Source: Rhabditophanes sp. KR3021 (lineage: Eukaryota; Nematoda; Chromadorea; Rhabditida; Alloionematidae). Taken from it: a DNA stretch of 64,000 nt. The notes below the pieces were generated by a model that worked only from the letters and a program-made list of their open reading frames with translations, did not search any database and had not been told where the DNA came from. This document shows positions 1-64,000 of this stretch, piece after piece (positions within the stretch are counted from its first letter, which is position 1; every line of letters begins with the position of its first letter). Position numbers and translations under genes: made by a program. The stretch spans positions 6,076,001-6,140,000 of the forward strand of contig CAUJLY010000001.1 in assembly GCA_963281155.1 (NCBI GenBank), given 5' to 3'.

Positions 1-1305
1 TATCCAGAGAATGTTGAAGCTTGTTCCAAGAAGAACGCCTTTGATTGCACCGGGATCAAGAATGGATTCATTACGCAGTCCAAATGTTCCTCCGCATATG
101 CAAGCTGCAAAAATGGAAGTATCGAAATGAAGAGAAAATGTTCTGAAGAGCTAGCTTTTGATGTTACGAAAAGCGCATGTATCCCCAAACCATTGCTTGA
201 ATCCTGTAGTGAAGAAGTTGTGGAAAAAGACAAATTCTGTGTCGGAAAGAAGGATGGTGGTTATGGAGATGAGTGTGCTGATTTCTTTAATGTCTGTGGA
301 GAAGGAAGACACATCATCATTGAATGCGGACGTGGGCTCAAACTAAACTCAAAGACAATGAAATGTGCTCCAATTAAGTCTATGGAACATTGCAATAATG
401 ATATTCTGAGACTTGACGATGGTGTTGATGTTTGTAAGAACAATCCTAGGCCACTGGCTGGACTTGGAATCTGCCAAAGTGAATTCGTTTTATGTCAAAA
501 AGTCGGAGATAGAATAAGCGGTCATTGTGAAGAAGGTCAAGTGTTCGATGAGCAAGTAATTCGGTGTGTCTCTTTGAAGTCTTGTCAAGCTAAATATGGA
601 TTGAAGGGAGGAAATGAAACAATCGCGACAAAGGCCGAATATCTAAACAAGAATGTTTCTGCTGTCATTACCATTGATCCTGTCTGTGAAAAGAAAGAAA
701 ACTCCTACATTTCAATGGGTCCTTGTAAAAGAGAATACTTCGAATGTATTAAATCTAACGCTGTAAGAAGAATTTGCGATGAAGGGAAAGTATTTGTAGG
801 GAGATTGAGTAGATGTGCTTTCAAGGTACTTTCTGACGATTGTGAAATACCATCTGCCGTCAATAATACAGCTTCTGATTCAGTGATTAAACAATATGAT
901 GCTGAAACATTCTGTAGCGACAAGAAGGATTCTCAATATCGCCATCCAAGTAATTGCTCAGTTGTGATTCAGTGTGTAGCTAAAACTCCTTTCCTGTACT
1001 ATTCATGCTCACCTGGACTAGTCTTTGATGAAAGCACTCAAAAATGTGATTATGCTCAAAAATTCTCATCTTGTAGTGGAAGTTCTGTACTCACTTTAGA
1101 TGAATTGTCGTCGACTGTAACATCTACGTGTGAAATGTCTTCTCACGGATCGTATATTCCGGATAAGAGTGATTGCACCAAATTTTACCGATGTGTTTGG
1201 GGCAAAATTGTGGAAAAGAAATGTCCTCCGGGAACTGTATTCAATACGAAGTTTTCAGTCTGTGATTATCCTTCATCGACTTTATCGTGTTCAAAAACAA
1301 ATTAA
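1..1305 (+). CDS. Chitin-binding (peritrophin-A/CBM14) repeat protein, 5' partial
   Basis: An open frame runs from base 1 to a TAA at 1303-1305, so the start lies outside the window; 434 residues are visible. The protein is cysteine-rich and repeats the CBM14/peritrophin-A pattern at least six times: a Cys, a spaced Cys before an aromatic such as FFNVC or FYRC, then C.xG..F/L......C. The last repeat is clearest, with CTKFYRCVWGK and CPPGTVFN. Such proteins are secreted and bind chitin in cuticle, gut lining or eggshell, each domain held by three disulfides. No membrane segment is seen at the C-terminus. AATAAA-like signals follow near 1399. The fold is confident; the tissue role is not visible. 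Confidence 0.85.
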   Translation, partial: YPENVEACSKKNAFDCTGIKNGFITQSKCSSAYASCKNGSIEMKRKCSEELAFDVTKSACIPKPLLESCSEEVVEKDKFCVGKKDGGYGDECADFFNVCGEGRHIIIECGRGLKLNSKTMKCAPIKSMEHCNNDILRLDDGVDVCKNNPRPLAGLGICQSEFVLCQKVGDRISGHCEEGQVFDEQVIRCVSLKSCQAKYGLKGGNETIATKAEYLNKNVSAVITIDPVCEKKENSYISMGPCKREYFECIKSNAVRRICDEGKVFVGRLSRCAFKVLSDDCEIPSAVNNTASDSVIKQYDAETFCSDKKDSQYRHPSNCSVVIQCVAKTPFLYYSCSPGLVFDESTQKCDYAQKFSSCSGSSVLTLDELSSTVTSTCEMSSHGSYIPDKSDCTKFYRCVWGKIVEKKCPPGTVFNTKFSVCDYPSSTLSCSKTN

Positions 1306-1988
1306 TTGTATAATAGATTAATGTCCAAATTAATATCATGAAAAAGAAACTATATATCATATTCAGTAATGTTTAATACAATGTTATGAAATAATTATAA
1401 ATAAATTTATTTTAATTCCATTTTGTATTTAATGTAAATGTTTTTGAGCTTTAGTAATGTGTTGAAAAATCCAAATTATTTTGCATAACATTGTAAGTTA
1501 CATAATATTACACTTCGAATTAAGGCCAATTGAAAATTACCAAGTATTTGCTTATTATTTAAGTTTCTTAATTTTTATATTTATTCAATTAGTTATTTTT
1601 TATATTTATTCAATTAGTTATTTTTTATATTTATTCAATTAGTTATTTTTTACATTTATTCAATTAGTTATTTTTTATATTTATCCAATTAATTATTTTT
1701 AAAGCAATTTTAAAGAGTTGTCTCTATAACATTATTAAAATTACTCGCCTCGGACACATCATGTTGTTCCTTATTTGTTTACCGTTTGGAAAGAAGTACA
1801 CGTTTGCAATAATCTCGACTTGATTTAAGAAGTGGGAAAATGATGGAGAAGTTGTTTTTATTGTGGTAAAGTTGGTAATTATTTGTCTCAATCAAAAATC
1901 ATTACCATAATTGAATGTATTCGCTATTGTTATGTTATATTAAAGGAAGATATTTAGTTGTTAATTGTTTTCTATTTTAGATAATCTC
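1306..1988. other. Intergenic gap with AT-rich minisatellite
   Basis: No coding sequence seen. It holds the 3' end of the chitin-binding gene, the 25-bp tandem repeat listed separately, and a pyrimidine-rich acceptor ending at 1980 that precedes the next start codon by 8 nt. Confidence 0.6.
1571..1700. repeat. 25-bp tandem repeat, five copies
   Basis: The core TTTATTCAATTAGTTATTTT recurs with exact 25-bp spacing (TATTCAATT or a one-base variant at about 1582, 1607, 1632, 1657 and 1682). The last copy has two substitutions. AT-rich minisatellite in an intergenic region. Confidence 0.9.
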
Positions 1989-4165
1989 ATGGCCAATTAT
2001 TCAATATCTTCGTCGCGAATGACATTATCCGGAATGAAAGACGTCCAGCAAATATCCCCTGACTCATCTTCTTCGAGCAAGGACTCTGGCTTGAATTCGA
2101 GGCATAATGATTGTCAGACTCCTCTTCGTTCCTTCCACACTCAAAATATCGGCGCATCATCAACTCCCCTCCCCTGCATTGTTTCACCTAATCAGCATTC
2201 AATGACGCAACGATTACTTCAGGACGAAAGCAAGATATTATCTGATAAGGAAGGTTCCTTTGTTTCCGAAGATTCGACCAAAGAAAACAACATTCAGAGG
2301 AGGCCTAACAATGCAGCGACTAACACTACCAGGTTTCTCAAAGCAATGAGAACTTCTGATTTAAAGGATGTTTTTGCAGAAAGTGACACTTTATTTGCTA
2401 AACCAAATAATGAAAATCATCAGATATGCAACAAAAAAGTGGCCGACCTTCAAAATGAGAATAAAAATCTTGAAACCAAAATAGTAAGTCCAAATAAATT
2501 AAATTAATATTGTCTTTTTAGAGAGAACTGGAGAAAACAGTCGATAAGTTGTTACAAGATGAAAGTGCAAAAGAAATGAAAATCAGTGTCTTAGAGACTA
2601 ACAAAGCAACTTTGGCTGAAGTCAGTAAGCAGGCAACGATTAACGAGGAAGAGTTGAAAACGATAAGAAACAATTATGCTCAGAGTAAAGACGAAGTTGT
2701 CAATTTGAAGACTCGCCTAAAGAGTATGGAGACTTTCAAACAACAAAAGGAAAAGGAAATTAATGATTTAAAAGATAGTCTCCTTTCCCTACAAAAAGAT
2801 GCCGGAAACAATAGTATGGAGGATCCATCAAAGAAGAAATTGGTCGCTTTACAAAAAAAGTTCGAAGAAGCAAAAGTGCTTATTTCTAAGCTCGAAGAGG
2901 AAAGAAACATGTTTAATGATGAAAATCAGGACTTAAAGAAAAATCTTGAGAACAAAGAAATTGTCATTGAAAAGTTGAAAAGTGAAGGAGATGTTTGGAG
3001 AGAAGAGTGTTCGGATACTAAAAATAAGCTTACTACAATTGAGAAGAAATACTTCGCAGAAAAGAAATCGAAAGACATCTCTGGGTACATGGCCAAACAA
3101 GCTGCGGACGAAAAACAGATTAGAAGTTTACTCGAGGAAAGGAAGGTTCTTCAAGATAAACTTGATAAAGAAATGGCTGACAGGAAAAATCAATCTGCGG
3201 CTGGCGATGTTACGAATGGTTTTTTTGGAACTTCTGGAAATGCTTCAATCTTCAACAACTATCATGAAACTGTTAACAAATTCAAGATCAGTGTGGAACA
3301 AGTTAAAGACGCTCTTCATGGCATAGATAAATTCAAGTCTAATTTTGGTGGAACAAAGCAGAAAATTATTGAAAATACCGTTGCTAAGTATGACGATGTT
3401 ATGATAAACAAGATGTCACAGCTTACGATGGCTTTAACTATTATGAAGAACCTGTGCAAAATCCTAAAAGATGATGTTCATATTCTCAAGTTGGAAAATA
3501 CCGAATTAATCGAGTTCAAGAAAGAGACCATTGATGAAATGTTAAAGATTGGTGAAGCTTGCAAGATTAGGTTTGGTAATGATTCAGATCCAAGACATTT
3601 CTGGAACTTAATCTCTAAGTATATTAATCAAACTAAAGAAGAGACGACTCAAATTAGCAATGGGGTTAGAACCCTAAGAGAAAAGGAAGTTTTCCCAAAC
3701 CCAAAACGACAAATCTTTGGTAAAAACGACATAATGTCCCCAATTCGCGAGACTGCAGTTTCAACACCACAATCATTAAGTAACGAAACATTTACGAAAA
3801 TGATGGAAGCTTATGAGCAAGCCATGTCTGACTTATCATCAAGAGATGGAGATATTAAAGGTCTTAAACACGTGATTAAGATCAACGAATCTAATGCCAC
3901 TAAAGATATTCAACAAGCTAATGATACTATTAAAGTAATAAAATTAGAAGTTGCTACCAAAGAAAATTTATTGAAGGAGATGCATGAGCGGCTAATTATT
4001 GTCATGAAAAATGAGAAAAAAGCAAAATGTATTGTCAAGAAGTTATCTGAATGTATGATTAACCATTTCAATCTTCATCATAAAAATATGGAGGTAGGCC
4101 AAAGTGCTTATCAGTTTTATTCAATTGTTAAACATGCTACTAACTTATTAGGCAAGAAAAAGTAA
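1989..4165 (+). CDS. Large coiled-coil protein of unknown function
   Basis: Two exons, 1989-2483 and 2522-4165, joined by a 38-bp GTAAGT...TTTTAG intron in phase 0, giving about 712 residues. The ATG at 1989 is chosen because a strong acceptor (TTCTATTTTAG) ends at 1980; the upstream in-frame ATG at 1965 lies inside that acceptor tract. Residues 1-140 are Ser/Thr/Pro-rich and disordered-looking. From about residue 155 to 390, and again near the C-terminus, the sequence is highly charged with heptad-like Leu/Ile/Lys/Glu patterns typical of long coiled coils. A central block (NNYHETVNKFKISVEQ) is less charged. Cytoskeletal, centrosomal or synaptonemal proteins look like this, but I recognise no family. 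Confidence 0.75.
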
Positions 4166-4329
4166 TTTTTTAATATTTTGTATATTCTTTTTAAATAGAA
4201 ACAAATAAATTGTTTGTCCATTTCGTTCGCTTTTAAGTTATTTTAAATACATACAGCCGTGGTAGTTAAGTATTGAAGTTGTAGCAGGATTTTATTAAAT
4301 GTTGTCTCTTAGTAGCTTAATATGCCTTG

Positions 4330-4447
4330 ATAATTTAGATAAAATATCACGATTTGGCAATTTAAATAAAATATCAGGATTTGACAATTTAAATAAAATA
4401 TCACGATTTAGCAATTTAAATAAAATATCACGATTTGACAATTTAAT
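4330..4447. repeat. 27-bp minisatellite, about 4.3 copies
   Basis: Units of 27 bp containing AATTTAAATAAAATATCA then (C/G)GATTT(G/A) repeat about four times with few changes. Because 27 is a multiple of three, the repeat keeps an artificial open frame (NLNKISRFD repeats, 4299-4499). I regard it as non-coding. Confidence 0.85.
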
Positions 4448-4927
4448 GAAGACATCGCTTTCGCAAGTCTCGAAACACCCTATAATGCATGATTTTTGAA
4501 AATCTTTTATTTTAAATTTGTTTTGACTATTTTGTTGAATTGTTAAGGGGCTACAATTTAGGATTAAGAAACATCATACATTTCTAGCAATCCTTTAATC
4601 TCATTATATAGACTTATACATAAATAAAAAAACTTTTGTATCTTTTATTAGGTAACCAACTGCATATCACCACTGCGTGTATTTCACTTTATACCTTGCA
4701 AAATTAGTAAAAGCCATTATTCGTTTTTACAAAGGTCCGTAAGAAATCGTATGAAAGCCCTATGAGTGTACATTCATGCACAAAGAAAATTATTAAGTTT
4801 GGATAAATACTTTATTTGATATTAGAAGGGTTAAATGTTATTTGTAATATAAAAATTAATCAATTTAAGAAGATATTCTTGAAAATCATATGTTTTCAAT
4901 GGTACTTTTGTTCTAAAAAATGCATAC

Positions 4928-5762
4928 TTATACCATTTGTATGCACATATCATCTGTTGTTTCATCGACATCATTGAGTTTTCTTTTCCTTTTTCCAGAT
5001 CCATTGCCATTTAAAATAGCATGCTCATCATTGTAATTAGCAAAAATATATTTCTATACAATAATCAAAAATTATTATGTAATAGTGTAATTTTATAAAT
5101 TACCTCATTTAATTTAGCATACTCGGAGTGTCCTTGTTCCATACGAAATATTGTCAAAATCCAGTACATAGGAACTGATGAGACAAAGAATATTAAAGCT
5201 AATAATGCAGTTAAGGTACATTGCCCAATTTTAAAGAACGTCTGCTCATATTGACATATGCTACTTCCGTAATTGAAAGGTGTATAAAAAAAACATAGAG
5301 TAATAACAATTACATTCGATAAAATCAAGATTACAGTAGCGAGTATTATAGAAATGAAACCTATATTGGTGTTTTTGTCTATCAGGAATGCATACCGACT
5401 TGGGGAGACGCTGAAATACATTAAATAAAATGATTTTTGAACTAGGATAAAACGTACACTTTAAAATTGTAAGGTGAAAGGCAAATTTCGCAAATTCTAT
5501 TTCCTTCGCCTTCAGCCGATTTTATCCATTTTTCAATACAATATGTGTGATAAAAACCAGATGAACCACTACATTTGCATGCACTTATCAATTTTGATCC
5601 ATATTTGTTACCCTCCCCAAAAGCTCCAGAATCTTCGCCAGAATAACAAACACGACATATAGCTTTTGATAAGTCAAATGTACTATCACTCAAGTCGGCA
5701 TTTTCCTAAAAATCGTATTAACTTAGATTATAACTCATATTACTTACTTTATCTTTCATCAT
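4928..5762 (-). CDS. MARCH-type membrane RING-CH E3 ubiquitin ligase
   Basis: Four exons on the minus strand: 5762-5748, 5705-5458, 5410-5104 and 5053-4928, all with GT-AG introns of 41-50 bp and matching phases (231 residues). The first exon encodes only MMKDK. Residues about 19-80 form a RINGv (C4HC3) domain: ICRVC, then CKCSGSSGFYHTYCIEKW, then ICEICLSPY. Two hydrophobic segments follow (around residues 95-125 and 150-175) with a short extracytoplasmic loop, then a basic cytosolic tail containing KRKRK. This is the layout of MARCH2/3/8-like ligases, which ubiquitinate membrane cargo in endosomes and plasma membrane. The exact paralogue cannot be fixed. Confidence 0.85.
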
Positions 5763-6641
5763 TTGTTACTAGATATTTGGTTGTTCAGTGGTTAGTTGTA
5801 GTAAATATATTGCTCTAAATGAATGAGCGTGAGCTTACAAGGGATCATCCCAATAAGTACAAATCTATTTAAGACAAACGATGATTATAATATAATGACG
5901 ACTTAAAATAAACTAGGCAGTGAATAAACTTATAAAACTTCTTCTCTTCAATCATTACCTGGCACGGCTTTTCTCATTTAGATGAGCGTTTCTTCTTTCC
6001 TGCTGAAAGAAGGCATTTTTGGACAAAAAGACTTTTTTGGTGGAGCAAATTATGATAACTAATTTTATTAAAAAAGGTGTTCCTAGCCCGAGATAAGGTC
6101 ATTCAAATAAAACCTTTTGTACACATTTTGTAGTCAGCCATTAGCAATACATGGATTTTATTAAAGATTTTGTATATTTAATCGTATGACCACATATTAA
6201 ATCTTTTTCCGAAAACCCAACTTTAGACTTCCCTTTTCGAACTCCGATGCATTTGCCAAAAACTGAAAGTAGCACTAGATTTTGCTTAGAATTCTCTACT
6301 AACTTCATTAATCGCCGCTCTTACGAGTCATTTTACAAAATAATGAAAAAAATATTATTTTTTGTGTAATAATTTCAAAAGAGCCAAAAGAAGTTTACAT
6401 TAATCAAAGCTCTTATGTAGAAAGAGAACAGCTCATTTGAGTAAAGATAATCCACTTCCAAGACAATGATAAAGAAAAGAAATTTTTAAAAATGCATTCC
6501 GTATGTGGCATCAGAATTAAATAAGACAAGAATACACAAAAAGGATTGTTAAATAATAATTATTCATTTAAATATAAAATATGGTTGATTGTTTAAATAT
6601 ATAATTTATGACAAATATTTATCGCTGAAGTGCATTTTTGA
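5763..6641. other. Intergenic, no gene seen
   Basis: An 879-bp stretch upstream of the MARCH gene and downstream of the Hrs-like gene. Only short open frames without splice support; AT-rich; it presumably holds the MARCH promoter. Confidence 0.5.
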
Positions 6642-7957
6642 TTAATCAAATGAAATCAAATCAGTGTCTTCATTGCTTTGGACCGGCGGCGGTTGAATAT
6701 TTTGTGGGAGTGATTGAAGTTGTTGGACCGGTGGATGTGGTTGTTGGTGATTATTGTGTTGGGGTTGTTGATGGATATTTTGTGGTAAAGGTTGCTGATG
6801 GATAATTTGTGCCAATAGTTGCTCTTTAGGAGCGTTGCCTGGTATTTGATTTTCCAAACCATTATTCACATGTTCTTGAATCTGTCCATTAGCCACCGCT
6901 TGATGTTGAGTTTGACCATTTACCATCGGTTGATGTTGAATTGTTCCATTCTGACGAAGGTCTTCATTGACACCGAAATTTCCTTCAACTCGTTGAGCAG
7001 CATATTGCGGTCCATTTTGATAAAAGTTTCCAGATGGTCCGACGGTTAGAGGTGAACTATTGTTAGGCTGAGCTTGATTGTGGAATCCCAGCTGATCATT
7101 TCTTACAGGAAATTGTGCTACACGATTTACTTCACCATTACCTTCAAACTTAGGCTCGTTTTGAGTTGGAGGTTGTTGCCACATCTGTTGTTGTGGATGC
7201 GGCGGATACGCTCCTTGTGGTCCGTAGTTATAACTATTTCTATTTTCATACTCAGCAAAACGAGGATCGAAGTTTGGAGGCATTTGATTGTATTGATTCC
7301 CATTCGAACTCACATGGTTTTGTGGGTAATTACCGGCTATTTGAAAATTATTTGGCTCCATTATACCAAACCTTTGCAGACATTGCTGGCGATGTTGTAA
7401 AAGCATCACCTCTTTCATCTTTCTTAGGTCACTGATCTTCTTAGTTTTTTGTTGCTGAAGAAGTTGGTGTTGAGCTGTCTTGCGAGCATATTCCTCCTTT
7501 TTGTGCTCGTCTCGCAAGACATCTATCGCCTGTCTCGCTTCGCGAATTTGATCAATCTTATCTTGAAAAGAATCGTAGTAATCCCGATCATGATCGACTT
7601 TCGTAATTCTTCCATGTGTCTCCCCATGTATCTCTGTTAGCTGGCAAAACATCTTTTGAGCGGCCCTGTCACTTCCAACCGGTCTTCTGCGTGCATTCAA
7701 CAGTGTAATCCGATTTTGAAGAGCATTAACCTGTAAAATCATGAGTCAGCATTCATTGTGTAGATCAATAAACAACTTACATGCTCCATAACGTTAGCAC
7801 ACCATGCCATTGTTTCAGGAAAGTTGTTATTCACTTTCGGCATGGCAACTTTGTCTTTTGACTCAGACATCTGATAAACATCACTCATAGCAGGAGCAGA
7901 TGGCAAAATATACTGGCCATCATATAACTCATCATTGCCATACTTTCTCATAGACAT
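6642..7957 (-). CDS. HGS: ESCRT-0 Hrs/HGS-like protein lacking VHS, FYVE and UIM
   Basis: Two exons, 7957-7781 and 7730-6642, around a 50-bp intron (phase 0), 421 residues. The C-terminal half matches the Hrs coiled-coil region: YYDSFQDKIDQIREARQAID aligns with the YYE.LQDKLAQIRDAR.AL block, followed by a Gln/Pro-rich tail ending in LISFD, the clathrin-box motif with which Hrs ends. Known Hrs proteins (about 780 residues) begin with VHS, FYVE and UIM domains; none is present. Only about 210 bp separate this start from the divergent NRDE2 start. An acceptor (ATTTCAG) sits 7 nt upstream of the ATG, so either the mRNA is trans-spliced here or a remote 5' exon exists. Identity is firm; the 5' end is not. 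Confidence 0.8.
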
Positions 7958-8169
7958 TCTTAAACTGAAATATAAAGTAATGTTAATAGTTGTTACTTTT
8001 TTCCTTATTGAAATTGATGTAACGCACGCAAGCACTTGTTTATGTAATCAACAAGAATGTTTCGCAATGGTCACTAAGCGACTATATGGATTAACATTGG
8101 AACAAAGTGTCTATTATATTTGCACCATTTAGCTTGACACGTATATTATAATTTTTATTAATTATTCAA

Positions 8170-11100
8170 ATGTCCTTGTTTCCTCAATATGCGGAAGACA
8201 GTAAGAAGGACAAAGCTTGTTCTTCTAATAAACAAGATTTAGCAAAGAAGTTTCCATTCTTCGGTAAGAAAGATTTAACTAATAAGTTTCCTTTCTTTGC
8301 TAAAAAAGAACCCGAATTAATTACATTAAGTGATGATGATGGCAATTTGTCCGACAAAGGGGGAAATATGGCAGCAGTTTCTAAGTTGCTGGATCAAGAT
8401 TCGGAGAGAAAAGCACGAAAGAAGCGTGAAAAAAAGGAAAAAAAGAAGCTGGAACAAAGTAAGCGCAGAAAAGGCCGTAAGAGAACTTACTCATCTTCTA
8501 GTGCTGAAGAAGTAGTTGTAAAGGTAAGCAAAATATCATACGTAATTATTATATTCGTTTATAGAAAGATGAAAAATGGTGTTTCCTACGAAGATGTGAA
8601 ATAAAGGAGGCGAATGTTTCTTTTTTCGTTAAAGACACTCGACCAGACAAGTCAAACTTTCAATACAACGGTATGAATGCTCGATATGTACCATTGGTCT
8701 ACAAAAAGACATTCAATATTTGTGGATTACGAAATTTTCAACTAACGCAAAATTATCTGACGCCTGTAACTTCTAAAAACGACTACCGTTATTATACTGC
8801 AAGTAGGACGAAATCAAAACAGGATGAGAAAGTTGAAAAGATGGTTAGGCGCAAAAAGATAGATACACTAACTTCTTTTGTTCCATTGTCATTAAAGGAT
8901 GAAGAATACATGGAAAGTGAAGATTGCCAGACAATTGCTCAGACCATCAATCAAAAGTTGTCTAAAAATCCAAATGATATTGAAGGTTGGCTGGAGTTTA
9001 TAAAGATTCAAAAAGACTTGTTAAATGAAAATGGAAAAGCTGTTTCCCAAACTGTTATTGAAGAAAGAACATTAGCAATCATTGATAGGGCATTAAGGTT
9101 AAATGGAAGTAGTATCGCTTTGAAGAAAGAAAAGTTAATGCATTTATACAAAATGGGTAATATGGATGTATTCTTGAAACAATGGAATATGATATTAATT
9201 CAACACATGAATAGTTTGGAGTTATGGTCGTCTTTTTTCGAAATTATTCTTCATGATATGCGGTCTTTTAGAACAACCTATTGCATGCAATTGATGGATT
9301 ACTGCTTCGAAAAATTGTACAATATTCATAAAAAAATTACCCTCACTCATCAAGCTGAAGCAGGGACGCTGAATTTTCTTGCTAATCTGTTGTACAAAAG
9401 AGTTGCATTATTATTTCAAACAGATCGTACTGAATGTGGAGTTGCAATTATTCAGGCGTTTATCGAATTTCACTATTTTATGCCTGATTCTTTAAAGTTG
9501 TATCCCATGGCAGTCAGGAAAAAGGAATTTGAAAAGTATTGGAGCAACAACAATCCAAAAATTGGCATTTCAAATGGATGGAAGCATTCTCTTTCTGTTG
9601 ATCAGAGTTCCTTGAATCTGACAGATTATTACCAGTTAGAAGATCAACTATGCCACCAACTAGTTGATCTAGATGTTCCAGAGTCGTGGGTGCAGATAGA
9701 AAAGTTTAGACAGAAGCTAAATTGGCTGCCCATCGCAACAAATCAACACTCGATTGATGACGACAATTTCGATACTGACAGAAGAGTATCATTTGACGAT
9801 GTTAAATGTGTATTGTTTGAATTTGATGAGACAAAAGACACGGTTTTGTTTAAATTATTAAAATTGTTATCTATCGATGCTTGTACAAAAGCAGATGAAG
9901 ATTTTGAATGTTTGCCCGATATACTAAAATCTTTCGAGGTGTTTCCGGCCTTTGAAGAAGAAACTTTACATGGATCTCTACCATTTGTGGACAAGTTACT
10001 ACAGACCCTCATCGAAGAAACAACTGGAGAATTGAAACAAAAATTAATAGTAGCCAAGATAGTGACGTCAATAAAATTGATAAAGAAAGATAAAAACTAT
10101 GAAAGTTGTGCGAATGACATCGCTAAACATATTTTGAAACAAATGCTTGCTCAACCTCTCTATAATACTCCCATTAATGCTTGTATAATGGCTGAAGAAC
10201 TGTTTAAATTAGGTATCGTCAAGATAGCTCTCAAGTTGGCAAGATCTTACCTAGATACAATAAAGTGCAATTTGTTTGAGATATCAGATAGAAAGGAAAG
10301 AAATGCATACATTAGAATTTCCATGAATGTAATCAACTGGTCGGAGGATAAAAGTAACTTAATGGCGTATCTAGCATTGAAAGGAAACCTTTATGAATTC
10401 AAGCCAAGTTCTAGTGTCGACCTTATCAACGGCAGAAGAAAATGGATGTCGATTGCTAAGAGATTAGATGAATGTGTTGAAAACTGGATAGGAAATGAAT
10501 TTTCAATGTTGACATCACTCAATATGCAGTACATATATTTAGTTGGGAGAAGAATAAATGACATCGACGACTATATAGATCGAATCAAGTCTACTATTCC
10601 TAAAGAAAGATCTCGAGCGTTGGAGTTGATTTATGAAAGACAATTAAAATTGCACAAGCTATTTCTTAAAGAAAATCCACACAAGTCACCAATTACTTAC
10701 AAAAAGTTATTGGAAAGAGTTGTTCATGAATTCCCTGATAATATAGGAGTGTTAAAAGCATTTGTAGATGAAAATATCTCTGGTAACTCTTTGAATATGC
10801 ATCATACTTTATCTGCACTACCGACATCGTCAATATGCAAAAATATTGCTTCAATTTATGGCGAATGGAAAAGATATGAAAATATATTAAAAGTCGTTGA
10901 CGTTGACGCTAATTTTTCACCGGATTTTTGTCAGCTACGAAGAAGTATTGAAATAAATTGTGAAATTGTTGTCAAGAAAACATTAGATGCTTCACTTTGG
11001 AGAATTTTGTTACTGTTAGAGCATCAAAATGGGCACGAGTCTAATATTTCGTCTGTTTTTCTAAAGGGATTAGATTCATCAGTTTGGAGTAAAGCCTTCC

Positions 11101-11213
11101 TAATGGACTACATTCTTTTGCACAAAAAAGACTTTCACAATATTATTCAGCTATTTTTTGAAAAAGAAATACGTGTTCGTTGTTTAGTTGAAGAAATTCC
11201 TTTGTTACTATAA
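8170..11213 (+). CDS. NRDE2: NRDE2-like nuclear RNA-surveillance protein
   Basis: Two exons, 8170-8523 and 8565-11213 (41-bp intron, phase 0), 1000 residues. The start MSLFPQYAEDS resembles the N-terminus of NRDE2. A Lys/Arg-rich nuclear stretch with KKREKKEKKK follows at about 78-105, then the FVKDTRPDKSNFQYN block (VDKKPDP.NW.Y in vertebrate NRDE2). HAT/TPR-like helical repeats fill the rest (for example NPNDIEGWLEFIKIQKDL). The C-terminus EKEIRVRCLVEEIPLLL matches the family ending. NRDE2 regulates the MTR4-exosome in vertebrates and is required for nuclear RNAi in nematodes. The N-terminus has a duplicated KKFPFFGKK / NKFPFFAKK motif. It may be the first cistron of a pair with TVP23, since no AATAAA precedes the next start 105 bp on. 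Confidence 0.9.
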
Positions 11214-11317
11214 ACTTACTTTTCTTTTACCTTATTCCTTGGTGCGCGTCATTTTCGCATATAATATTTAAATACGATTCTTCATAAATCATTACAAATT
11301 ATTATAGATTTCAAAAA
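11214..11317 (+). promoter_or_regulatory. Short NRDE2-TVP23 intercistronic gap with acceptor
   Basis: A 104-bp gap between same-strand genes. It has a pyrimidine-rich start, no AATAAA, and an AATTATTATAG acceptor-like site 9 nt before the TVP23 ATG. Compatible with an operon junction resolved by trans-splicing; inference only. Confidence 0.35.
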
Positions 11318-12350
11318 ATGGCAACACCGTTCGATCAGAATATGTCCATTGGCGGACAAACCTATGGTAACAGTGCGGGGTCCACAACAACACTCGTGGA
11401 CCAATGGAGAAGTTTAAAGCACCCAATGATATCACTAGCTCATGTAGTGTTTCGCTTTGCTCCAATCTTATTTTATGTGTTCTCAAATATGCTGGGGTAA
11501 GACATGTCTCCATCAATCAAAATATAGTAGAAAACAAAAAGCCACACTACTATTCAGAATATGCTCTGAATGGCCACGTTTTGCCAAATCATTTAGAATA
11601 AGCTTAATAGAGCATTCATGTCTGTTGAAAAATCTAAAGATTTCTTGGTAGAGTTGAAGTTGGCCACTTGATAAGTTATGGCATATACCTAGTTTACTGC
11701 TAACATTCAATTTCTAAGTAGAAAGTCTTAACGAAAGGTCAAACTTGACAGTAAATATCATGACGTAAAATAATAGTTCCCATCTAAGAATCAAAACATA
11801 AGGCACAAACCTAAACATTTTATTTATACAAAAATCTGATTTATAACCTAATATTGCAGGACAGGATTTATTGTACAAATTGTAGTTTTTGTAAGTACAT
11901 CAACTTACTATATTAATCAACTTGTTTTAGCTCATACTAATCACTTTAGACTTTTGGGTAGTCAAAAACATTTCTGGACGTCTCTTAGTTGGCCTTCGTT
12001 GGTGGGCACAAACGAATGATGAAGGCCATACCAAATGGGTTTATGAACAAGCCGAAAATCAAGCTTTATACGACCCAATCGAGTCAAAGGTATTTTGGGG
12101 AGCTCTATTCTTTGCGCCAGCCTTGTGGACTTTCTTTGTAGTTGTTGACTTCGTCACCTTCAAATGGATTTGGATGCTGTTGGCTTCCATGGGACTTGTA
12201 ATGACATCCATCAATGCATATGGTTACGTCAAGTGCAAATGGAACAATACTTCCGAGATTACAAGTTACTTTTCAAAGATGGCTCTAATGTCTATTTTAC
12301 GGAGAAATGCCCAACCAACGGCTTCTACCAATCCTACCCAAAATATTTAA
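11318..12350 (+). CDS. TVP23: TVP23/FAM18 Golgi membrane protein
   Basis: Three exons, 11318-11496, 11860-11890 (31 nt) and 11931-12350, with phases 2 and 0, give 209 residues. TVP23 hallmarks are present: KHPMISLAHVVFRFAPILFYVF, then DFWVVKNISGRLLVGLRWW, then YGYVKCKW. Four hydrophobic segments fit the tetraspanning Golgi/endosome family that works with SNAREs in late-Golgi traffic. The first intron is 363 bp, several times the local norm, and holds only short antisense open frames I could not relate to anything. AATAAA lies at about 12369. Confidence 0.9.
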
Positions 12351-12515
12351 ATCATTTTTTCATAAACCAATAAATACATAAATATAAAATCCAAATTAAT
12401 TAATTTAGTGTTAAACTCTTGTTATTATAAACTATTTAGAATCTATTCATAAATCATTTTTAAACGACAACAAATTTATTGTAAACATTCTTTGAACTAA
12501 CAAACTATTAAACTT

Positions 12516-13064
12516 CTAATTGTATTTACGATGAATCAAGTGTTTGTGGTCAATGCTCTTCTTTTCATTCTCATCCTTCGGATCGTCCTTGTATTTACTA
12601 ACAACTTTATAAACGTCGTGACCCATGGTTTCAGTATTCCATAATTCCTGTCCACGAGGCAATTTAGTCGTAACTCCACGTCTTTTTCCGGACCGATAAT
12701 CTCCGCCAACTGCAAACTCTTCAATCATAGACAAAATTTGATGTTCAGTTCTCCATGAGACTCTTTTGGCTCTGTGTCTGTTCCACTCGTATTCTCCAAC
12801 AATAAAGGGGTCATATGCAGTGTGATTTCTTTGCAACACAAACTTGACCTGTGGGTTATTCTTACTGAACCAATTAATTGCATTACTTATATAAAAGTGG
12901 TCTACTTACCGAATATCAGGAAGAAACTCTTCCACAAATTTCTCTAATCCTTGACTTTGCAACGCATTATATTGCCATCCAATTTTTAGGGACTTAAAAT
13001 AAGGAACAAATACGATTTTGGATGCTGTAAACGCATTTGACGGCAACATAAACCGTTGAGCCAT
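12516..13064 (-). CDS. MRPL43: Mitochondrial ribosomal protein L43
   Basis: Two exons, 13064-12910 and 12864-12516, with a 45-bp intron in phase 2, give 167 residues, close to the family length. Features shared with mL43: an N-terminal segment ending SQGLEKFVEEFLPDIRKNNP, then VKFVLQRNHTAYDPFIVGEY (short beta strand, Pro, aliphatic, GEY/AEY as in the L51/S25/CI-B8 fold) and a basic C-terminal tail. It would sit in the large mitoribosomal subunit. The assignment rests on motif order rather than strong identity, so a related L51/S25/CI-B8-fold protein is the main alternative. Divergently paired with the NEMF gene, with 219 bp between starts. Confidence 0.7.
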
Positions 13065-13283
13065 TTTTGCAAAAAACGTATGCTAGAATTGAATTAATAT
13101 CACTTGAAGAGACGTTTCACCAATCGGGGTTGTCTTAAAAATCTAACCAAACAACTTAACTATGTATTTCATCACTTGGGGTTTTAATTTATGTATAAAA
13201 GCGTAGCAAGATTTCATCTGTATTCTATTTTAAATTCGTCATTATTTCATCATTTGTTAATACTGCCTAAATTATAGTTAGAA

Positions 13284-16200
13284 ATGGGGCTTGAAGAACG
13301 TATTCAGGATCTTAAAAAAGAGCTGTCTCGTACACAAAATAATAAAGCTACTGAGAAGCATATCGGTCAGCTAAATTCAAAATTGGTTCGACTCACTAAG
13401 GCTTTGGCACTAGAGCAATCAAAAAATTGTTCCTTAGCAGTCGAAAAAGTAGAAGAAGATGTGGAAGTTAAAATGGCTGACATTCCAGTTACTATTGTAG
13501 GTCATTGTTTTTTTGAATGATTAATAATAGCAAATTTAGAGTGGAGTAAAAAATCGCTTCTCATCAATTGATATTTTGGCCATTGTCCATGAATTAAGAG
13601 CATTGAAAGGGATGCGTGTTATCAACGTTTATGATATTGACTCCAAAACATACTTAATCAGACTGCACAAACCCGATGGAAAGGCAGTAGTTTTGTTTGA
13701 AAGTGGTATCAGAATCCACAAGACTCAATACGAATGGCCAAAATCCATGTTTCCTTCTTCTTTCAGTATGAAGTTCCGTAAGCATATCAAGCAAAAGAGA
13801 CTTGAGGAAGTTAGGCAAGTTGGTTGTGACCGAGTAGTTGATTTAAGATTTGGCGATGAAGAGAGGGCATGTCATGTCATAATCGAATTGTATGATCGAG
13901 GAAATGTCTTGCTCACTGATCACGAGTATACTATCTTGAATATTTTGAGACCTAGAACTGACAAGGACCAAGATGTTAGGTTTGCCGTCAGAGAACGTTA
14001 TCCATTGGAGTTGGCTCAATATGATGGGAAGATTCCAAATAGCCAAGAAATCAAGGATGCTATGGTCAAAGCGAAGAAAGGTACTCAACTGAAGAGAATC
14101 CTAGCTCCAATGACTATTTACGGCCCAGCTTTAATTGACCATTGTTTGATGGGTCAAGGGTATGCGAGCAATGTACCAGTTGGAACTCAAGTTGATTCAA
14201 GTGACCAGCATGTAACTAAGATTCTTGATGCACTAGTCGCAGCCAATGTTGAGTTTCAAAAATTGAGAGAAAGCCCAGCTCATGGCTATATCACTTATCA
14301 AAACGTCCAAAGAATTGATGGAACCGATATGGAAAAGTTCATTGAGTATCATCCAATCAAATTTGAGCAATTTACCAGTGAAAAAAGCAATTTGCTTGTC
14401 AAGGAATTTGGCGAGTTTAGTGACGCAGTAGACGAATTCTATTCTAAACTTGACTCGCAAAAAAGTGAAAAAAGAGCTCTTCAAGTTGAAAAGGACGCCC
14501 TCAAAAAAGTTGAAAATGTCAAAAAGGATCATGAAGAAAGATTGAAAGCTTTGTTAATTTCTCAGGTAAATAAATGTGTTTAAACGTCTTTAGTTAATTA
14601 TTTTTAGGTTTCACAAAAAGAACGAGCCCAGAGAATTGAAATGAACGTTGAGTTGATAGATCAAGCATTACTTGTAGTCCAATCTGCTCTTGCAAACAAA
14701 CTAAACTGGGCTGATTTGGAAGAGTTGACCAAAGCCGGGCAAGAACAGGGTAACCCTGTTGCAATGGCAATCGCTGGATTTGATTTTCATAATAATCACG
14801 TTATAATGAAATTATTGGATGAAAATGACCCGTCAGCTGCCCCAATGATTGTTGCAATAGACATCAGTTTGTCGGCCAATCAAAATGCAAGAGCTTACTA
14901 CACTGACAAGAAGAGTGCTGCCGAAAAGCAGGTAAAGACAATTCAAGCTTCGGAAAGGGCTATTAAATCAGCTCATTTGAAAGCTCAGCAAACTCTAAAC
15001 CAAGTTAAGTCCAATGTTGCTGTTTTAAGGACCAAAAAGAGTTATTGGTTTGAGAAGTTCTTTTGGTTCATTTCATCTGAAAATTACTTGGTAGTGGGAG
15101 GTCGTGATGCTCATCAAAATGAACTTTTGGTTAAAAAATACTTTAGAGCAAATGATGTTTATGTGCATGCTGATCTTCATGGTGCATCTTCTTTGATCAT
15201 TAGAAATCACATTGATGGAAACGATATTCCGCCAAAGACATTAAATGAAGCTGCTACTATGGCTATTTGTTATTCTGCGGCTTGGAACGCTAAAGTTATT
15301 TCAAATGCTTGGTGGGTAAGACATGACCAAGTATCGAGAACTGCACCAACTGGAGAGTACTTGCCAACTGGTTCCTTCATGATTCGTGGTAAAAAGAATT
15401 ATCTTCCAAATGCCCAATTGGTTATGGGATTCGCTGTTTTGTTTAGAGTCGATGAAGATACTGCTGAAAGACATAAGGACGACAGAAAAGTTGTTGTTAA
15501 GCCTGACCTGGAAAGAATTGAAGTTGCTGAGGAGGAAGAAGAGGAATTCCCAGACGTTAAGATTGATGTGAATGCCAAAGAAAAAGAAGAATTCACTCTT
15601 TTACACTTGGGACCTCAAGGAATGACTCACAAGAAGGCCAAGCAAACTGAAAGAGAAAAGTTTTTAGCTGAAAAGAAAAGAATTGAAGAAGAAGCTGCTA
15701 AAGCTAAGAGAGATAAGAAGCGTCTTAATCAAGTTTTGAACAAAGCTACCAAAAAGAAGGTCAAAAACGAAAAGGTCAAGAAACACGATGATGAGTGGTT
15801 GGAGTTGGAGAAGAAAGCAATAGTCAATGCTAAAGAAAAGATCCCAGCCAATATTGCATCTCATCTAATGGAAGATCCTAAATGTGAAGACAATGAAGAT
15901 GAGAGTGAATTCGAGGAAGAAGTCATTGTCAGGGAAGTTGTCGATGATCAAATCAAGGAACAAGAAGAGGAGGAAAGTGATGCTGAAGAAGAGAAGGATC
16001 CTGTTGTCAACCACGATGATGACGATGACGACGATGAAGAAGGTGAAGATAAGAAAGATGACGATGTTGAATTGATGAACATGATGATTGGGAATCCATT
16101 ACTCGAAGACGATATTATCGGTGCTTTGGTTGTTGTTGCTCCATACCAAACATTGAACAACTACAAGTACAAAGTTAAATTAACGCCAGGAACAGGTAAG

Positions 16201-16365
16201 AGAGGTAAAGCCGCTAAGCAAGCTATGGAGTTATTCCAACGTGAAAAGTCTGCTACTGCTGCTGAAAGAAAACTACTGAAAGTATTACAAGGAGATGGAG
16301 AAATTGCAAGAAACATCCCTGGCAAGACTAAAGTTCAAGCCCCACAACTATTCAAGAGCAAGTAA
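13284..16365 (+). CDS. NEMF: NEMF/Rqc2 (NFACT) protein with a DRG-like N-terminal exon
   Basis: Three exons, 13284-13496, 13540-14565 and 14608-16365, all joining in phase 0, give about 998 residues. Residues about 72 onward are NEMF: VKNRFSSIDILAIVHELRA, CDRVVDLRFG (the Asp-Arg pair needed for CAT-tailing in yeast Rqc2), central coiled coil, NFACT-R (YWFEKFFWFISSENYLVVGG; VYVHADLHGASS), acidic and basic stretches, and the C-terminal ALVVVAPYQTLNNYKYK block. NEMF binds stalled 60S sub-units with Ltn1. The exon carrying NEMF's usual Met begins directly after an acceptor and has no ATG; the only in-frame start is in an upstream exon that reads like the DRG1/2 GTPase N-terminus (ERIQDLKKELSRTQNNKATE). 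An acceptor lies 6 nt before that ATG. The fusion is inferred from frame and splice sites. Confidence 0.85.
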
Positions 16366-16730
16366 GAGGCATTTAAAAATCGGTGGTTTTATTTATACAT
16401 ATGTATTACATCAAATTAAATATTGCGTTGTTTATATTATCAAAATGAGTTTTAATAAATTGTGTTCAATAAGTATCTATATCTAAATTGGAAAAGTGTA
16501 TTTTATAATTATCCGAATTGAATTATGTATAACAACTGAATTCGTGGAATAATCGTTTAAATTTACAAATTATGAGGGTTATCTTTGAAGGAAATACTAC
16601 TTTATTAAGAAAGATATGAATACGAATCTTAGTTTATTAAAAGAAATGTAATAATTAATAGAAATTCAGCTATTTATCCGAAAATTAATTACATTACGCT
16701 CAATAATGCTAAACGCAGATGTTCCAACAC
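16366..16730. other. 3' region between convergent genes
   Basis: A 365-bp AT-rich gap between the ends of NEMF and NAA10. AATAAA for NEMF lies near 16455. Nothing else seen. Confidence 0.5.
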
Positions 16731-17371
16731 TCAATGCTTTGGTCCATTTTTCTTGGGTGGGTTTTTGTCGTAGGCAGTAAAGAAGGTTTCCCTATTAGCT
16801 GGTTCAATGTTGTTTTCTTTAGCAAAGTCAACTAAATATCTCTTCATAGCAAGAGCATCTTCTAAATCGGCGTAATATTTTGGTTCAACTTCACTAATTT
16901 CGAATTTGAGACTGTTCTTGTAAAGGTTCAAGGCAGCTTTGTTACCAACACGGACATGTAGTGATACATAACGAGCATTGTAGTTTTCAACCATGGCTTT
17001 AGCTGTTTGGTCCATCATTTTTTTAGCGATTCCGAGACGACGGTAACTACGCTTCACTGCCAATGAAGTAATATGACCATGGGGTTCCTCGTCCTCTTCT
17101 TCCATTTTAGCCAGAACGTAACCCACAATTTCTCCCTAAAATGTGGTTATTAAAGTATTGTTCATTTTATCGGATCACTTACGTTCATATCCTCGGCAAC
17201 GTAACTGAGTTGAGGCCAACTAAGAGCATGGTAGGCAAAATATTTAAATTGATACTAAAAGAGAAATAAAATACGGTTTGTCTTATACGAACATACGTTT
17301 TCAGGCAAGCACATTAAGTTACAATTCTGGATGCGAATGTAGTCTTCATGTTCGGCAGGTCGGATGTTCAT
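16731..17371 (-). CDS. NAA10: N-alpha-acetyltransferase 10 (NatA catalytic subunit)
   Basis: Three exons, 17371-17297, 17254-17183 and 17135-16731, give 183 residues. The start [19 protein letters not shown] is the Ard1/NAA10 N-terminus; [18 protein letters not shown] and [10 protein letters not shown] follow. The GNAT acetyl-CoA motif is RRLGIA (Q/RxxGxG/A) and the beta6-beta7 region has [20 protein letters not shown]10 with NAA15 co-translationally acetylates N-termini after Met removal. The disordered C-terminal tail of vertebrate NAA10 is short here. All introns are 42-48 bp. Confidence 0.95.
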
Positions 17372-17552
17372 CTTAGACTATTCTAATTATTAGAGAAAGT
17401 ATTAAAAGTACAACTTAGGAAGGAAGCTAATAAATGTCTGACAACGAAAATATTTGACTTGTTGGAGTGTAGTTTATATAGAAATCTTTGAAAGTAACAC
17501 AATACGAGCGTTAAAAGTTTTAGTGACACATAGCAACAAACTTAATTTAAGA

Positions 17553-18055
17553 ATGAAGGCCGTTATTCAGAGAGTTACTGAAGCAAGTGTGACTGTCAAT
17601 GGGGAAATAGTAAGTATTTATATTACACAAATATTTTAAAGGCTATCATGATGCAATAATTTTAGATCAGCTCAATTGGGAAAGGTTTACTGGTGTTAAT
17701 TGGTCTTGAAACCTCTGACAAACCAGAGGATGCCGAATTTATCCAAAGAAAAATATTAAATTTGCGTCTTTTTGATGGGGAAAACGGGAAAAGATGGGAC
17801 AAAAGTGTCAAGGATATGGGGTATGAAGTGTTATGTGTTTCCCAATTTACGCTGCATGCTGTATTAAAAGGAAATAAGCTAGATTTTCACAAATCAATGA
17901 ATCCAAGTGATGCTCCTATCTTTTACTCCACATTTTTAGAGAATATGAAAAAAGCCCATGAGCTGACTAAGGATGGTCAATTTGGAGCAATGATGAGTGT
18001 TAATATCGTCAACGATGGACCTGTAACTATCAACATAGACAGTAAAAAAGAATAA
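17553..18055 (+). CDS. DTD1: D-aminoacyl-tRNA deacylase (DTD)
   Basis: Two exons, 17553-17609 and 17666-18055 (56-bp intron, phase 0), give 148 residues, the normal length. MKAVIQRVTEASVTVNGEI, GLLVLIGLE, the SQFTLHA catalytic motif and NDGPVTINID (the NxGPVT motif bearing the Gly-cisPro pair) are all present. DTD hydrolyses D-amino acids, and glycine mischarged on tRNA-Ala, from tRNA as a proofreading step. An AAG acceptor-like site falls immediately before the ATG. AATAAA near 18067. Confidence 0.95.
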
Positions 18056-18197
18056 TTCAGATGATAATAAAATACATTATTGATGCTGAACGAATAGTTA
18101 ATTGTAACAAAACACACTTGGCATAAACGTATTTAATTTGATATAAATAAATATTTTAAAAGTTACACTAAAATACAACGTCGGTATATCCTTTTAG

Positions 18198-18380
18198 TTA
18201 GATTATTTGTACGGTAGTCTTTTCGTAATTGTTACTGCACTTTACGGCGGCAGCAATAGTTACCGGTTTCAAAATAGTGAAAGAAGCAATTAGAAATTCA
18301 CTGACATTCTCAAATTGGGGACTTGAAACTTTTCTTACTTCAGTCATAATGTTTCTGATATCTCCCTCAGTAAGAGTCAT
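18198..18380 (-). CDS. Small hypothetical protein or terminal exon
   Basis: A 60-residue frame (MTLTEGDIRNIMTEVRKVSS...) lies 30-40 nt downstream of a strong acceptor on this strand (AATTTTTAG ending near 18416). The frame stays open back to that acceptor, so this may be the last exon of a longer gene or a small trans-spliced gene. Composition is protein-like (amphipathic, one Cys), but no family is recognised. The opposite-strand frame 18229-18432 looks like its shadow. Confidence 0.3.
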   Translation of the reverse strand: MTLTEGDIRNIMTEVRKVSSPQFENVSEFLIASFTILKPVTIAAAVKCSNNYEKTTVQII

Positions 18381-18466
18381 TTCAGCTATCGCGAAAACAA
18401 ACAAGGAAAGTAATCTAAAAATTATCTCTTAATTTAAGAAAAGAGCTACTAAATTTGGTTAATGTG

Positions 18467-18526
18467 TTGATAGATCTAATGAATTTGAATAAAGAAACTA
18501 TCAAGTTTGTTTAAAAGATCTATCAA
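18467..18526. repeat. Perfect 11-bp inverted repeat
   Basis: TTGATAGATCT at 18467-18477 and AGATCTATCAA at 18516-18526, with a 38-nt spacer, in the gap between two minus-strand genes. It could fold as a weak hairpin; no function implied. Confidence 0.7.
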
Positions 18527-18695
18527 ATTGTTATATTTAGAAGATTATTTTTATGTAGGAATCCGAAAATGTTTTGAGGATAAATTGAAGTAAAGTTCCA
18601 AAATAATTATTTATTTTCTTATTAAAGGGCAGTTTACATAATTGGTTATTTACCAAAAAAGAATTCTAAGAGGTGACTATTAACGATAGAATATA

Positions 18696-19753
18696 CTAGT
18701 ATAAATTATTGTTGCCAAAATGATTGCGCGGCCTAGGCGTATCCTCATCAAAGAACTTGTACTGATTTTCCTGTTGATACTCGCGATCACTAAATGGAGT
18801 AGATGTCGCGTGTGGTTCACCTTTGGCTTTTAGAACTGTTCTTTCAGCAGAAATGTCAAACAACTGGTTCAGCTTAGTGTTACCACCAACACTAGAGATG
18901 GCTGAGGTGTTGGCAAAAGGATTTCCATACTGCTGGTTGGATGATTTTGGAGTTACAGCCGAAGAGTATCCTAGGAGCATGGGAGTTGTAAAATGTGGTT
19001 GCTTCGACTTGGTGGCAAAGTTATTTTTTTGCGCCGTGTGTCTCTTTACTCCAGTACCCTAAATGAAACAAATACCATCAACTAGATTTTGCCTAAACTT
19101 ACCATCTTTTTAATAGGAGGACTTGTTTTTGTTATAGTTCGCTGCGTTAAAGAGATAGAAGTACGCAGTTCAGCATACTTTTTATTTAAATCAATGAACT
19201 GGTCCCTAAACTTTTGAGCTATAGCGGTAGAAGATTCCGCTTTCTTTTTATACTTCTCGATCTCACTTGCAGAAGCTTTCGCAACTTCGGAAGATCTTTT
19301 GACAGTTTCCTCATGAGTTCGGGCTACTTTTGTAATGTGATCTATCTAAAAATGCGTCTAAATTTTCCAAATTGGCTAAATTACCTTTTGACTCATAAAC
19401 TTAGATTGTGACTTTCTGTGCTTATCTTGAAAATTAATTATCACTCCAATTTTCCTAGTTGCATCTTCCAAGACTCTTTTCGGATTCATGAAATAGTTTC
19501 TACGGTCATGATCCAGTGTGCTATCTATAGCCCTAAAAACGGTTTGGGTTCTACACTTTGGACAGTTTGCTTGAGCAGTACCTCCAGTACAAAAATCTGG
19601 ATTACCTGCAATATCAATGAAAATATGAATTATAAGTTTAAACTAACTTCTAACAACACATTTAAGGCATACGATGTCATCACAATCGCCAATATGCAAT
19701 TTAGGACTATTTGTGGGTTTATCACCGCAAATATTACAATGTATCCACTCCAT
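18696..19753 (-). CDS. RNF212/ZHP-3-like meiotic RING SUMO/ubiquitin ligase
   Basis: Four exons, 19753-19648, 19605-19385, 19345-19103 and 19058-18696, give 310 residues with consistent phases. Residues 1-55 form a Zip3-type RING (MEWIHCNICGDK; CDDIVCLKCVV; CPKCRTQTVF). Next comes the segment typical of this family, with NYFMNPKR and a coiled coil opening FQDKHRKSQSKFMSQK (RNF212 has FQEKHRKR), then a Ser/Thr/Asn-rich tail ending YKFFDEDTPRP. RNF212, ZHP-3 and Vilya mark crossover sites in meiotic prophase and promote SUMO or ubiquitin conjugation on the synaptonemal complex. The RNF212-like group is clear; orthology within it is not. Confidence 0.8.
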
Positions 19754-21452
19754 CCAATCCTAGTACACGTATGAGACCAAGAGTATTTGAAACAACAAAA
19801 TTTGATGATATTACGCGGTATACATCGAAGACTTTTTGTATTAAGCACCCCACAACATTTATAAATTAAAGAATGCTATGCAATATTTAAAGTTGCTTTA
19901 TGTAGTTAAGACACTTTTGGTGATGTCTTATATTTAGTAATGGCTCGTAAAACAATACAATATTCGTTTTGCCAGCAATTTTAATGAACATATGTATCAA
20001 ATATTGAAAAAATTACTTAAATTTCCTTAAAGAAACCATAATGTACAGGAGATTTATACTTAAAATCAATCGTACAATATATAAAACCATATTAAATGTT
20101 CCAGAGAATATCTTGTTTTTGATAAGACAAGAATATTTTTATTTAAATAACATACACAAATGTCCCAACTTATATTAATTACAAGATCATGTTAGACCTA
20201 TTATTAAAAATAATTATACTTATTTGGTATTTATAACCTCTTGTTTAATATTTTTATAACATACCGTTACAAGTTTCTATTTGGAATTAAGGAGTGCGGT
20301 AAGTTCGGATGACCTCTTTTAGTATGATTAAATTATTCTTGGTACATATTAAATGCAATAACTTTTATATGTAGTTATTGGTAGCCTGCCAAGCAAATTT
20401 GAACCTTCCTGTGACTTTTTGCAATAAAGGAGGTATTGTTATTTTAAAAAACCGTCTTCAAGAAGGACAATGAATTCTTATTTATATAATATAATTGATG
20501 TTGTATAACCATAAAAGCCAACGGCAACCATATTCTGCAAGTCCGATTTGATTGAGGAGTTCCCAATCACGCACCAAATATTACCTTTTATTATGCCTCT
20601 TTTCATTGTTCGCAAAAGACAATTAATTGTTGATGTAAGGGTCACCAACAAAAGTTCAAGTTAAATCGCATTTCGTATTATCGGTTTAAGCGATTTAACA
20701 AATTAATATTAACAAATTGTATTAAAGTTATATCAATGCCGTTTAACACACATTTATGCAAATTGAATATGAATTTGTTAGCCAGTGCGAGGATAATTTG
20801 CAATCAGACATACATTTATTATTTCATCTACAAATTTGTTAATTATAAGAGTTTAGTGGAGCGAGAAAGCGTTCAGTAGTCTTGCCTTCCTTCTATGAAA
20901 ATCTTATTATACGTGATATAAAAGTGTAGATGATCCAAAACTATAGGTGATACAAAGTACTCAAGGACATCTCAGGATTAATACTTTATTTTTGGTGATT
21001 CTATTATTATTTTCTTAGTTTCAAAATATTTTGACTCCTTTTGTATGCGAACATACACATCTATCATCATTGTATAACGTACAATATAATTATATCTTCC
21101 AATACAACCCTCCCTCCTCAATCTCATCTCTTGATTTTTGACATTTCTTATGTCAACTATTTTTATAATATTAAATACAATCGTGGTCATTTTATGTCTT
21201 ACTAAATATACACTCGACACAACCAATTACCTCCTTTTGCCATTTCAAATTATTACTTACAATACCATATTAAATAGGACGATTTATTTTTTATAAATTC
21301 AAGTGTTCTCTTGACTAATCAACTTAGCCAAAAACCTTTTAATCTCTCTAATTTATTGGTCAAATCGAAAAGTAGGTTTGGACTTTTAAATACTTGGTAT
21401 TACGTGATTCACTTAATTTTTAGACTTTTCCAAATTGGTTTATTTCTCAAAG
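19754..21452. other. 1.7-kb intergenic region between divergent genes
   Basis: Between the starts of the RNF212-like gene (minus) and the anosmin-like gene (plus). Very AT-rich. Only isolated short frames, the longest at 20978-21226 minus, without splice or motif support. Probably promoter sequence for both neighbours. Confidence 0.5.
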
Positions 21453-24400
21453 ATGACCAATCTTTGCATATTATTCCTGTGTTTGACTTTCAATTTGTTT
21501 TATTTCATTTCATCAACTCCCAGTGCCAAAACAAGATGCGCCGTTGAATGCTTTAGCACGTGTGTGTTTGCTGGATCGGTAAGTTAGGATATAACTATTT
21601 GATATTGCTTAATTTGTTATTTTTTAATGTTCATATTTTATTTATATAATTTTAGGCACAATCAAGTTCATGCGGCTGTACAATTCAACAATTAGAACTA
21701 AAAAACTGCATCTCTGTGGATGAAGAAATGTTGTCTTCGGAGTTAGTAGACCATCATCAAACTAAAATATCAAGTGAATATATTACAGCTCATTCAATTC
21801 AACTAAAAATTGAGCCCTTTCCATCAGCCTTTGTGTATATTTTTGAATATTCCGAAACAGACACTAACAAAATAGACGGTACTAACGAGACGACGTGGAT
21901 ATTCGCAGGCGCCTCATCTTCCCCCCAAATACTTTTTTCGGTATCTGATGTGTGTAAGGAATATCAATTTCGAGTAATTATTATATTAAAAAGTGGTGAT
22001 CCTACACAATTTCTAAAAGTACTACCAACACTCCAAATACCATATCAACCCCCTAGATTTGAGGTTACTTCTGAATTAATTGCTATACAAAATCCTATCA
22101 TATCCGAGGATGAAACACTTGTGACGGTGTCATTTGCATGGTCTTTACCTAACGGATACACTGCTTTCGATGTTTATGGGTACGAAAATCCACAGGCCCT
22201 TTCGCTAACCTGTCTTCCCGCAAAATCTTTAATTGTAGAAGATGACGACTCATTCAATCCAACAGTTGATGTTTTACATTCAGGAGGTGGTTTAATGCGG
22301 TGGACAATTCCAATTGCCTATCTGAAAGAAGGGTGTCGCGTATTTATGGAAGTGAAGCTCACCCCTCGATGTTCTAAAATTGAGTCAAGTGATGTTAGTA
22401 CTCTAATAGACCTTGATTGTGAAAGTTTTCCTAAGCTGTCGTCCAAATTCTGCGATACACAAACGACTCCATATTGTGTTGACATTGTAGACGTATGGGG
22501 GAATGGATCAACTACCAATATCCACTGGCAGCCATTACCCAAATTATCTACTTTACCAGAATTTACTACTTATCATGTCATATTTGGAACTGCCAAATCG
22601 GTCGGGTCTGAACCGTATATACAGTGGAAAATTGAAGATAGACAAGAAGCTGTCATCAACTCATCAATCAATCATATGGAATTGGTAACTACACCCAATA
22701 TTCCTTATGCCGTGCAGATTTGTGCAGTCAGAGATGTTAAAAGTGATAAAGATGGTCTTGAAAGAAGTGCCTTTGTAATTCCGTTCATTTGTAATATTTG
22801 CGAAATGAAACAAAACTATAATGAACTTAGGAGGTGTTTAGAATGCCAAAAAATAGAACAAAAGATGCCGACTTTCCCAACTACTTGTGCGAAAGACAAT
22901 TATTGCAACACACCCAAACAAAGCCCCATACATACCATCAAAGATAATAAGTATATTATTGAGAGAGTCGTTGATATTCCTGTGTCGACAAAGACAATAG
23001 AGCTGATAAAAGAGCCATCATCTAGAATATCAAGTCCTGTCGAAGGTACCCAGTTTATTCCGACCGTCAAAATAGAATCACCAATAAAGGCTCCTAAAAA
23101 TCCGACTTTTTATAACCCTCTTAAGATATCATCAAACAACATGAACACAAAAGAAACGACTATGATCACAAACCAAACCGGCATCATTACTGACATGACG
23201 TATCTTATGAAAAATAAACCGGAAAATGATAAACAATTTGTTAGTAAAATTGTTGAATCAAATATACCTATTTCTTTGACAGGTCACAACAAAAATATCA
23301 ATGAAACAATGAAAGTGTTATCACAGGCCGAAGAGTTAGACAAAAAAGAAGTACTAATTGAACCTGGTAATACAAATCAAAAAAGTATCCAATTAAATAA
23401 GATTCCTGTAATCACATCAAACCTGGACAATTCACCACAAAAAAACCCGCAGGTTTCCGGATATGTTAGAACAACAACTGCCCGTAATTTACTAAATGAA
23501 GACGATCAACAAAGTGAAGAAGAACACATTACATTGAAAGTATCATCTGTAGCAATGACGCCAAAGAGTGATAATTCCCCAGTTATGACTTCAACCACTA
23601 CTGATATGGCTCCACTTGTGTCTACTACAACACTTATTCTATCCAATACATTGAACAACAATCACAATAATCCCAATCACTCTAATATTTCTAATCGTGT
23701 TAATCGCCTTGGTTCTATTCAAGCTAATCATCTTAATTCTATCCAGTCTAATCGTGATAATTCTATGCATCCTAATCATGCTAATTCTATGCATCCTAAT
23801 CATGATCATTTTAATCCTATAGTAAACAGTAACACGGCTGAATCCAATTCAATTGCTGATAATATTTCTGGGTCTAACAATAAAGTTGTTCCTACCATTC
23901 AAACTGTGCAAAACCGAAATTCGGTTAACATTCATCAAGGTCCGTGCAAAATGAAGAGTAATATAATTTGTGAATATGGTTGCAAAAGCGATGTAGCCTG
24001 CCAATGCCCTGTGTCAAATTTCAACCCTTGCATTAGAGGTCTAATGTGTCCTCCAATAATCAACACAATGTTGTACTTTAATCAAACAACCAAAACCATT
24101 AATGTTATCAATAAGGATTTCTTCCAAACACCTCAAAATAACCTTGGAAATGCAACTTGGAATCATTACAACAAATTGTACATTGAGATATCGGAGAGAG
24201 GAAAAAATAACAACAAAGGGAAAAGACAACATATTGGGCTTGATTTAAATTATGCGATGAAAAGCCGTATGTTAACTACAGGAGTTCCATTTGTTGTAGA
24301 TCCAGCGGCATCGTTTGACGTCAGTAAGGAAAACCATTATGCCGTAAGCATTTGTTTATACAACCACACTTACTTCCCTAATGGACCAGCCACCTACTAT

Positions 24401-24847
24401 ACAGCACAAGTTCCTTTAGCTTTTGCAACGCTACGTGATTACTTAGATAAAAATCAAATTAATGATGCCGAGATATTTGCTGAACCTATTTACAGAAGGA
24501 TCGTTGAAAATCAGCGTAAAGTTGAATTAGAACAATTAAATGAAAACTCCTTTTCCTGGATTTTAATGGCTTTACCATTTGTTTTGTTATTTATTTCAAT
24601 TGTTCTTTTGTCCTCTGTAATTTATATGTGCTGTATCAAGAGATATCGTAGACTCGGCAATATTGTCTTCTATAATGCTCAAAATCCAATTAGTTCAACA
24701 TTGAGATTATCTGCTTACAAACCAAGTATCGATAACAACAACTACATTGAAGCGACAACTCTTGACAATCCAATTCCAAGAGTTTCATACAATCATTACA
24801 CTAGAAGAACAACAACTCATCCAGAAGTTGAAGAAAGAGGTATTTAG
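21453..24847 (+). CDS. Anosmin-1-like FnIII protein with C-terminal membrane anchor
   Basis: Two exons, 21453-21578 and 21656-24847 (77-bp intron, phase 0), give 1105 residues. The first exon supplies a signal peptide (CILFLCLTFNLFYFISSTPS) and a Cys-rich start TRCAVECFSTCVFAGS that continues SSSCGC, resembling the anosmin-1/KAL1 Cys-rich region. FnIII-like segments follow: VYIFEYSE...W...EYQFRVII and LVTVSFAWSLPNGY, comparable in order to anosmin FnIII-1 and -2. Residues about 640-720 are Asn/His/Ser low complexity with NSMHPNH repeats. A second Cys cluster (CEYGCKSDVACQCPVS) precedes a last FnIII-like part. One transmembrane helix (WILMALPFVLLFISIVLLSS) and a 75-residue cytosolic tail end the protein. 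Known anosmins are secreted, so the anchor is unusual; the homology call is tentative. Confidence 0.6.
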
Positions 24848-25308
24848 ACATTTATTTACATATTTTATTCACATGTATAAAATACTTTTTATAGCTTAAT
24901 AATAATTTTATTTATTCCAATTATCATTTTTATTAATAAATTAATTATAACATTTGCCTTTAGTTATTCAAATTTATAGTGGGGAATCACCAAACAAAAG
25001 ATGGCAGAATTTAAAAATATTCACATTGCTTAAAATAATTTGCTTCCACGCTCTACCGTTCTTCATTTAAATTGAATTAAGAAGAAAAATTGGCCACTAA
25101 AATGAATTCAACCTTCCTATTAAGACTACGTAACATTTCGTTCTTCAAATTTTCAATTTCCAAGTTTATGCAAACGGGATGTGGTGCAATGAAATGCGAT
25201 GCATCAGAAGAATGTAATGAAGAAAAAAGATTGTTACTTTAATAAAAATAGTATAAACGTATCGTATAGTATAACTTATTGTCAGATAAAATAATTTGTT
25301 TATGGACT
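24848..25308. other. 3' gap between convergent genes, holds a small ORF
   Basis: Between the anosmin-like gene and the end of calpain-15. Apart from the 46-codon frame at 25102 nothing is seen. Confidence 0.5.
25102..25242 (+). CDS. Possible 46-residue small protein
   Basis: ATG-initiated frame, MNSTFLLRLRNISFFKF..., basic and hydrophobic N-terminal half (could be a mitochondrial presequence or short anchor), then CGAMKCDASEECNEEK with three Cys, and a TAA overlapping an AATAAA. No acceptor or homologue recognised; support is only the ATG, the composition and the well-placed poly(A) signal. Confidence 0.3.
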   Translation: MNSTFLLRLRNISFFKFSISKFMQTGCGAMKCDASEECNEEKRLLL

Positions 25309-28105
25309 TTATAATATTAAACTCCTTCGTGGAGAATGTAGAGCTGCCATTGCATCGTTTGTAATCGCTGGATAGTGTGTTATATTTCTAAGCATTTCAT
25401 CGACCTGTGGAAGTTGGTATTTTTCCGCTACATTCAGCACGATGTTGTAACCTAAGTAGTATGATTGAGTCACTTCCAACTGACTAAATAAAAGGATAAA
25501 TTGGCTATGATTTGGGGGAACAACATCTAGAGTAGTGAAACTTCCTCTAGTAGATAGTAAATTTTCAGTTCTCTTAAGTTCATTTTTAACAACAAGAAAC
25601 TTTCTACTGTCATAATTTTCAGCCAGTACAATTACACCACTGAATTTTTTGTTAATGCAATAAACAGTTGAATTTTTGCCGTTATCAATTGATTTGCCAC
25701 TAAAATAAAATTGGAACCTTAGAACCAGAAAGCATTAAAACTCACTATTTTTTGACATAAACTGCTAACGATTCATGATAAAAAGCCGGTGAGACTAAGG
25801 TGAAGGAAGCTTTCATACTCTTAGAACTATGAATTGTAACAACACCATTCAAGGGAGGTGAGTTATTTGAAAATTTAGTAAACGAAAAGTACGTTACAAA
25901 ATATATTCCAGCTGTCAAAAATATATCATCAGTTGAGGTAAATGCGGCCAATTTCCTTGATGTAGCTGCAACCAAACGTCCCGGGCCACCGTGAGTGGAA
26001 TCTTCTTTATGTACAAGCATGAAAATATCATGATTGTCCGGCTTCTTGCGAGACTCATTTTGGTACAGAACAAATGTTGCTTCCGTGTCATGCGTCACAA
26101 TTACTTTCAGTGCTTGCAAGTTAGGAGAACACCAATTATTTTCAATTTTAAGTGGAATTCTCAATTCTTTCCAATTTTTCCTTATCTTAGCAATGTCTAC
26201 AGCATCAAAGTAGTAACAAAATGCTTCGAATGGCATATAAAATGAACCGTCGTTGGTATTACTCTTGAATTTCAATATGTTCTTTAATTCTGGAGTCCAT
26301 CCAGACCATTTCTCACTAAATGTGGAATAATTAATAACATATTCTTAGTAACATACCTCCATTCTTGATTCCAGACGAAATTCCCACCCCATGGATTACG
26401 AACTCGGAGAACACGTCGACCGTCTGGAAGCGCGATGCAATCCAAAAGCGAATAAGCGTGATTTGACAGCAATCCAACCCGTTTATATTCTGCTGAATTA
26501 TCTGCATTACTTCTACTTCCACAACTTGAAATTAAACATTAGTGCATATTCGTAGGAATCTGGGTGTCAGATGATTATAAAAATGAGAACCTTTATTTAA
26601 TAAAAAGCCTTCCTAATAAATGGGATAAATATACATATTGGATAGAAAATAAGAATGATGAAAATATATGTATGTAAATTTATCTAACTTATCATCAATT
26701 AGTATCATTATTAAACGTAAGCTAATGCTTATGTATTCGTGTATAAATAAGTTGATCATTTAAATCCTAGTAGAAGCTTTATTTATCATCAATAAACTAA
26801 CCTGGCGCCTAACAAAAAGCCGGCTTCATTTGCACTAGCCATTTTCGCCCAAATCATTTCCAAGCCTCCATTCTCCTCATTTTTTAAACTAGTAATATCA
26901 AGTTCTTTTACTGGACACCCACATAACACTGAAAACCCCTCAATTGTCCTTCCTAAATTGAATATTCATCACTTGAATATCTAAAACGACTCACCTGCAG
27001 TCAATTTACCATATGATCCATACACTTTTGCAAAAGCCTTTTCAATTAGTGGTATCCATAGTTGATTTTTACGTGCTTGTGCAAAAACTTGCTTTCTCGA
27101 ATTCTTGTCGCATGGCAGAAAGTCGTCCACTAAGATTGATTGCCACAACCCGTCAATGCATAAATATAACAAATAAACTCCATTTTGTTGGTATACTTTT
27201 GTTATCATAATTTTCTCAAGCAATTCCTTTCTTTCAGCTATAACAGCCAGTGCACTTAAGAACCAGCAATTTCCAAGATGGCCTAAAATGATAGATTAGG
27301 GCAAACAGACTAAAAATATACCTTGGATTATGTCTGAGCTTTTTGGATCATGTAGCACACTCCACCTGTACTGCCTCCCGTCAATTGTGTAGATATCTGA
27401 AGGCCTCAACCAAACCAAATCCCTCAAATTACCCCCACGGTGAGTTTCGGCCTGAATAGACTTAAATGAGTGTGGAAATGAATCATCTATGAAAGAGCAG
27501 TCATTTTGAGCACAATCTTCAATGATTGCTTTATGTACATTCACCAGTTTTTTATTTTCTTCTTCTGTTACGGAACCATATTGCAAAACTTCTAATTGGG
27601 GATATATACTTCCTCTGCCAAATGTTTCCACCACTAATTTGCTTTGACATCTATTACATTTGGGATTCAGTGATCCATAGAATTGGCTCGTGTTACACTT
27701 TTTGCACACCAAATGTTCACCTAATTTTAGAGATACTCTGTCTAGACAACATAATTCGCAAAACATTCGTTTACTTGTATTGCTAAAATCGCATCTTTGG
27801 CAAACCCAAGGCTGGTAATCTATTTTTTCTTCGGTAGAAATACTTGATCTGAATGCTGTTGATATTTGCGATATTGAATTTTCTGCAAATGTACGCAGCA
27901 CGTTAGGAAAGGACGCTAAAACAAATAGACAACAGTACTTAGAGACATACAAATTAGATTAATTACAAGAATTAGGAAGATTATAAGCTGTAACTGGTCC
28001 TTCTTGAGGCCTTCCTAAGTTACATGCATCGCAATATAGAGACTGGTGACTGTTGTTCAAGGTACAAGCAGAGCATGTCCAGTAGTGATTAATATTTGGA
28101 TACAT
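25309..28105 (-). CDS. CAPN15: Calpain-15/SOL-type cysteine protease
   Basis: Seven exons: 28105-27967, 27915-27322, 27282-26995, 26952-26802, 26524-26357, 26315-25746, 25699-25309; 766 residues, all phases consistent. N-terminal zinc fingers: two RanBP2-type (WTCSACTLNN...YCDACN; WVCQRCDFSN...FCELC) and a third VCKKC...KCNRC. The protease core has the full triad: Cys in HLGNCWFLSAL, His in SNHAYSLLD, Asn in RVRNPWGG. The C-terminal part (domain III-like then SOL homology region) matches the small-optic-lobes class, which lacks penta-EF hands. Vertebrate CAPN15 is about 1086 residues; the difference is mostly fewer N-terminal zinc fingers and linker. The catalytic residues suggest an active intracellular protease. 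The 277-bp intron 26525-26801 is long for this genome. Confidence 0.92.
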
Positions 28106-28744
28106 ATTTTAGTGGTTAATTAGAATTTAGTTTGTTAAATACTAATATACCAAAATAAATAGACCCTGAAATCAATAGTAATTACAAAAACAAACATTTT
28201 TAAAAGTCCAACGGCTTTTAAGTATATTCCCACACGTGACTAATCAACATGAATCATCCAGACAATGTAACTTCTTGATAAACAAACAACGATAAACAGT
28301 TATATAGACAGTATTTATTAAAAAATATTTTACATTCAACAAATTCGGCCATCATTGCAAACGTCTATTTTCAATTCTGTTCTCTCTCATACCTTTTTTG
28401 GTTACCAAAGTAACTATATCATTGTTATCGGTGAAATCACGATTTGTTAAAGAAGCATCATCATCAATCATGACATACAAATGATATATTCAGCAAGGGA
28501 GGAATAATAAAATATTGCGTTTCTTATCAAGCTTGACACTCTTTTTGAATATCATACCTTTAAATAATGAACGCTAATACACACTGTTCCAATATCCTCG
28601 GTTCAAGATAGTTTGTACGTGGAATTACTGAGCAAACTCACTGATTTATAATCTATTTGGAGGGTTTGTTTCTTTAATTACCTTATTCGTAATATACTAA
28701 ATTGATAGATCTAAAATATTAAACTACGAGAACCTGGTAATAAA
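28106..28744. other. Divergent intergenic region CAPN15/GOLT1
   Basis: 639 bp between two divergent start codons; no coding sequence or repeat noticed. Presumed shared promoter. Confidence 0.5.
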
Positions 28745-29420
<676 letters not shown>

Positions 29421-30570
29421 TATATACATGTTGCCATCATATCTAAATATCTGTGTATCTCGAAACCGCGAACGCCCTCAATAAAGATGTTCACTCTTTA
29501 AGAATAAAATTTCTATATTATTTATTTGAATGAATGAAGGTTTCTTTTGAAAGTAATACATAATTATTATGTTTAATTCTATTACCCATTATATATTATT
29601 TTATATTATTATATGTGCATGTAAATGATAAATATATTTATGATTTTAATTGAATTTTGATAACGGAAAAAAGTAATAGCAAGGAGAGGTGTTGTAGCAC
29701 AGCCACCATAATGTCTGAAATTTATTGGTATCGCTGGCACTGCACCATAATTTAGGAAGGTGTGGGTAAGTTTATATGTTGACTAAAGCATATATCACAT
29801 GAACTTCCCAATGTAAATCTTAAGCATGTAAAAAAGTGACACTATGAGTTAGGTTGTGAAAAAGTTGTCTCCACCCATCTAGCATAAGGAACGAAATTCA
29901 CCTTCGGATATAGAGTTGGCCATATATAATTATTTGAATGTTATTAATGTTTTTAAGCAACCATTTTAAATAAATTAGCTTTGTTAGTAGTTTTAAGATT
30001 TACACTTATGTAAGTTTCCATCGACAAATGCTACTCTAACTATTTTTTATTACTCATTTTGCCGTTTTACTTTCTTTTACTACTTGACAGTTATAATTTT
30101 ATAGCAATACAAAATGATATAACATACACTTCTTTGACTAAAAAGTGTGCGATGATATGTTTTTTTTGGCTGTGATACATTTACAATTTATTTAGTAAAG
30201 AAAAGAATATATTCAGCTGGAGATTTTATATTTTTAGTTAGTGACATAATATATTTCTTTTCAGTTTTTTGATTGCGACATAATTATATTATGAGTGGCC
30301 GTCGCAACTGGAGTATCCCATTTTTGGCTTTTTTTATTTGTTTCATTCATTATAAATAGCCTTTACCACGTTATTATTCTAGTCATTCATACCAAATACA
30401 TTATTTATATATCGCACAATAAAAAACTCCATTGCTGGTCGACAAAAATCTATTACTGTTCGTTAAAGTGATATCTTGTTCGTCAATTTCATTGCCTAGT
30501 TTTCGTTTTCAAATATTGTCCTTCAAATTATTTGGAAATACTTATCAAAGATTTCAACAATTGACCTAGG
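29421..30570. other. 1.15-kb intergenic region
   Basis: 3' end of GOLT1 and upstream region of the G-alpha gene. AT-rich, no convincing frame, repeat or RNA gene seen. Confidence 0.5.
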
Positions 30571-32123
30571 ATGGGAAATATTTGCGGTGTTGAGAAAAAT
30601 AACAAACTATCTCCTTTACAAGTTGCTGTACCTGTTGCTAAGACCGAAGACGAGCAAAATAATAATGAAGATTTACAATCTAATTCTAATGTAACCTTGC
30701 ATTCCTTTTGTATCTATTTATAAATTTGTTTCAGCAAACAATTACAGCCAAGAACATACTAAAAAATCAAGAAGAGTCAGAAAATGATAGTGCATTGCGT
30801 ATTTTATTGCTTGGAAGCCCGGAGAGTGGTAAATGAATTTAAAGATTACTAGGCAAAAAGTATTTATTTTTAGGCAAATCAACCTTAATGGAGCAAATTA
30901 GATTGTTGTATAACCAAGAATTCAAAGAAAATGAACTTTATCAAAGGAAATGTAAGTTAGATTAAATATTATTATATAAATGAATGTTTAGCCTTCTTGT
31001 ACAATAATATTTTGGAGTCTATGAGATGTATTCTTAACCATATGAAAGAACACAGCATTTCCTTTGGAAGTGAGGCAAATCAAGCCAAGGCAGATATCAT
31101 TCTTGATGATTTTGAAAATATTTACGGGCCATTTAACGCAAGAGAATATGATTGCTTGGAAAGTTTATGGAGTGATGAAAATGTAATTCAAACATATCAA
31201 ATGCGTGCACGTTACAATTTAAATGATTCTGCGGGGTAGTAAGTAAAATAAACAATTATAAATAATTGAAAGAATTGTTAATGGACTTTAATAATGCTAA
31301 TGGTCCAAAATATTTATAATATCGCTAAAGTATTTAGACATATTTTTAAATACTTTTATTTGCTTATTCTTATTTATTATATTTTTAATTAATTTGTGAT
31401 TGTTTTAGTTTTTTCGACAGCCTCAAAAGAATCAATGATATCAATTTTAAACCGACTCCCCAAGATTTAATTATGGCATATTCACCAACCATTGGGATAC
31501 AAACTTTAATTTTCACTGCTAAACATAAATCTTATCAATTAATTGAATATGCGGGGAATAAGTTTGATGCAACGAAGTTAAAGGATATTTATGAAGGAAT
31601 AGATGCTGTTTTCTTTTGCCTTGCCATTTCTGAGTATGACCAAATCCCAATATCAGACCCGGAAATTGTAAGATACTTGGGGTTTGTTTTGTTTTATTAA
31701 AGTAAATTTCAGACGAAACTTCAATTTTCATTGAAAATGCTTGATAAAGTGTGTGAATGTTCCCGTGACCAACAAGTGCCTCTATTTGTGTTTTTAAACG
31801 AAACAGACGTTTTTCAGGAGAAATTGGATATATCACCACTGGGCGTTCATTTCGATGATTACTCGGGTAATACTTGTCAGACAAATAACCCAATAAATAA
31901 CAATCTTTTCAGGTTTAACAGCCAAAGATGCAATGCTTTTTATGCATGAGTTAGTAGAGGAAAGATGTGCAATGCATGGTCTGAAAGATTTACATTCTGA
32001 ATATTTATGCACATTCATCAACATAAATGAATCTCGACAGATGTTAGGTAATTTTTACACAATGTTTTGTAAATAAGTTCTCTTTTTGTAGATAAAATAT
32101 TCAAGAAGCTGAAAAAGTTGTAA
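30571..32123 (+). CDS. Divergent heterotrimeric G-protein alpha subunit
   Basis: Eight exons (30571-30690, 30735-30828, 30874-30951, 30992-31238, 31409-31667, 31713-31866, 31913-32047, 32092-32123), 372 residues, every junction in phase. The start MGNICG fits N-myristoylation plus Cys acylation. The P-loop is LLLGSPESGKSTLMEQ, near the canonical GAGESGKST. The helical domain and YFFDSLKRI before switch I are recognisable. Key GTPase residues have changed: switch I DLIMAYSPTIGI replaces the catalytic Arg, DVGGQ becomes EYAGN, NKxD becomes NETD, the TCAT loop reads TFIN, and the C-terminus ends KKLKKL rather than the receptor-binding tail. Splice-site integrity and an uninterrupted frame say it is expressed, not dead. 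It is probably altered in nucleotide cycling and receptor coupling. Confidence 0.85.
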
Positions 32124-32839
32124 ATTTCAAATTGCTTATTTCATAGTTATAAAGAGTCATTCAAAATTGGTAAACAAATAAAAGTATTCGTGAGTGATCA
32201 GCTGTCGTGTCACCTTTTATAATTGCGTGACGTCTGTATTTGGCATTGTCATTATTTTATTCAACAAAATATAACGTATAATTATATAATGTAAAGTTAC
32301 CAAATTCAAAGAACTAGATATTTATTTTTTAATAAAATAAGTAAATAATATACTTGAGGTATGTAACGAAGGTAATAAAAGTACATATTTGTTTGATGTA
32401 CCATATTCGTTACATCACAAATATGCTATTTAAAAGACCGAAATGTGCCTAAACTATCCATAAATATAAGTTGTAAACAATGATTTATTGTTTAAAGAGA
32501 GATTGACTTTGTGTTAAATAAAATGCTATGAATTACAAGATTCCATTATTGTTTAATAAGTGTTAATAGTTATAACATTTTGATCTGTGATCGTTTTATT
32601 GGATTAATGAAAATCTAATTATAAATAACAAATATCTTGATTTTACTTTTAATGAGCACATTCAAGATTATTATTAACATCAATGTTCTCATGTAATACT
32701 TATTTATTAATTCTTATTTATGAAAGTGACCAAAAACAAAAACAACAGTAATTCATTTTAGAAATAGTTTGAAAATGGCATGTAGCTTTAATAAATAGTT
32801 AAACTAAGCAAATCAAGGTACAAACTCAGTCTTAGTTTG
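32124..32839. other. Intergenic, no gene seen
   Basis: Holds the G-alpha AATAAA near 32175 and AT-rich sequence. The far end merges with the carboxypeptidase pseudogene. Confidence 0.45.
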
Positions 32840-33870
32840 TTTAAAACTTCTAATAAAACACCTAAAAGTTCTGAATTCGGTATAATTTCGGATTTGGGGA
32901 CAACAAGTGCAATTTCATTATTGAGCATTTAATATTCTCCGATTTCTATGGTATAATTGCATTTTATATCCTTACACTCAATTCAATCCAAAGAAATTCC
33001 CTAAGTTTCGTACAGAACATCTACAGGTGTTCCGTGAGTATAATTACTTCCTCTAACATTTTTAAGTGTATTAGCCATTTAATGGCTAGACTTTTCAACT
33101 CTTCATGGTCTTTCGTGTGTCGTTCTTTGGTATGAGCCCTGGATACAGTGAAAATGATTGACACGAATGCGAAGAAAAGTAATCTTTCAATTTGCTATTT
33201 TCTCGTAAAACATATCTTGCCAAAAACAGTGCTTTTTGTTCTGAAAGTACTTTTGGTCCTTGATAATGTTCGGCACAAGAATTAGTTATATGAAATGAAT
33301 CCGTATTATTACTTTCCATTTGTGGGAAACATCTATTGATGTCAAAGTTTCGTAACAATTATTAATTGGCTCAGATATATTTTTCCCTAATTTTTATCTG
33401 TTTAGTAACTGTATATGTATCCATCGATATTAAAACAAAAATTATAAAAATATCAATTTCTTTAAATAATTCTTCACACAAATGACTATTTTCAATCAAC
33501 CGGCGTATCAAATTTATCCCAACTCCAGGTGTTGAGCATTCTCTTGGGTGAATGCCAGAATCTATAAAAATAAAGCCTTTTTCTTTTATCAAAAATAACC
33601 TATTTTGACGCTTTAATTATTTTTTGCCTACAAATAAAATTTTATCTTTTGACGATCATTGTTTCTTTTCAAAATATCAGTTTTTTCATTATTAGTTGCA
33701 TTAAGAAAGCTCATATAAATGAGAGTTTTCTTAACTATTACACGGATACTGTTGACATCACTAAATTCTATCCTAACAATATGAAGTATAGAATTGCTTG
33801 ATTGAGTGCAAATAATTTGTGCCAATATAGTACACAATAGAACGACGTAAATTGATAGCGTGCCAAGCAT
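32840..33870 (-). pseudogene. Decayed M14 (carboxypeptidase A-like) metallopeptidase
   Basis: On the minus strand, pieces of a zinc carboxypeptidase appear in the correct order but in different frames. They are a signal peptide and propeptide start (33870 down, MLGTLSIYVVLLCTILAQ), the zinc motif HPRE in FIFIDSGIHPRECSTPG (about 33550), FDINRCF for the VDLNRNW motif, YFSSHSCQSFSLYPG (third zinc His), an NYTHGTP substrate-binding loop, YTIEIGE around the catalytic Glu, and VPKSEIIPNSE near the end. At least four frame changes or stops separate them, at spacings too short for introns, and the first part of the catalytic domain is missing. The order of motifs makes the family call strong and the gene clearly non-functional. 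Confidence 0.85.
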
Positions 33871-34541
33871 TTTGACGAAGGTAAATAAAGTGAAAATATT
33901 AAAAGAGGATTAAAGATTCGCTGGGATTTGCTGAGGAAGATTTACTAATTAAAAGTCTACAAACATTCATGGAATTGAATTATATGATGTTGAAGTGGTT
34001 TCAGTTTATGTTCCGCTTTATCCTTCAAAACTGGATACTAATGAAACACTTAAATATTGTAAATCATGTGTTGTACATATGGTGTTGGGATATGTTATTT
34101 TTTAAATGATTTGTTTTTGATGCAATTAACGTAGTTGAATATGCGTTATTACTAGAATTAAGTGAACAAATTGATTTCTTTCTTTCGCTATTAGTCAACA
34201 CTCTTACTTATTTGTGTTTATGGTAATGTATGATTGATATACATCAGCAAACTTAAAATCGAAAGAGATACATTTGACTTTCAATCTTGAACAGAATACA
34301 AATCAACGTGATTCCAAGTTAATTGTAGTTTTAAAAATAAATGTACAGCTTTTGTAATGCTTGGAATATTTTATAAAAGCTTGCTTTTATGATGTTTTCA
34401 TCCAACAGTTTTAACTTAATAAATTAATATCAATTATTTCAATATATTTTTGTTATGTTCGAAGGCTTTTATTTAATCAAAGTCACATGACTGGCTCGTT
34501 TATTTACAAATTATATTCTTTCCTTTTTATAGTCAGAAAAT
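33871..34541. other. Intergenic, no gene seen
   Basis: 671 bp, AT-rich; ends with the acceptor-like CTTTTTATAG 9 nt before the next ATG. Confidence 0.5.
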
Positions 34542-34985
34542 ATGGTATCTACAAGATCTTCCTCCACCAAGAAAAGTGCTCCGGTTAAAAGAGATGCATT
34601 GGCAATAAAGAGTAAGACAATTAAGAAGAAACCCAAAAAGGTAGAAGATGTGGCTATGGAAGTCGATGGGGCCGTGGTTAAGATGAGTGTCGGGGAGGCC
34701 AAGAAAGCATTAAAAGAAAAGAAACAACATCAGAGATGGAAGGGGATCGAAAGTGATGTTGAGAAGAAAAAGAAGGAGCCAGTTCCTCAAAAGAGTAATC
34801 CAGCCAGAATCGGGCGTGGAAACTTCAAAGCTATTCCTAAAGTTGCATCTAGCATTGTCAAAACTTGCGGAGCAGGATTAATTGTTTCCAGAAAAGTGTT
34901 AACCAAGAAAGCCCAAAAGAAAATCAGTAAGGCACAAAAGAAAGTTACTGCTGATAAGGAAAGGCTTGCTAACAAAATGCAGTGA
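34542..34985 (+). CDS. Small lysine-rich basic protein, unknown
   Basis: Single exon, 147 residues, with an acceptor-like site (TTTTTATAG) just upstream of the ATG. About a quarter of residues are Lys; KKSAPVKRD, KTIKKKPKK and KKAQKKISKAQKK blocks suggest a nucleolar or chromatin protein. A middle segment NPARIGRGNFKAIPKVASS is less biased and may be a conserved core. I considered ribosome-biogenesis small proteins but cannot place it. Confidence 0.6.
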   Translation: MVSTRSSSTKKSAPVKRDALAIKSKTIKKKPKKVEDVAMEVDGAVVKMSVGEAKKALKEKKQHQRWKGIESDVEKKKKEPVPQKSNPARIGRGNFKAIPKVASSIVKTCGAGLIVSRKVLTKKAQKKISKAQKKVTADKERLANKMQ

Positions 34986-35292
34986 GCACTACAAAGGATA
35001 ATATTTTCGTTTTTGTTAAAATCATTTTAAATTGTTGACCATATTGTTTTTATTTTACCACTATAAAATCACAAGCGCTTACCTGTCCTTAATTAAATTC
35101 TTGTATGCAAAAATGACTTAATTCTCACCAATTAGATGGTAATTAAAGTGCAAGATGGTTGCGACGTTGGTGGGCATACAAAGAACATACCCCAGTTTCT
35201 GTTCCTTCATTTGTCACAAATTGCTTGTAAAGGGTGCTTGCCAATTGGTAGTTTATTTAGTCTTTTTTATATTTCAGATTAAACACACTACT

Positions 35293-36430
35293 ATGCCGAA
35301 TCCCAACAAAACAAAGTTGTTGTCTTCAATCACCCTCAAAAAGATGATCGAATTGTCTAATATAGATAATAATGCACACAGGGTACCTGCTGACAACACG
35401 AAACGACTCGTTAGCAATGCCCGGTACTCAGGCACTTTTATCAAAAAGAATAAAAACAATTTATTGATGGGGTATGCTTCAAAGGAGAGAGCGATTTACA
35501 CAAAGGATCGTCGTCAAAATATCGCTGTATTTTTGATTGGTAATTACAAAGTGAGTCCATTATCCTTGAATGCAAGATGCATTGAATGTTATGTTGAAAA
35601 CGATCCCAATGAAGATGCTTTCATATTCGTTCTACCATTCAAACCACAGTTCAATGAAGCAGGAGGTAGGTTGAATGAATTGCACAAAAATAGCATAAGT
35701 TTTCACATATTTTCCAGATCCGGATTTGCCAAGAGAGGTTTTGTCAAAAGTAGAGATTAAAATTCCACATTCCTCCATCCAATCCTTTGATTGCAATTTA
35801 GAACATGTTTTTCTAAATTTGGATACGTCTATTCAAAGAGAGTGGATTAACTTTTTGGATCCTTTGAATGTTAATCAAAAGAAGCTCACTCTGTCAAAGG
35901 ACCAATCTTCCTACGTAAGATTAAATGAAGAAGAAGCTGAGGAGGGGAAAGATCTCATTATAAATACAGTCCGAAACGATACCGTTATAAAGTTGATAAT
36001 GATTAAGCCAAATTTTAGTTGGATTAGTTATCTACTATCAGTTAATATTCCTTCTTTGATCGAAAAATTCCACATCTTTGGTGGATCCAAGAATCACATT
36101 AGAAAGAACATTAAAGACAAAATGGGGGATGGAGTACCTCATGTGAGAGTCAACAGAAATCGTTCCGTAGCAGCAAAAAAGAGAGCTCTAGTCAGATGCC
36201 AAGTCAAGAAACAGGCAGATGATTGCATTTTGTTCTATGTTGGGGAAAGAGAACATTTCGCAGAAGGAGGCAAAATGTACTACGTCAAATGTCATGAAGC
36301 TGACTTGAAAATGAAAGCCAATTATGAACATATACGTTGCCTTCTAGAAACACCAAGATATCGGGGCAAAAAAATTGTTGTTCATTACTCACAAAAGATT
36401 AAAGACTGCATTGATTCAAAAGCCACTTAA
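35293..36430 (+). CDS. Conserved-looking protein of unknown family
   Basis: Two exons, 35293-35665 and 35718-36430 (52-bp intron, phase 1), give 361 residues. The ATG at 35293 is preferred over an earlier in-frame ATG at 35155 because a strong acceptor (TTATATTTCAG) ends at 35277. The N-terminal part has a basic segment and a beta-rich run NIAVFLIGNYKVSPLSLNAR. The middle is acidic (NEEEAEEGKD) and the C-terminal third is basic with RNRSVAAKKRALVRC. No signal peptide or membrane helix. Not recognised; composition and splice pattern support a real gene. Confidence 0.65.
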
Positions 36431-36652
36431 AATAACTATCTTTTAAAAGGTTGCCTTGTTTGAGTTCTCAAAAGCTAAATAAGTTGCTATCCAAAATTAC
36501 ATTACTTTTTGTTGCAAATCTACATAATTTGTGTATTCATCAATTTGTTTATTAAGTTTTCATTTTTTAGATAATAAAGTTCTAAAATTTAAATACGAAT
36601 TTCTTATAAGTACGTACAAATTACAGGTACTTTTTTGTTCTTCTTGCTCATC

Positions 36653-37654
36653 ATGAACGACTATCAAGACAAAGAGAAATTGGTTTCTACTACTTTTGAA
36701 TATTTCTACCATGATGTCGATGATTTCTATTCTTACTTGTTCAACTCCAATCCAAGACCGCTTTCTGATGTCGTTATTAGCCATCGAGGAATCTACTACA
36801 ATTTGCACAAAGTGATTTTGTCTGTTCATTGTGAGTACTTTAAGACTTGTATCCAAAGAGGACAACCCCGCGAACCTATTATTATTGAAGACCCGGAAGT
36901 TGACAGTCAAACTTTGGCTTCCCTTGTTGAATGGATGTACACAAAGCAAACCACCATGAGCGGTGCAACTGCTCAAAAAGCCTTGGACCTTTGTCAAAAA
37001 TGGGGGATTCGCTTTTTAAAAGAAGCCATTGTCCGTGTCTTTCCTTATCTGGAACATAAAAGAAGCATTGGTGCCAAAGAAATGTCTCAACGTAATCCTT
37101 CTAAACAAGGCCATTCTTGTCATTCAATTTGTGATTTGGATCTAAACCAGAATACTCTTGTCGGCCCAACCAAATTTGTTCGGAACAAACTTAAAAATAA
37201 TAGTCGTACTGCTATGAAACGCTTGAACCAGTCAATGAGTCACATCAAGGATCCGGACATTTCAAACAACTCATCTCTGGATAGATATGTTGACCGTGTA
37301 TTTAGCTTTGCCCATGGAAATGATAAATTATCCAACACCTGCTTGGATAATCATGAACACTCTGATAAAGTATCGTCAAAGGGAGTATTTGATGAGAAAG
37401 GTTCTGTTTCAATTCAATCAAAATATGATGTTTCTCAAGGAGAGCCGTCTTTGAGAAGTACAAAAAGTGATAGAGATGGTGCTAAATTTAGTAATTATGC
37501 TTCTACTGAATTGCTCAGCCAATTACACATCTACGGTGCCAAGCAAGTACTTTCTCAGCGTGTAAAAAGCAACAACAAGCATAGTAGAGTAGATTCGACT
37601 ATTGATTATCGCCGCAAGAAGACTCCAACCAATTCTGATTATCAATACAAATAG
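36653..37654 (+). CDS. BTB/POZ domain protein
   Basis: Single exon, 333 residues from the ATG at 36653. Residues about 35-140 form a BTB fold: PLSDVVISHRGIYYNLHKVI, LSVHCEYFKTCI, then LASLVEWMYTKQ and the closing helices. The remaining 190 residues are Ser/Asn/Lys-rich without kelch, zinc-finger or MATH signatures. BTB proteins dimerise and often serve as CUL3 adaptors, but no second interaction domain is visible. A TTACAG acceptor-like site is 27 nt upstream of the ATG. Confidence 0.8.
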   Translation: MNDYQDKEKLVSTTFEYFYHDVDDFYSYLFNSNPRPLSDVVISHRGIYYNLHKVILSVHCEYFKTCIQRGQPREPIIIEDPEVDSQTLASLVEWMYTKQTTMSGATAQKALDLCQKWGIRFLKEAIVRVFPYLEHKRSIGAKEMSQRNPSKQGHSCHSICDLDLNQNTLVGPTKFVRNKLKNNSRTAMKRLNQSMSHIKDPDISNNSSLDRYVDRVFSFAHGNDKLSNTCLDNHEHSDKVSSKGVFDEKGSVSIQSKYDVSQGEPSLRSTKSDRDGAKFSNYASTELLSQLHIYGAKQVLSQRVKSNNKHSRVDSTIDYRRKKTPTNSDYQYK

Positions 37655-38148
37655 AATTTTTTATATTTATGCACCAACTTTATTTTAAATCCTTTCCGGC
37701 ATAAATAAAATATTTAATTCTCGATTATTTATGTGCATAATTTGTTAAGATCAACATCAACTATCTTAACTGTAGTTTTTGTAAACTACAAACTGATAAA
37801 AAGTTGGGTCCAATTGTAATTAAAATGTGCAAATTGTTCCATTCTTTGTACCTTAATACGCATATCTCAATTTAAACACAAAATAACAACCTTTATTTAG
37901 CTATAATGGCAAACAAATTGTAAAAACCTGTGACTAATGAAAAACACACACATACTTTGTTATTAGTAAGTCTTTGGTTTGTTTTCAAGCTATGTTAAAA
38001 TTGTTACAGCCTTAGTAACGGTTGGCACATATAAGGCAAATATTACATATAAAGTCATATACATAAAGTCATAACTAGGCATTAGCCAAAATAATAAATT
38101 TTAATTTTACTTTAACAAATTATTTGTGTATATTTCCAGATTTTAAAA
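37655..38148. other. Intergenic gap
   Basis: 494 bp with an AATAAA near 37702 for the BTB gene and the acceptor TATTTCCAG 9 nt before the next ATG; no gene seen. Confidence 0.5.
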
Positions 38149-39473
38149 ATGGTTGTTAGAGTATTACTACCTTCAAATAAGTTCACATGTACCCGGGTAC
38201 TTGGGACTAAAATGAAATTTTGGTCTAGTGGACTTGTTGTCAAAAATAGAATAGTAAAAGTAAGTTAAAAGTATCGACAAATGTAATATATTGATAGTCT
38301 GCAATGTCTGAAAAGATGGCACCTTACGATGCTTCGGATTACACAACTCACGGGGCTCCATCTAAAGGATTAATTAATTTGTACCAAAAATTGGGTCATT
38401 CTGGTTATGGCATGATAGTCACTGGGAATATGATGGTTGATGAGAATCATATCGAAGTTCCTGGCAATCTCATATTAGAAAAGAAGTATGACAACGAAAC
38501 TCGAAGAAGTGCTTTCAAAAAATTTGCCAAGGGTGCAACATCGGACGGAGCAATTTTAATTGGACAATTGAATCATTGTGGAAAGAAAACATCTATCGAG
38601 TATAATCCAACTCCATTTTCTGCAACAAACCAAAGTCATGTTGACAAATATAATCCAGGATCGAAGTTCGGTGAAGCCGTTGAATTAACAAAGAATCAAA
38701 TAAAAGAATTGGTTGTTGACAAATTTGTTTATTCAGCCAAATTTTTATATGATTGTGGTTTCAATGGGATTGAACTTCAATGTTCGTATCAATTTTTATT
38801 GGCTTCTTTTGTAGGTGAAAGAAATAATACGAGAAGTGATGAGTATGGTGGTAATTTGAAAAATAGAACAAGAATCATCAAGGAAATTTATGACGGTGTT
38901 AGAAAAGCCCTCCCCGTTGATGCCAAGTTTGCTGTTGGTATCAAGTTATCTCAGATGGACTTTGTAAATGAAAGCAATCACACTGACGAGGCGGTTGAAT
39001 TCGTTAATGAATTAGAAGAAATCGGATTTGACTATATCACATTAACAGGTGGTTTTTACGAAAAATGGTCAGTTGACAAACAGTTAGATGTTAACACAAA
39101 GGAATTTTATTTTAAATTTGCAAAGGATATAAGAACAGCTCTTTCTAGAACCAGATTAATTATTGGTGGTGGTATTAGGACTGCTAAAAAGATGGTTTCC
39201 CTAATCAAAAACCACCACGGTGACGCCCTTGCAATTGGTCGCCCGTGCTTGCAAGAGCCTGATTTTGTAAAGAAATTGTTGGCTAAAAAGATCCAATCGT
39301 TGTCTGTAAACGCATTGGATGAGCAAAACTTTTTCCCATCCATGACAATGGCTTGGGCGCAGATGATTGCAATGGGAAAGACAACCTTCAAAGAGGCTAA
39401 TGGCGATGTTTGTTATGGCATTCCAGATATAAGCAACAAAGAGATTGCGGAATCTCTTTTAAACCAATCTTAA
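38149..39473 (+). CDS. Old Yellow Enzyme-family NADH:flavin oxidoreductase
   Basis: Two exons, 38149-38259 and 38298-39473 (38-bp intron, phase 0), give 428 residues forming an FMN-binding TIM barrel. Family signatures: NRIVKSAMSEKMA (strand 1), GMIVTGNMMV, LIGQLNHCGKK, the block VGERNNTRSDEYGGNLKNRT, and IIGGGIRTAK...ALAIGRPCL at the phosphate-binding end. Most similar in style to the animal/nematode NADH-dependent flavin oxidoreductases. The usual substrate-binding pair in (V/I)E(I/L)H.A(H/N) reads IELQCSY, so Gln and Tyr replace the His and His/Asn. Activity on enones may therefore be altered. It is followed after 48 bp by a same-strand gene. Confidence 0.88.
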
Positions 39474-39521
39474 TTATATCTTGATAATCTATTTCATATA
39501 CACAGATTATAAAACATCATT
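39474..39521 (+). promoter_or_regulatory. 48-bp intercistronic spacer with acceptor
   Basis: Between the OYE stop and the next ATG there is no AATAAA, but a pyrimidine-containing CATATACACAG acceptor lies 17 nt before the ATG. Far too short for an independent promoter in an animal genome; operon junction is the simplest reading. Confidence 0.5.
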
Positions 39522-40525
39522 ATGAGCTTGTTATTAACTATGTTGCTTTACACAAAAGTCTTTATTTTGACATTAATTGTGCCACCATCCTATTTTTTCA
39601 ATACTACTTGTCAAAATGGAAATATTGGAGATTATGAAACTCAGCCGCTTTTTATGCGTACTTTGTTAGAACTTACAAATTTGTTCAACAAGGAAGTTAA
39701 TTCAAATGCGTACTTCAAATTTGTTCGCTTAGATCAATATAAAATATGTAAAGACAGCAAAGATTCTTCTGTAATTATGTTTATTGTCGGTGAAACATTG
39801 TATGAAAGAAACAAATCGAGTGCGTTAGATACATCAGCCGAAGATGATTTTAAAGAGTCAGGACTTGCGGCAATTGTCACTGCCATATCTTATCCTTATT
39901 ATGGTACTGCAAATGAATATCGAAAGCCCATATTAAAATCAGCCTTTCAGTTATCACATAGATTTCAGCAAAATAATGTTTTTGTAAATGCAAGTTTAAA
40001 AAATGATTGAGTTTAATTATCGCTATTTTAGCAAACAAAAATTGCATATGCTTTGCCAAGCGAATTAATTACAAGTGATTGGTTATTGATTGATGTTGCG
40101 CTAACAAAGGAATTCAACGATTTTACATTCATAATTGATAGCGATGTCTTACAAGATTACGGATATATTCAATTTCATTTTTTAACTAAGAGAAAGATCT
40201 TCTGGCTGCAAAAAATGTATGAAGTAATAATCTTGTCGTCTTTTGATAAAAAAATAGAATGCATGAAGTTGTCACAGATTTGCCTGCGAATAATCAAATG
40301 CTTGTTAAAATTGAAGTGACAACTCAACATTACAAGATATTTATTGGAAGCACTGAAATGATAAAAATCAATCGCGGACCTAAATCCATTTTAGATAGAA
40401 TTAAATTTAGAGGGAAAATTGAATCTAGTGAAGTTGTTTTAAAAGGTTTCCGACATGATGACAACTTTGATATGGCCCTCACCAAAAACAACATGATTTG
40501 CTTGGATAAAGATGTCTGTCTTTGA
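39522..40525 (+). CDS. Secreted protein of unknown function
   Basis: Three exons, 39522-39983, 40032-40216 and 40258-40525 (introns 48 and 41 bp, phases 0 and 2), give 304 residues. The first 30 residues are a signal peptide (MLLYTKVFILTLIVPPSYFF). The mature part has three regions: an alpha-rich N-terminal part, DWLLIDVALTKEFNDFTFII, and a C-terminal run KIEVTTQHYKIFIGSTEMIK. The last run alternates like strands of a jelly-roll (galectin or laminin-G-like) fold, but this is only a pattern impression. AATAAA follows at about 40551. Probably co-transcribed with the oxidoreductase. Confidence 0.65.
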
Positions 40526-40680
40526 TTCATAACTGTTTTTATGTTGAAGTAATAAAAGTTGCAATATTTATGTATCAAATCATAACATCATTCAAGAATT
40601 AAAAAATTTAAATCGTTAAGGTCATTAAAACGTAATTTAGAATTATTTATTATATTACGTATATATAAAACTTTTGAACT

Positions 40681-41600
40681 AGCGATTTCCTGCTGGTAAT
40701 TTTATATTTAATTCTTGCCACATCTTGGTTTCTCTATCATAAAGTTGAATGACATCTGTCTGCCGATTAATCAGAGTATCTCATGCATTCTTTTTGATAT
40801 GATACATTTGGAATGTCTGTTTATTAATCATACCACCTAAACATGATATATTTGATTATGCAGTGTAATGGAGCTAAAATGATTTTGAGCTGGAATTTCA
40901 TCCAAGTAAGTCCATTTCCCTTCTGTTGGGTCAAATCTAAAAGATAAAGACAACAAGGACATATGAAAATAACATTCTTACCTTTGTACTTTATTGGATC
41001 CAAACCCTCCCAAAACATACAAAATTTCCTCGACAATAACTGAAGAATGGCTTCCAAATTTTTCTAGTAAACTTGGGTCTAATATGCAAGCCATTTTCTC
41101 CGATAAAAAACTTAAGGATAAACTTAATTAATAAGAAAATATATGAAACATGCTATTCTACAATATCAGTTAAACAAGCCTCTACTTTCTCTCCAATAAC
41201 ATAAATTTTGTCCAAATGTATAACAGAAGAATATTGACTCCTAGGGCTGCTTATTTCAAAGGAAAGAATCTATGTTGTTTTGTCTTCCAAATTAAATCTA
41301 TAACATTTTTATATTTGAGAGCTACTTAGATCTTTCATGAACAGATCATGAAAATACTTGCAATGAGCTCCTAATGCTCTTCTAGGAATAGCTACTGAGT
41401 CATTGATAAACTTGAGTCCAGCATCATTAAAGGGGTTGTTTTCCAATAACAGATCCAAACATTCAGATATTATTTTTGGAAGTAATTAGACAAAAGGTTT
41501 CTGATCAAATTACTTTCTTGCCAACAGACCAGAAATCTTGCATCGTTTTGTAAAGAAGCTCTTTCCCAATGACTTCTTGCAAAGATGATTTGAACGATGA
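40681..41600 (-). pseudogene. Decayed BTB-kelch (KLHL-like) gene
   Basis: Minus-strand fragments in order: IPRRALGAHCKYFHDLFMKD (end of a BTB domain), IHLDKIYVIGE, then SHSSVIVEEILYVLGGFGSN, QRFDPTEGKWTYLDEIPAQ, and RQTDVIQLYDRETKMWQELN (kelch blades). A 45-bp intron (40937-40981) still joins two kelch pieces in frame, but in-frame stops (for example after SSSQI and before ILSFEI) and shifts interrupt the rest. An intron-containing decayed gene, not a processed copy. Confidence 0.75.
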
Positions 41601-41635
41601 TGGGAGAAAATTTGATAATTATTTGTTAATTAAAG

Positions 41636-44451
41636 ATGCTGCGACAAATTCAATCACTCTCAAAAAATTTCAGATCAGTTGTAAAAGTATGTTTTTATTG
41701 TTTATTTGATGTCATAACTTTTTCTAGCTTGAGCAAAGAAGAAATTTAAATTTGCAAGAATATCAGAGCAAAACTTTGTTAGATAAATATGGTTGCTCAA
41801 TTCAAAAATTTATTGTTGCTGGAGACAAATCTGAAGTTGAAACCAAATTAAAGACATTTGGTAAGTCTTAGAAAATAAACATTTCATCAATTAAGTAAAT
41901 TATAGATCAAAATGAATATGTTGTCAAGGCTCAAATATTGGCAGGTGGCAGAGGAAAAGGTTATTTGCTAGAAGGACCAAAAGGATTAAGTGGTGTCTTC
42001 ATTACTAAAAAGTGAGTGAGTATTTTAAACTTGATTACCGCCATTTATTTTCAGCAAAGACAAGGCAATTGAAGCTGCTACAAATATGCTGAAGAAACGT
42101 CTAGTAACCAAACAAACTTCGAAAGAAGGAGCCAAAATTGAAAAAGTTATGGTTTGCGAAAGTATTAACATCATCAGAGAAACATATCTTGCAATTCTTA
42201 TGGACAGAGACTCAAATGGTCCAGTAGTAGTTGCATCGCCAGAAGGAGGTGTAGATATTGAAGAAGTCGCTGAAAAGACGCCCGAACTCATTTTCAAACA
42301 AAAAATAGACATTTCTGTTGGAATTACTGATGCCCAAGCAAATGACATTGCCGGGAAATTAAAATTTAAAGGCAATCTTCAAATCAAGGCAGCTGAAGAA
42401 ATCAAAAAGTTATATGAACTATTTATCAATGTTGATGGTACTCAGGTTGAAATCAATCCATTTGTTGAGACTGATGACAACAGGGTAGTTCATGTCGATG
42501 CAAAATTCAACTTTGACGACAATGCTTTCTTCAGACAGAAAGAAATATTCGCTCTTGACAACAATGAAGAACAAGACAAAAGAGAAGTTGAAGCTCAGAA
42601 GTTTAATTTGAATTATATTGGAATGGAGGGAAATATAGCTTGTTTAGGCAAGTTTTACTAAATTAAAAATGGTATACAAAAGATATGAGTATTTAGTTAT
42701 CAAATCAGGCTTTATTTGGCGGTTGTCTTAAGAGAACACGTTCATTACCATCTAAACTGTCTTGAAACATTAACATGGCAAATTCATCCTTCCTTTCTGG
42801 AGACATTTGATAGAAATTGTCAAAGGAAGACTTCTCTGCTTCATTCATATTATCCGATTCTTTTTTGATGCCAATTGCGTTGTTAAGTTGTGAGCTTCTG
42901 CTTCCACAATTAGATCTTCACAACGTCTATGTGTAACATGATGTTTAAGAACAGTTTGACTTGCGGAAAAAATTGTCACACTCTATGCATTTAAATTTCG
43001 TTTTAGATGAGGAGTATCTTTCCTTAAATGTAGCATTAACAGGCTTCTCAATTGCATTCTTAAGACCACTATCAAGAATTTGTTTCATAAAGTAAAATCC
43101 CATCTCCTCAACTTTATCAAACGTAAATAAACTTAGAATTCTATCTGAAGCACATTCAGCAGATAAATTTGTTGCGCCTGTAGTAGCAGTGATGATGGCT
43201 CTTTTAATAATGGAAGCAAGCGTGCCAGATAATCCATCTATATACAAAACATCCACAACACCTTCTTCCTTTCAAAGTCCTTCCACATTTGCACAATCTT
43301 CTTAGACATCTCGAATTTTCTATATTTATACATGCAGCTTCAGCACGGTAATTTCTCAATCTATTTTCAGTATCATTAGTCCTCAAATGTAATAAGTAAC
43401 TTCCTTGTTTTGTCCATAAAATAATATGCAGCAAAATTCCTTATAAAGCAGATAACTCATTTCACTTGTCGTCTAGCTTAGATTCTTTTCAGTAAAAATA
43501 CCTTGGTCTTTCATCTTTAATTATTTTTTGTTCGGCGTCACTACTTCAGCAAATGAACTCAGTGGGAATATCTTTTGTCCTTCCTTGCTCTAAAATAAAT
43601 ACTAGTTTTTAAACATACCATCAGTTCCAAATGCTCTACTTTGAGTACTTTCCTTGGTTTCTTTTCTAAGATAACATTACCATCAGCATTTCTTTTCCTA
43701 CCATTTTTAGCCATGTTAATTTAAATAAAGCTTAAATTAAGATCCATGTTGTAACAAATAAAATGAAATTTGATTTTAAAAATCGTCATTACAATACAAA
43801 ACCTCGTACCTACTATTGGTACTTTGAATAAACTAAATACACGAAACGTTTAATATAGCCAAGTACAAGTAAAGATTAAGACGCTGCTCATGGAATGATT
43901 GTTATCGGACTTCTCTAAAAAGTTAAAATATTTACTTACACGAGGCAAATTATTAATAAAACACCAAACAATTCTCGCATTAATATTAATTGTTGGTTAT
44001 TATAGTGAATGGTGCCGGTTTAGCAATGGCAACAATGGACATTATCGAACTTCATGGGGGCAAACCAGCTAACTTCTTGGATGTTGGTGGGTCTGTTAAT
44101 GAATCCCAAGTTTATGAGGCTTTAAGAATAATAAGCAGCGATCCGCAGGTATGCCAGGTTAATGTTATTTAAAAAGATAAAAAAAGTTTTATTTAAATTA
44201 CTAATAATATATTTCAGGTAAAATCTATTTTGGTTAACATCTTTGGAGGAATTGTTAATTGTGAAACTATTGCAAATGGATTGGTTCAAGCATTTTCAAA
44301 AATCAACTTATCAGTTCCATTGATCGTCAGATTAGAAGGTACAAATGTCGAAAAAGCCAGAGAAATCTTAGCCAAATCAGGACTGGATATAACAACAGCT
44401 TCTAACTTAGATGACGCTGCTAAGAAAGCTGTTAAATCAATTCAGTTTTGA
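41636..44451 (+). CDS. SUCLG2: Succinyl-CoA ligase [GDP-forming] beta subunit
   Basis: Six exons: 41636-41686, 41728-41860, 41906-42011, 42055-42647, 44006-44148, 44218-44451; 419 residues, phases consistent. Exon 1 is a mitochondrial presequence ([17 protein letters not shown]). Then [20 protein letters not shown]-grasp motifs [12 protein letters not shown] and [44 protein letters not shown] and [10 protein letters not shown]. Details such as TKQTSKEG and the overall pattern favour the GTP-specific SUCLG2 over SUCLA2. It works in the mitochondrial citric-acid cycle with SUCLG1. Intron 4 is exceptional: 1358 bp, with a GC donor (G|GCAAGT), and it carries an antisense decayed gene. Confidence 0.92.
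42705..43714 (-). pseudogene. Antisense decayed zinc-finger-like gene inside SUCLG2 intron 4
   Basis: Minus-strand coding remnants fill most of the long SUCLG2 intron: a basic start [20 protein letters not shown], a run [17 protein letters not shown] that looks HMG-box-like, the long frame [20 protein letters not shown]... (about 43256-42945), a C2H2-type finger KFKCIECDN then [12 protein letters not shown], and an acidic C-terminus [20 protein letters not shown] ending near 42705. Several frame changes and stops occur, some of which could be undetected small introns. The C-terminus resembles the antisense remnant in VPS41 intron 4, and the finger resembles the repeat in DOCK intron 46007-46715. 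Confidence 0.6.
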
Positions 44452-44537
44452 GTCAATTATAAATATTTAGTTTAGTGTTGTTAATTAGATATAATAAAAT
44501 ACTTTATTGATGATTAGGAATAAATTAAAAATACTAC

Positions 44538-47500
44538 TTATAACATTACATCCGTTGCTTCTTTAAATACTCGATTATGAGGAAACTCCTTAAATATTAA
44601 AGTTAACTGGTTTGTAAACTCAATATAGTTTCGTTTTAGTTCTTTCTGATAATCAATTTGATCAACACTGATCAACTGCTCGTTCTTTACTAATGCGTCA
44701 TGGCATTTCTTTGAAAAATCTTTATAACAAAGTCTCAATTTGTTTTTATTTCGCTCCAAACTATTTTTATCTTTTACCGGAGATGTCAAAAACGTATTCT
44801 GTGCACCAAGAAACACTTTTGCCAAAAAAATTGGGCCTGAATTAACCGTAGTGCCAATACATCCTTGGAGAACCATTTGTAAGATTTTGGGATCAGTCGG
44901 TATACTGACAGTTGCCGTATGTAATTCCCTTGTCTTCTTTTGAATATCTTCCACAGCAGCTTCGATTGGTGTCAAAACTGATTGTTGTCTTTTTACCACA
45001 CGTATTCTAGACTTGATATATGGAAATGAATTTTGAGTTGTCAGTATTGTTTTCCTTTTGACTGAAATTTGGCGGATTAATATTGTTTATTTAAATGTAA
45101 GTTTTAAGTAAAATATATACCAAGTACCGTTTTAAAAGAGTATTTTTTGAATTTTCAATATTAGTTGTTACGTTTTGATGTTATTGTCTCATGTACTTGA
45201 CACCAATTACATCTGACATCAACACTATATAAGTATCTATTTTATTGAATAAAACCAGTCTATCATATATCGTGCTACCTCAGCTTGTACTATTTGAAGC
45301 ACTAGTTACTTTAAATTTGTTGTCGTTTGTAATATATTTAACTTATTACGCTTACTAATATAGGTCATTAGCTAAACACATTCAATATCGTATTTTTAAG
45401 AATTGTGCAAAGATGAACAAAAATACAATGCAAAGTTCAATGTCTACGGTTGGACAAAGTGTGGCCAGGTTGGAAAACTACGTCTATGGAATACCAAGCA
45501 TATGTCTACTTGTTGCTTGATCCAAAAGATGCCGAGGGCATTTTGACCAACTATCCAAGTTTCAAGAAAGGATGTTTGAACTTAAGATGACTTGCGATGA
45601 TTAATCTAATATTTTGTTTATCTTTTTGCTCTAATAAATTTTCATCACCCACGATACGTACACTGATCTTTTAACTCGCCGTGTGCTTTTCCATCCTTTG
45701 TAAATGGTGTTGCATATACGAAATTCTTGACATTGAATCTTCTCTCAAACATACTAGCAGTTCTTTCTTTCTTCTCCCAACTATCGAAGTACGGTTCAAC
45801 ATAAGTTATTTGGATGTAAGCTTTTGACAAGGTATTCAACTTATTTCGATCAACATCACTGCTATCTTTGATAATCTCTACAACACCACTTCCAAACTTT
45901 TTAACATAAAATGCCTCCAAACGATGCGATATTTCAGATAATTGGGTTAATCCTACTTCACGATATATAAATTCTTCACCATTTAAATCCTCTCCAAACT
46001 TTTCCCCTAAAATGTTGGCAGCTGTTATATTGTTCTTTTAAGTGTAAATTTTAGTTAAACTATATACCAAAGGTATCTTTTAAAAGAATATTAGTTGTTT
46101 TCAAATTTGTTGTCGTTTGTAATGTATTTATATTGTTATTAAGTTCTAACGTTTACCAATTCTTGTCCGCTCACTCAACTGGAGTTAAACTATGCAGAAA
46201 AATAGTGCCAATAATGATGTCAGAAGAGTCTTAAATGAAACAAGGAGGAAATGGCACTAACATCCGGTATGAGAAATCTGTTCTATAATAAAACAGAATT
46301 ATCCAAGCACATCAGGCATCATGGATGCGAAGAGTTGGGTAATGCTGAACTCGAATACAATACCAAGTTGAATGTCTCTAAATGATTGGACAAAGTTTGA
46401 CCAGGTCGGAAAACTGCTTCTGAGGAATACCAAGCATATGTCTTGTTCCTGCTCGATCCAAGTCAAGTCGATCACATTCTCTCCATCTCAAGCTTCCAGC
46501 ACCTACTAAAGAATTGGGTGAAAATGTGGAGTTTACACTGATGGAAAGATTCAAGCATCAGATTACCAACTCCGATCATGACAAATGCTTTATGCCAGAT
46601 GTCTACTTACTTAATTGTTTCAATTTATGTACAATCGCTGACATCTTGACCGAAAAGATGTTTGAACTCGAATGAATAATTTTAAAATGTTTTTGACCAC
46701 CCCCTTTTAACTTGCCATAAAATCCAACTCGATAAAAGCTTCCAAAGTGGCTAAAAATAATTTAGTACACATTTAACTTTGCACGACTTACCGTTTATCA
46801 GTATTTGAGATTGGAGACATCCACGCATCTGATACATTTTCTTTTGTTGTTTGAATCCCCTCAATTTTTCTCAAATTGGCTGCAATCTTTTCATGCATCA
46901 AAGCAACTTTAGAAAAATCCTTATTCTTTTGCAAAATGGGGACTAGAATTTGGTAAACTTGTGAAGCCAATTCAAACATCTGAACCTTTTCCATTAAAGT
47001 TGCCGCTTGCTCAAGGATGGTTTTTAAGCCTTCTCTACTGAAATACCAACTCTCACAAATGCCTTCCTCTTCAGGTGAAATGACATCATCTGAGACTGCC
47101 GACTCCTCCAAAATATTGTCTGTCAAATGAGAATACAAGGCAGCGCCTGTTTTAAAATAAGGATCAGAATCAATCATTGACAAGTATTCTGTCAACAACG
47201 CACTAACATGCAATAAACACATCGCCGCAGAAGTAAAATTGTTGTTTTCAATATTCTTACCGGCCATTGATAAAAGCCACGTTAATCTGAGATCAGGATT
47301 GTTTTGGTATCCCTTTGCGATTCTGTACATCAAATCTAGTAGGAATTCAAAATCATCACAATGATGCTTTAATTTGGTGGTATCAGACAAAATCATGTGC
47401 AAGTTGAAGATGAGATCCTTTACTTGTTGAGTGTAGGAGATTAATGACAAGGCAGTTGGACTTTCTAAACTGGTTGAGCAGTCGTTTTCTAAGTATGCTA

Positions 47501-50500
47501 GCAAATTGGAGAGACTTTTTTTCAAGTCGCACTCATTGATATTCCAGAGACCAAAAGCAGCGCAATTCGAAACTAAAGTGGACAAAGCCATTGTAATTTG
47601 CATTTTTAGTCGTGAGAAGGAGTGGTGTGATTCGAATGAATGCCTCATTAGAATGTATTTTGTTGCAGAAGCGTGAGATCTTGTGCTCGATGATTTTGAA
47701 GCTAAATGTCTAAGCAATTGTAAACATAATTGTTGGCACAATTCAGAATGTTGGGAGAAATAAAAATCGGGGAACATCAGAATAGCCAATCTTTGGGATG
47801 CGAAGATGTTTTCAAGTGTTCCTGATGTAAAAGATAATGTCAGCAAATGTGATAACGATCTTAGCAGAGATGGCAAAAGAAACTGCAAATGTGTGAGTTC
47901 AGATTCATTTAGTGAAATAAGCGTTAAAACCGATTCGATTGTATCTAGGATAGTCAGGTACACTTCAGAGGATGCATATTGACATAACATTACCATAGAC
48001 ATTTCACTATTTAACGGTAATGACATAGCCAAAGAGTCCGTGCTAAATCTGTTATTTTGTTTCATCGAAACAATAGATTTAGATATTTGGTTTGAAGTGT
48101 TGTTTGTACTCATGGATCTCCATTTGACTTCCGAACTCGGGGTATTATTTGCATTGTTTGGAGAATTTCCGGTCAAAGTAAGGCTTGTCATCTTAGACAA
48201 TGTACTTCTTTTAGAGGAATTGGCTGATGTTGAAGAATTTGCCATATTTTTGGAAGGGCTATTTTGATTAACGGAATCTTTTCTTCTCAACAACGTCGAG
48301 GAAGGCATGGACTCATTGCAGTTGCCTTGACTTTGTACATTTCCAATATCATTCAAGTTATTTTGGCAGAGCATACTAAATACTTCCTTAGTCAACTTCT
48401 TAAAATCAAATATTCCAACCGAGTTATGCAAAACATCTGCAAAATTTTGTAATCTATGCGATGGTAATTGAATAATCCACTCTTTTAAATTATCTTGATT
48501 TGAAAATTTCAAAACCCAAATGAAACAGGACAATAAGTTTTTAGAATACTCGTAACAAAGGTAAGGGTTTTGATCAGTATTATTTTCTTGAGTATCATTG
48601 CTTGAACTATTGAAAAATACACCTGCATTGTCTGTGCAAATTCCTAAAATGGGACAAATTAGTACTAATGTAAAAGGTTGGGCGTTTTTTAATAAAGTGT
48701 TTAGTATAAATATATATTTCAACTTTGAGAGAAGGTTCTGAAACGAATCACATCAGAAGGTGTTGAAGACTTGCGTCTTGAACCTTCACATGTAATGGTT
48801 TTTGGAATGAACTGTAATTGCATAACATCGCACTTTTATTTTAAAACTTTCCTAATAATGGGAAATATAGTTCGGCAACACGTTCCATGAGACTTTTGTC
48901 GTTGCATATTCTGACATCATTTTCATGGGAAACAAGTAAATTCTTCAAGTTTGTGATAGCTTGATTTTGGATGCTTCCATTGTTACTGTGAATTGAAGTA
49001 ACCAAATCAGACAACAAAACTCCGATTAAGAAATGTTGAGCTTTGAAAGCGTTCGACAATTCATCTGGAAATACGCTACTCTTAGTTCTACTCAAAGTGA
49101 ATGTATTTGGAGAAGAGGAAATGCTCGCATACTTATTCTCAACTTGTGGCAATGAACACAACAGGGAAGATGTGTCAAATGATTCATTAGTTGGTTGTGT
49201 CAGATCATAATAATTGCATAAATATTGATGCGACATTGGTAAATTCAAAGCAATAATATGTTCGTGGGATAACAATATCTTGGTGAATTCCAATCGCAAC
49301 AGCATTAGATTTCTCGATAAATTGTCACCATACATTGATATTTTGATTCCAATATCATTGTAGTATCCCTTAACCAATCTCATAACAAAAGTCCTGTCCA
49401 TAATTGAAAAAGAATCTTGCAAAAAGAAGGCAAACGCATTATTTATCTGACGTGCTGTATTATGATCCTTTGAGCTTTTTTCGATTATTTCATTAGTCAA
49501 CAATGTCTGTAGACGACACAAATCACCAAGATAAGAATCTGAAAATCTGGTTCTTCTTGAAATGTAAAGCATCTGCGAGTTTTGATTTAACAAAAGCTCA
49601 CCCATACTTTTGATGATCAATTCTAAATAAAACCAAGAATAAGTACAGCTCATATCTTTCAATGATCCTGTAGCATACGTCCACTGTTGAACCAATTCTT
49701 CGTGCAAAAATTTAGTATATCCGCAACTCTTGGAATACGTAGAATTTTTCATTGAATTACTGGCTTCTACTTTCTTAATAATTTTATTTAGATCGTCATA
49801 TGTTGTGTCACCAGACAAACCATATTTCAATGAATCATTGAATGTGTCATTGTCAAAAGGGGATTTCGTTGTGATCTTGTTCAAATGAATATATTTAATC
49901 AAGAAACTACTGCGACCATGTCCATCCAGAGTTGAAACATCCAGTAAAACAGTGCATATTTTGATTAGTTGAGATAAGGTGGTAAAACATGTTTCAGCAA
50001 GGCGGCATTCGCTTAGTTTGTGGCTTATTTTAGAGTATGTGATGAGGGACAGTAATTTATCGAAAATTATATACATAAATGAAACCATTGGTTGTGGTTG
50101 AGATTTTGTTACATTCTTCACGGCATTTAAAATGTCATTTGTATCTGTCGTGTCAAGAGAATGGTACACTCTAAGGAAAGCGTCTAAGTATTTGTCTTCG
50201 GTGTGGATTGTTGTAATTGCTGACATTGAAACTTGAAAAAGCGGTTTATGTGCTTCTAGCCATTTGATGTTTGGTAAATTTACGTCTGGAGAAAGGTAAC
50301 AGTAACCCTTTGGTAGAGGTTCTAAAGAAATCGGTATGTGGAAATTATTACCAGTTTGTAAGCACCCTTTCTCCTGATATAAAGGTAGCCAAGTATAGGC
50401 AATTTCGGTTTCGACTCCATCATTATGTTTGTTGAGTTTGCATGAAATGTGACAGAAGGTGAACAAGATGTGATAACCATCATTTAAATTTGCTGGAATG

Positions 50501-52982
50501 TTTATTTTGATTTCATCACTGAATTGTGGGTATTTGGTGTGATATGATACAGAAGTGTAAATTTTGTCTACTAATTGATTGGAATTGCGAGAGTAAAGAG
50601 CCTTACAAGGCTTCTCGTGACTATCCATCAGCTCAATTCTAATTGATATATTTCTAGCATTGCCGCTTTTGTTGGAGAAATTTGCCATTTTTGGATAAAT
50701 GAAAAGAAGGTTCCGGAGATTGGTACTATCATTCACTTCATACTGGCCTTTCGCTGGAAAGGACAAAACTTCTCTTAAAATCGGATTACTGTTATAATTA
50801 TTAAACATTGCAATTGAATTCTTCCATCTTTTCAATTCAGAGCTAATGCAATTGTTTATTAAGTAAGCGTTTGTTTCGTCTAGTTGATTCCAGTCTGGAG
50901 GCAACAATGTAATTTCTATTATAAATTTTGAATTAATCGACTTCATCTTTGAAAGTTTGGCAGAGTTTTTTCTGTTTTCGAACAACATTTTAATGATTTC
51001 TTCATCTGAAAGTTTGTCCAATTCAGCTCTGAAGAAACTATGCAATTTGACAATTATTGGTTTGTTACTTATAGATTGAAATTGTTGGCGTTGGTTTGGT
51101 GGTTTATTACTTTCCAAACTAGATACTTTTCTTGGAGTAACTGGCGGTGATGTTAATGGCTCAGAATTGATATTCGATGTTCTTTTATTCTTAGTTAATG
51201 TACAAAATTGTGATGGGGAGATAAGTGAAGTAGGATGATCCATAGATAAAATTGACTCCGTCTCTTCAATTAAGGATGAATCATTGGAGTAAATGTTGGC
51301 TGAGTCATCAAAATACTTATCACCATTGTTTCCAAGATAAGAGTTATCTTTTTTGTGGCTCAAAGTATTAGTGTTGGTTCCATTTTGCAAAACTTGAGAC
51401 AGTTCTATGGCAGTCCAGGCGAATGGCATACGATAGTTAGAAAGTCTTTTACAATTGTCGATCATAAAATTTTGATGTTTTTCTTTGATCCCACTACTGG
51501 AGTGATCTTTAACATATGGCTCATAAATATCATTTGCCTCGCCAGCTTGAAGAACTTTTTCCAGCTTTATGACAACAAAGATATCTGATAATAGTTCGAA
51601 ATTTTGAATTTGAAAGAGTGCAGCTTTTGGAAGTAAACCTGATGCAAATAAGGACTGCTGAATCATTGCATTTAAATGTGTTGCGTTAAAATCAAAGTAA
51701 AATGACTCTGATAAGCGCCTTTTTTCCTTTAAATCAAACAAAGTAATGGAAGCAAAGATGGGTTCAAGGTCTGCAGGGTCGAATGATAATTCTTGTACTT
51801 TAAATAACAAAAATGGTTTGAGGTCAGAGGTTGCACACGAAGAAGTATTGGGAATATTACGATGCTCAATATTAAATTCGTTTTTGTCTTCTTCACTTAT
51901 TGGCAACAAAGAAACTAAATTGGGCAACTTGGAGGCATTTCTTTTAATACTATTTTCAATTTGCAAAGCTGCTGGCGTTGTTCGGCCAATTAAATGAGGG
52001 AAAATGGCATCTTTGGCTAATGAGTTTTGAGAAGCACTCGAAATTGTATTGCCATTGCCACTTATAGTGTCTTCTTTTGTACTTGAAACGATGGAGGCCG
52101 AATCAGAAGAGATGGAACAATATGAATCTCTTTCATCGCCGAACAAACTGACGCCACTATTTCCGATTAAATCAGATACTGCTGATTGCATTTCCTCAAA
52201 TGACTGTTTACAAACTTTGTCTAGATACTTTTTTTGAGTAATTACAGCTTTTTGACACCCGTACCCCGAAGAATACAATTGATGTTTGCGAGAAATGATG
52301 AATGATTTTGAACTATTTTCTGAGTATCTTTCTAAGATGTCCATAATGTGCGGTTCGATGGTATATGGATCAATATCATTTGGAATTATTGGGGATGGGA
52401 CTGTTAATGTGGTCAGCGGCAAAGGATGTAACTCAAGATCAACGGGAGGAAACAAAATACTGGAGGAGACATTGTCAGTTGTTGGGTGTGAGACTGTCGA
52501 GTTGGATAAGATGTCCTCTATATCAAGAGGTTCGGCTAGTGCTGACAAATGGAGTTTGTGGGATTTTTGAATAGTTTCCACATTGTGTCCCTTCGGTTGA
52601 TCTATTGGTGTTGGGGTGATACTGTTGAAATGCAATAGATCACCAGTTGAGATTAATTTTCTTATGTGAGCAGCTGTGAACCTAAATAAACTTTTGTTAG
52701 AATCTGTCAAATGGTTATTTATCTTAAATTAATAAATAAAAGATTTTTTTGATGTTAAATCAGATCAAATACAATATATCATTGCAAGATGAATTGCTTT
52801 TTGTGTTATAAATAGATACATTCTACATTTTTTATCTTAAATTGCTCTTTGTGTTAAAAATGGAAAAATTGTACATTTTTTATGTTAAATTCAACTTTTT
52901 GTGTTAAATTGCATATGTTAACCTACTTTGTCCTTCGATTAGAGAAACTTCTGGTGTCGGAATTGGAGTGATTCAATGGCAT
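44538..52982 (-). CDS. DOCK7: DOCK6/7/8-family guanine nucleotide exchange factor
   Basis: Minus-strand exons: 52982-52927, 52681-48848, one unresolved small exon within 48846-48646, 48643-46792, 46750-46716, 46006-45662, 45061-44538; about 2.2 thousand residues, as in DOCK6-8. The N-terminus [11 protein letters not shown]...[11 protein letters not shown] matches DOCK-C proteins. [20 protein letters not shown] and [13 protein letters not shown] precede the DHR-1/C2 region ([20 protein letters not shown]). DHR-2 is well conserved: [11 protein letters not shown] (reads [11 protein letters not shown]), [80 protein letters not shown] and [13 protein letters not shown]-2 activates Rac/Cdc42. The closest subtype by motif is DOCK7. 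Introns 45062-45661 and 46007-46715 are long and contain a duplicated element; the latter uses a GC donor. Intron 1 is 245 bp. Confidence 0.9.
45089..45604 (+). repeat. Duplicated intronic element, copy A (antisense to DOCK)
   Basis: Inside the 600-bp DOCK intron. Blocks shared in the same order with copy B: TATATACCAAG...TTTTAAAAGA near 45113, AAATTTGTTGTCGTTTGTAA near 45313, and AATACCAAGCATATGTCT near 45489. On the plus strand it reads [19 protein letters not shown] and ends [13 protein letters not shown] before a TAA at 45602, with frame changes. Degenerate coding remnant. Confidence 0.65.
46031..46675 (+). repeat. Duplicated intronic element, copy B (antisense to DOCK)
   Basis: Inside the 709-bp DOCK intron. 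Shares the three blocks of copy A and additionally reads [20 protein letters not shown], a finger-like stretch similar to the [13 protein letters not shown] of the SUCLG2 intron remnant, then [19 protein letters not shown] (copy [20 protein letters not shown]) and a C-terminus ending LTEKMFELE. Stops and shifts interrupt it. Confidence 0.65.
52794..52915. repeat. Imperfect 48-49-bp tandem repeat in DOCK intron 1
   Basis: About 2.4 copies of a unit with TTTTTGTGTTA (or CTTTGTGTTA), then TACATTTTTTAT, then TTAAAT. AT-rich; inside the 245-bp first DOCK intron (52682-52926). Confidence 0.6.
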
Positions 52983-54968
52983 TTAGGATGGATGGAATAA
53001 ATTAATAATGCAAAACCTGGAATAACATATAGTAATATAGATATTATAGATTAATATAGTAGGATATTATAAATAATATAGATAGTTTAAGATTATTCGT
53101 CTGATCTTTAAAAAGTACTCCTAAAATACATACACTGAAACACTTCAAAGCAACAGCTTTCTCTTAGTTAACAAAACATATCCGTTTTTTACACTTTAAA
53201 TCTATACTACACCGCAGAGAGTATGTATTTAAATGTATAAATAGTAGTGGCTAATGTGAAGGGACATTTTTTAAATCACCCCAAAGTTGAATAAAATCTC
53301 AACAGCATTGAGAGAAGTTGTAAAAAATAAAGATGCTGCGACAGATAAAAAGTGTTTCGAACAACCAAATTGAGTGTTATGAAGAGTAGTAAGTTTTAAG
53401 AGTAGTTGTTTGTACTCGTTCTACCAAGAACAGGCGGCATTTAAGAAGATAATGGCATTGTGGTAGATTTATGTGATAAGTGGCTTATCGGATTAGGGTC
53501 AACTTCACTGTGAACGACCATTATTAATGTGATTACTTTTTGTTTAAATCAATCACTTTTTAAACATACTATATAACTCATCATAATAATAAGAATATGA
53601 TCGTATTATTTGATTTTATCAATACCGCAAAAAATAAATGTGTAGGTATAAAAATAATGTGTATACGCCATGTAAAATATATTAATTACACTCAATGGCA
53701 ATTCCCAACTTAGTTACTATACTACGTATAATTAAAAATAGATATTTCCAGTATTCATCAAATATATTTTACACATTAAAACAAAATTGTCAAATAGTGC
53801 AAAATAACTTGTAACAATAATACAACCACGACGGCTAAACTCTTTGTACGAAATTACAACTATAAAATATTTGCACTATCTTACGCGGGTATTGAATTTG
53901 CTGATATTTTATTAGATCCGATATATCAATCAAACATCTGATTCATATAAAAAATAAATCTTTATTACTCATTATATGTAATGTTGTTCAGCATGTTTTT
54001 ATCTGATTGTAACAATATCAAAATTGTGACTATGCTATTTACAATGATTAAATATGGTCGATTATGTATATTTACACGCATAAGTAATATATTTATTGCC
54101 TTGAAATTGGATAATTCAACAATTCGGTAGTAAAGAAATGCTAATAAATATAAACTCCATTTCACAACTAGACCCTTTTATCTTTTTTATTAATTTGGTC
54201 ACTACATCTCTAGTAAATATAAATTTAAATGCAAAACAAATAAATATAACAAAATATAATAATAGAAAATTGAAGAAGATAGAAGCATTATATAGATAAT
54301 GTAAAATATAAAAGATCTTATCAAATAAACATTAATTTTATTATTCAAAATAAATTAACTAAACCATTCATCAACCTTATTTTTTAAATTTGACACTCGA
54401 ATAATATTTAGTTAAACCAGCAATTTTTTAGCAGCCTCTTATTAGTCATAAAATAGTTATTTACACATGTACTTGTTGTTATTTATACACAAGATCATGT
54501 TGTTTATCGCTTTCCATGATCTTTACGAATAACTTTTGTATGGTTCATTAAGTCGGGACGTTCCAATCTAAGCATTTCCTGCTGATCAATTTTAATAACA
54601 TTTTATTATGCAGTATATGTTGTTGGTTTTATTCATTGCAGATTTAGATTGAATGCAATTGTGCCATTAATTATTTTAACAACTATAAAAATATCTACAA
54701 CAAATATAATTAATTGGATGATTCCTGTAGAATGTATCTATTTTTGCAGTTATTTAGGTATTTCAATTTCATTTTTGATATCATACTTTCCAATAAACTA
54801 CATTCCAACGGATCTGTTTACTTCGTCTCATGATAACATCTATATAAACAAATACAAAAAGTTGACACTATTTAGATCTGTGTCATCAAAATATACTTAT
54901 TAGTTCCATGACAAAATAATTAATTGCTATTATTGCTTTAAATTTGTACATATTTATTAAAATTAAAA
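52983..54968. other. 2-kb intergenic region
   Basis: Between the DOCK and UVRAG-like starts (divergent). AT-rich. Short frames at 53965-54165 (minus) and 54649-54903 (plus, hydrophobic) lack supporting signals. At 53333 a short plus-strand frame MLRQIKSVSNN resembles the SUCLG2 presequence [11 protein letters not shown], including the DNA stretch AAAGATGCTGCGACA; it is followed by a stop. Confidence 0.5.
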
Positions 54969-56096
54969 ATGCCAACTGGAAGAGATAGACCTAATCAAAG
55001 AGATAATAGTGAAAAGATTAAAGCGAGTGTTACGGCTTCACAATGGTATCAGTAAGTTCATTTTATTCTTACTTTTGCATTTCCATTTTAAGAGCTCAAC
55101 AATTGGCACAACAAGCCATTGAACTTCAAATGACAAATGCTGAATGCGTGAAAAAGATTATGGAAAAGGCAAAGGAGCGTGAAAAAGTTTTTGAAGTGGT
55201 ATGTTTGTCGTAACGTGATGATAAGTAGGTAATATTATTTATAGAAAGATGACATAATCAAATGCAAAGCATACAACGGTGATTTGGAACGCAAAATAGA
55301 AGAAGCTCGATACCGGGTAAATAAATTACAAAGAGGTCTTGTTAACAAAGACAAAAACATACAATTAAAGAGGCTAGAATCTGAAGATATAACAAGGGAA
55401 AAGGAAGAAATTGAAGATAAGATAAATGTAATGTCAGAGACAATAAAAGTTCTAGGAAAAAGAGCTAAGGTAACTCAATTACAATTGAAACTTAGACAGC
55501 GATACATGATTAAAGAGCTTATGGCAATTTTCGACATCAAAATCAATCTTGACCCGATGGATTTTGCAAAACGATCTGCCAATGGTCACCCTAAATTTTC
55601 ATCTTCTCCCTGCCGTTGCCAAAAGATGGACACCATTCTTGGGCTTCATCTCCCAAACCTCACTTCACTTTTAAACCACCCTGAACAGGTTGTGATCTCT
55701 GCCATGGATCAACTCGTCCATTTATTAATTTCCGTTGGCCATGTCTTAGACTATTCATTTAGACATCAAATGCACTATAATGGTATGCATTCGCATGTTT
55801 CACGGATGAGTCCTGAGTCTGATGTCAAGGATGAAGTTTTCAAGTTTCACGAGGCCTATTCAAAAGATAATCGGGACAAATTTATTACTGGATACAGTCT
55901 AGTTAACCGCAATATAGCTCAATTAAGATACGACAATGGATTACATACTAATAATGAAGACAGGACCTTGTTAAATATACTAGAAGTCTTAACTTTTATA
56001 GGTAGTGGATTAGAGAGGGAAAAGGCCGAAAGCAAGAAGCAGTTAAGCGAGTGTGAGAAAAAGATTCTTAGACCGAATGGAAATATTACCCCGTAA
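54969..56096 (+). CDS. UVRAG/ATG14-family subunit of the VPS34-Beclin complex
   Basis: Three exons, 54969-55051, 55093-55198 and 55245-56096 (41 and 46 bp introns), give 346 residues. Residues about 30-180 form a coiled coil rich in Lys/Glu, ending KLRQRYMIKELMAIFDIK, as in UVRAG/Vps38 (RR..LI.EL..IYPI). The C-terminal domain has TILGLHLPNLTSLLNHPEQV (UVRAG: CGIHLPN), then VHLLISVGHVLDYSFRHQM and FITGYSLVNRNIAQLRY (UVRAG: .YLLNKNIAQLR). No C2 domain is visible before the coiled coil, unlike vertebrate UVRAG, so ATG14 is the alternative. The class III PI3-kinase adaptor role is well supported; which adaptor is not. No AATAAA follows. Confidence 0.7.
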
Positions 56097-56212
56097 AACA
56101 TTTTTTAGTAAAGTACTCGTTTATTTTTTACTTTCCTATAAAACGGTCACTTCCGTATAATCTCTTAATCTTTTAAATTAATTAATGGTTTCCTTAATCT
56201 TTAGTTTTAAAT
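56097..56212 (+). promoter_or_regulatory. 116-bp intercistronic spacer with acceptor
   Basis: No AATAAA; pyrimidine-rich tract CCTTAATCTTTAG ends 8 nt before the VPS41 ATG, with no upstream coding exon in phase. Fits an operon junction with trans-splicing of the downstream message. Confidence 0.5.
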
Positions 56213-59200
56213 ATGTCCGGAGTACTTAACGAAGAAGATCACATTGATGATCAAATTCCAAGTGATTGCTACTTGGAAGAAGGATTTCACGAAGAAGAAA
56301 GAATAATCGACGAAGAGCCTCGTTTCAAGTATAATCGTGTTTTTAACGACATTTCCCAATTATTTGAAAGAGAAATTCCAACGGCAATGACTGTAGCAGA
56401 CAAATTCATAGGTATTGCAACTTCCAAGGGATTCATCGTTCTGTTCGATTTCAATGGAGATAGTCATCGAGAAATACCAACTCGTAAGCACAAAACACCT
56501 GTCATTTCCTTATCCTTTGATGACAATTGCAATTATCTCGCCAGTTTAAGTACCGATGGGATGGTTTCTGTTCTTGGAATCGGACTAGATGATTTCAACA
56601 TGTTCCAGCAAGTTATACCAGTCCCAAGATGTATTATTTTGTCCAAAGACTATGGCATTCGCGGGAGTGGACAAAAAATGATTGTAGCTGGACGAGAGCT
56701 AAAAATTCTCAAACGACGACTTATACGTATCTCTGAAGAGGTAAGTTCACAACATAAAAACAAATAATTTTTGATTCAGAGACTGTATGCTGGACTTGAC
56801 AAAGACGGATTTATATCTGCTTTAAGTTGGAGGAAGTCGCTAATTGCATTTTCCAACATTTCCGGCACTCGGATATGGGATTTAAAGCAAAATGCTATTG
56901 TGTCTTGGATTCAACCAGGCATGAATTTAGAGAGATGTCCCTTGTCACGTTATCCGCCAAATCATTGTTGGATTAGTGATAATGAGTTGGCAATTGGGTG
57001 GCTGTCTAAGTTGACAGTCGTTAAGATTGAGATGCAAGAAATTGCAAAAGGAATCTCTGCGTATACTAATGCCGGTATAACTAAAAACTGGACTTTAAAT
57101 AATTCGATGTTAGTTGCTGGATTGAATTATGTTTCAGAAGGAGACGATAAGGGGGAATTTTTGATATTTGGCATCAAGAAAGAAGATAAGGATGTTTTGG
57201 ATGGGTCCAATGTTGGTAAGTTGAGTAATTACCATCAATTCAGTTCCATTTATTTGGATAAGTTTTCCAATCACTAAATTTGAATATTATTAAGGATTAA
57301 GACATTTAGAACAAGAAATTTAATTAAAGAAAAATACAGCAAAAATTAACTAACAATGCTTTCACCTAAACACAGCTTAACTATTTTGTTCGGCAATACA
57401 ACATGCACGAATACACATATAATGGTTCATATAATTTCCACCCAATCTTCTACCACCATTTATATATCTATAGACTCCCAAGATCTCCAGCTGAGATTAC
57501 ATTTCTATACTTTTTTTCCCTTAGCATAAATCGAGTTTTCTACCCCAATGACCCATCGTAAATGCACAACTACCATGTTTTTCCTGCAGTTTGGGAAATA
57601 CATGCAAGTAGTACTGTTGGGAGAAAAGTATTATCAATAGTATGGTCTTTAAAGAATGCTATTCTTCCTTGATGGGTGGAAAGAACTTTTTTGTGATTGC
57701 ATTTCTTTGAACGCATTCAACATTTACTTCATAATTTTGATAAACAGGAATTAGTTGGAATTCATCTCCAACGCACCTGTCAGGATGGAAAGCCGAATAG
57801 ATTAATGCAGATGGCAATTTTGCACCTTTTCTTCTTTTGGAATAAACGAGATTAATTGCTCCATTTATTAACTCCCTTCCTCAATGAAATGATTGGGGTC
57901 TCTGTGTTGCGCAATTCGTTAGTGAGCATCATATCCTTCTCCTCCGATGTTAATAAAGAAACCAGTGATCTTGAATTTCCCTAAATAAGTAAAATAAAAA
58001 GTATGAAGATTTAAAACTACGCGATGCTGATCCACATATTTATCCCTATCAAACTTGCGACAGTTCTCTATATCACAAACAAAGAACTGAGATAGTTGTG
58101 GCTTCTACAAGTTAAAATAATTCAAGCCGAAATCATTTAGAGAGAACCTTCTTCTGCTCATACCATCTCCGATAAAACGTCCAACAACAATTTAAAATTA
58201 GACATTTTATGCAGTGACAAAGAAGCTGAAGCATTTAAATTAGTAAAATGATAGAGATATTTTTTAAAACTTACTATAACCGTCTTCCTAGTCCATTGAT
58301 TCACCCATACCCGTTATTTCTCTGGCATTATTTAATTTAATGTAAATTAACTCTTGGTATTAAAATAACTACATTGTGGGGGACAATGGAGCCATTCCAA
58401 ATATATTAAAATTATCACTAATACATGGCCACTTTGTCAAATTGCCTAGACATGATTTTTAATGATGAATTTTAGGAGATCAGACGATTAAATCTTCGTG
58501 GCTTTTGGGTAATGATTCGAGGAGCGTTATTTCTTTTGGCGGACAAACTATGGTTAATGGAGTTCAGGGAATAGTGGGGCAAATTTGCTTAACATTAATC
58601 AGAGGAGATGATCGCGAAAGTTACGAAGTGTCGTCCGAAGATACGATTGATATGAATAATGCTTTCCCCTCACAACTGTATAAATTTAAATTATTCAGCA
58701 TACCCTTTGAAAATGACTTCTATTTGTTAGGAGATCGTGCATTATTCAAGGCGAAAACAATTCCAATCAAAGAAAGACTTGATTACAAGATAAATCACGG
58801 AATGTTTGATACTGCATTTGAATTTGCCAAAGAGCATGAAAGTAGATTAGACGCAATGGATGTAAAATATGTGGGCAGACTCTTGATGGAGGAGTTATTT
58901 AAGACACAACAGTTTGTAAAAGCTGTCAAATATATTCCAGCTGTCTGTGCGGCCGACAAAGCCGAATGGGAATATATGATAAGAGAATTCGAAACTGAAA
59001 AGCAATTGTCTAGAATTGCGAATATTGTTCCTACAAATAATCCAAGGCTTGAGACTGAATACTACCAAAGAATATTAGAAACTACATTATGCACAAACGT
59101 TAAAGTATTTAGAAAGTTAATTATGTCTTGGGATCCTGAAGTCTATGATAATGGGAAAATATCAAGAACTGTGATGGCTCGAATGAAGAGCATCAAAATT

Positions 59201-61226
59201 GAGAATGATTTAAAAGAACAATCGAACAAAAAAGAAGGTGAACATGACAAAAATGACATTTTTGTTGATTTGATTCAGTGTTTGGCCAAAATCAGATCTG
59301 ACCAGAAGAACTTTGTAGAAGTTGTCAAAATTTATCTGCTGATTGGAGACAAAGCAATTTTCAAAATTATTGAGCAGAACCATCTATTCAGTGAAGTTAA
59401 GGAACAATTGAATGATTTGATGAGAATAGATTCAAGTGAAACTATCAAATTAATCCGGAAAAACGAAGATCAGGTGGCAACAAAAGATGTGCTGGAGCAA
59501 ATAAAAAAACAGCCATTATTCTTAATTGACTATCTTCTCAAATCATTCGCAAAAAACAAAGCTATGACGTATGGAGATCAGGTTCGCTTTATTAAATTAA
59601 ATATAATTAACACATTTGATACCATTATTATCCTCAAACAATTCTCCTAGGATAAGATCGGCACTTTATCATTCATTTCATTAAACATGTGATGGACTTC
59701 TTCAGATAACGACTTGCCTAAACCAGGATTTTTGAGTTGTGGTCTAAGAGAGTTAATTAGGATAGACTCAACGTTCTCCGCAACTTATTTTGATTGATAC
59801 CACTTTTTCATACAATAACACCCTCTTACCAAATGACGTATCGTGAATAACCACCTAATAAGGGGCGATCTTAGCTCTAAAATAAACAAAATGAATTAGC
59901 AAATGTATATTTGATCTCGAATATAGCCATGACACGTAAATAGCTTTAGCTAATAATTAAATTCGAAGGTAAAAGTCTTAAACCAATGTTGGTAGAGTCT
60001 GTCGCTAACACCAAAATTTAAAAATTAAAAACATGTAATCTTTATGCATTAATAATTATTTTAATAACGGAAACAGGCAGTTAAAATGATTGCAAAGTAT
60101 AAAAGCAATGCACTGATGGGATTTTTTAAACGATACGACAACTATACACTAGATAAAGCAATAGAAGTATGTAAAAAGTACAATTTGATTGAAGAACTAA
60201 TTTTTTTGCTGGCCAGATCTGGTGCAAATGGAAGAAAGGAAGCTCTTGGTAAGTTTATTAAATAAGATGGTATCAAATTCAATAGTTTCCTCTTGGAACT
60301 CAATCTTTGGGCTTAAAAGGGAACGTTTACTAGCGAATAAAGTGTCTTGCAGGAGCAGCTTAGCGACTTCATCCTTCTTCTCTGCAAACATGAAGCAGAC
60401 TATTTCATAAAAGAGCTCCCCTGAGTCACTATTTGCTACTTCGCCTCTAGAATATTCATTTAAAACAGTTCATATATCCTAGAAGCAAGCCCAAAGGACG
60501 TTTTGATTTATAATTGGTAGATACCATTATTGTGAGAGACAATGTACATAATTTAACGTAATTATTAAAAATATAAAAAAATTCAATAAGCTAATATTAA
60601 TTAACACTTTAGGATACATTATTAATACACTTCATAATATTAACAAAGCCTTGGATTTTTGCAAAGACCATATTAACGACAACAATTTGATTCCACTGCT
60701 AATTGACTTAAGTGTTGGCAATGCAAAATATGTTAAAGTTATTCTTGAAGCTGCCGGGAGTATGATTGATCTTGCAGATATAATTGACAAAATTCCAGAT
60801 GATATGTTAATTGAAGAGTTGGGTTCGTCAATCATCAAGCTGATAAATACATGTGATATGGAAGTAGATAATCTGCGGTTGTGTAATCACGCAATTTTAG
60901 ATGAGTTCAGTGATGTTTATGATCAGATACTAGATGATTCTTACAACTATATCAAGTTTAACGACAACTCTAAGTGTATCGAATGTCAATTGAATGCTGT
61001 AGGTAGTACAAGCGAATGGAATGCTTTTTATTGTCAACATATGTATCATGAAGTTTGTTACAATGAAACTTATGAAGAAAGCGGAATCATTCGCCCAAGG
61101 TCAATTACGGTTGTTTCGAATGCTAATCCAATTGACGAAGCAGAAGAGTTGTTAAATCATTATCGTTGCATCAAATGTCACGATACCGATAAACCTTATA
61201 AAGATGCCAAAGTAATATACTCGTAA
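56213..61226 (+). CDS. VPS41: VPS41, HOPS tethering complex subunit
   Basis: Five exons, 56213-56740, 56780-57215, 58476-59581, 60077-60248 and 60613-61226; phases consistent, 951 residues. An acidic N-terminus leads to PRFKYNRVFNDI (family EPKLKYERL) and WD40 beta-propeller blades (TVADKFIGIATSKGFIVLFD; GTRIWDLKQNAIVSW). A clathrin-heavy-chain repeat/alpha-solenoid follows (ERLDYKINHGMFDTAFEFAK; QNHLFSEVKEQLNDLM). The C-terminal RING-H2 has CIECQL, FYCQHMYHEVC and CIKCH. VPS41 links HOPS to endosomes and lysosomes for late fusion. Three introns are long (1260, 495 and 364 bp) against 39 bp for the other, and each carries antisense coding debris. Confidence 0.93.
57540..58205 (-). pseudogene. 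Antisense coding remnant in VPS41 intron 2
   Basis: Minus-strand pieces: MSNFKLLLDVLSEMV, then LSQFFVCDIENCRKFDRDKY with Cys/His spacing like a zinc finger, a possible 47-bp intron, SLVSLLTSEEKDMMLTNELR, and HPDRCVGDEFQLIPVYQNYE...VECVQRNAITKKFFP. Frame changes and stops separate them. Family not recognised; clear coding-like composition. Confidence 0.45.
59647..59880 (-). pseudogene. Antisense coding remnant in VPS41 intron 3
   Basis: Reads VAENVESILINSLRPQLKNP then SLSEEVHHMFNEMNDKVPIL to a TAG at 59647, with a stop just before VAEN. The end may align weakly with the C-terminus of the SUCLG2-intron remnant (K.S...M..E..D...L), which is suggestive only. Confidence 0.35.
60249..60460 (-). 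pseudogene. Antisense coding remnant in VPS41 intron 4
   Basis: Reads EVANSDSGELFYEIVCFMF, then AEKKDEVAKLLLQDTLFASK, RSLL, and on to an AATAAA on the minus strand near the VPS41 donor. It matches the SUCLG2-intron remnant [24 protein letters not shown] at about half the positions, which is strong evidence for a shared family. Confidence 0.6.
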
Positions 61227-61587
61227 ATATGTCTCATTTATATGCATAAAAATTTTAATAAAAAAGTTGCTGTGTTTGCTTGTTGAAGGACGCTGATCGG
61301 TAGATAACACAGTGTTATCAGTTACACACACCCTATTCGTATAGTTTTCTTTTTTTAGAACATCACATTAATGTTTAAAAAGATATGAATTAGTAAATTC
61401 TGGTTTATTTGTCTCATTTTAAATAGCAAATGTTAAAAAATATTTGTTTGTTTTTTACTCAAATCCCGTTTTAAGCGATCACTTTTCCATCTATAAGTCT
61501 TGGACAGAAAGTTTGCCACATTTTAAACGCAAGTTGTTAAATTAGGGGTCATCACAAAAATTCAAACGCGAGATTGGACAACTAATC
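61227..61587. other. Intergenic gap
   Basis: 361 bp; AATAAA for VPS41 near 61256; no gene seen. Confidence 0.5.
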
Positions 61588-63005
61588 ATGAGGGATGTTA
61601 TTTTTTATGTCTTTGATCCAAGGGATATCAATTCCGCTGATTACAATTGGACGGATAGACAAATTAAAAAATGCAAAAGTATTGTAAAAGTAAGTTAGCC
61701 TAACATGTACATTACTTACCTTTTATATATTGATTTAGATTATCCGCGATAAGAACTTAAAATCTGAACTCATTAAGGAAGAAGAATGCCTTGAAAAGAA
61801 AAAGGATAAAGTCAAAAGTAATTACTTTGTATTAGGCAGATTCCAAGGTCCTGTGTTTGAGCATTTAGTATCAATCGGGGCCAAGATTATAGGGTTCCCG
61901 CTAATTTACGAAACCTTAGATATTAATAAACCTTTACCTGGATCTAGGAAGCCACTTTATTCTAAATTTATGCATAATGAGGAAGTGGCATTTACACTTA
62001 TTGGAAAAGACGAAAGAGTAAGTTTTTATTTTTACTTATTGAGATTATCATTCAATTTAGATTAGGTTGCAAAAGTTAGTTGAATACATGGGTGGGAGAG
62101 TAAATCCTGGCATCAGCGTGACAACCACGATGTTGATTTCAACTAGATGTGATCCGGGTTCCGAAAAGTACAAGTTATTTTGCTGCAATGATAAAAACGT
62201 TACTCTGCCGGCATTTGTCGACAAAGCCTTTGCAAATTTGGAAACTTTAGGAAGGAGTGTTCCAGCTAATTCTGACAAATTTGCTTGTCAGATATTTACT
62301 GATATGGTGTTTTCAGCTTCTGGAATTGAAATAGACAGCAGGGGCTATATTGATACTATGGCTAAAAATCGTGGAGGAAAATATAGTGGTCAAATGAAGA
62401 AAGATGTCACAACACACTTAATCTGCAATTATTCTTGTGGTGAGAAATGGAAAGTTGCGAAAAAATGGGGCAATGTAAACCTTGTCAGTTTGGAATGGTT
62501 CCTTCAGTCAATGGAGAGCGATTTTGTTTTTCCGTATGATAGATTTCCCGTCCCAGGTTCAGTTGATAAAGCGTTTGCTACGCCAGTTAATCCGGGGACA
62601 GTGTTTCCGAATTTTTCGATGGATGAGAGCAAAGAATTAATTGAAAAGCCTCAAAATTTTCTTAAAATTTCATCAATTAACAAAAAAGAACGTTTGCTAA
62701 GAAGATTCTCTACTTGTTCAAGAGATTCAACAAATAACAAATCCTTCAGACATGATTCTTCCTTCAGAATAAATTCCAATTCCTGTTTTACTGGTGACGA
62801 AAACAACGATGTCTCAATCAAAGTGTATACAAGTATCAACGATACGATTGATGCAATGAGTGAATCAACAGATGCCATAGACTTTCAACAAGCTTTTATT
62901 GAAAAGAAAAAGTTATTGCCAAAGATAAAGGAAAAAATTATTACTACAAATTTTGATGGTGATTTTGACGATATGTTTGGCGAATTTGATGACCATTTGG
63001 AGTAG
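61588..63005 (+). CDS. TOPBP1: Short TopBP1/Dpb11-like triple-BRCT protein
   Basis: Three exons, 61588-61689, 61739-62017 and 62061-63005 (49 and 43 bp introns, phase 0), give 441 residues. The arrangement follows BRCT0-1-2 of TopBP1: FVLGRFQGPVFEHLVSIGAK (TopBP1 YICDPFSGVVFDHLKKLG), then LVEYMGGRVNPGISVTTTML, then FTDMVFSASGIEIDSRGYID with GGKYSGQMKKDVTTHLIC (TopBP1 GGQYMGQLKMNECTHLIV) and VSLEWFLQSM. TopBP1 links 9-1-1 and Treslin to ATR activation and origin firing. After BRCT2 only a Ser-rich and acidic tail remains (DFDDMFGEFDDHLE), so the later BRCTs and the canonical ATR-activating region are absent. Confidence 0.82.
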
Positions 63006-63350
63006 TCACAAACTAATATAATCACCTTTTTTAATCATATTTAATTTTCCCTAGTCAAATAGAGTACTTTCAATTCACTTTAATAAAATTTGTGTACTCC
63101 TTAGTGATCTCTTTTTACTCAAATACGATAATAAAAATGCTTAACTAATTAAATTTAAACAATTTTAAATTAATTTGCTTAGGTGAATCAAATTACAGCC
63201 TACAAATTTCAATTTTAATGACAAAGTTAAGGAGAATGTGTATTTTTCACATAAGTATACGTATCCATTAAGCAAAAGCGATTATTTGAATCAAATACTA
63301 TTTTCAAGTTTAATGGCAACTTACTTAAAAATAAAACAATATTCAAATAT

Positions 63351-63563
63351 TCAAGGCACAAATATCTTACTTCTTGTTAAACTTTTATCGGACTTCGTAT
63401 GAGAAAATGGCTTATTAAAGTCGAAAATAAGCATGACACTTGTATTGGCATTAATAATTCTGGCACCGCCAGTGTAGAGGAAAATAATTCTTGTATAATC
63501 AGAATAATTTTTGAATTTTTTTTCTATTTTTTCCATTTTAGAGTTTCTCCGAGTGAATGACAT
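63351..63563 (-). CDS. Possible small hypothetical protein or first exon
   Basis: A 70-residue ATG frame, MSFTRRNSKMEKIEKKFKNY... with a hydrophobic middle (RIIFLYTGGARIINANTSVM). A GTAAGA donor occurs near its end at about 63363, but I could not find a convincing continuation. No family recognised. Confidence 0.25.
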   Translation of the reverse strand: MSFTRRNSKMEKIEKKFKNYSDYTRIIFLYTGGARIINANTSVMLIFDFNKPFSHTKSDKSLTRSKIFVP

Positions 63564-64000
63564 TGCTCGAATTCAAAGAAATGATGATCATTTTACTACA
63601 TATAAATGTTAGCAAAGCTTTATTTAGTACAATGTCTTGTTTAGTAAAGATGGTAAAAATATAAAAAATAGTTTATGGAAATGATTTAACTATTTTCGCT
63701 AGCCATATCAGTTGCATAAGATTATTTGCTTATTTTATTGAAAATTGATCAATTTTAATCTGAATTATCACATTTAATTAAATCATTATAAAAAAGTGTA
63801 AACAAAGTATAAATGTGTAGTTGTTATAAATAAACATGTGAAGATCAAATACAACTATGTAAACAAGTGAAATATCAAAACACTTTTGAAATATAGATTT
63901 ACTCAAAAATGTTTTAAAATAACAAAAATAGTTTAAAGCAAGTTGAACGTGGTATCAAAAATGAGGAAATCTGTTGTCAAGTTATTATTTATTTAATACT
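63564..64000. other. AT-rich window end, no gene seen
   Basis: No supported coding or structured feature in the last 437 bp. Confidence 0.5.

Follow-up and report, generated by a model that had tools for sequence, protein, structure and literature searches.

The DRG GTPases carry an N-terminal helix-turn-helix (HTH) hairpin that appears unique to this family, according to a 2021 review (PMC8629797). Five leucines form a zipper facing helix 1 in Rbg1, the opposite side of helix 2 lies on the S5D2L insert, and the helices are connected by the bonds Glu12-Arg39 and Glu14-His27 (PMC3510508). Rbg1 function needs the HTH, Tma46 binding and polysome association do not, the polysome profile is unchanged without it, and the biochemical job of the hairpin is described as unsettled although Rbg1 fails in its absence (PMC3510508). 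Rbg2 touches the 60S subunit with its G and HTH domains at the stalk base, the sarcin-ricin loop and H89 (PMC8040806). Within the hairpin, JMJD7 hydroxylates K21 of DRG2 and K22 of DRG1 (PMC9001643; for the target lysine also PMC11400632). The M domain and coiled coil of NEMF are located between the P stalk and the sarcin-ricin loop, its NFACT-N appears to touch the anticodon loop of the P-tRNA, and the RQC is described as held by many individually weak contacts (PMC4321881).

The window analysed here, i.e. the whole stretch of 64,000 nucleotides from Rhabditophanes sp. KR3021, possesses a NEMF gene with a DRG2-type N-terminus. Its features are the following:

13276..13277 (+): candidate splice or trans-splice acceptor AG just 5' of the start codon, with ATTATAG before and TTAGAAATG after the cut (sequence inspection)
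13284..13496 (+): exon 1, 71 codons, DRG2-type N-terminus, reading MGLEERIQDLKKELSRTQNNKATEKHIGQLNSKLVRLTK...
13284..13409 (+): helix-turn-helix hairpin, residues 1-42; the predicted helices 3-19 and 24-48 extend slightly past it (AlphaFold, Foldseek)
13344..13346 (+): codon of Lys21, counterpart of the lysine hydroxylated by JMJD7 (K21 in DRG2, K22 in DRG1)
13410..13496 (+): linker; disorder predicted from residue 50 on, last residues DIPVTI
13473..13475 (+): internal in-frame ATG (Met64) late in exon 1, a possible alternative start without the hairpin
13497..13539 (+): intron 1, 43 nt (not divisible by 3), GT-AG, phase 0
13540..14565 (+): exon 2, NFACT-N and start of the coiled coil (PF05833, E 7.6e-28)
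14566..14607 (+): intron 2, 42 nt, GT-AG
14608..16365 (+): exon 3, NFACT-R, NFACT-C and stop (PF05670, E 6.3e-43; PF11923, E 7.5e-22)

The spliced product comprises 998 amino acids; retention of intron 1 gives a hairpin-plus-linker product of 78 amino acids. The chimera of a DRG N-terminus and NEMF, as proposed in the first-pass annotation, is almost certainly real: the product is identical to UniRef record P0001 of Rhabditophanes sp. KR3021, and relatives share the extension. The sequence agrees with the proposed exon at 13540, in phase 0 after an acceptor. The stated lack of an ATG in this exon holds in practice, the first in-frame ATG downstream of the acceptor being at 13612, within NFACT-N. 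One detail of the exon end needs revision. The first exon was said to stop at VTIVG, where G1 of DRG would begin; VTI stands, the exon closing with DIPVTI, but V-G consists of intron letters and the protein goes on with SGVKNRF. The proposed span of 13284-14565 covers exons 1 and 2; the gene is completed by exon 3. The suggestion that the capture supplied the start of NEMF is supported by the orthologues of Strongyloides ratti and S. papillosus, in which the only methionines before the NEMF body are at positions 1, 29 and 40, none near the place of Met64; as the stretch from residue 40 to the NEMF body contains no further Met, the start codon must come from the extension. Alternative starts could be provided by Met64 in Rhabditophanes and Met69 in S. 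stercoralis.

Behind hairpin and linker, NEMF is complete and ordinary in predicted structure. NFACT-N, NFACT-R and NFACT-C follow in that order, all three exceeding the Pfam gathering scores. In the full-protein AlphaFold model, the lobes are separated by a coiled coil (helices predicted at 364-425 and 503-555), and the nearest folds are those of 9gy4 (NEMF chain) and 8aaf (yeast RQC chain). The genome of this free-living nematode (44.8 Mb in 6 contigs searched) contains a second NFACT-R match at C4:6121979-6122360 (-), E 3.7e-20, which is CCDC25-like by eye and was rejected as a second NEMF. A candidate gene at C3:4185649 is probably Listerin, judging from an Ltn1_1st match (E 0.0045, 19.7 bits, Pfam cut-off 27) and reading by eye; DFRP1 is present (by eye), with a single DFRP_C match in the genome. 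With the probable Listerin and DFRP1 found, the DRG and RQC pathways both seem present. Upstream of NEMF, the window contains NRDE-2 (8565-11213 (+), PF08424) and a DUF846 protein (11931-12350 (+), PF05832; TVP23-like by eye). A D-Tyr-tRNA deacylase exon (17666-18055 (+), PF02580, E 4.5e-43) is located about 1.3 kb downstream of NEMF, with a GNAT acetyltransferase (16731-17135 (-), PF00583, E 6.2e-17; NAA10-like by eye) in between.

Judged by sequence comparison, the N-terminal resemblance to DRGs is not due to chance. In a phmmer search of 177,635 PDB sequences with the window exon, the first three matches are Rbg2 and Rbg1 (E 2.4e-5 to 3.2e-5), and the match after these is tubulin chaperone C (E 0.022); Rbg2 is found with E 2.7e-10 when the S. 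ratti orthologue is the query, and with E 6.6e-9 when a mite orthologue is. AlphaFold predicts helices 3-16 and 24-52 for the N-terminal piece alone and helices 3-19 and 24-48 in the full protein, with a block pLDDT of 86-96 up to residue 40 and a disordered linker (50-72). In Foldseek against PDB, ranks 1-4 are Rbg2/Rbg1 chains (0.5-0.7 A over 39-40 columns), a result of little weight by itself since no E value falls below 0.09, which we put down to the short piece. The HTH hairpin is present among the DRG GTPase features. The G1-G5 GTPase domain is absent, exon 1 closing before G1 and the Pfam search of the protein giving no GTPase family; neither the S5D2L insert nor the TGS domain occurs in the Pfam listing up to E 10. 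For the stretch of exon 1 Pfam has nothing above its cut-offs, and the architecture may therefore have gone unflagged. Docking of the HTH on NEMF, also proposed in the first-pass annotation, may or may not occur; it draws no support from the model, in which the linker 50-72 is predicted as disordered and confidence is given within domains rather than between them.

The source of the hairpin is very probably DRG2. The exon had been likened to the start of DRG2/DRG1; the DRG similarity holds, but the source looks like DRG2 rather than both. Separate DRG genes elsewhere, a check suggested at the outset, are present on contig C3, each with its own N-terminal exon. The complete DRG2 (3037000-3042000, exons joined) is identical to UniRef P0122 and begins MGIAEKIQEIEKEIGRTQRNKATEYHLG... 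At C3:1417856, a DRG1 exon covers the N-terminal region beginning with the NKAT motif, with 69% identity to human DRG1, and the G-domain and later DRG1 exons follow about 4 kb downstream on the same strand; we take these as one DRG1 gene, of which the first ~20 residues were not located. Exon 1 as part of a nearby DRG gene is rejected on these grounds. Searched with the hairpin, the genome yields the window itself, exon 1 of DRG2 at E 0.3 and a single weak place at E 1.8, with no other near copy at a sensitivity that would miss a diverged one.

DRG2 possesses a phase-0 intron after D-A-R-V-A-M, directly before V-G-F-P-S-V-G-K-S. Exon 1 of NEMF ends after D-I-P-V-T-I, likewise in phase 0 and after the same six residues counted from the shared Asp; the corresponding DRG1 intron is in phase 1 and lies further on. 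Because exon end and phase equal those of the DRG2 intron before G1 and DRG1 differs, a DRG2 5' coding segment ending at this intron appears to have been captured, and the DIPVTI at the end of the linker is probably a remnant of the DRG2 stretch before G1. DRG1 as source is disfavoured by the intron phase and by the MGI/MGL start. An intron after Asn-Lys in DRG2 is missing from the fusion exon, so that this intron is either younger or was lost from the fusion.

The DRG2 apex has drifted in the same group whose NEMF bears the hairpin: position 19 is non-Lys in 2 of 120 DRG2 rows, those of Rhabditophanes (Arg) and Parastrongyloides (P0130, Val), the latter also with Arg22 and Met25. NEMF (P0006, L596_014600) and DRG2 (P0125, L596_014670) of Steinernema carpocapsae both derive from contigs of 7,362,381 bases and may, given the equal size, be linked; in Rhabditophanes they are on C1 and C3.

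The TQxNKA motif of the extension occurs in 5 of the best 120 of 772 NEMF matches (P0001-P0005), all from Rhabditophanes and Strongyloides. The four records of the parasitic Strongyloides (P0002-P0005; two of S. stercoralis, one each of S. ratti and S. papillosus) have the same extension, align over 100% of the query in UniRef and show 65-66% full-length identity. P0002 of S. stercoralis is also recorded from three 'lgn' contigs, the longest of 5,135 bases, which suggests that its 995 amino acids are read continuously. A search with residues 1-75 of S. ratti returned 5 proteins with E <=10 from 173 candidates, i.e. the four Strongyloides records and the NEMF of the mite Halotydeus destructor (P0121, 1111 aa, E 1.3e-7), which has a TQxNKA extension too and was added in this way, being outside the best 120. 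The same search missed the Rhabditophanes protein; its sensitivity is thus limited and further fusions may exist. Of these 121 sequences, 108 begin within five residues of the usual NEMF start; P0016, P0019, P0039, P0043 and P0075 have longer N-termini and P0118 and P0120 later starts, all without TQxNKA. The extension is absent among the matches listed from Steinernema, Panagrellus, Acrobeloides, Bursaphelenchus, Ditylenchus, Auanema, filarial and ascarid worms, and no Parastrongyloides NEMF is among them. Titles and abstract beginnings of the papers listed on NEMF and Strongyloides, with few subscription papers covered, do not describe the fusion.

The five fusion sequences compared retain the apex as R16 T17 Q18 (K/N)19 N20 K21 A22 T23 E24, plus H26 and G28, with T17, Q18, N20, K21, A22, T23, E24, H26 and G28 kept in all five. 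Four DRG2 residues in helix-2 positions away from the zipper, namely Lys31 (120/120 rows), Ala32 (119/120), Ala35 (120/120) and Arg38 (120/120), are replaced in all five. On a helical wheel, positions 27/30/34/37/41, taken as the zipper, are directed to 140 degrees, and positions 31/32/35/38/39/42, which have changed, to about 256 degrees; by this geometry, the changed face of helix 2 would be the S5D2L side. Fusion numbering equals Rbg1 numbering minus one, and the Rbg1 bonds accordingly become 11-38 and 13-26. The pair 11-38 is lost in all five fusions (Thr or Gln at 38, in Rhabditophanes also Lys11) and the pair 13-26 is kept in all five. We read this pattern as that of a hairpin probably freed of its packing inside DRG2 and held to its apex function.

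The hairpin is identical in 41-42 of 42 residues between the three Strongyloides species, compared with 62-72% for the linker and 86-89% for the NEMF body, and just 0-9% of 42-residue windows are better conserved. Between Rhabditophanes and Strongyloides, identity amounts to 27-28/42 (64-67%) in the hairpin and 69% in NEMF, with 53-56% of 42-residue windows more conserved than the hairpin, which indicates ordinary rather than exceptional constraint at this distance.

The five fusion hairpins form one clade (99/99) among 43 of the 120 DRG2s and human DRG1, in a tree of few columns (43) with unsettled bootstrap and Rhabditophanes on a long branch. In a quick tree of NEMF bodies (917 columns; 28 of 49 aligned sequences), Halotydeus clusters with the spiders, the worms cluster with the nematodes, and a NEMF-body tree holding the five fusions together is rejected (p-AU 4e-7). 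Whole-gene horizontal transfer between mite and worm is rejected since the NEMF bodies follow their animals. Grouping of the worm fusions with two strongyloid-group DRG2s is not rejected (p-AU 0.08, 43 columns) and leaves room for an origin within the strongyloid lineage. Of residues seen in fewer than 3 of 120 DRG2s, the first 42 positions contain 10 shared by the worms (four sequences) and 9 in the mite, coinciding at 8 positions (4, 29, 31, 32, 35, 38, 39, 42); the hypergeometric value of 3e-6 means only that the overlap is not casual, as the sequences are not independent and the positions not equally free. S32, V35 and K39 are identical in all five fusions. Given the unlike linkers and the internal Met that the mite has retained, two gains with parallel change are somewhat more likely than not; a single old gain followed by many losses has somewhat less than an even chance.

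In the best explanation as a whole, with a probability of roughly 0.45, a DRG2 hairpin has been fixed on NEMF as an extra 60S contact. A duplicated DRG2 5' segment, cut at the phase-0 intron before G1, would have landed upstream of NEMF before Rhabditophanes and Strongyloides split, been spliced onto NEMF, and now supply the start codon. The hairpin would form an autonomous module, tethered flexibly by about 25-30 residues, having kept the DRG apex RTQxNKATExHxG and given up contacts once made inside DRG2. It may reach rRNA on the 60S intersubunit face, in the region around the stalk base, H89 and the sarcin-ricin loop that the G and HTH domains of Rbg2 touch, and the linker (50-72) could allow it to extend to the vacant A-site side. 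NEMF, with its multivalent grip on 60S-peptidyl-tRNA, would thereby obtain a further weak contact and gain affinity or specificity for the split 60S, and DRGs or other A-site factors may be excluded. We infer a ribosome-facing role of the hairpin, and put forward the 60S-contact mechanism itself tentatively. As counterpoints, Met64 could start a hairpin-less protein in Rhabditophanes, and by sequence comparison hairpin conservation between Rhabditophanes and Strongyloides is not above the NEMF average. Furthermore, a lone hairpin may bind ribosomes weakly, as the polysome profile of Rbg1 is unchanged without the HTH (PMC3510508), and it may have to sit elsewhere, since the NEMF M domain is already at the sarcin-ricin loop and stalk area (PMC4321881).

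That the exon was captured only for its promoter, 5' leader and start codon, with the hairpin as a tolerated passenger, is unlikely. The extension does provide the start, with no other Met at the junction in S. ratti and S. papillosus, and the 27-28/42 identity between Rhabditophanes and Strongyloides is no better than average NEMF. A bare start-codon donor is nevertheless inadequate, because the hairpin is near-invariant within Strongyloides next to a linker of 62-72% identity; the apex positions from T17 to G28 listed above are kept in all five fusions, and the mite bears the hairpin though its NEMF retains a Met of its own. Still less likely is a role of the hairpin in trans, either as a decoy for DRGs or as a docking piece, by S5D2L packing or A-site competition, which would couple DRG and RQC decisions. 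The genome has both DRG2 and DRG1, and the far side of helix 2 in Rbg1 packs on S5D2L (PMC3510508), as a free hairpin could do in trans. Precisely this packing is the contact least likely to survive the helix-2 changes at K31, A35, R38 (invariant in DRG2) and A32 (119/120) in all five fusions, the face being assigned by geometry.

Retention of the hairpin as a modification site, with JMJD7 acting on Lys21 and NEMF becoming an oxygen- and 2-oxoglutarate-dependent target, is very improbable. K21 is present in 5/5 fusions compared and 120/120 DRG2 rows, but the six-frame, exon-by-exon search, confined to the Rhabditophanes genome, gave no convincing JMJD7 gene, and oxygen control via JMJD7 is not favoured for this reason, though the target lysine is kept. 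The human JMJD7 stretch used as query (in a check, human JMJD7 came on top and chain GH14974p, which we take to be fly JMJD7, had E 4.8e-51) found two weak matches (29-30% identity over 50-55 residues), and five Cupin_8 matches represent, by eye, four genes (JMJD5-, JMJD4-, KDM7- and JMJD8-like). JMJD7 may have been lost in this lineage, DRG1, DRG2 and the target lysine being present in the Rhabditophanes genome and the gene not convincingly found. An artefact of gene model or assembly, in which the DRG-like exon belongs elsewhere and NEMF has another first exon, is hardly credible even for a small exon before a 43-nt intron, as the fusion recurs in four Strongyloides records and the mite record, P0002 suggests continuous reading, the window contains none of the listed GTPase or DRG-insert matches, and DRG2 and DRG1 have their own N-terminal exons on C3.

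In this fusion, the DRG2 hairpin is split from its GTPase and joined to a protein of known 60S binding site, and it becomes testable whether the hairpin binds the ribosome alone and whether there is a common docking site for DRG and RQC factors. The parallel between worm and mite further hints at a division of the residues into those serving the exported function and those needed for packing within DRG2. More speculatively, with odds of about one in three, the hairpin would be an old or repeatedly gained RQC module that senses the ribosome independently and physically links the DRG and RQC pathways. An old module would have joined NEMF in the nematode-arthropod ancestor and been lost, or be unannotated, in most lineages; a repeatedly gained one would have been acquired twice and remodelled at the identical residues S32, V35 and K39. 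By either route, it would be the first DRG HTH working outside a DRG.

Compared with the HTH of DRG2 (yeast Rbg2), the fusion hairpin matches in length, predicted hairpin and zipper leucines and keeps the apex motif, Lys21 and the intron phase before G1; it differs in residues 4, 29, 31, 32, 35, 38, 39 and 42, which depart from the DRG2 norm, and in the lack of G, S5D2L and TGS domains. Like NEMF/Rqc2 of the NFACT family, the Rhabditophanes protein possesses NFACT-N, a long coiled coil, NFACT-R and NFACT-C, and it is 41-50% identical to 45 aligned non-Strongyloides NEMFs. The worm fusion differs from these in 71 additional N-terminal residues, the first 42 being the DRG2-type hairpin, and in the loss of the initiator Met (SGVKNRF or TGVKNRF versus MKNRF). 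The NEMF of Halotydeus destructor (P0121) has an equal module order, a hairpin identical in 32/42 residues to each Strongyloides sequence, and S32, V35 and K39 in common with Strongyloides; in contrast, its linker of 39 residues is unlike that of the worms, the internal NEMF Met is retained, and its NEMF body groups with spiders.
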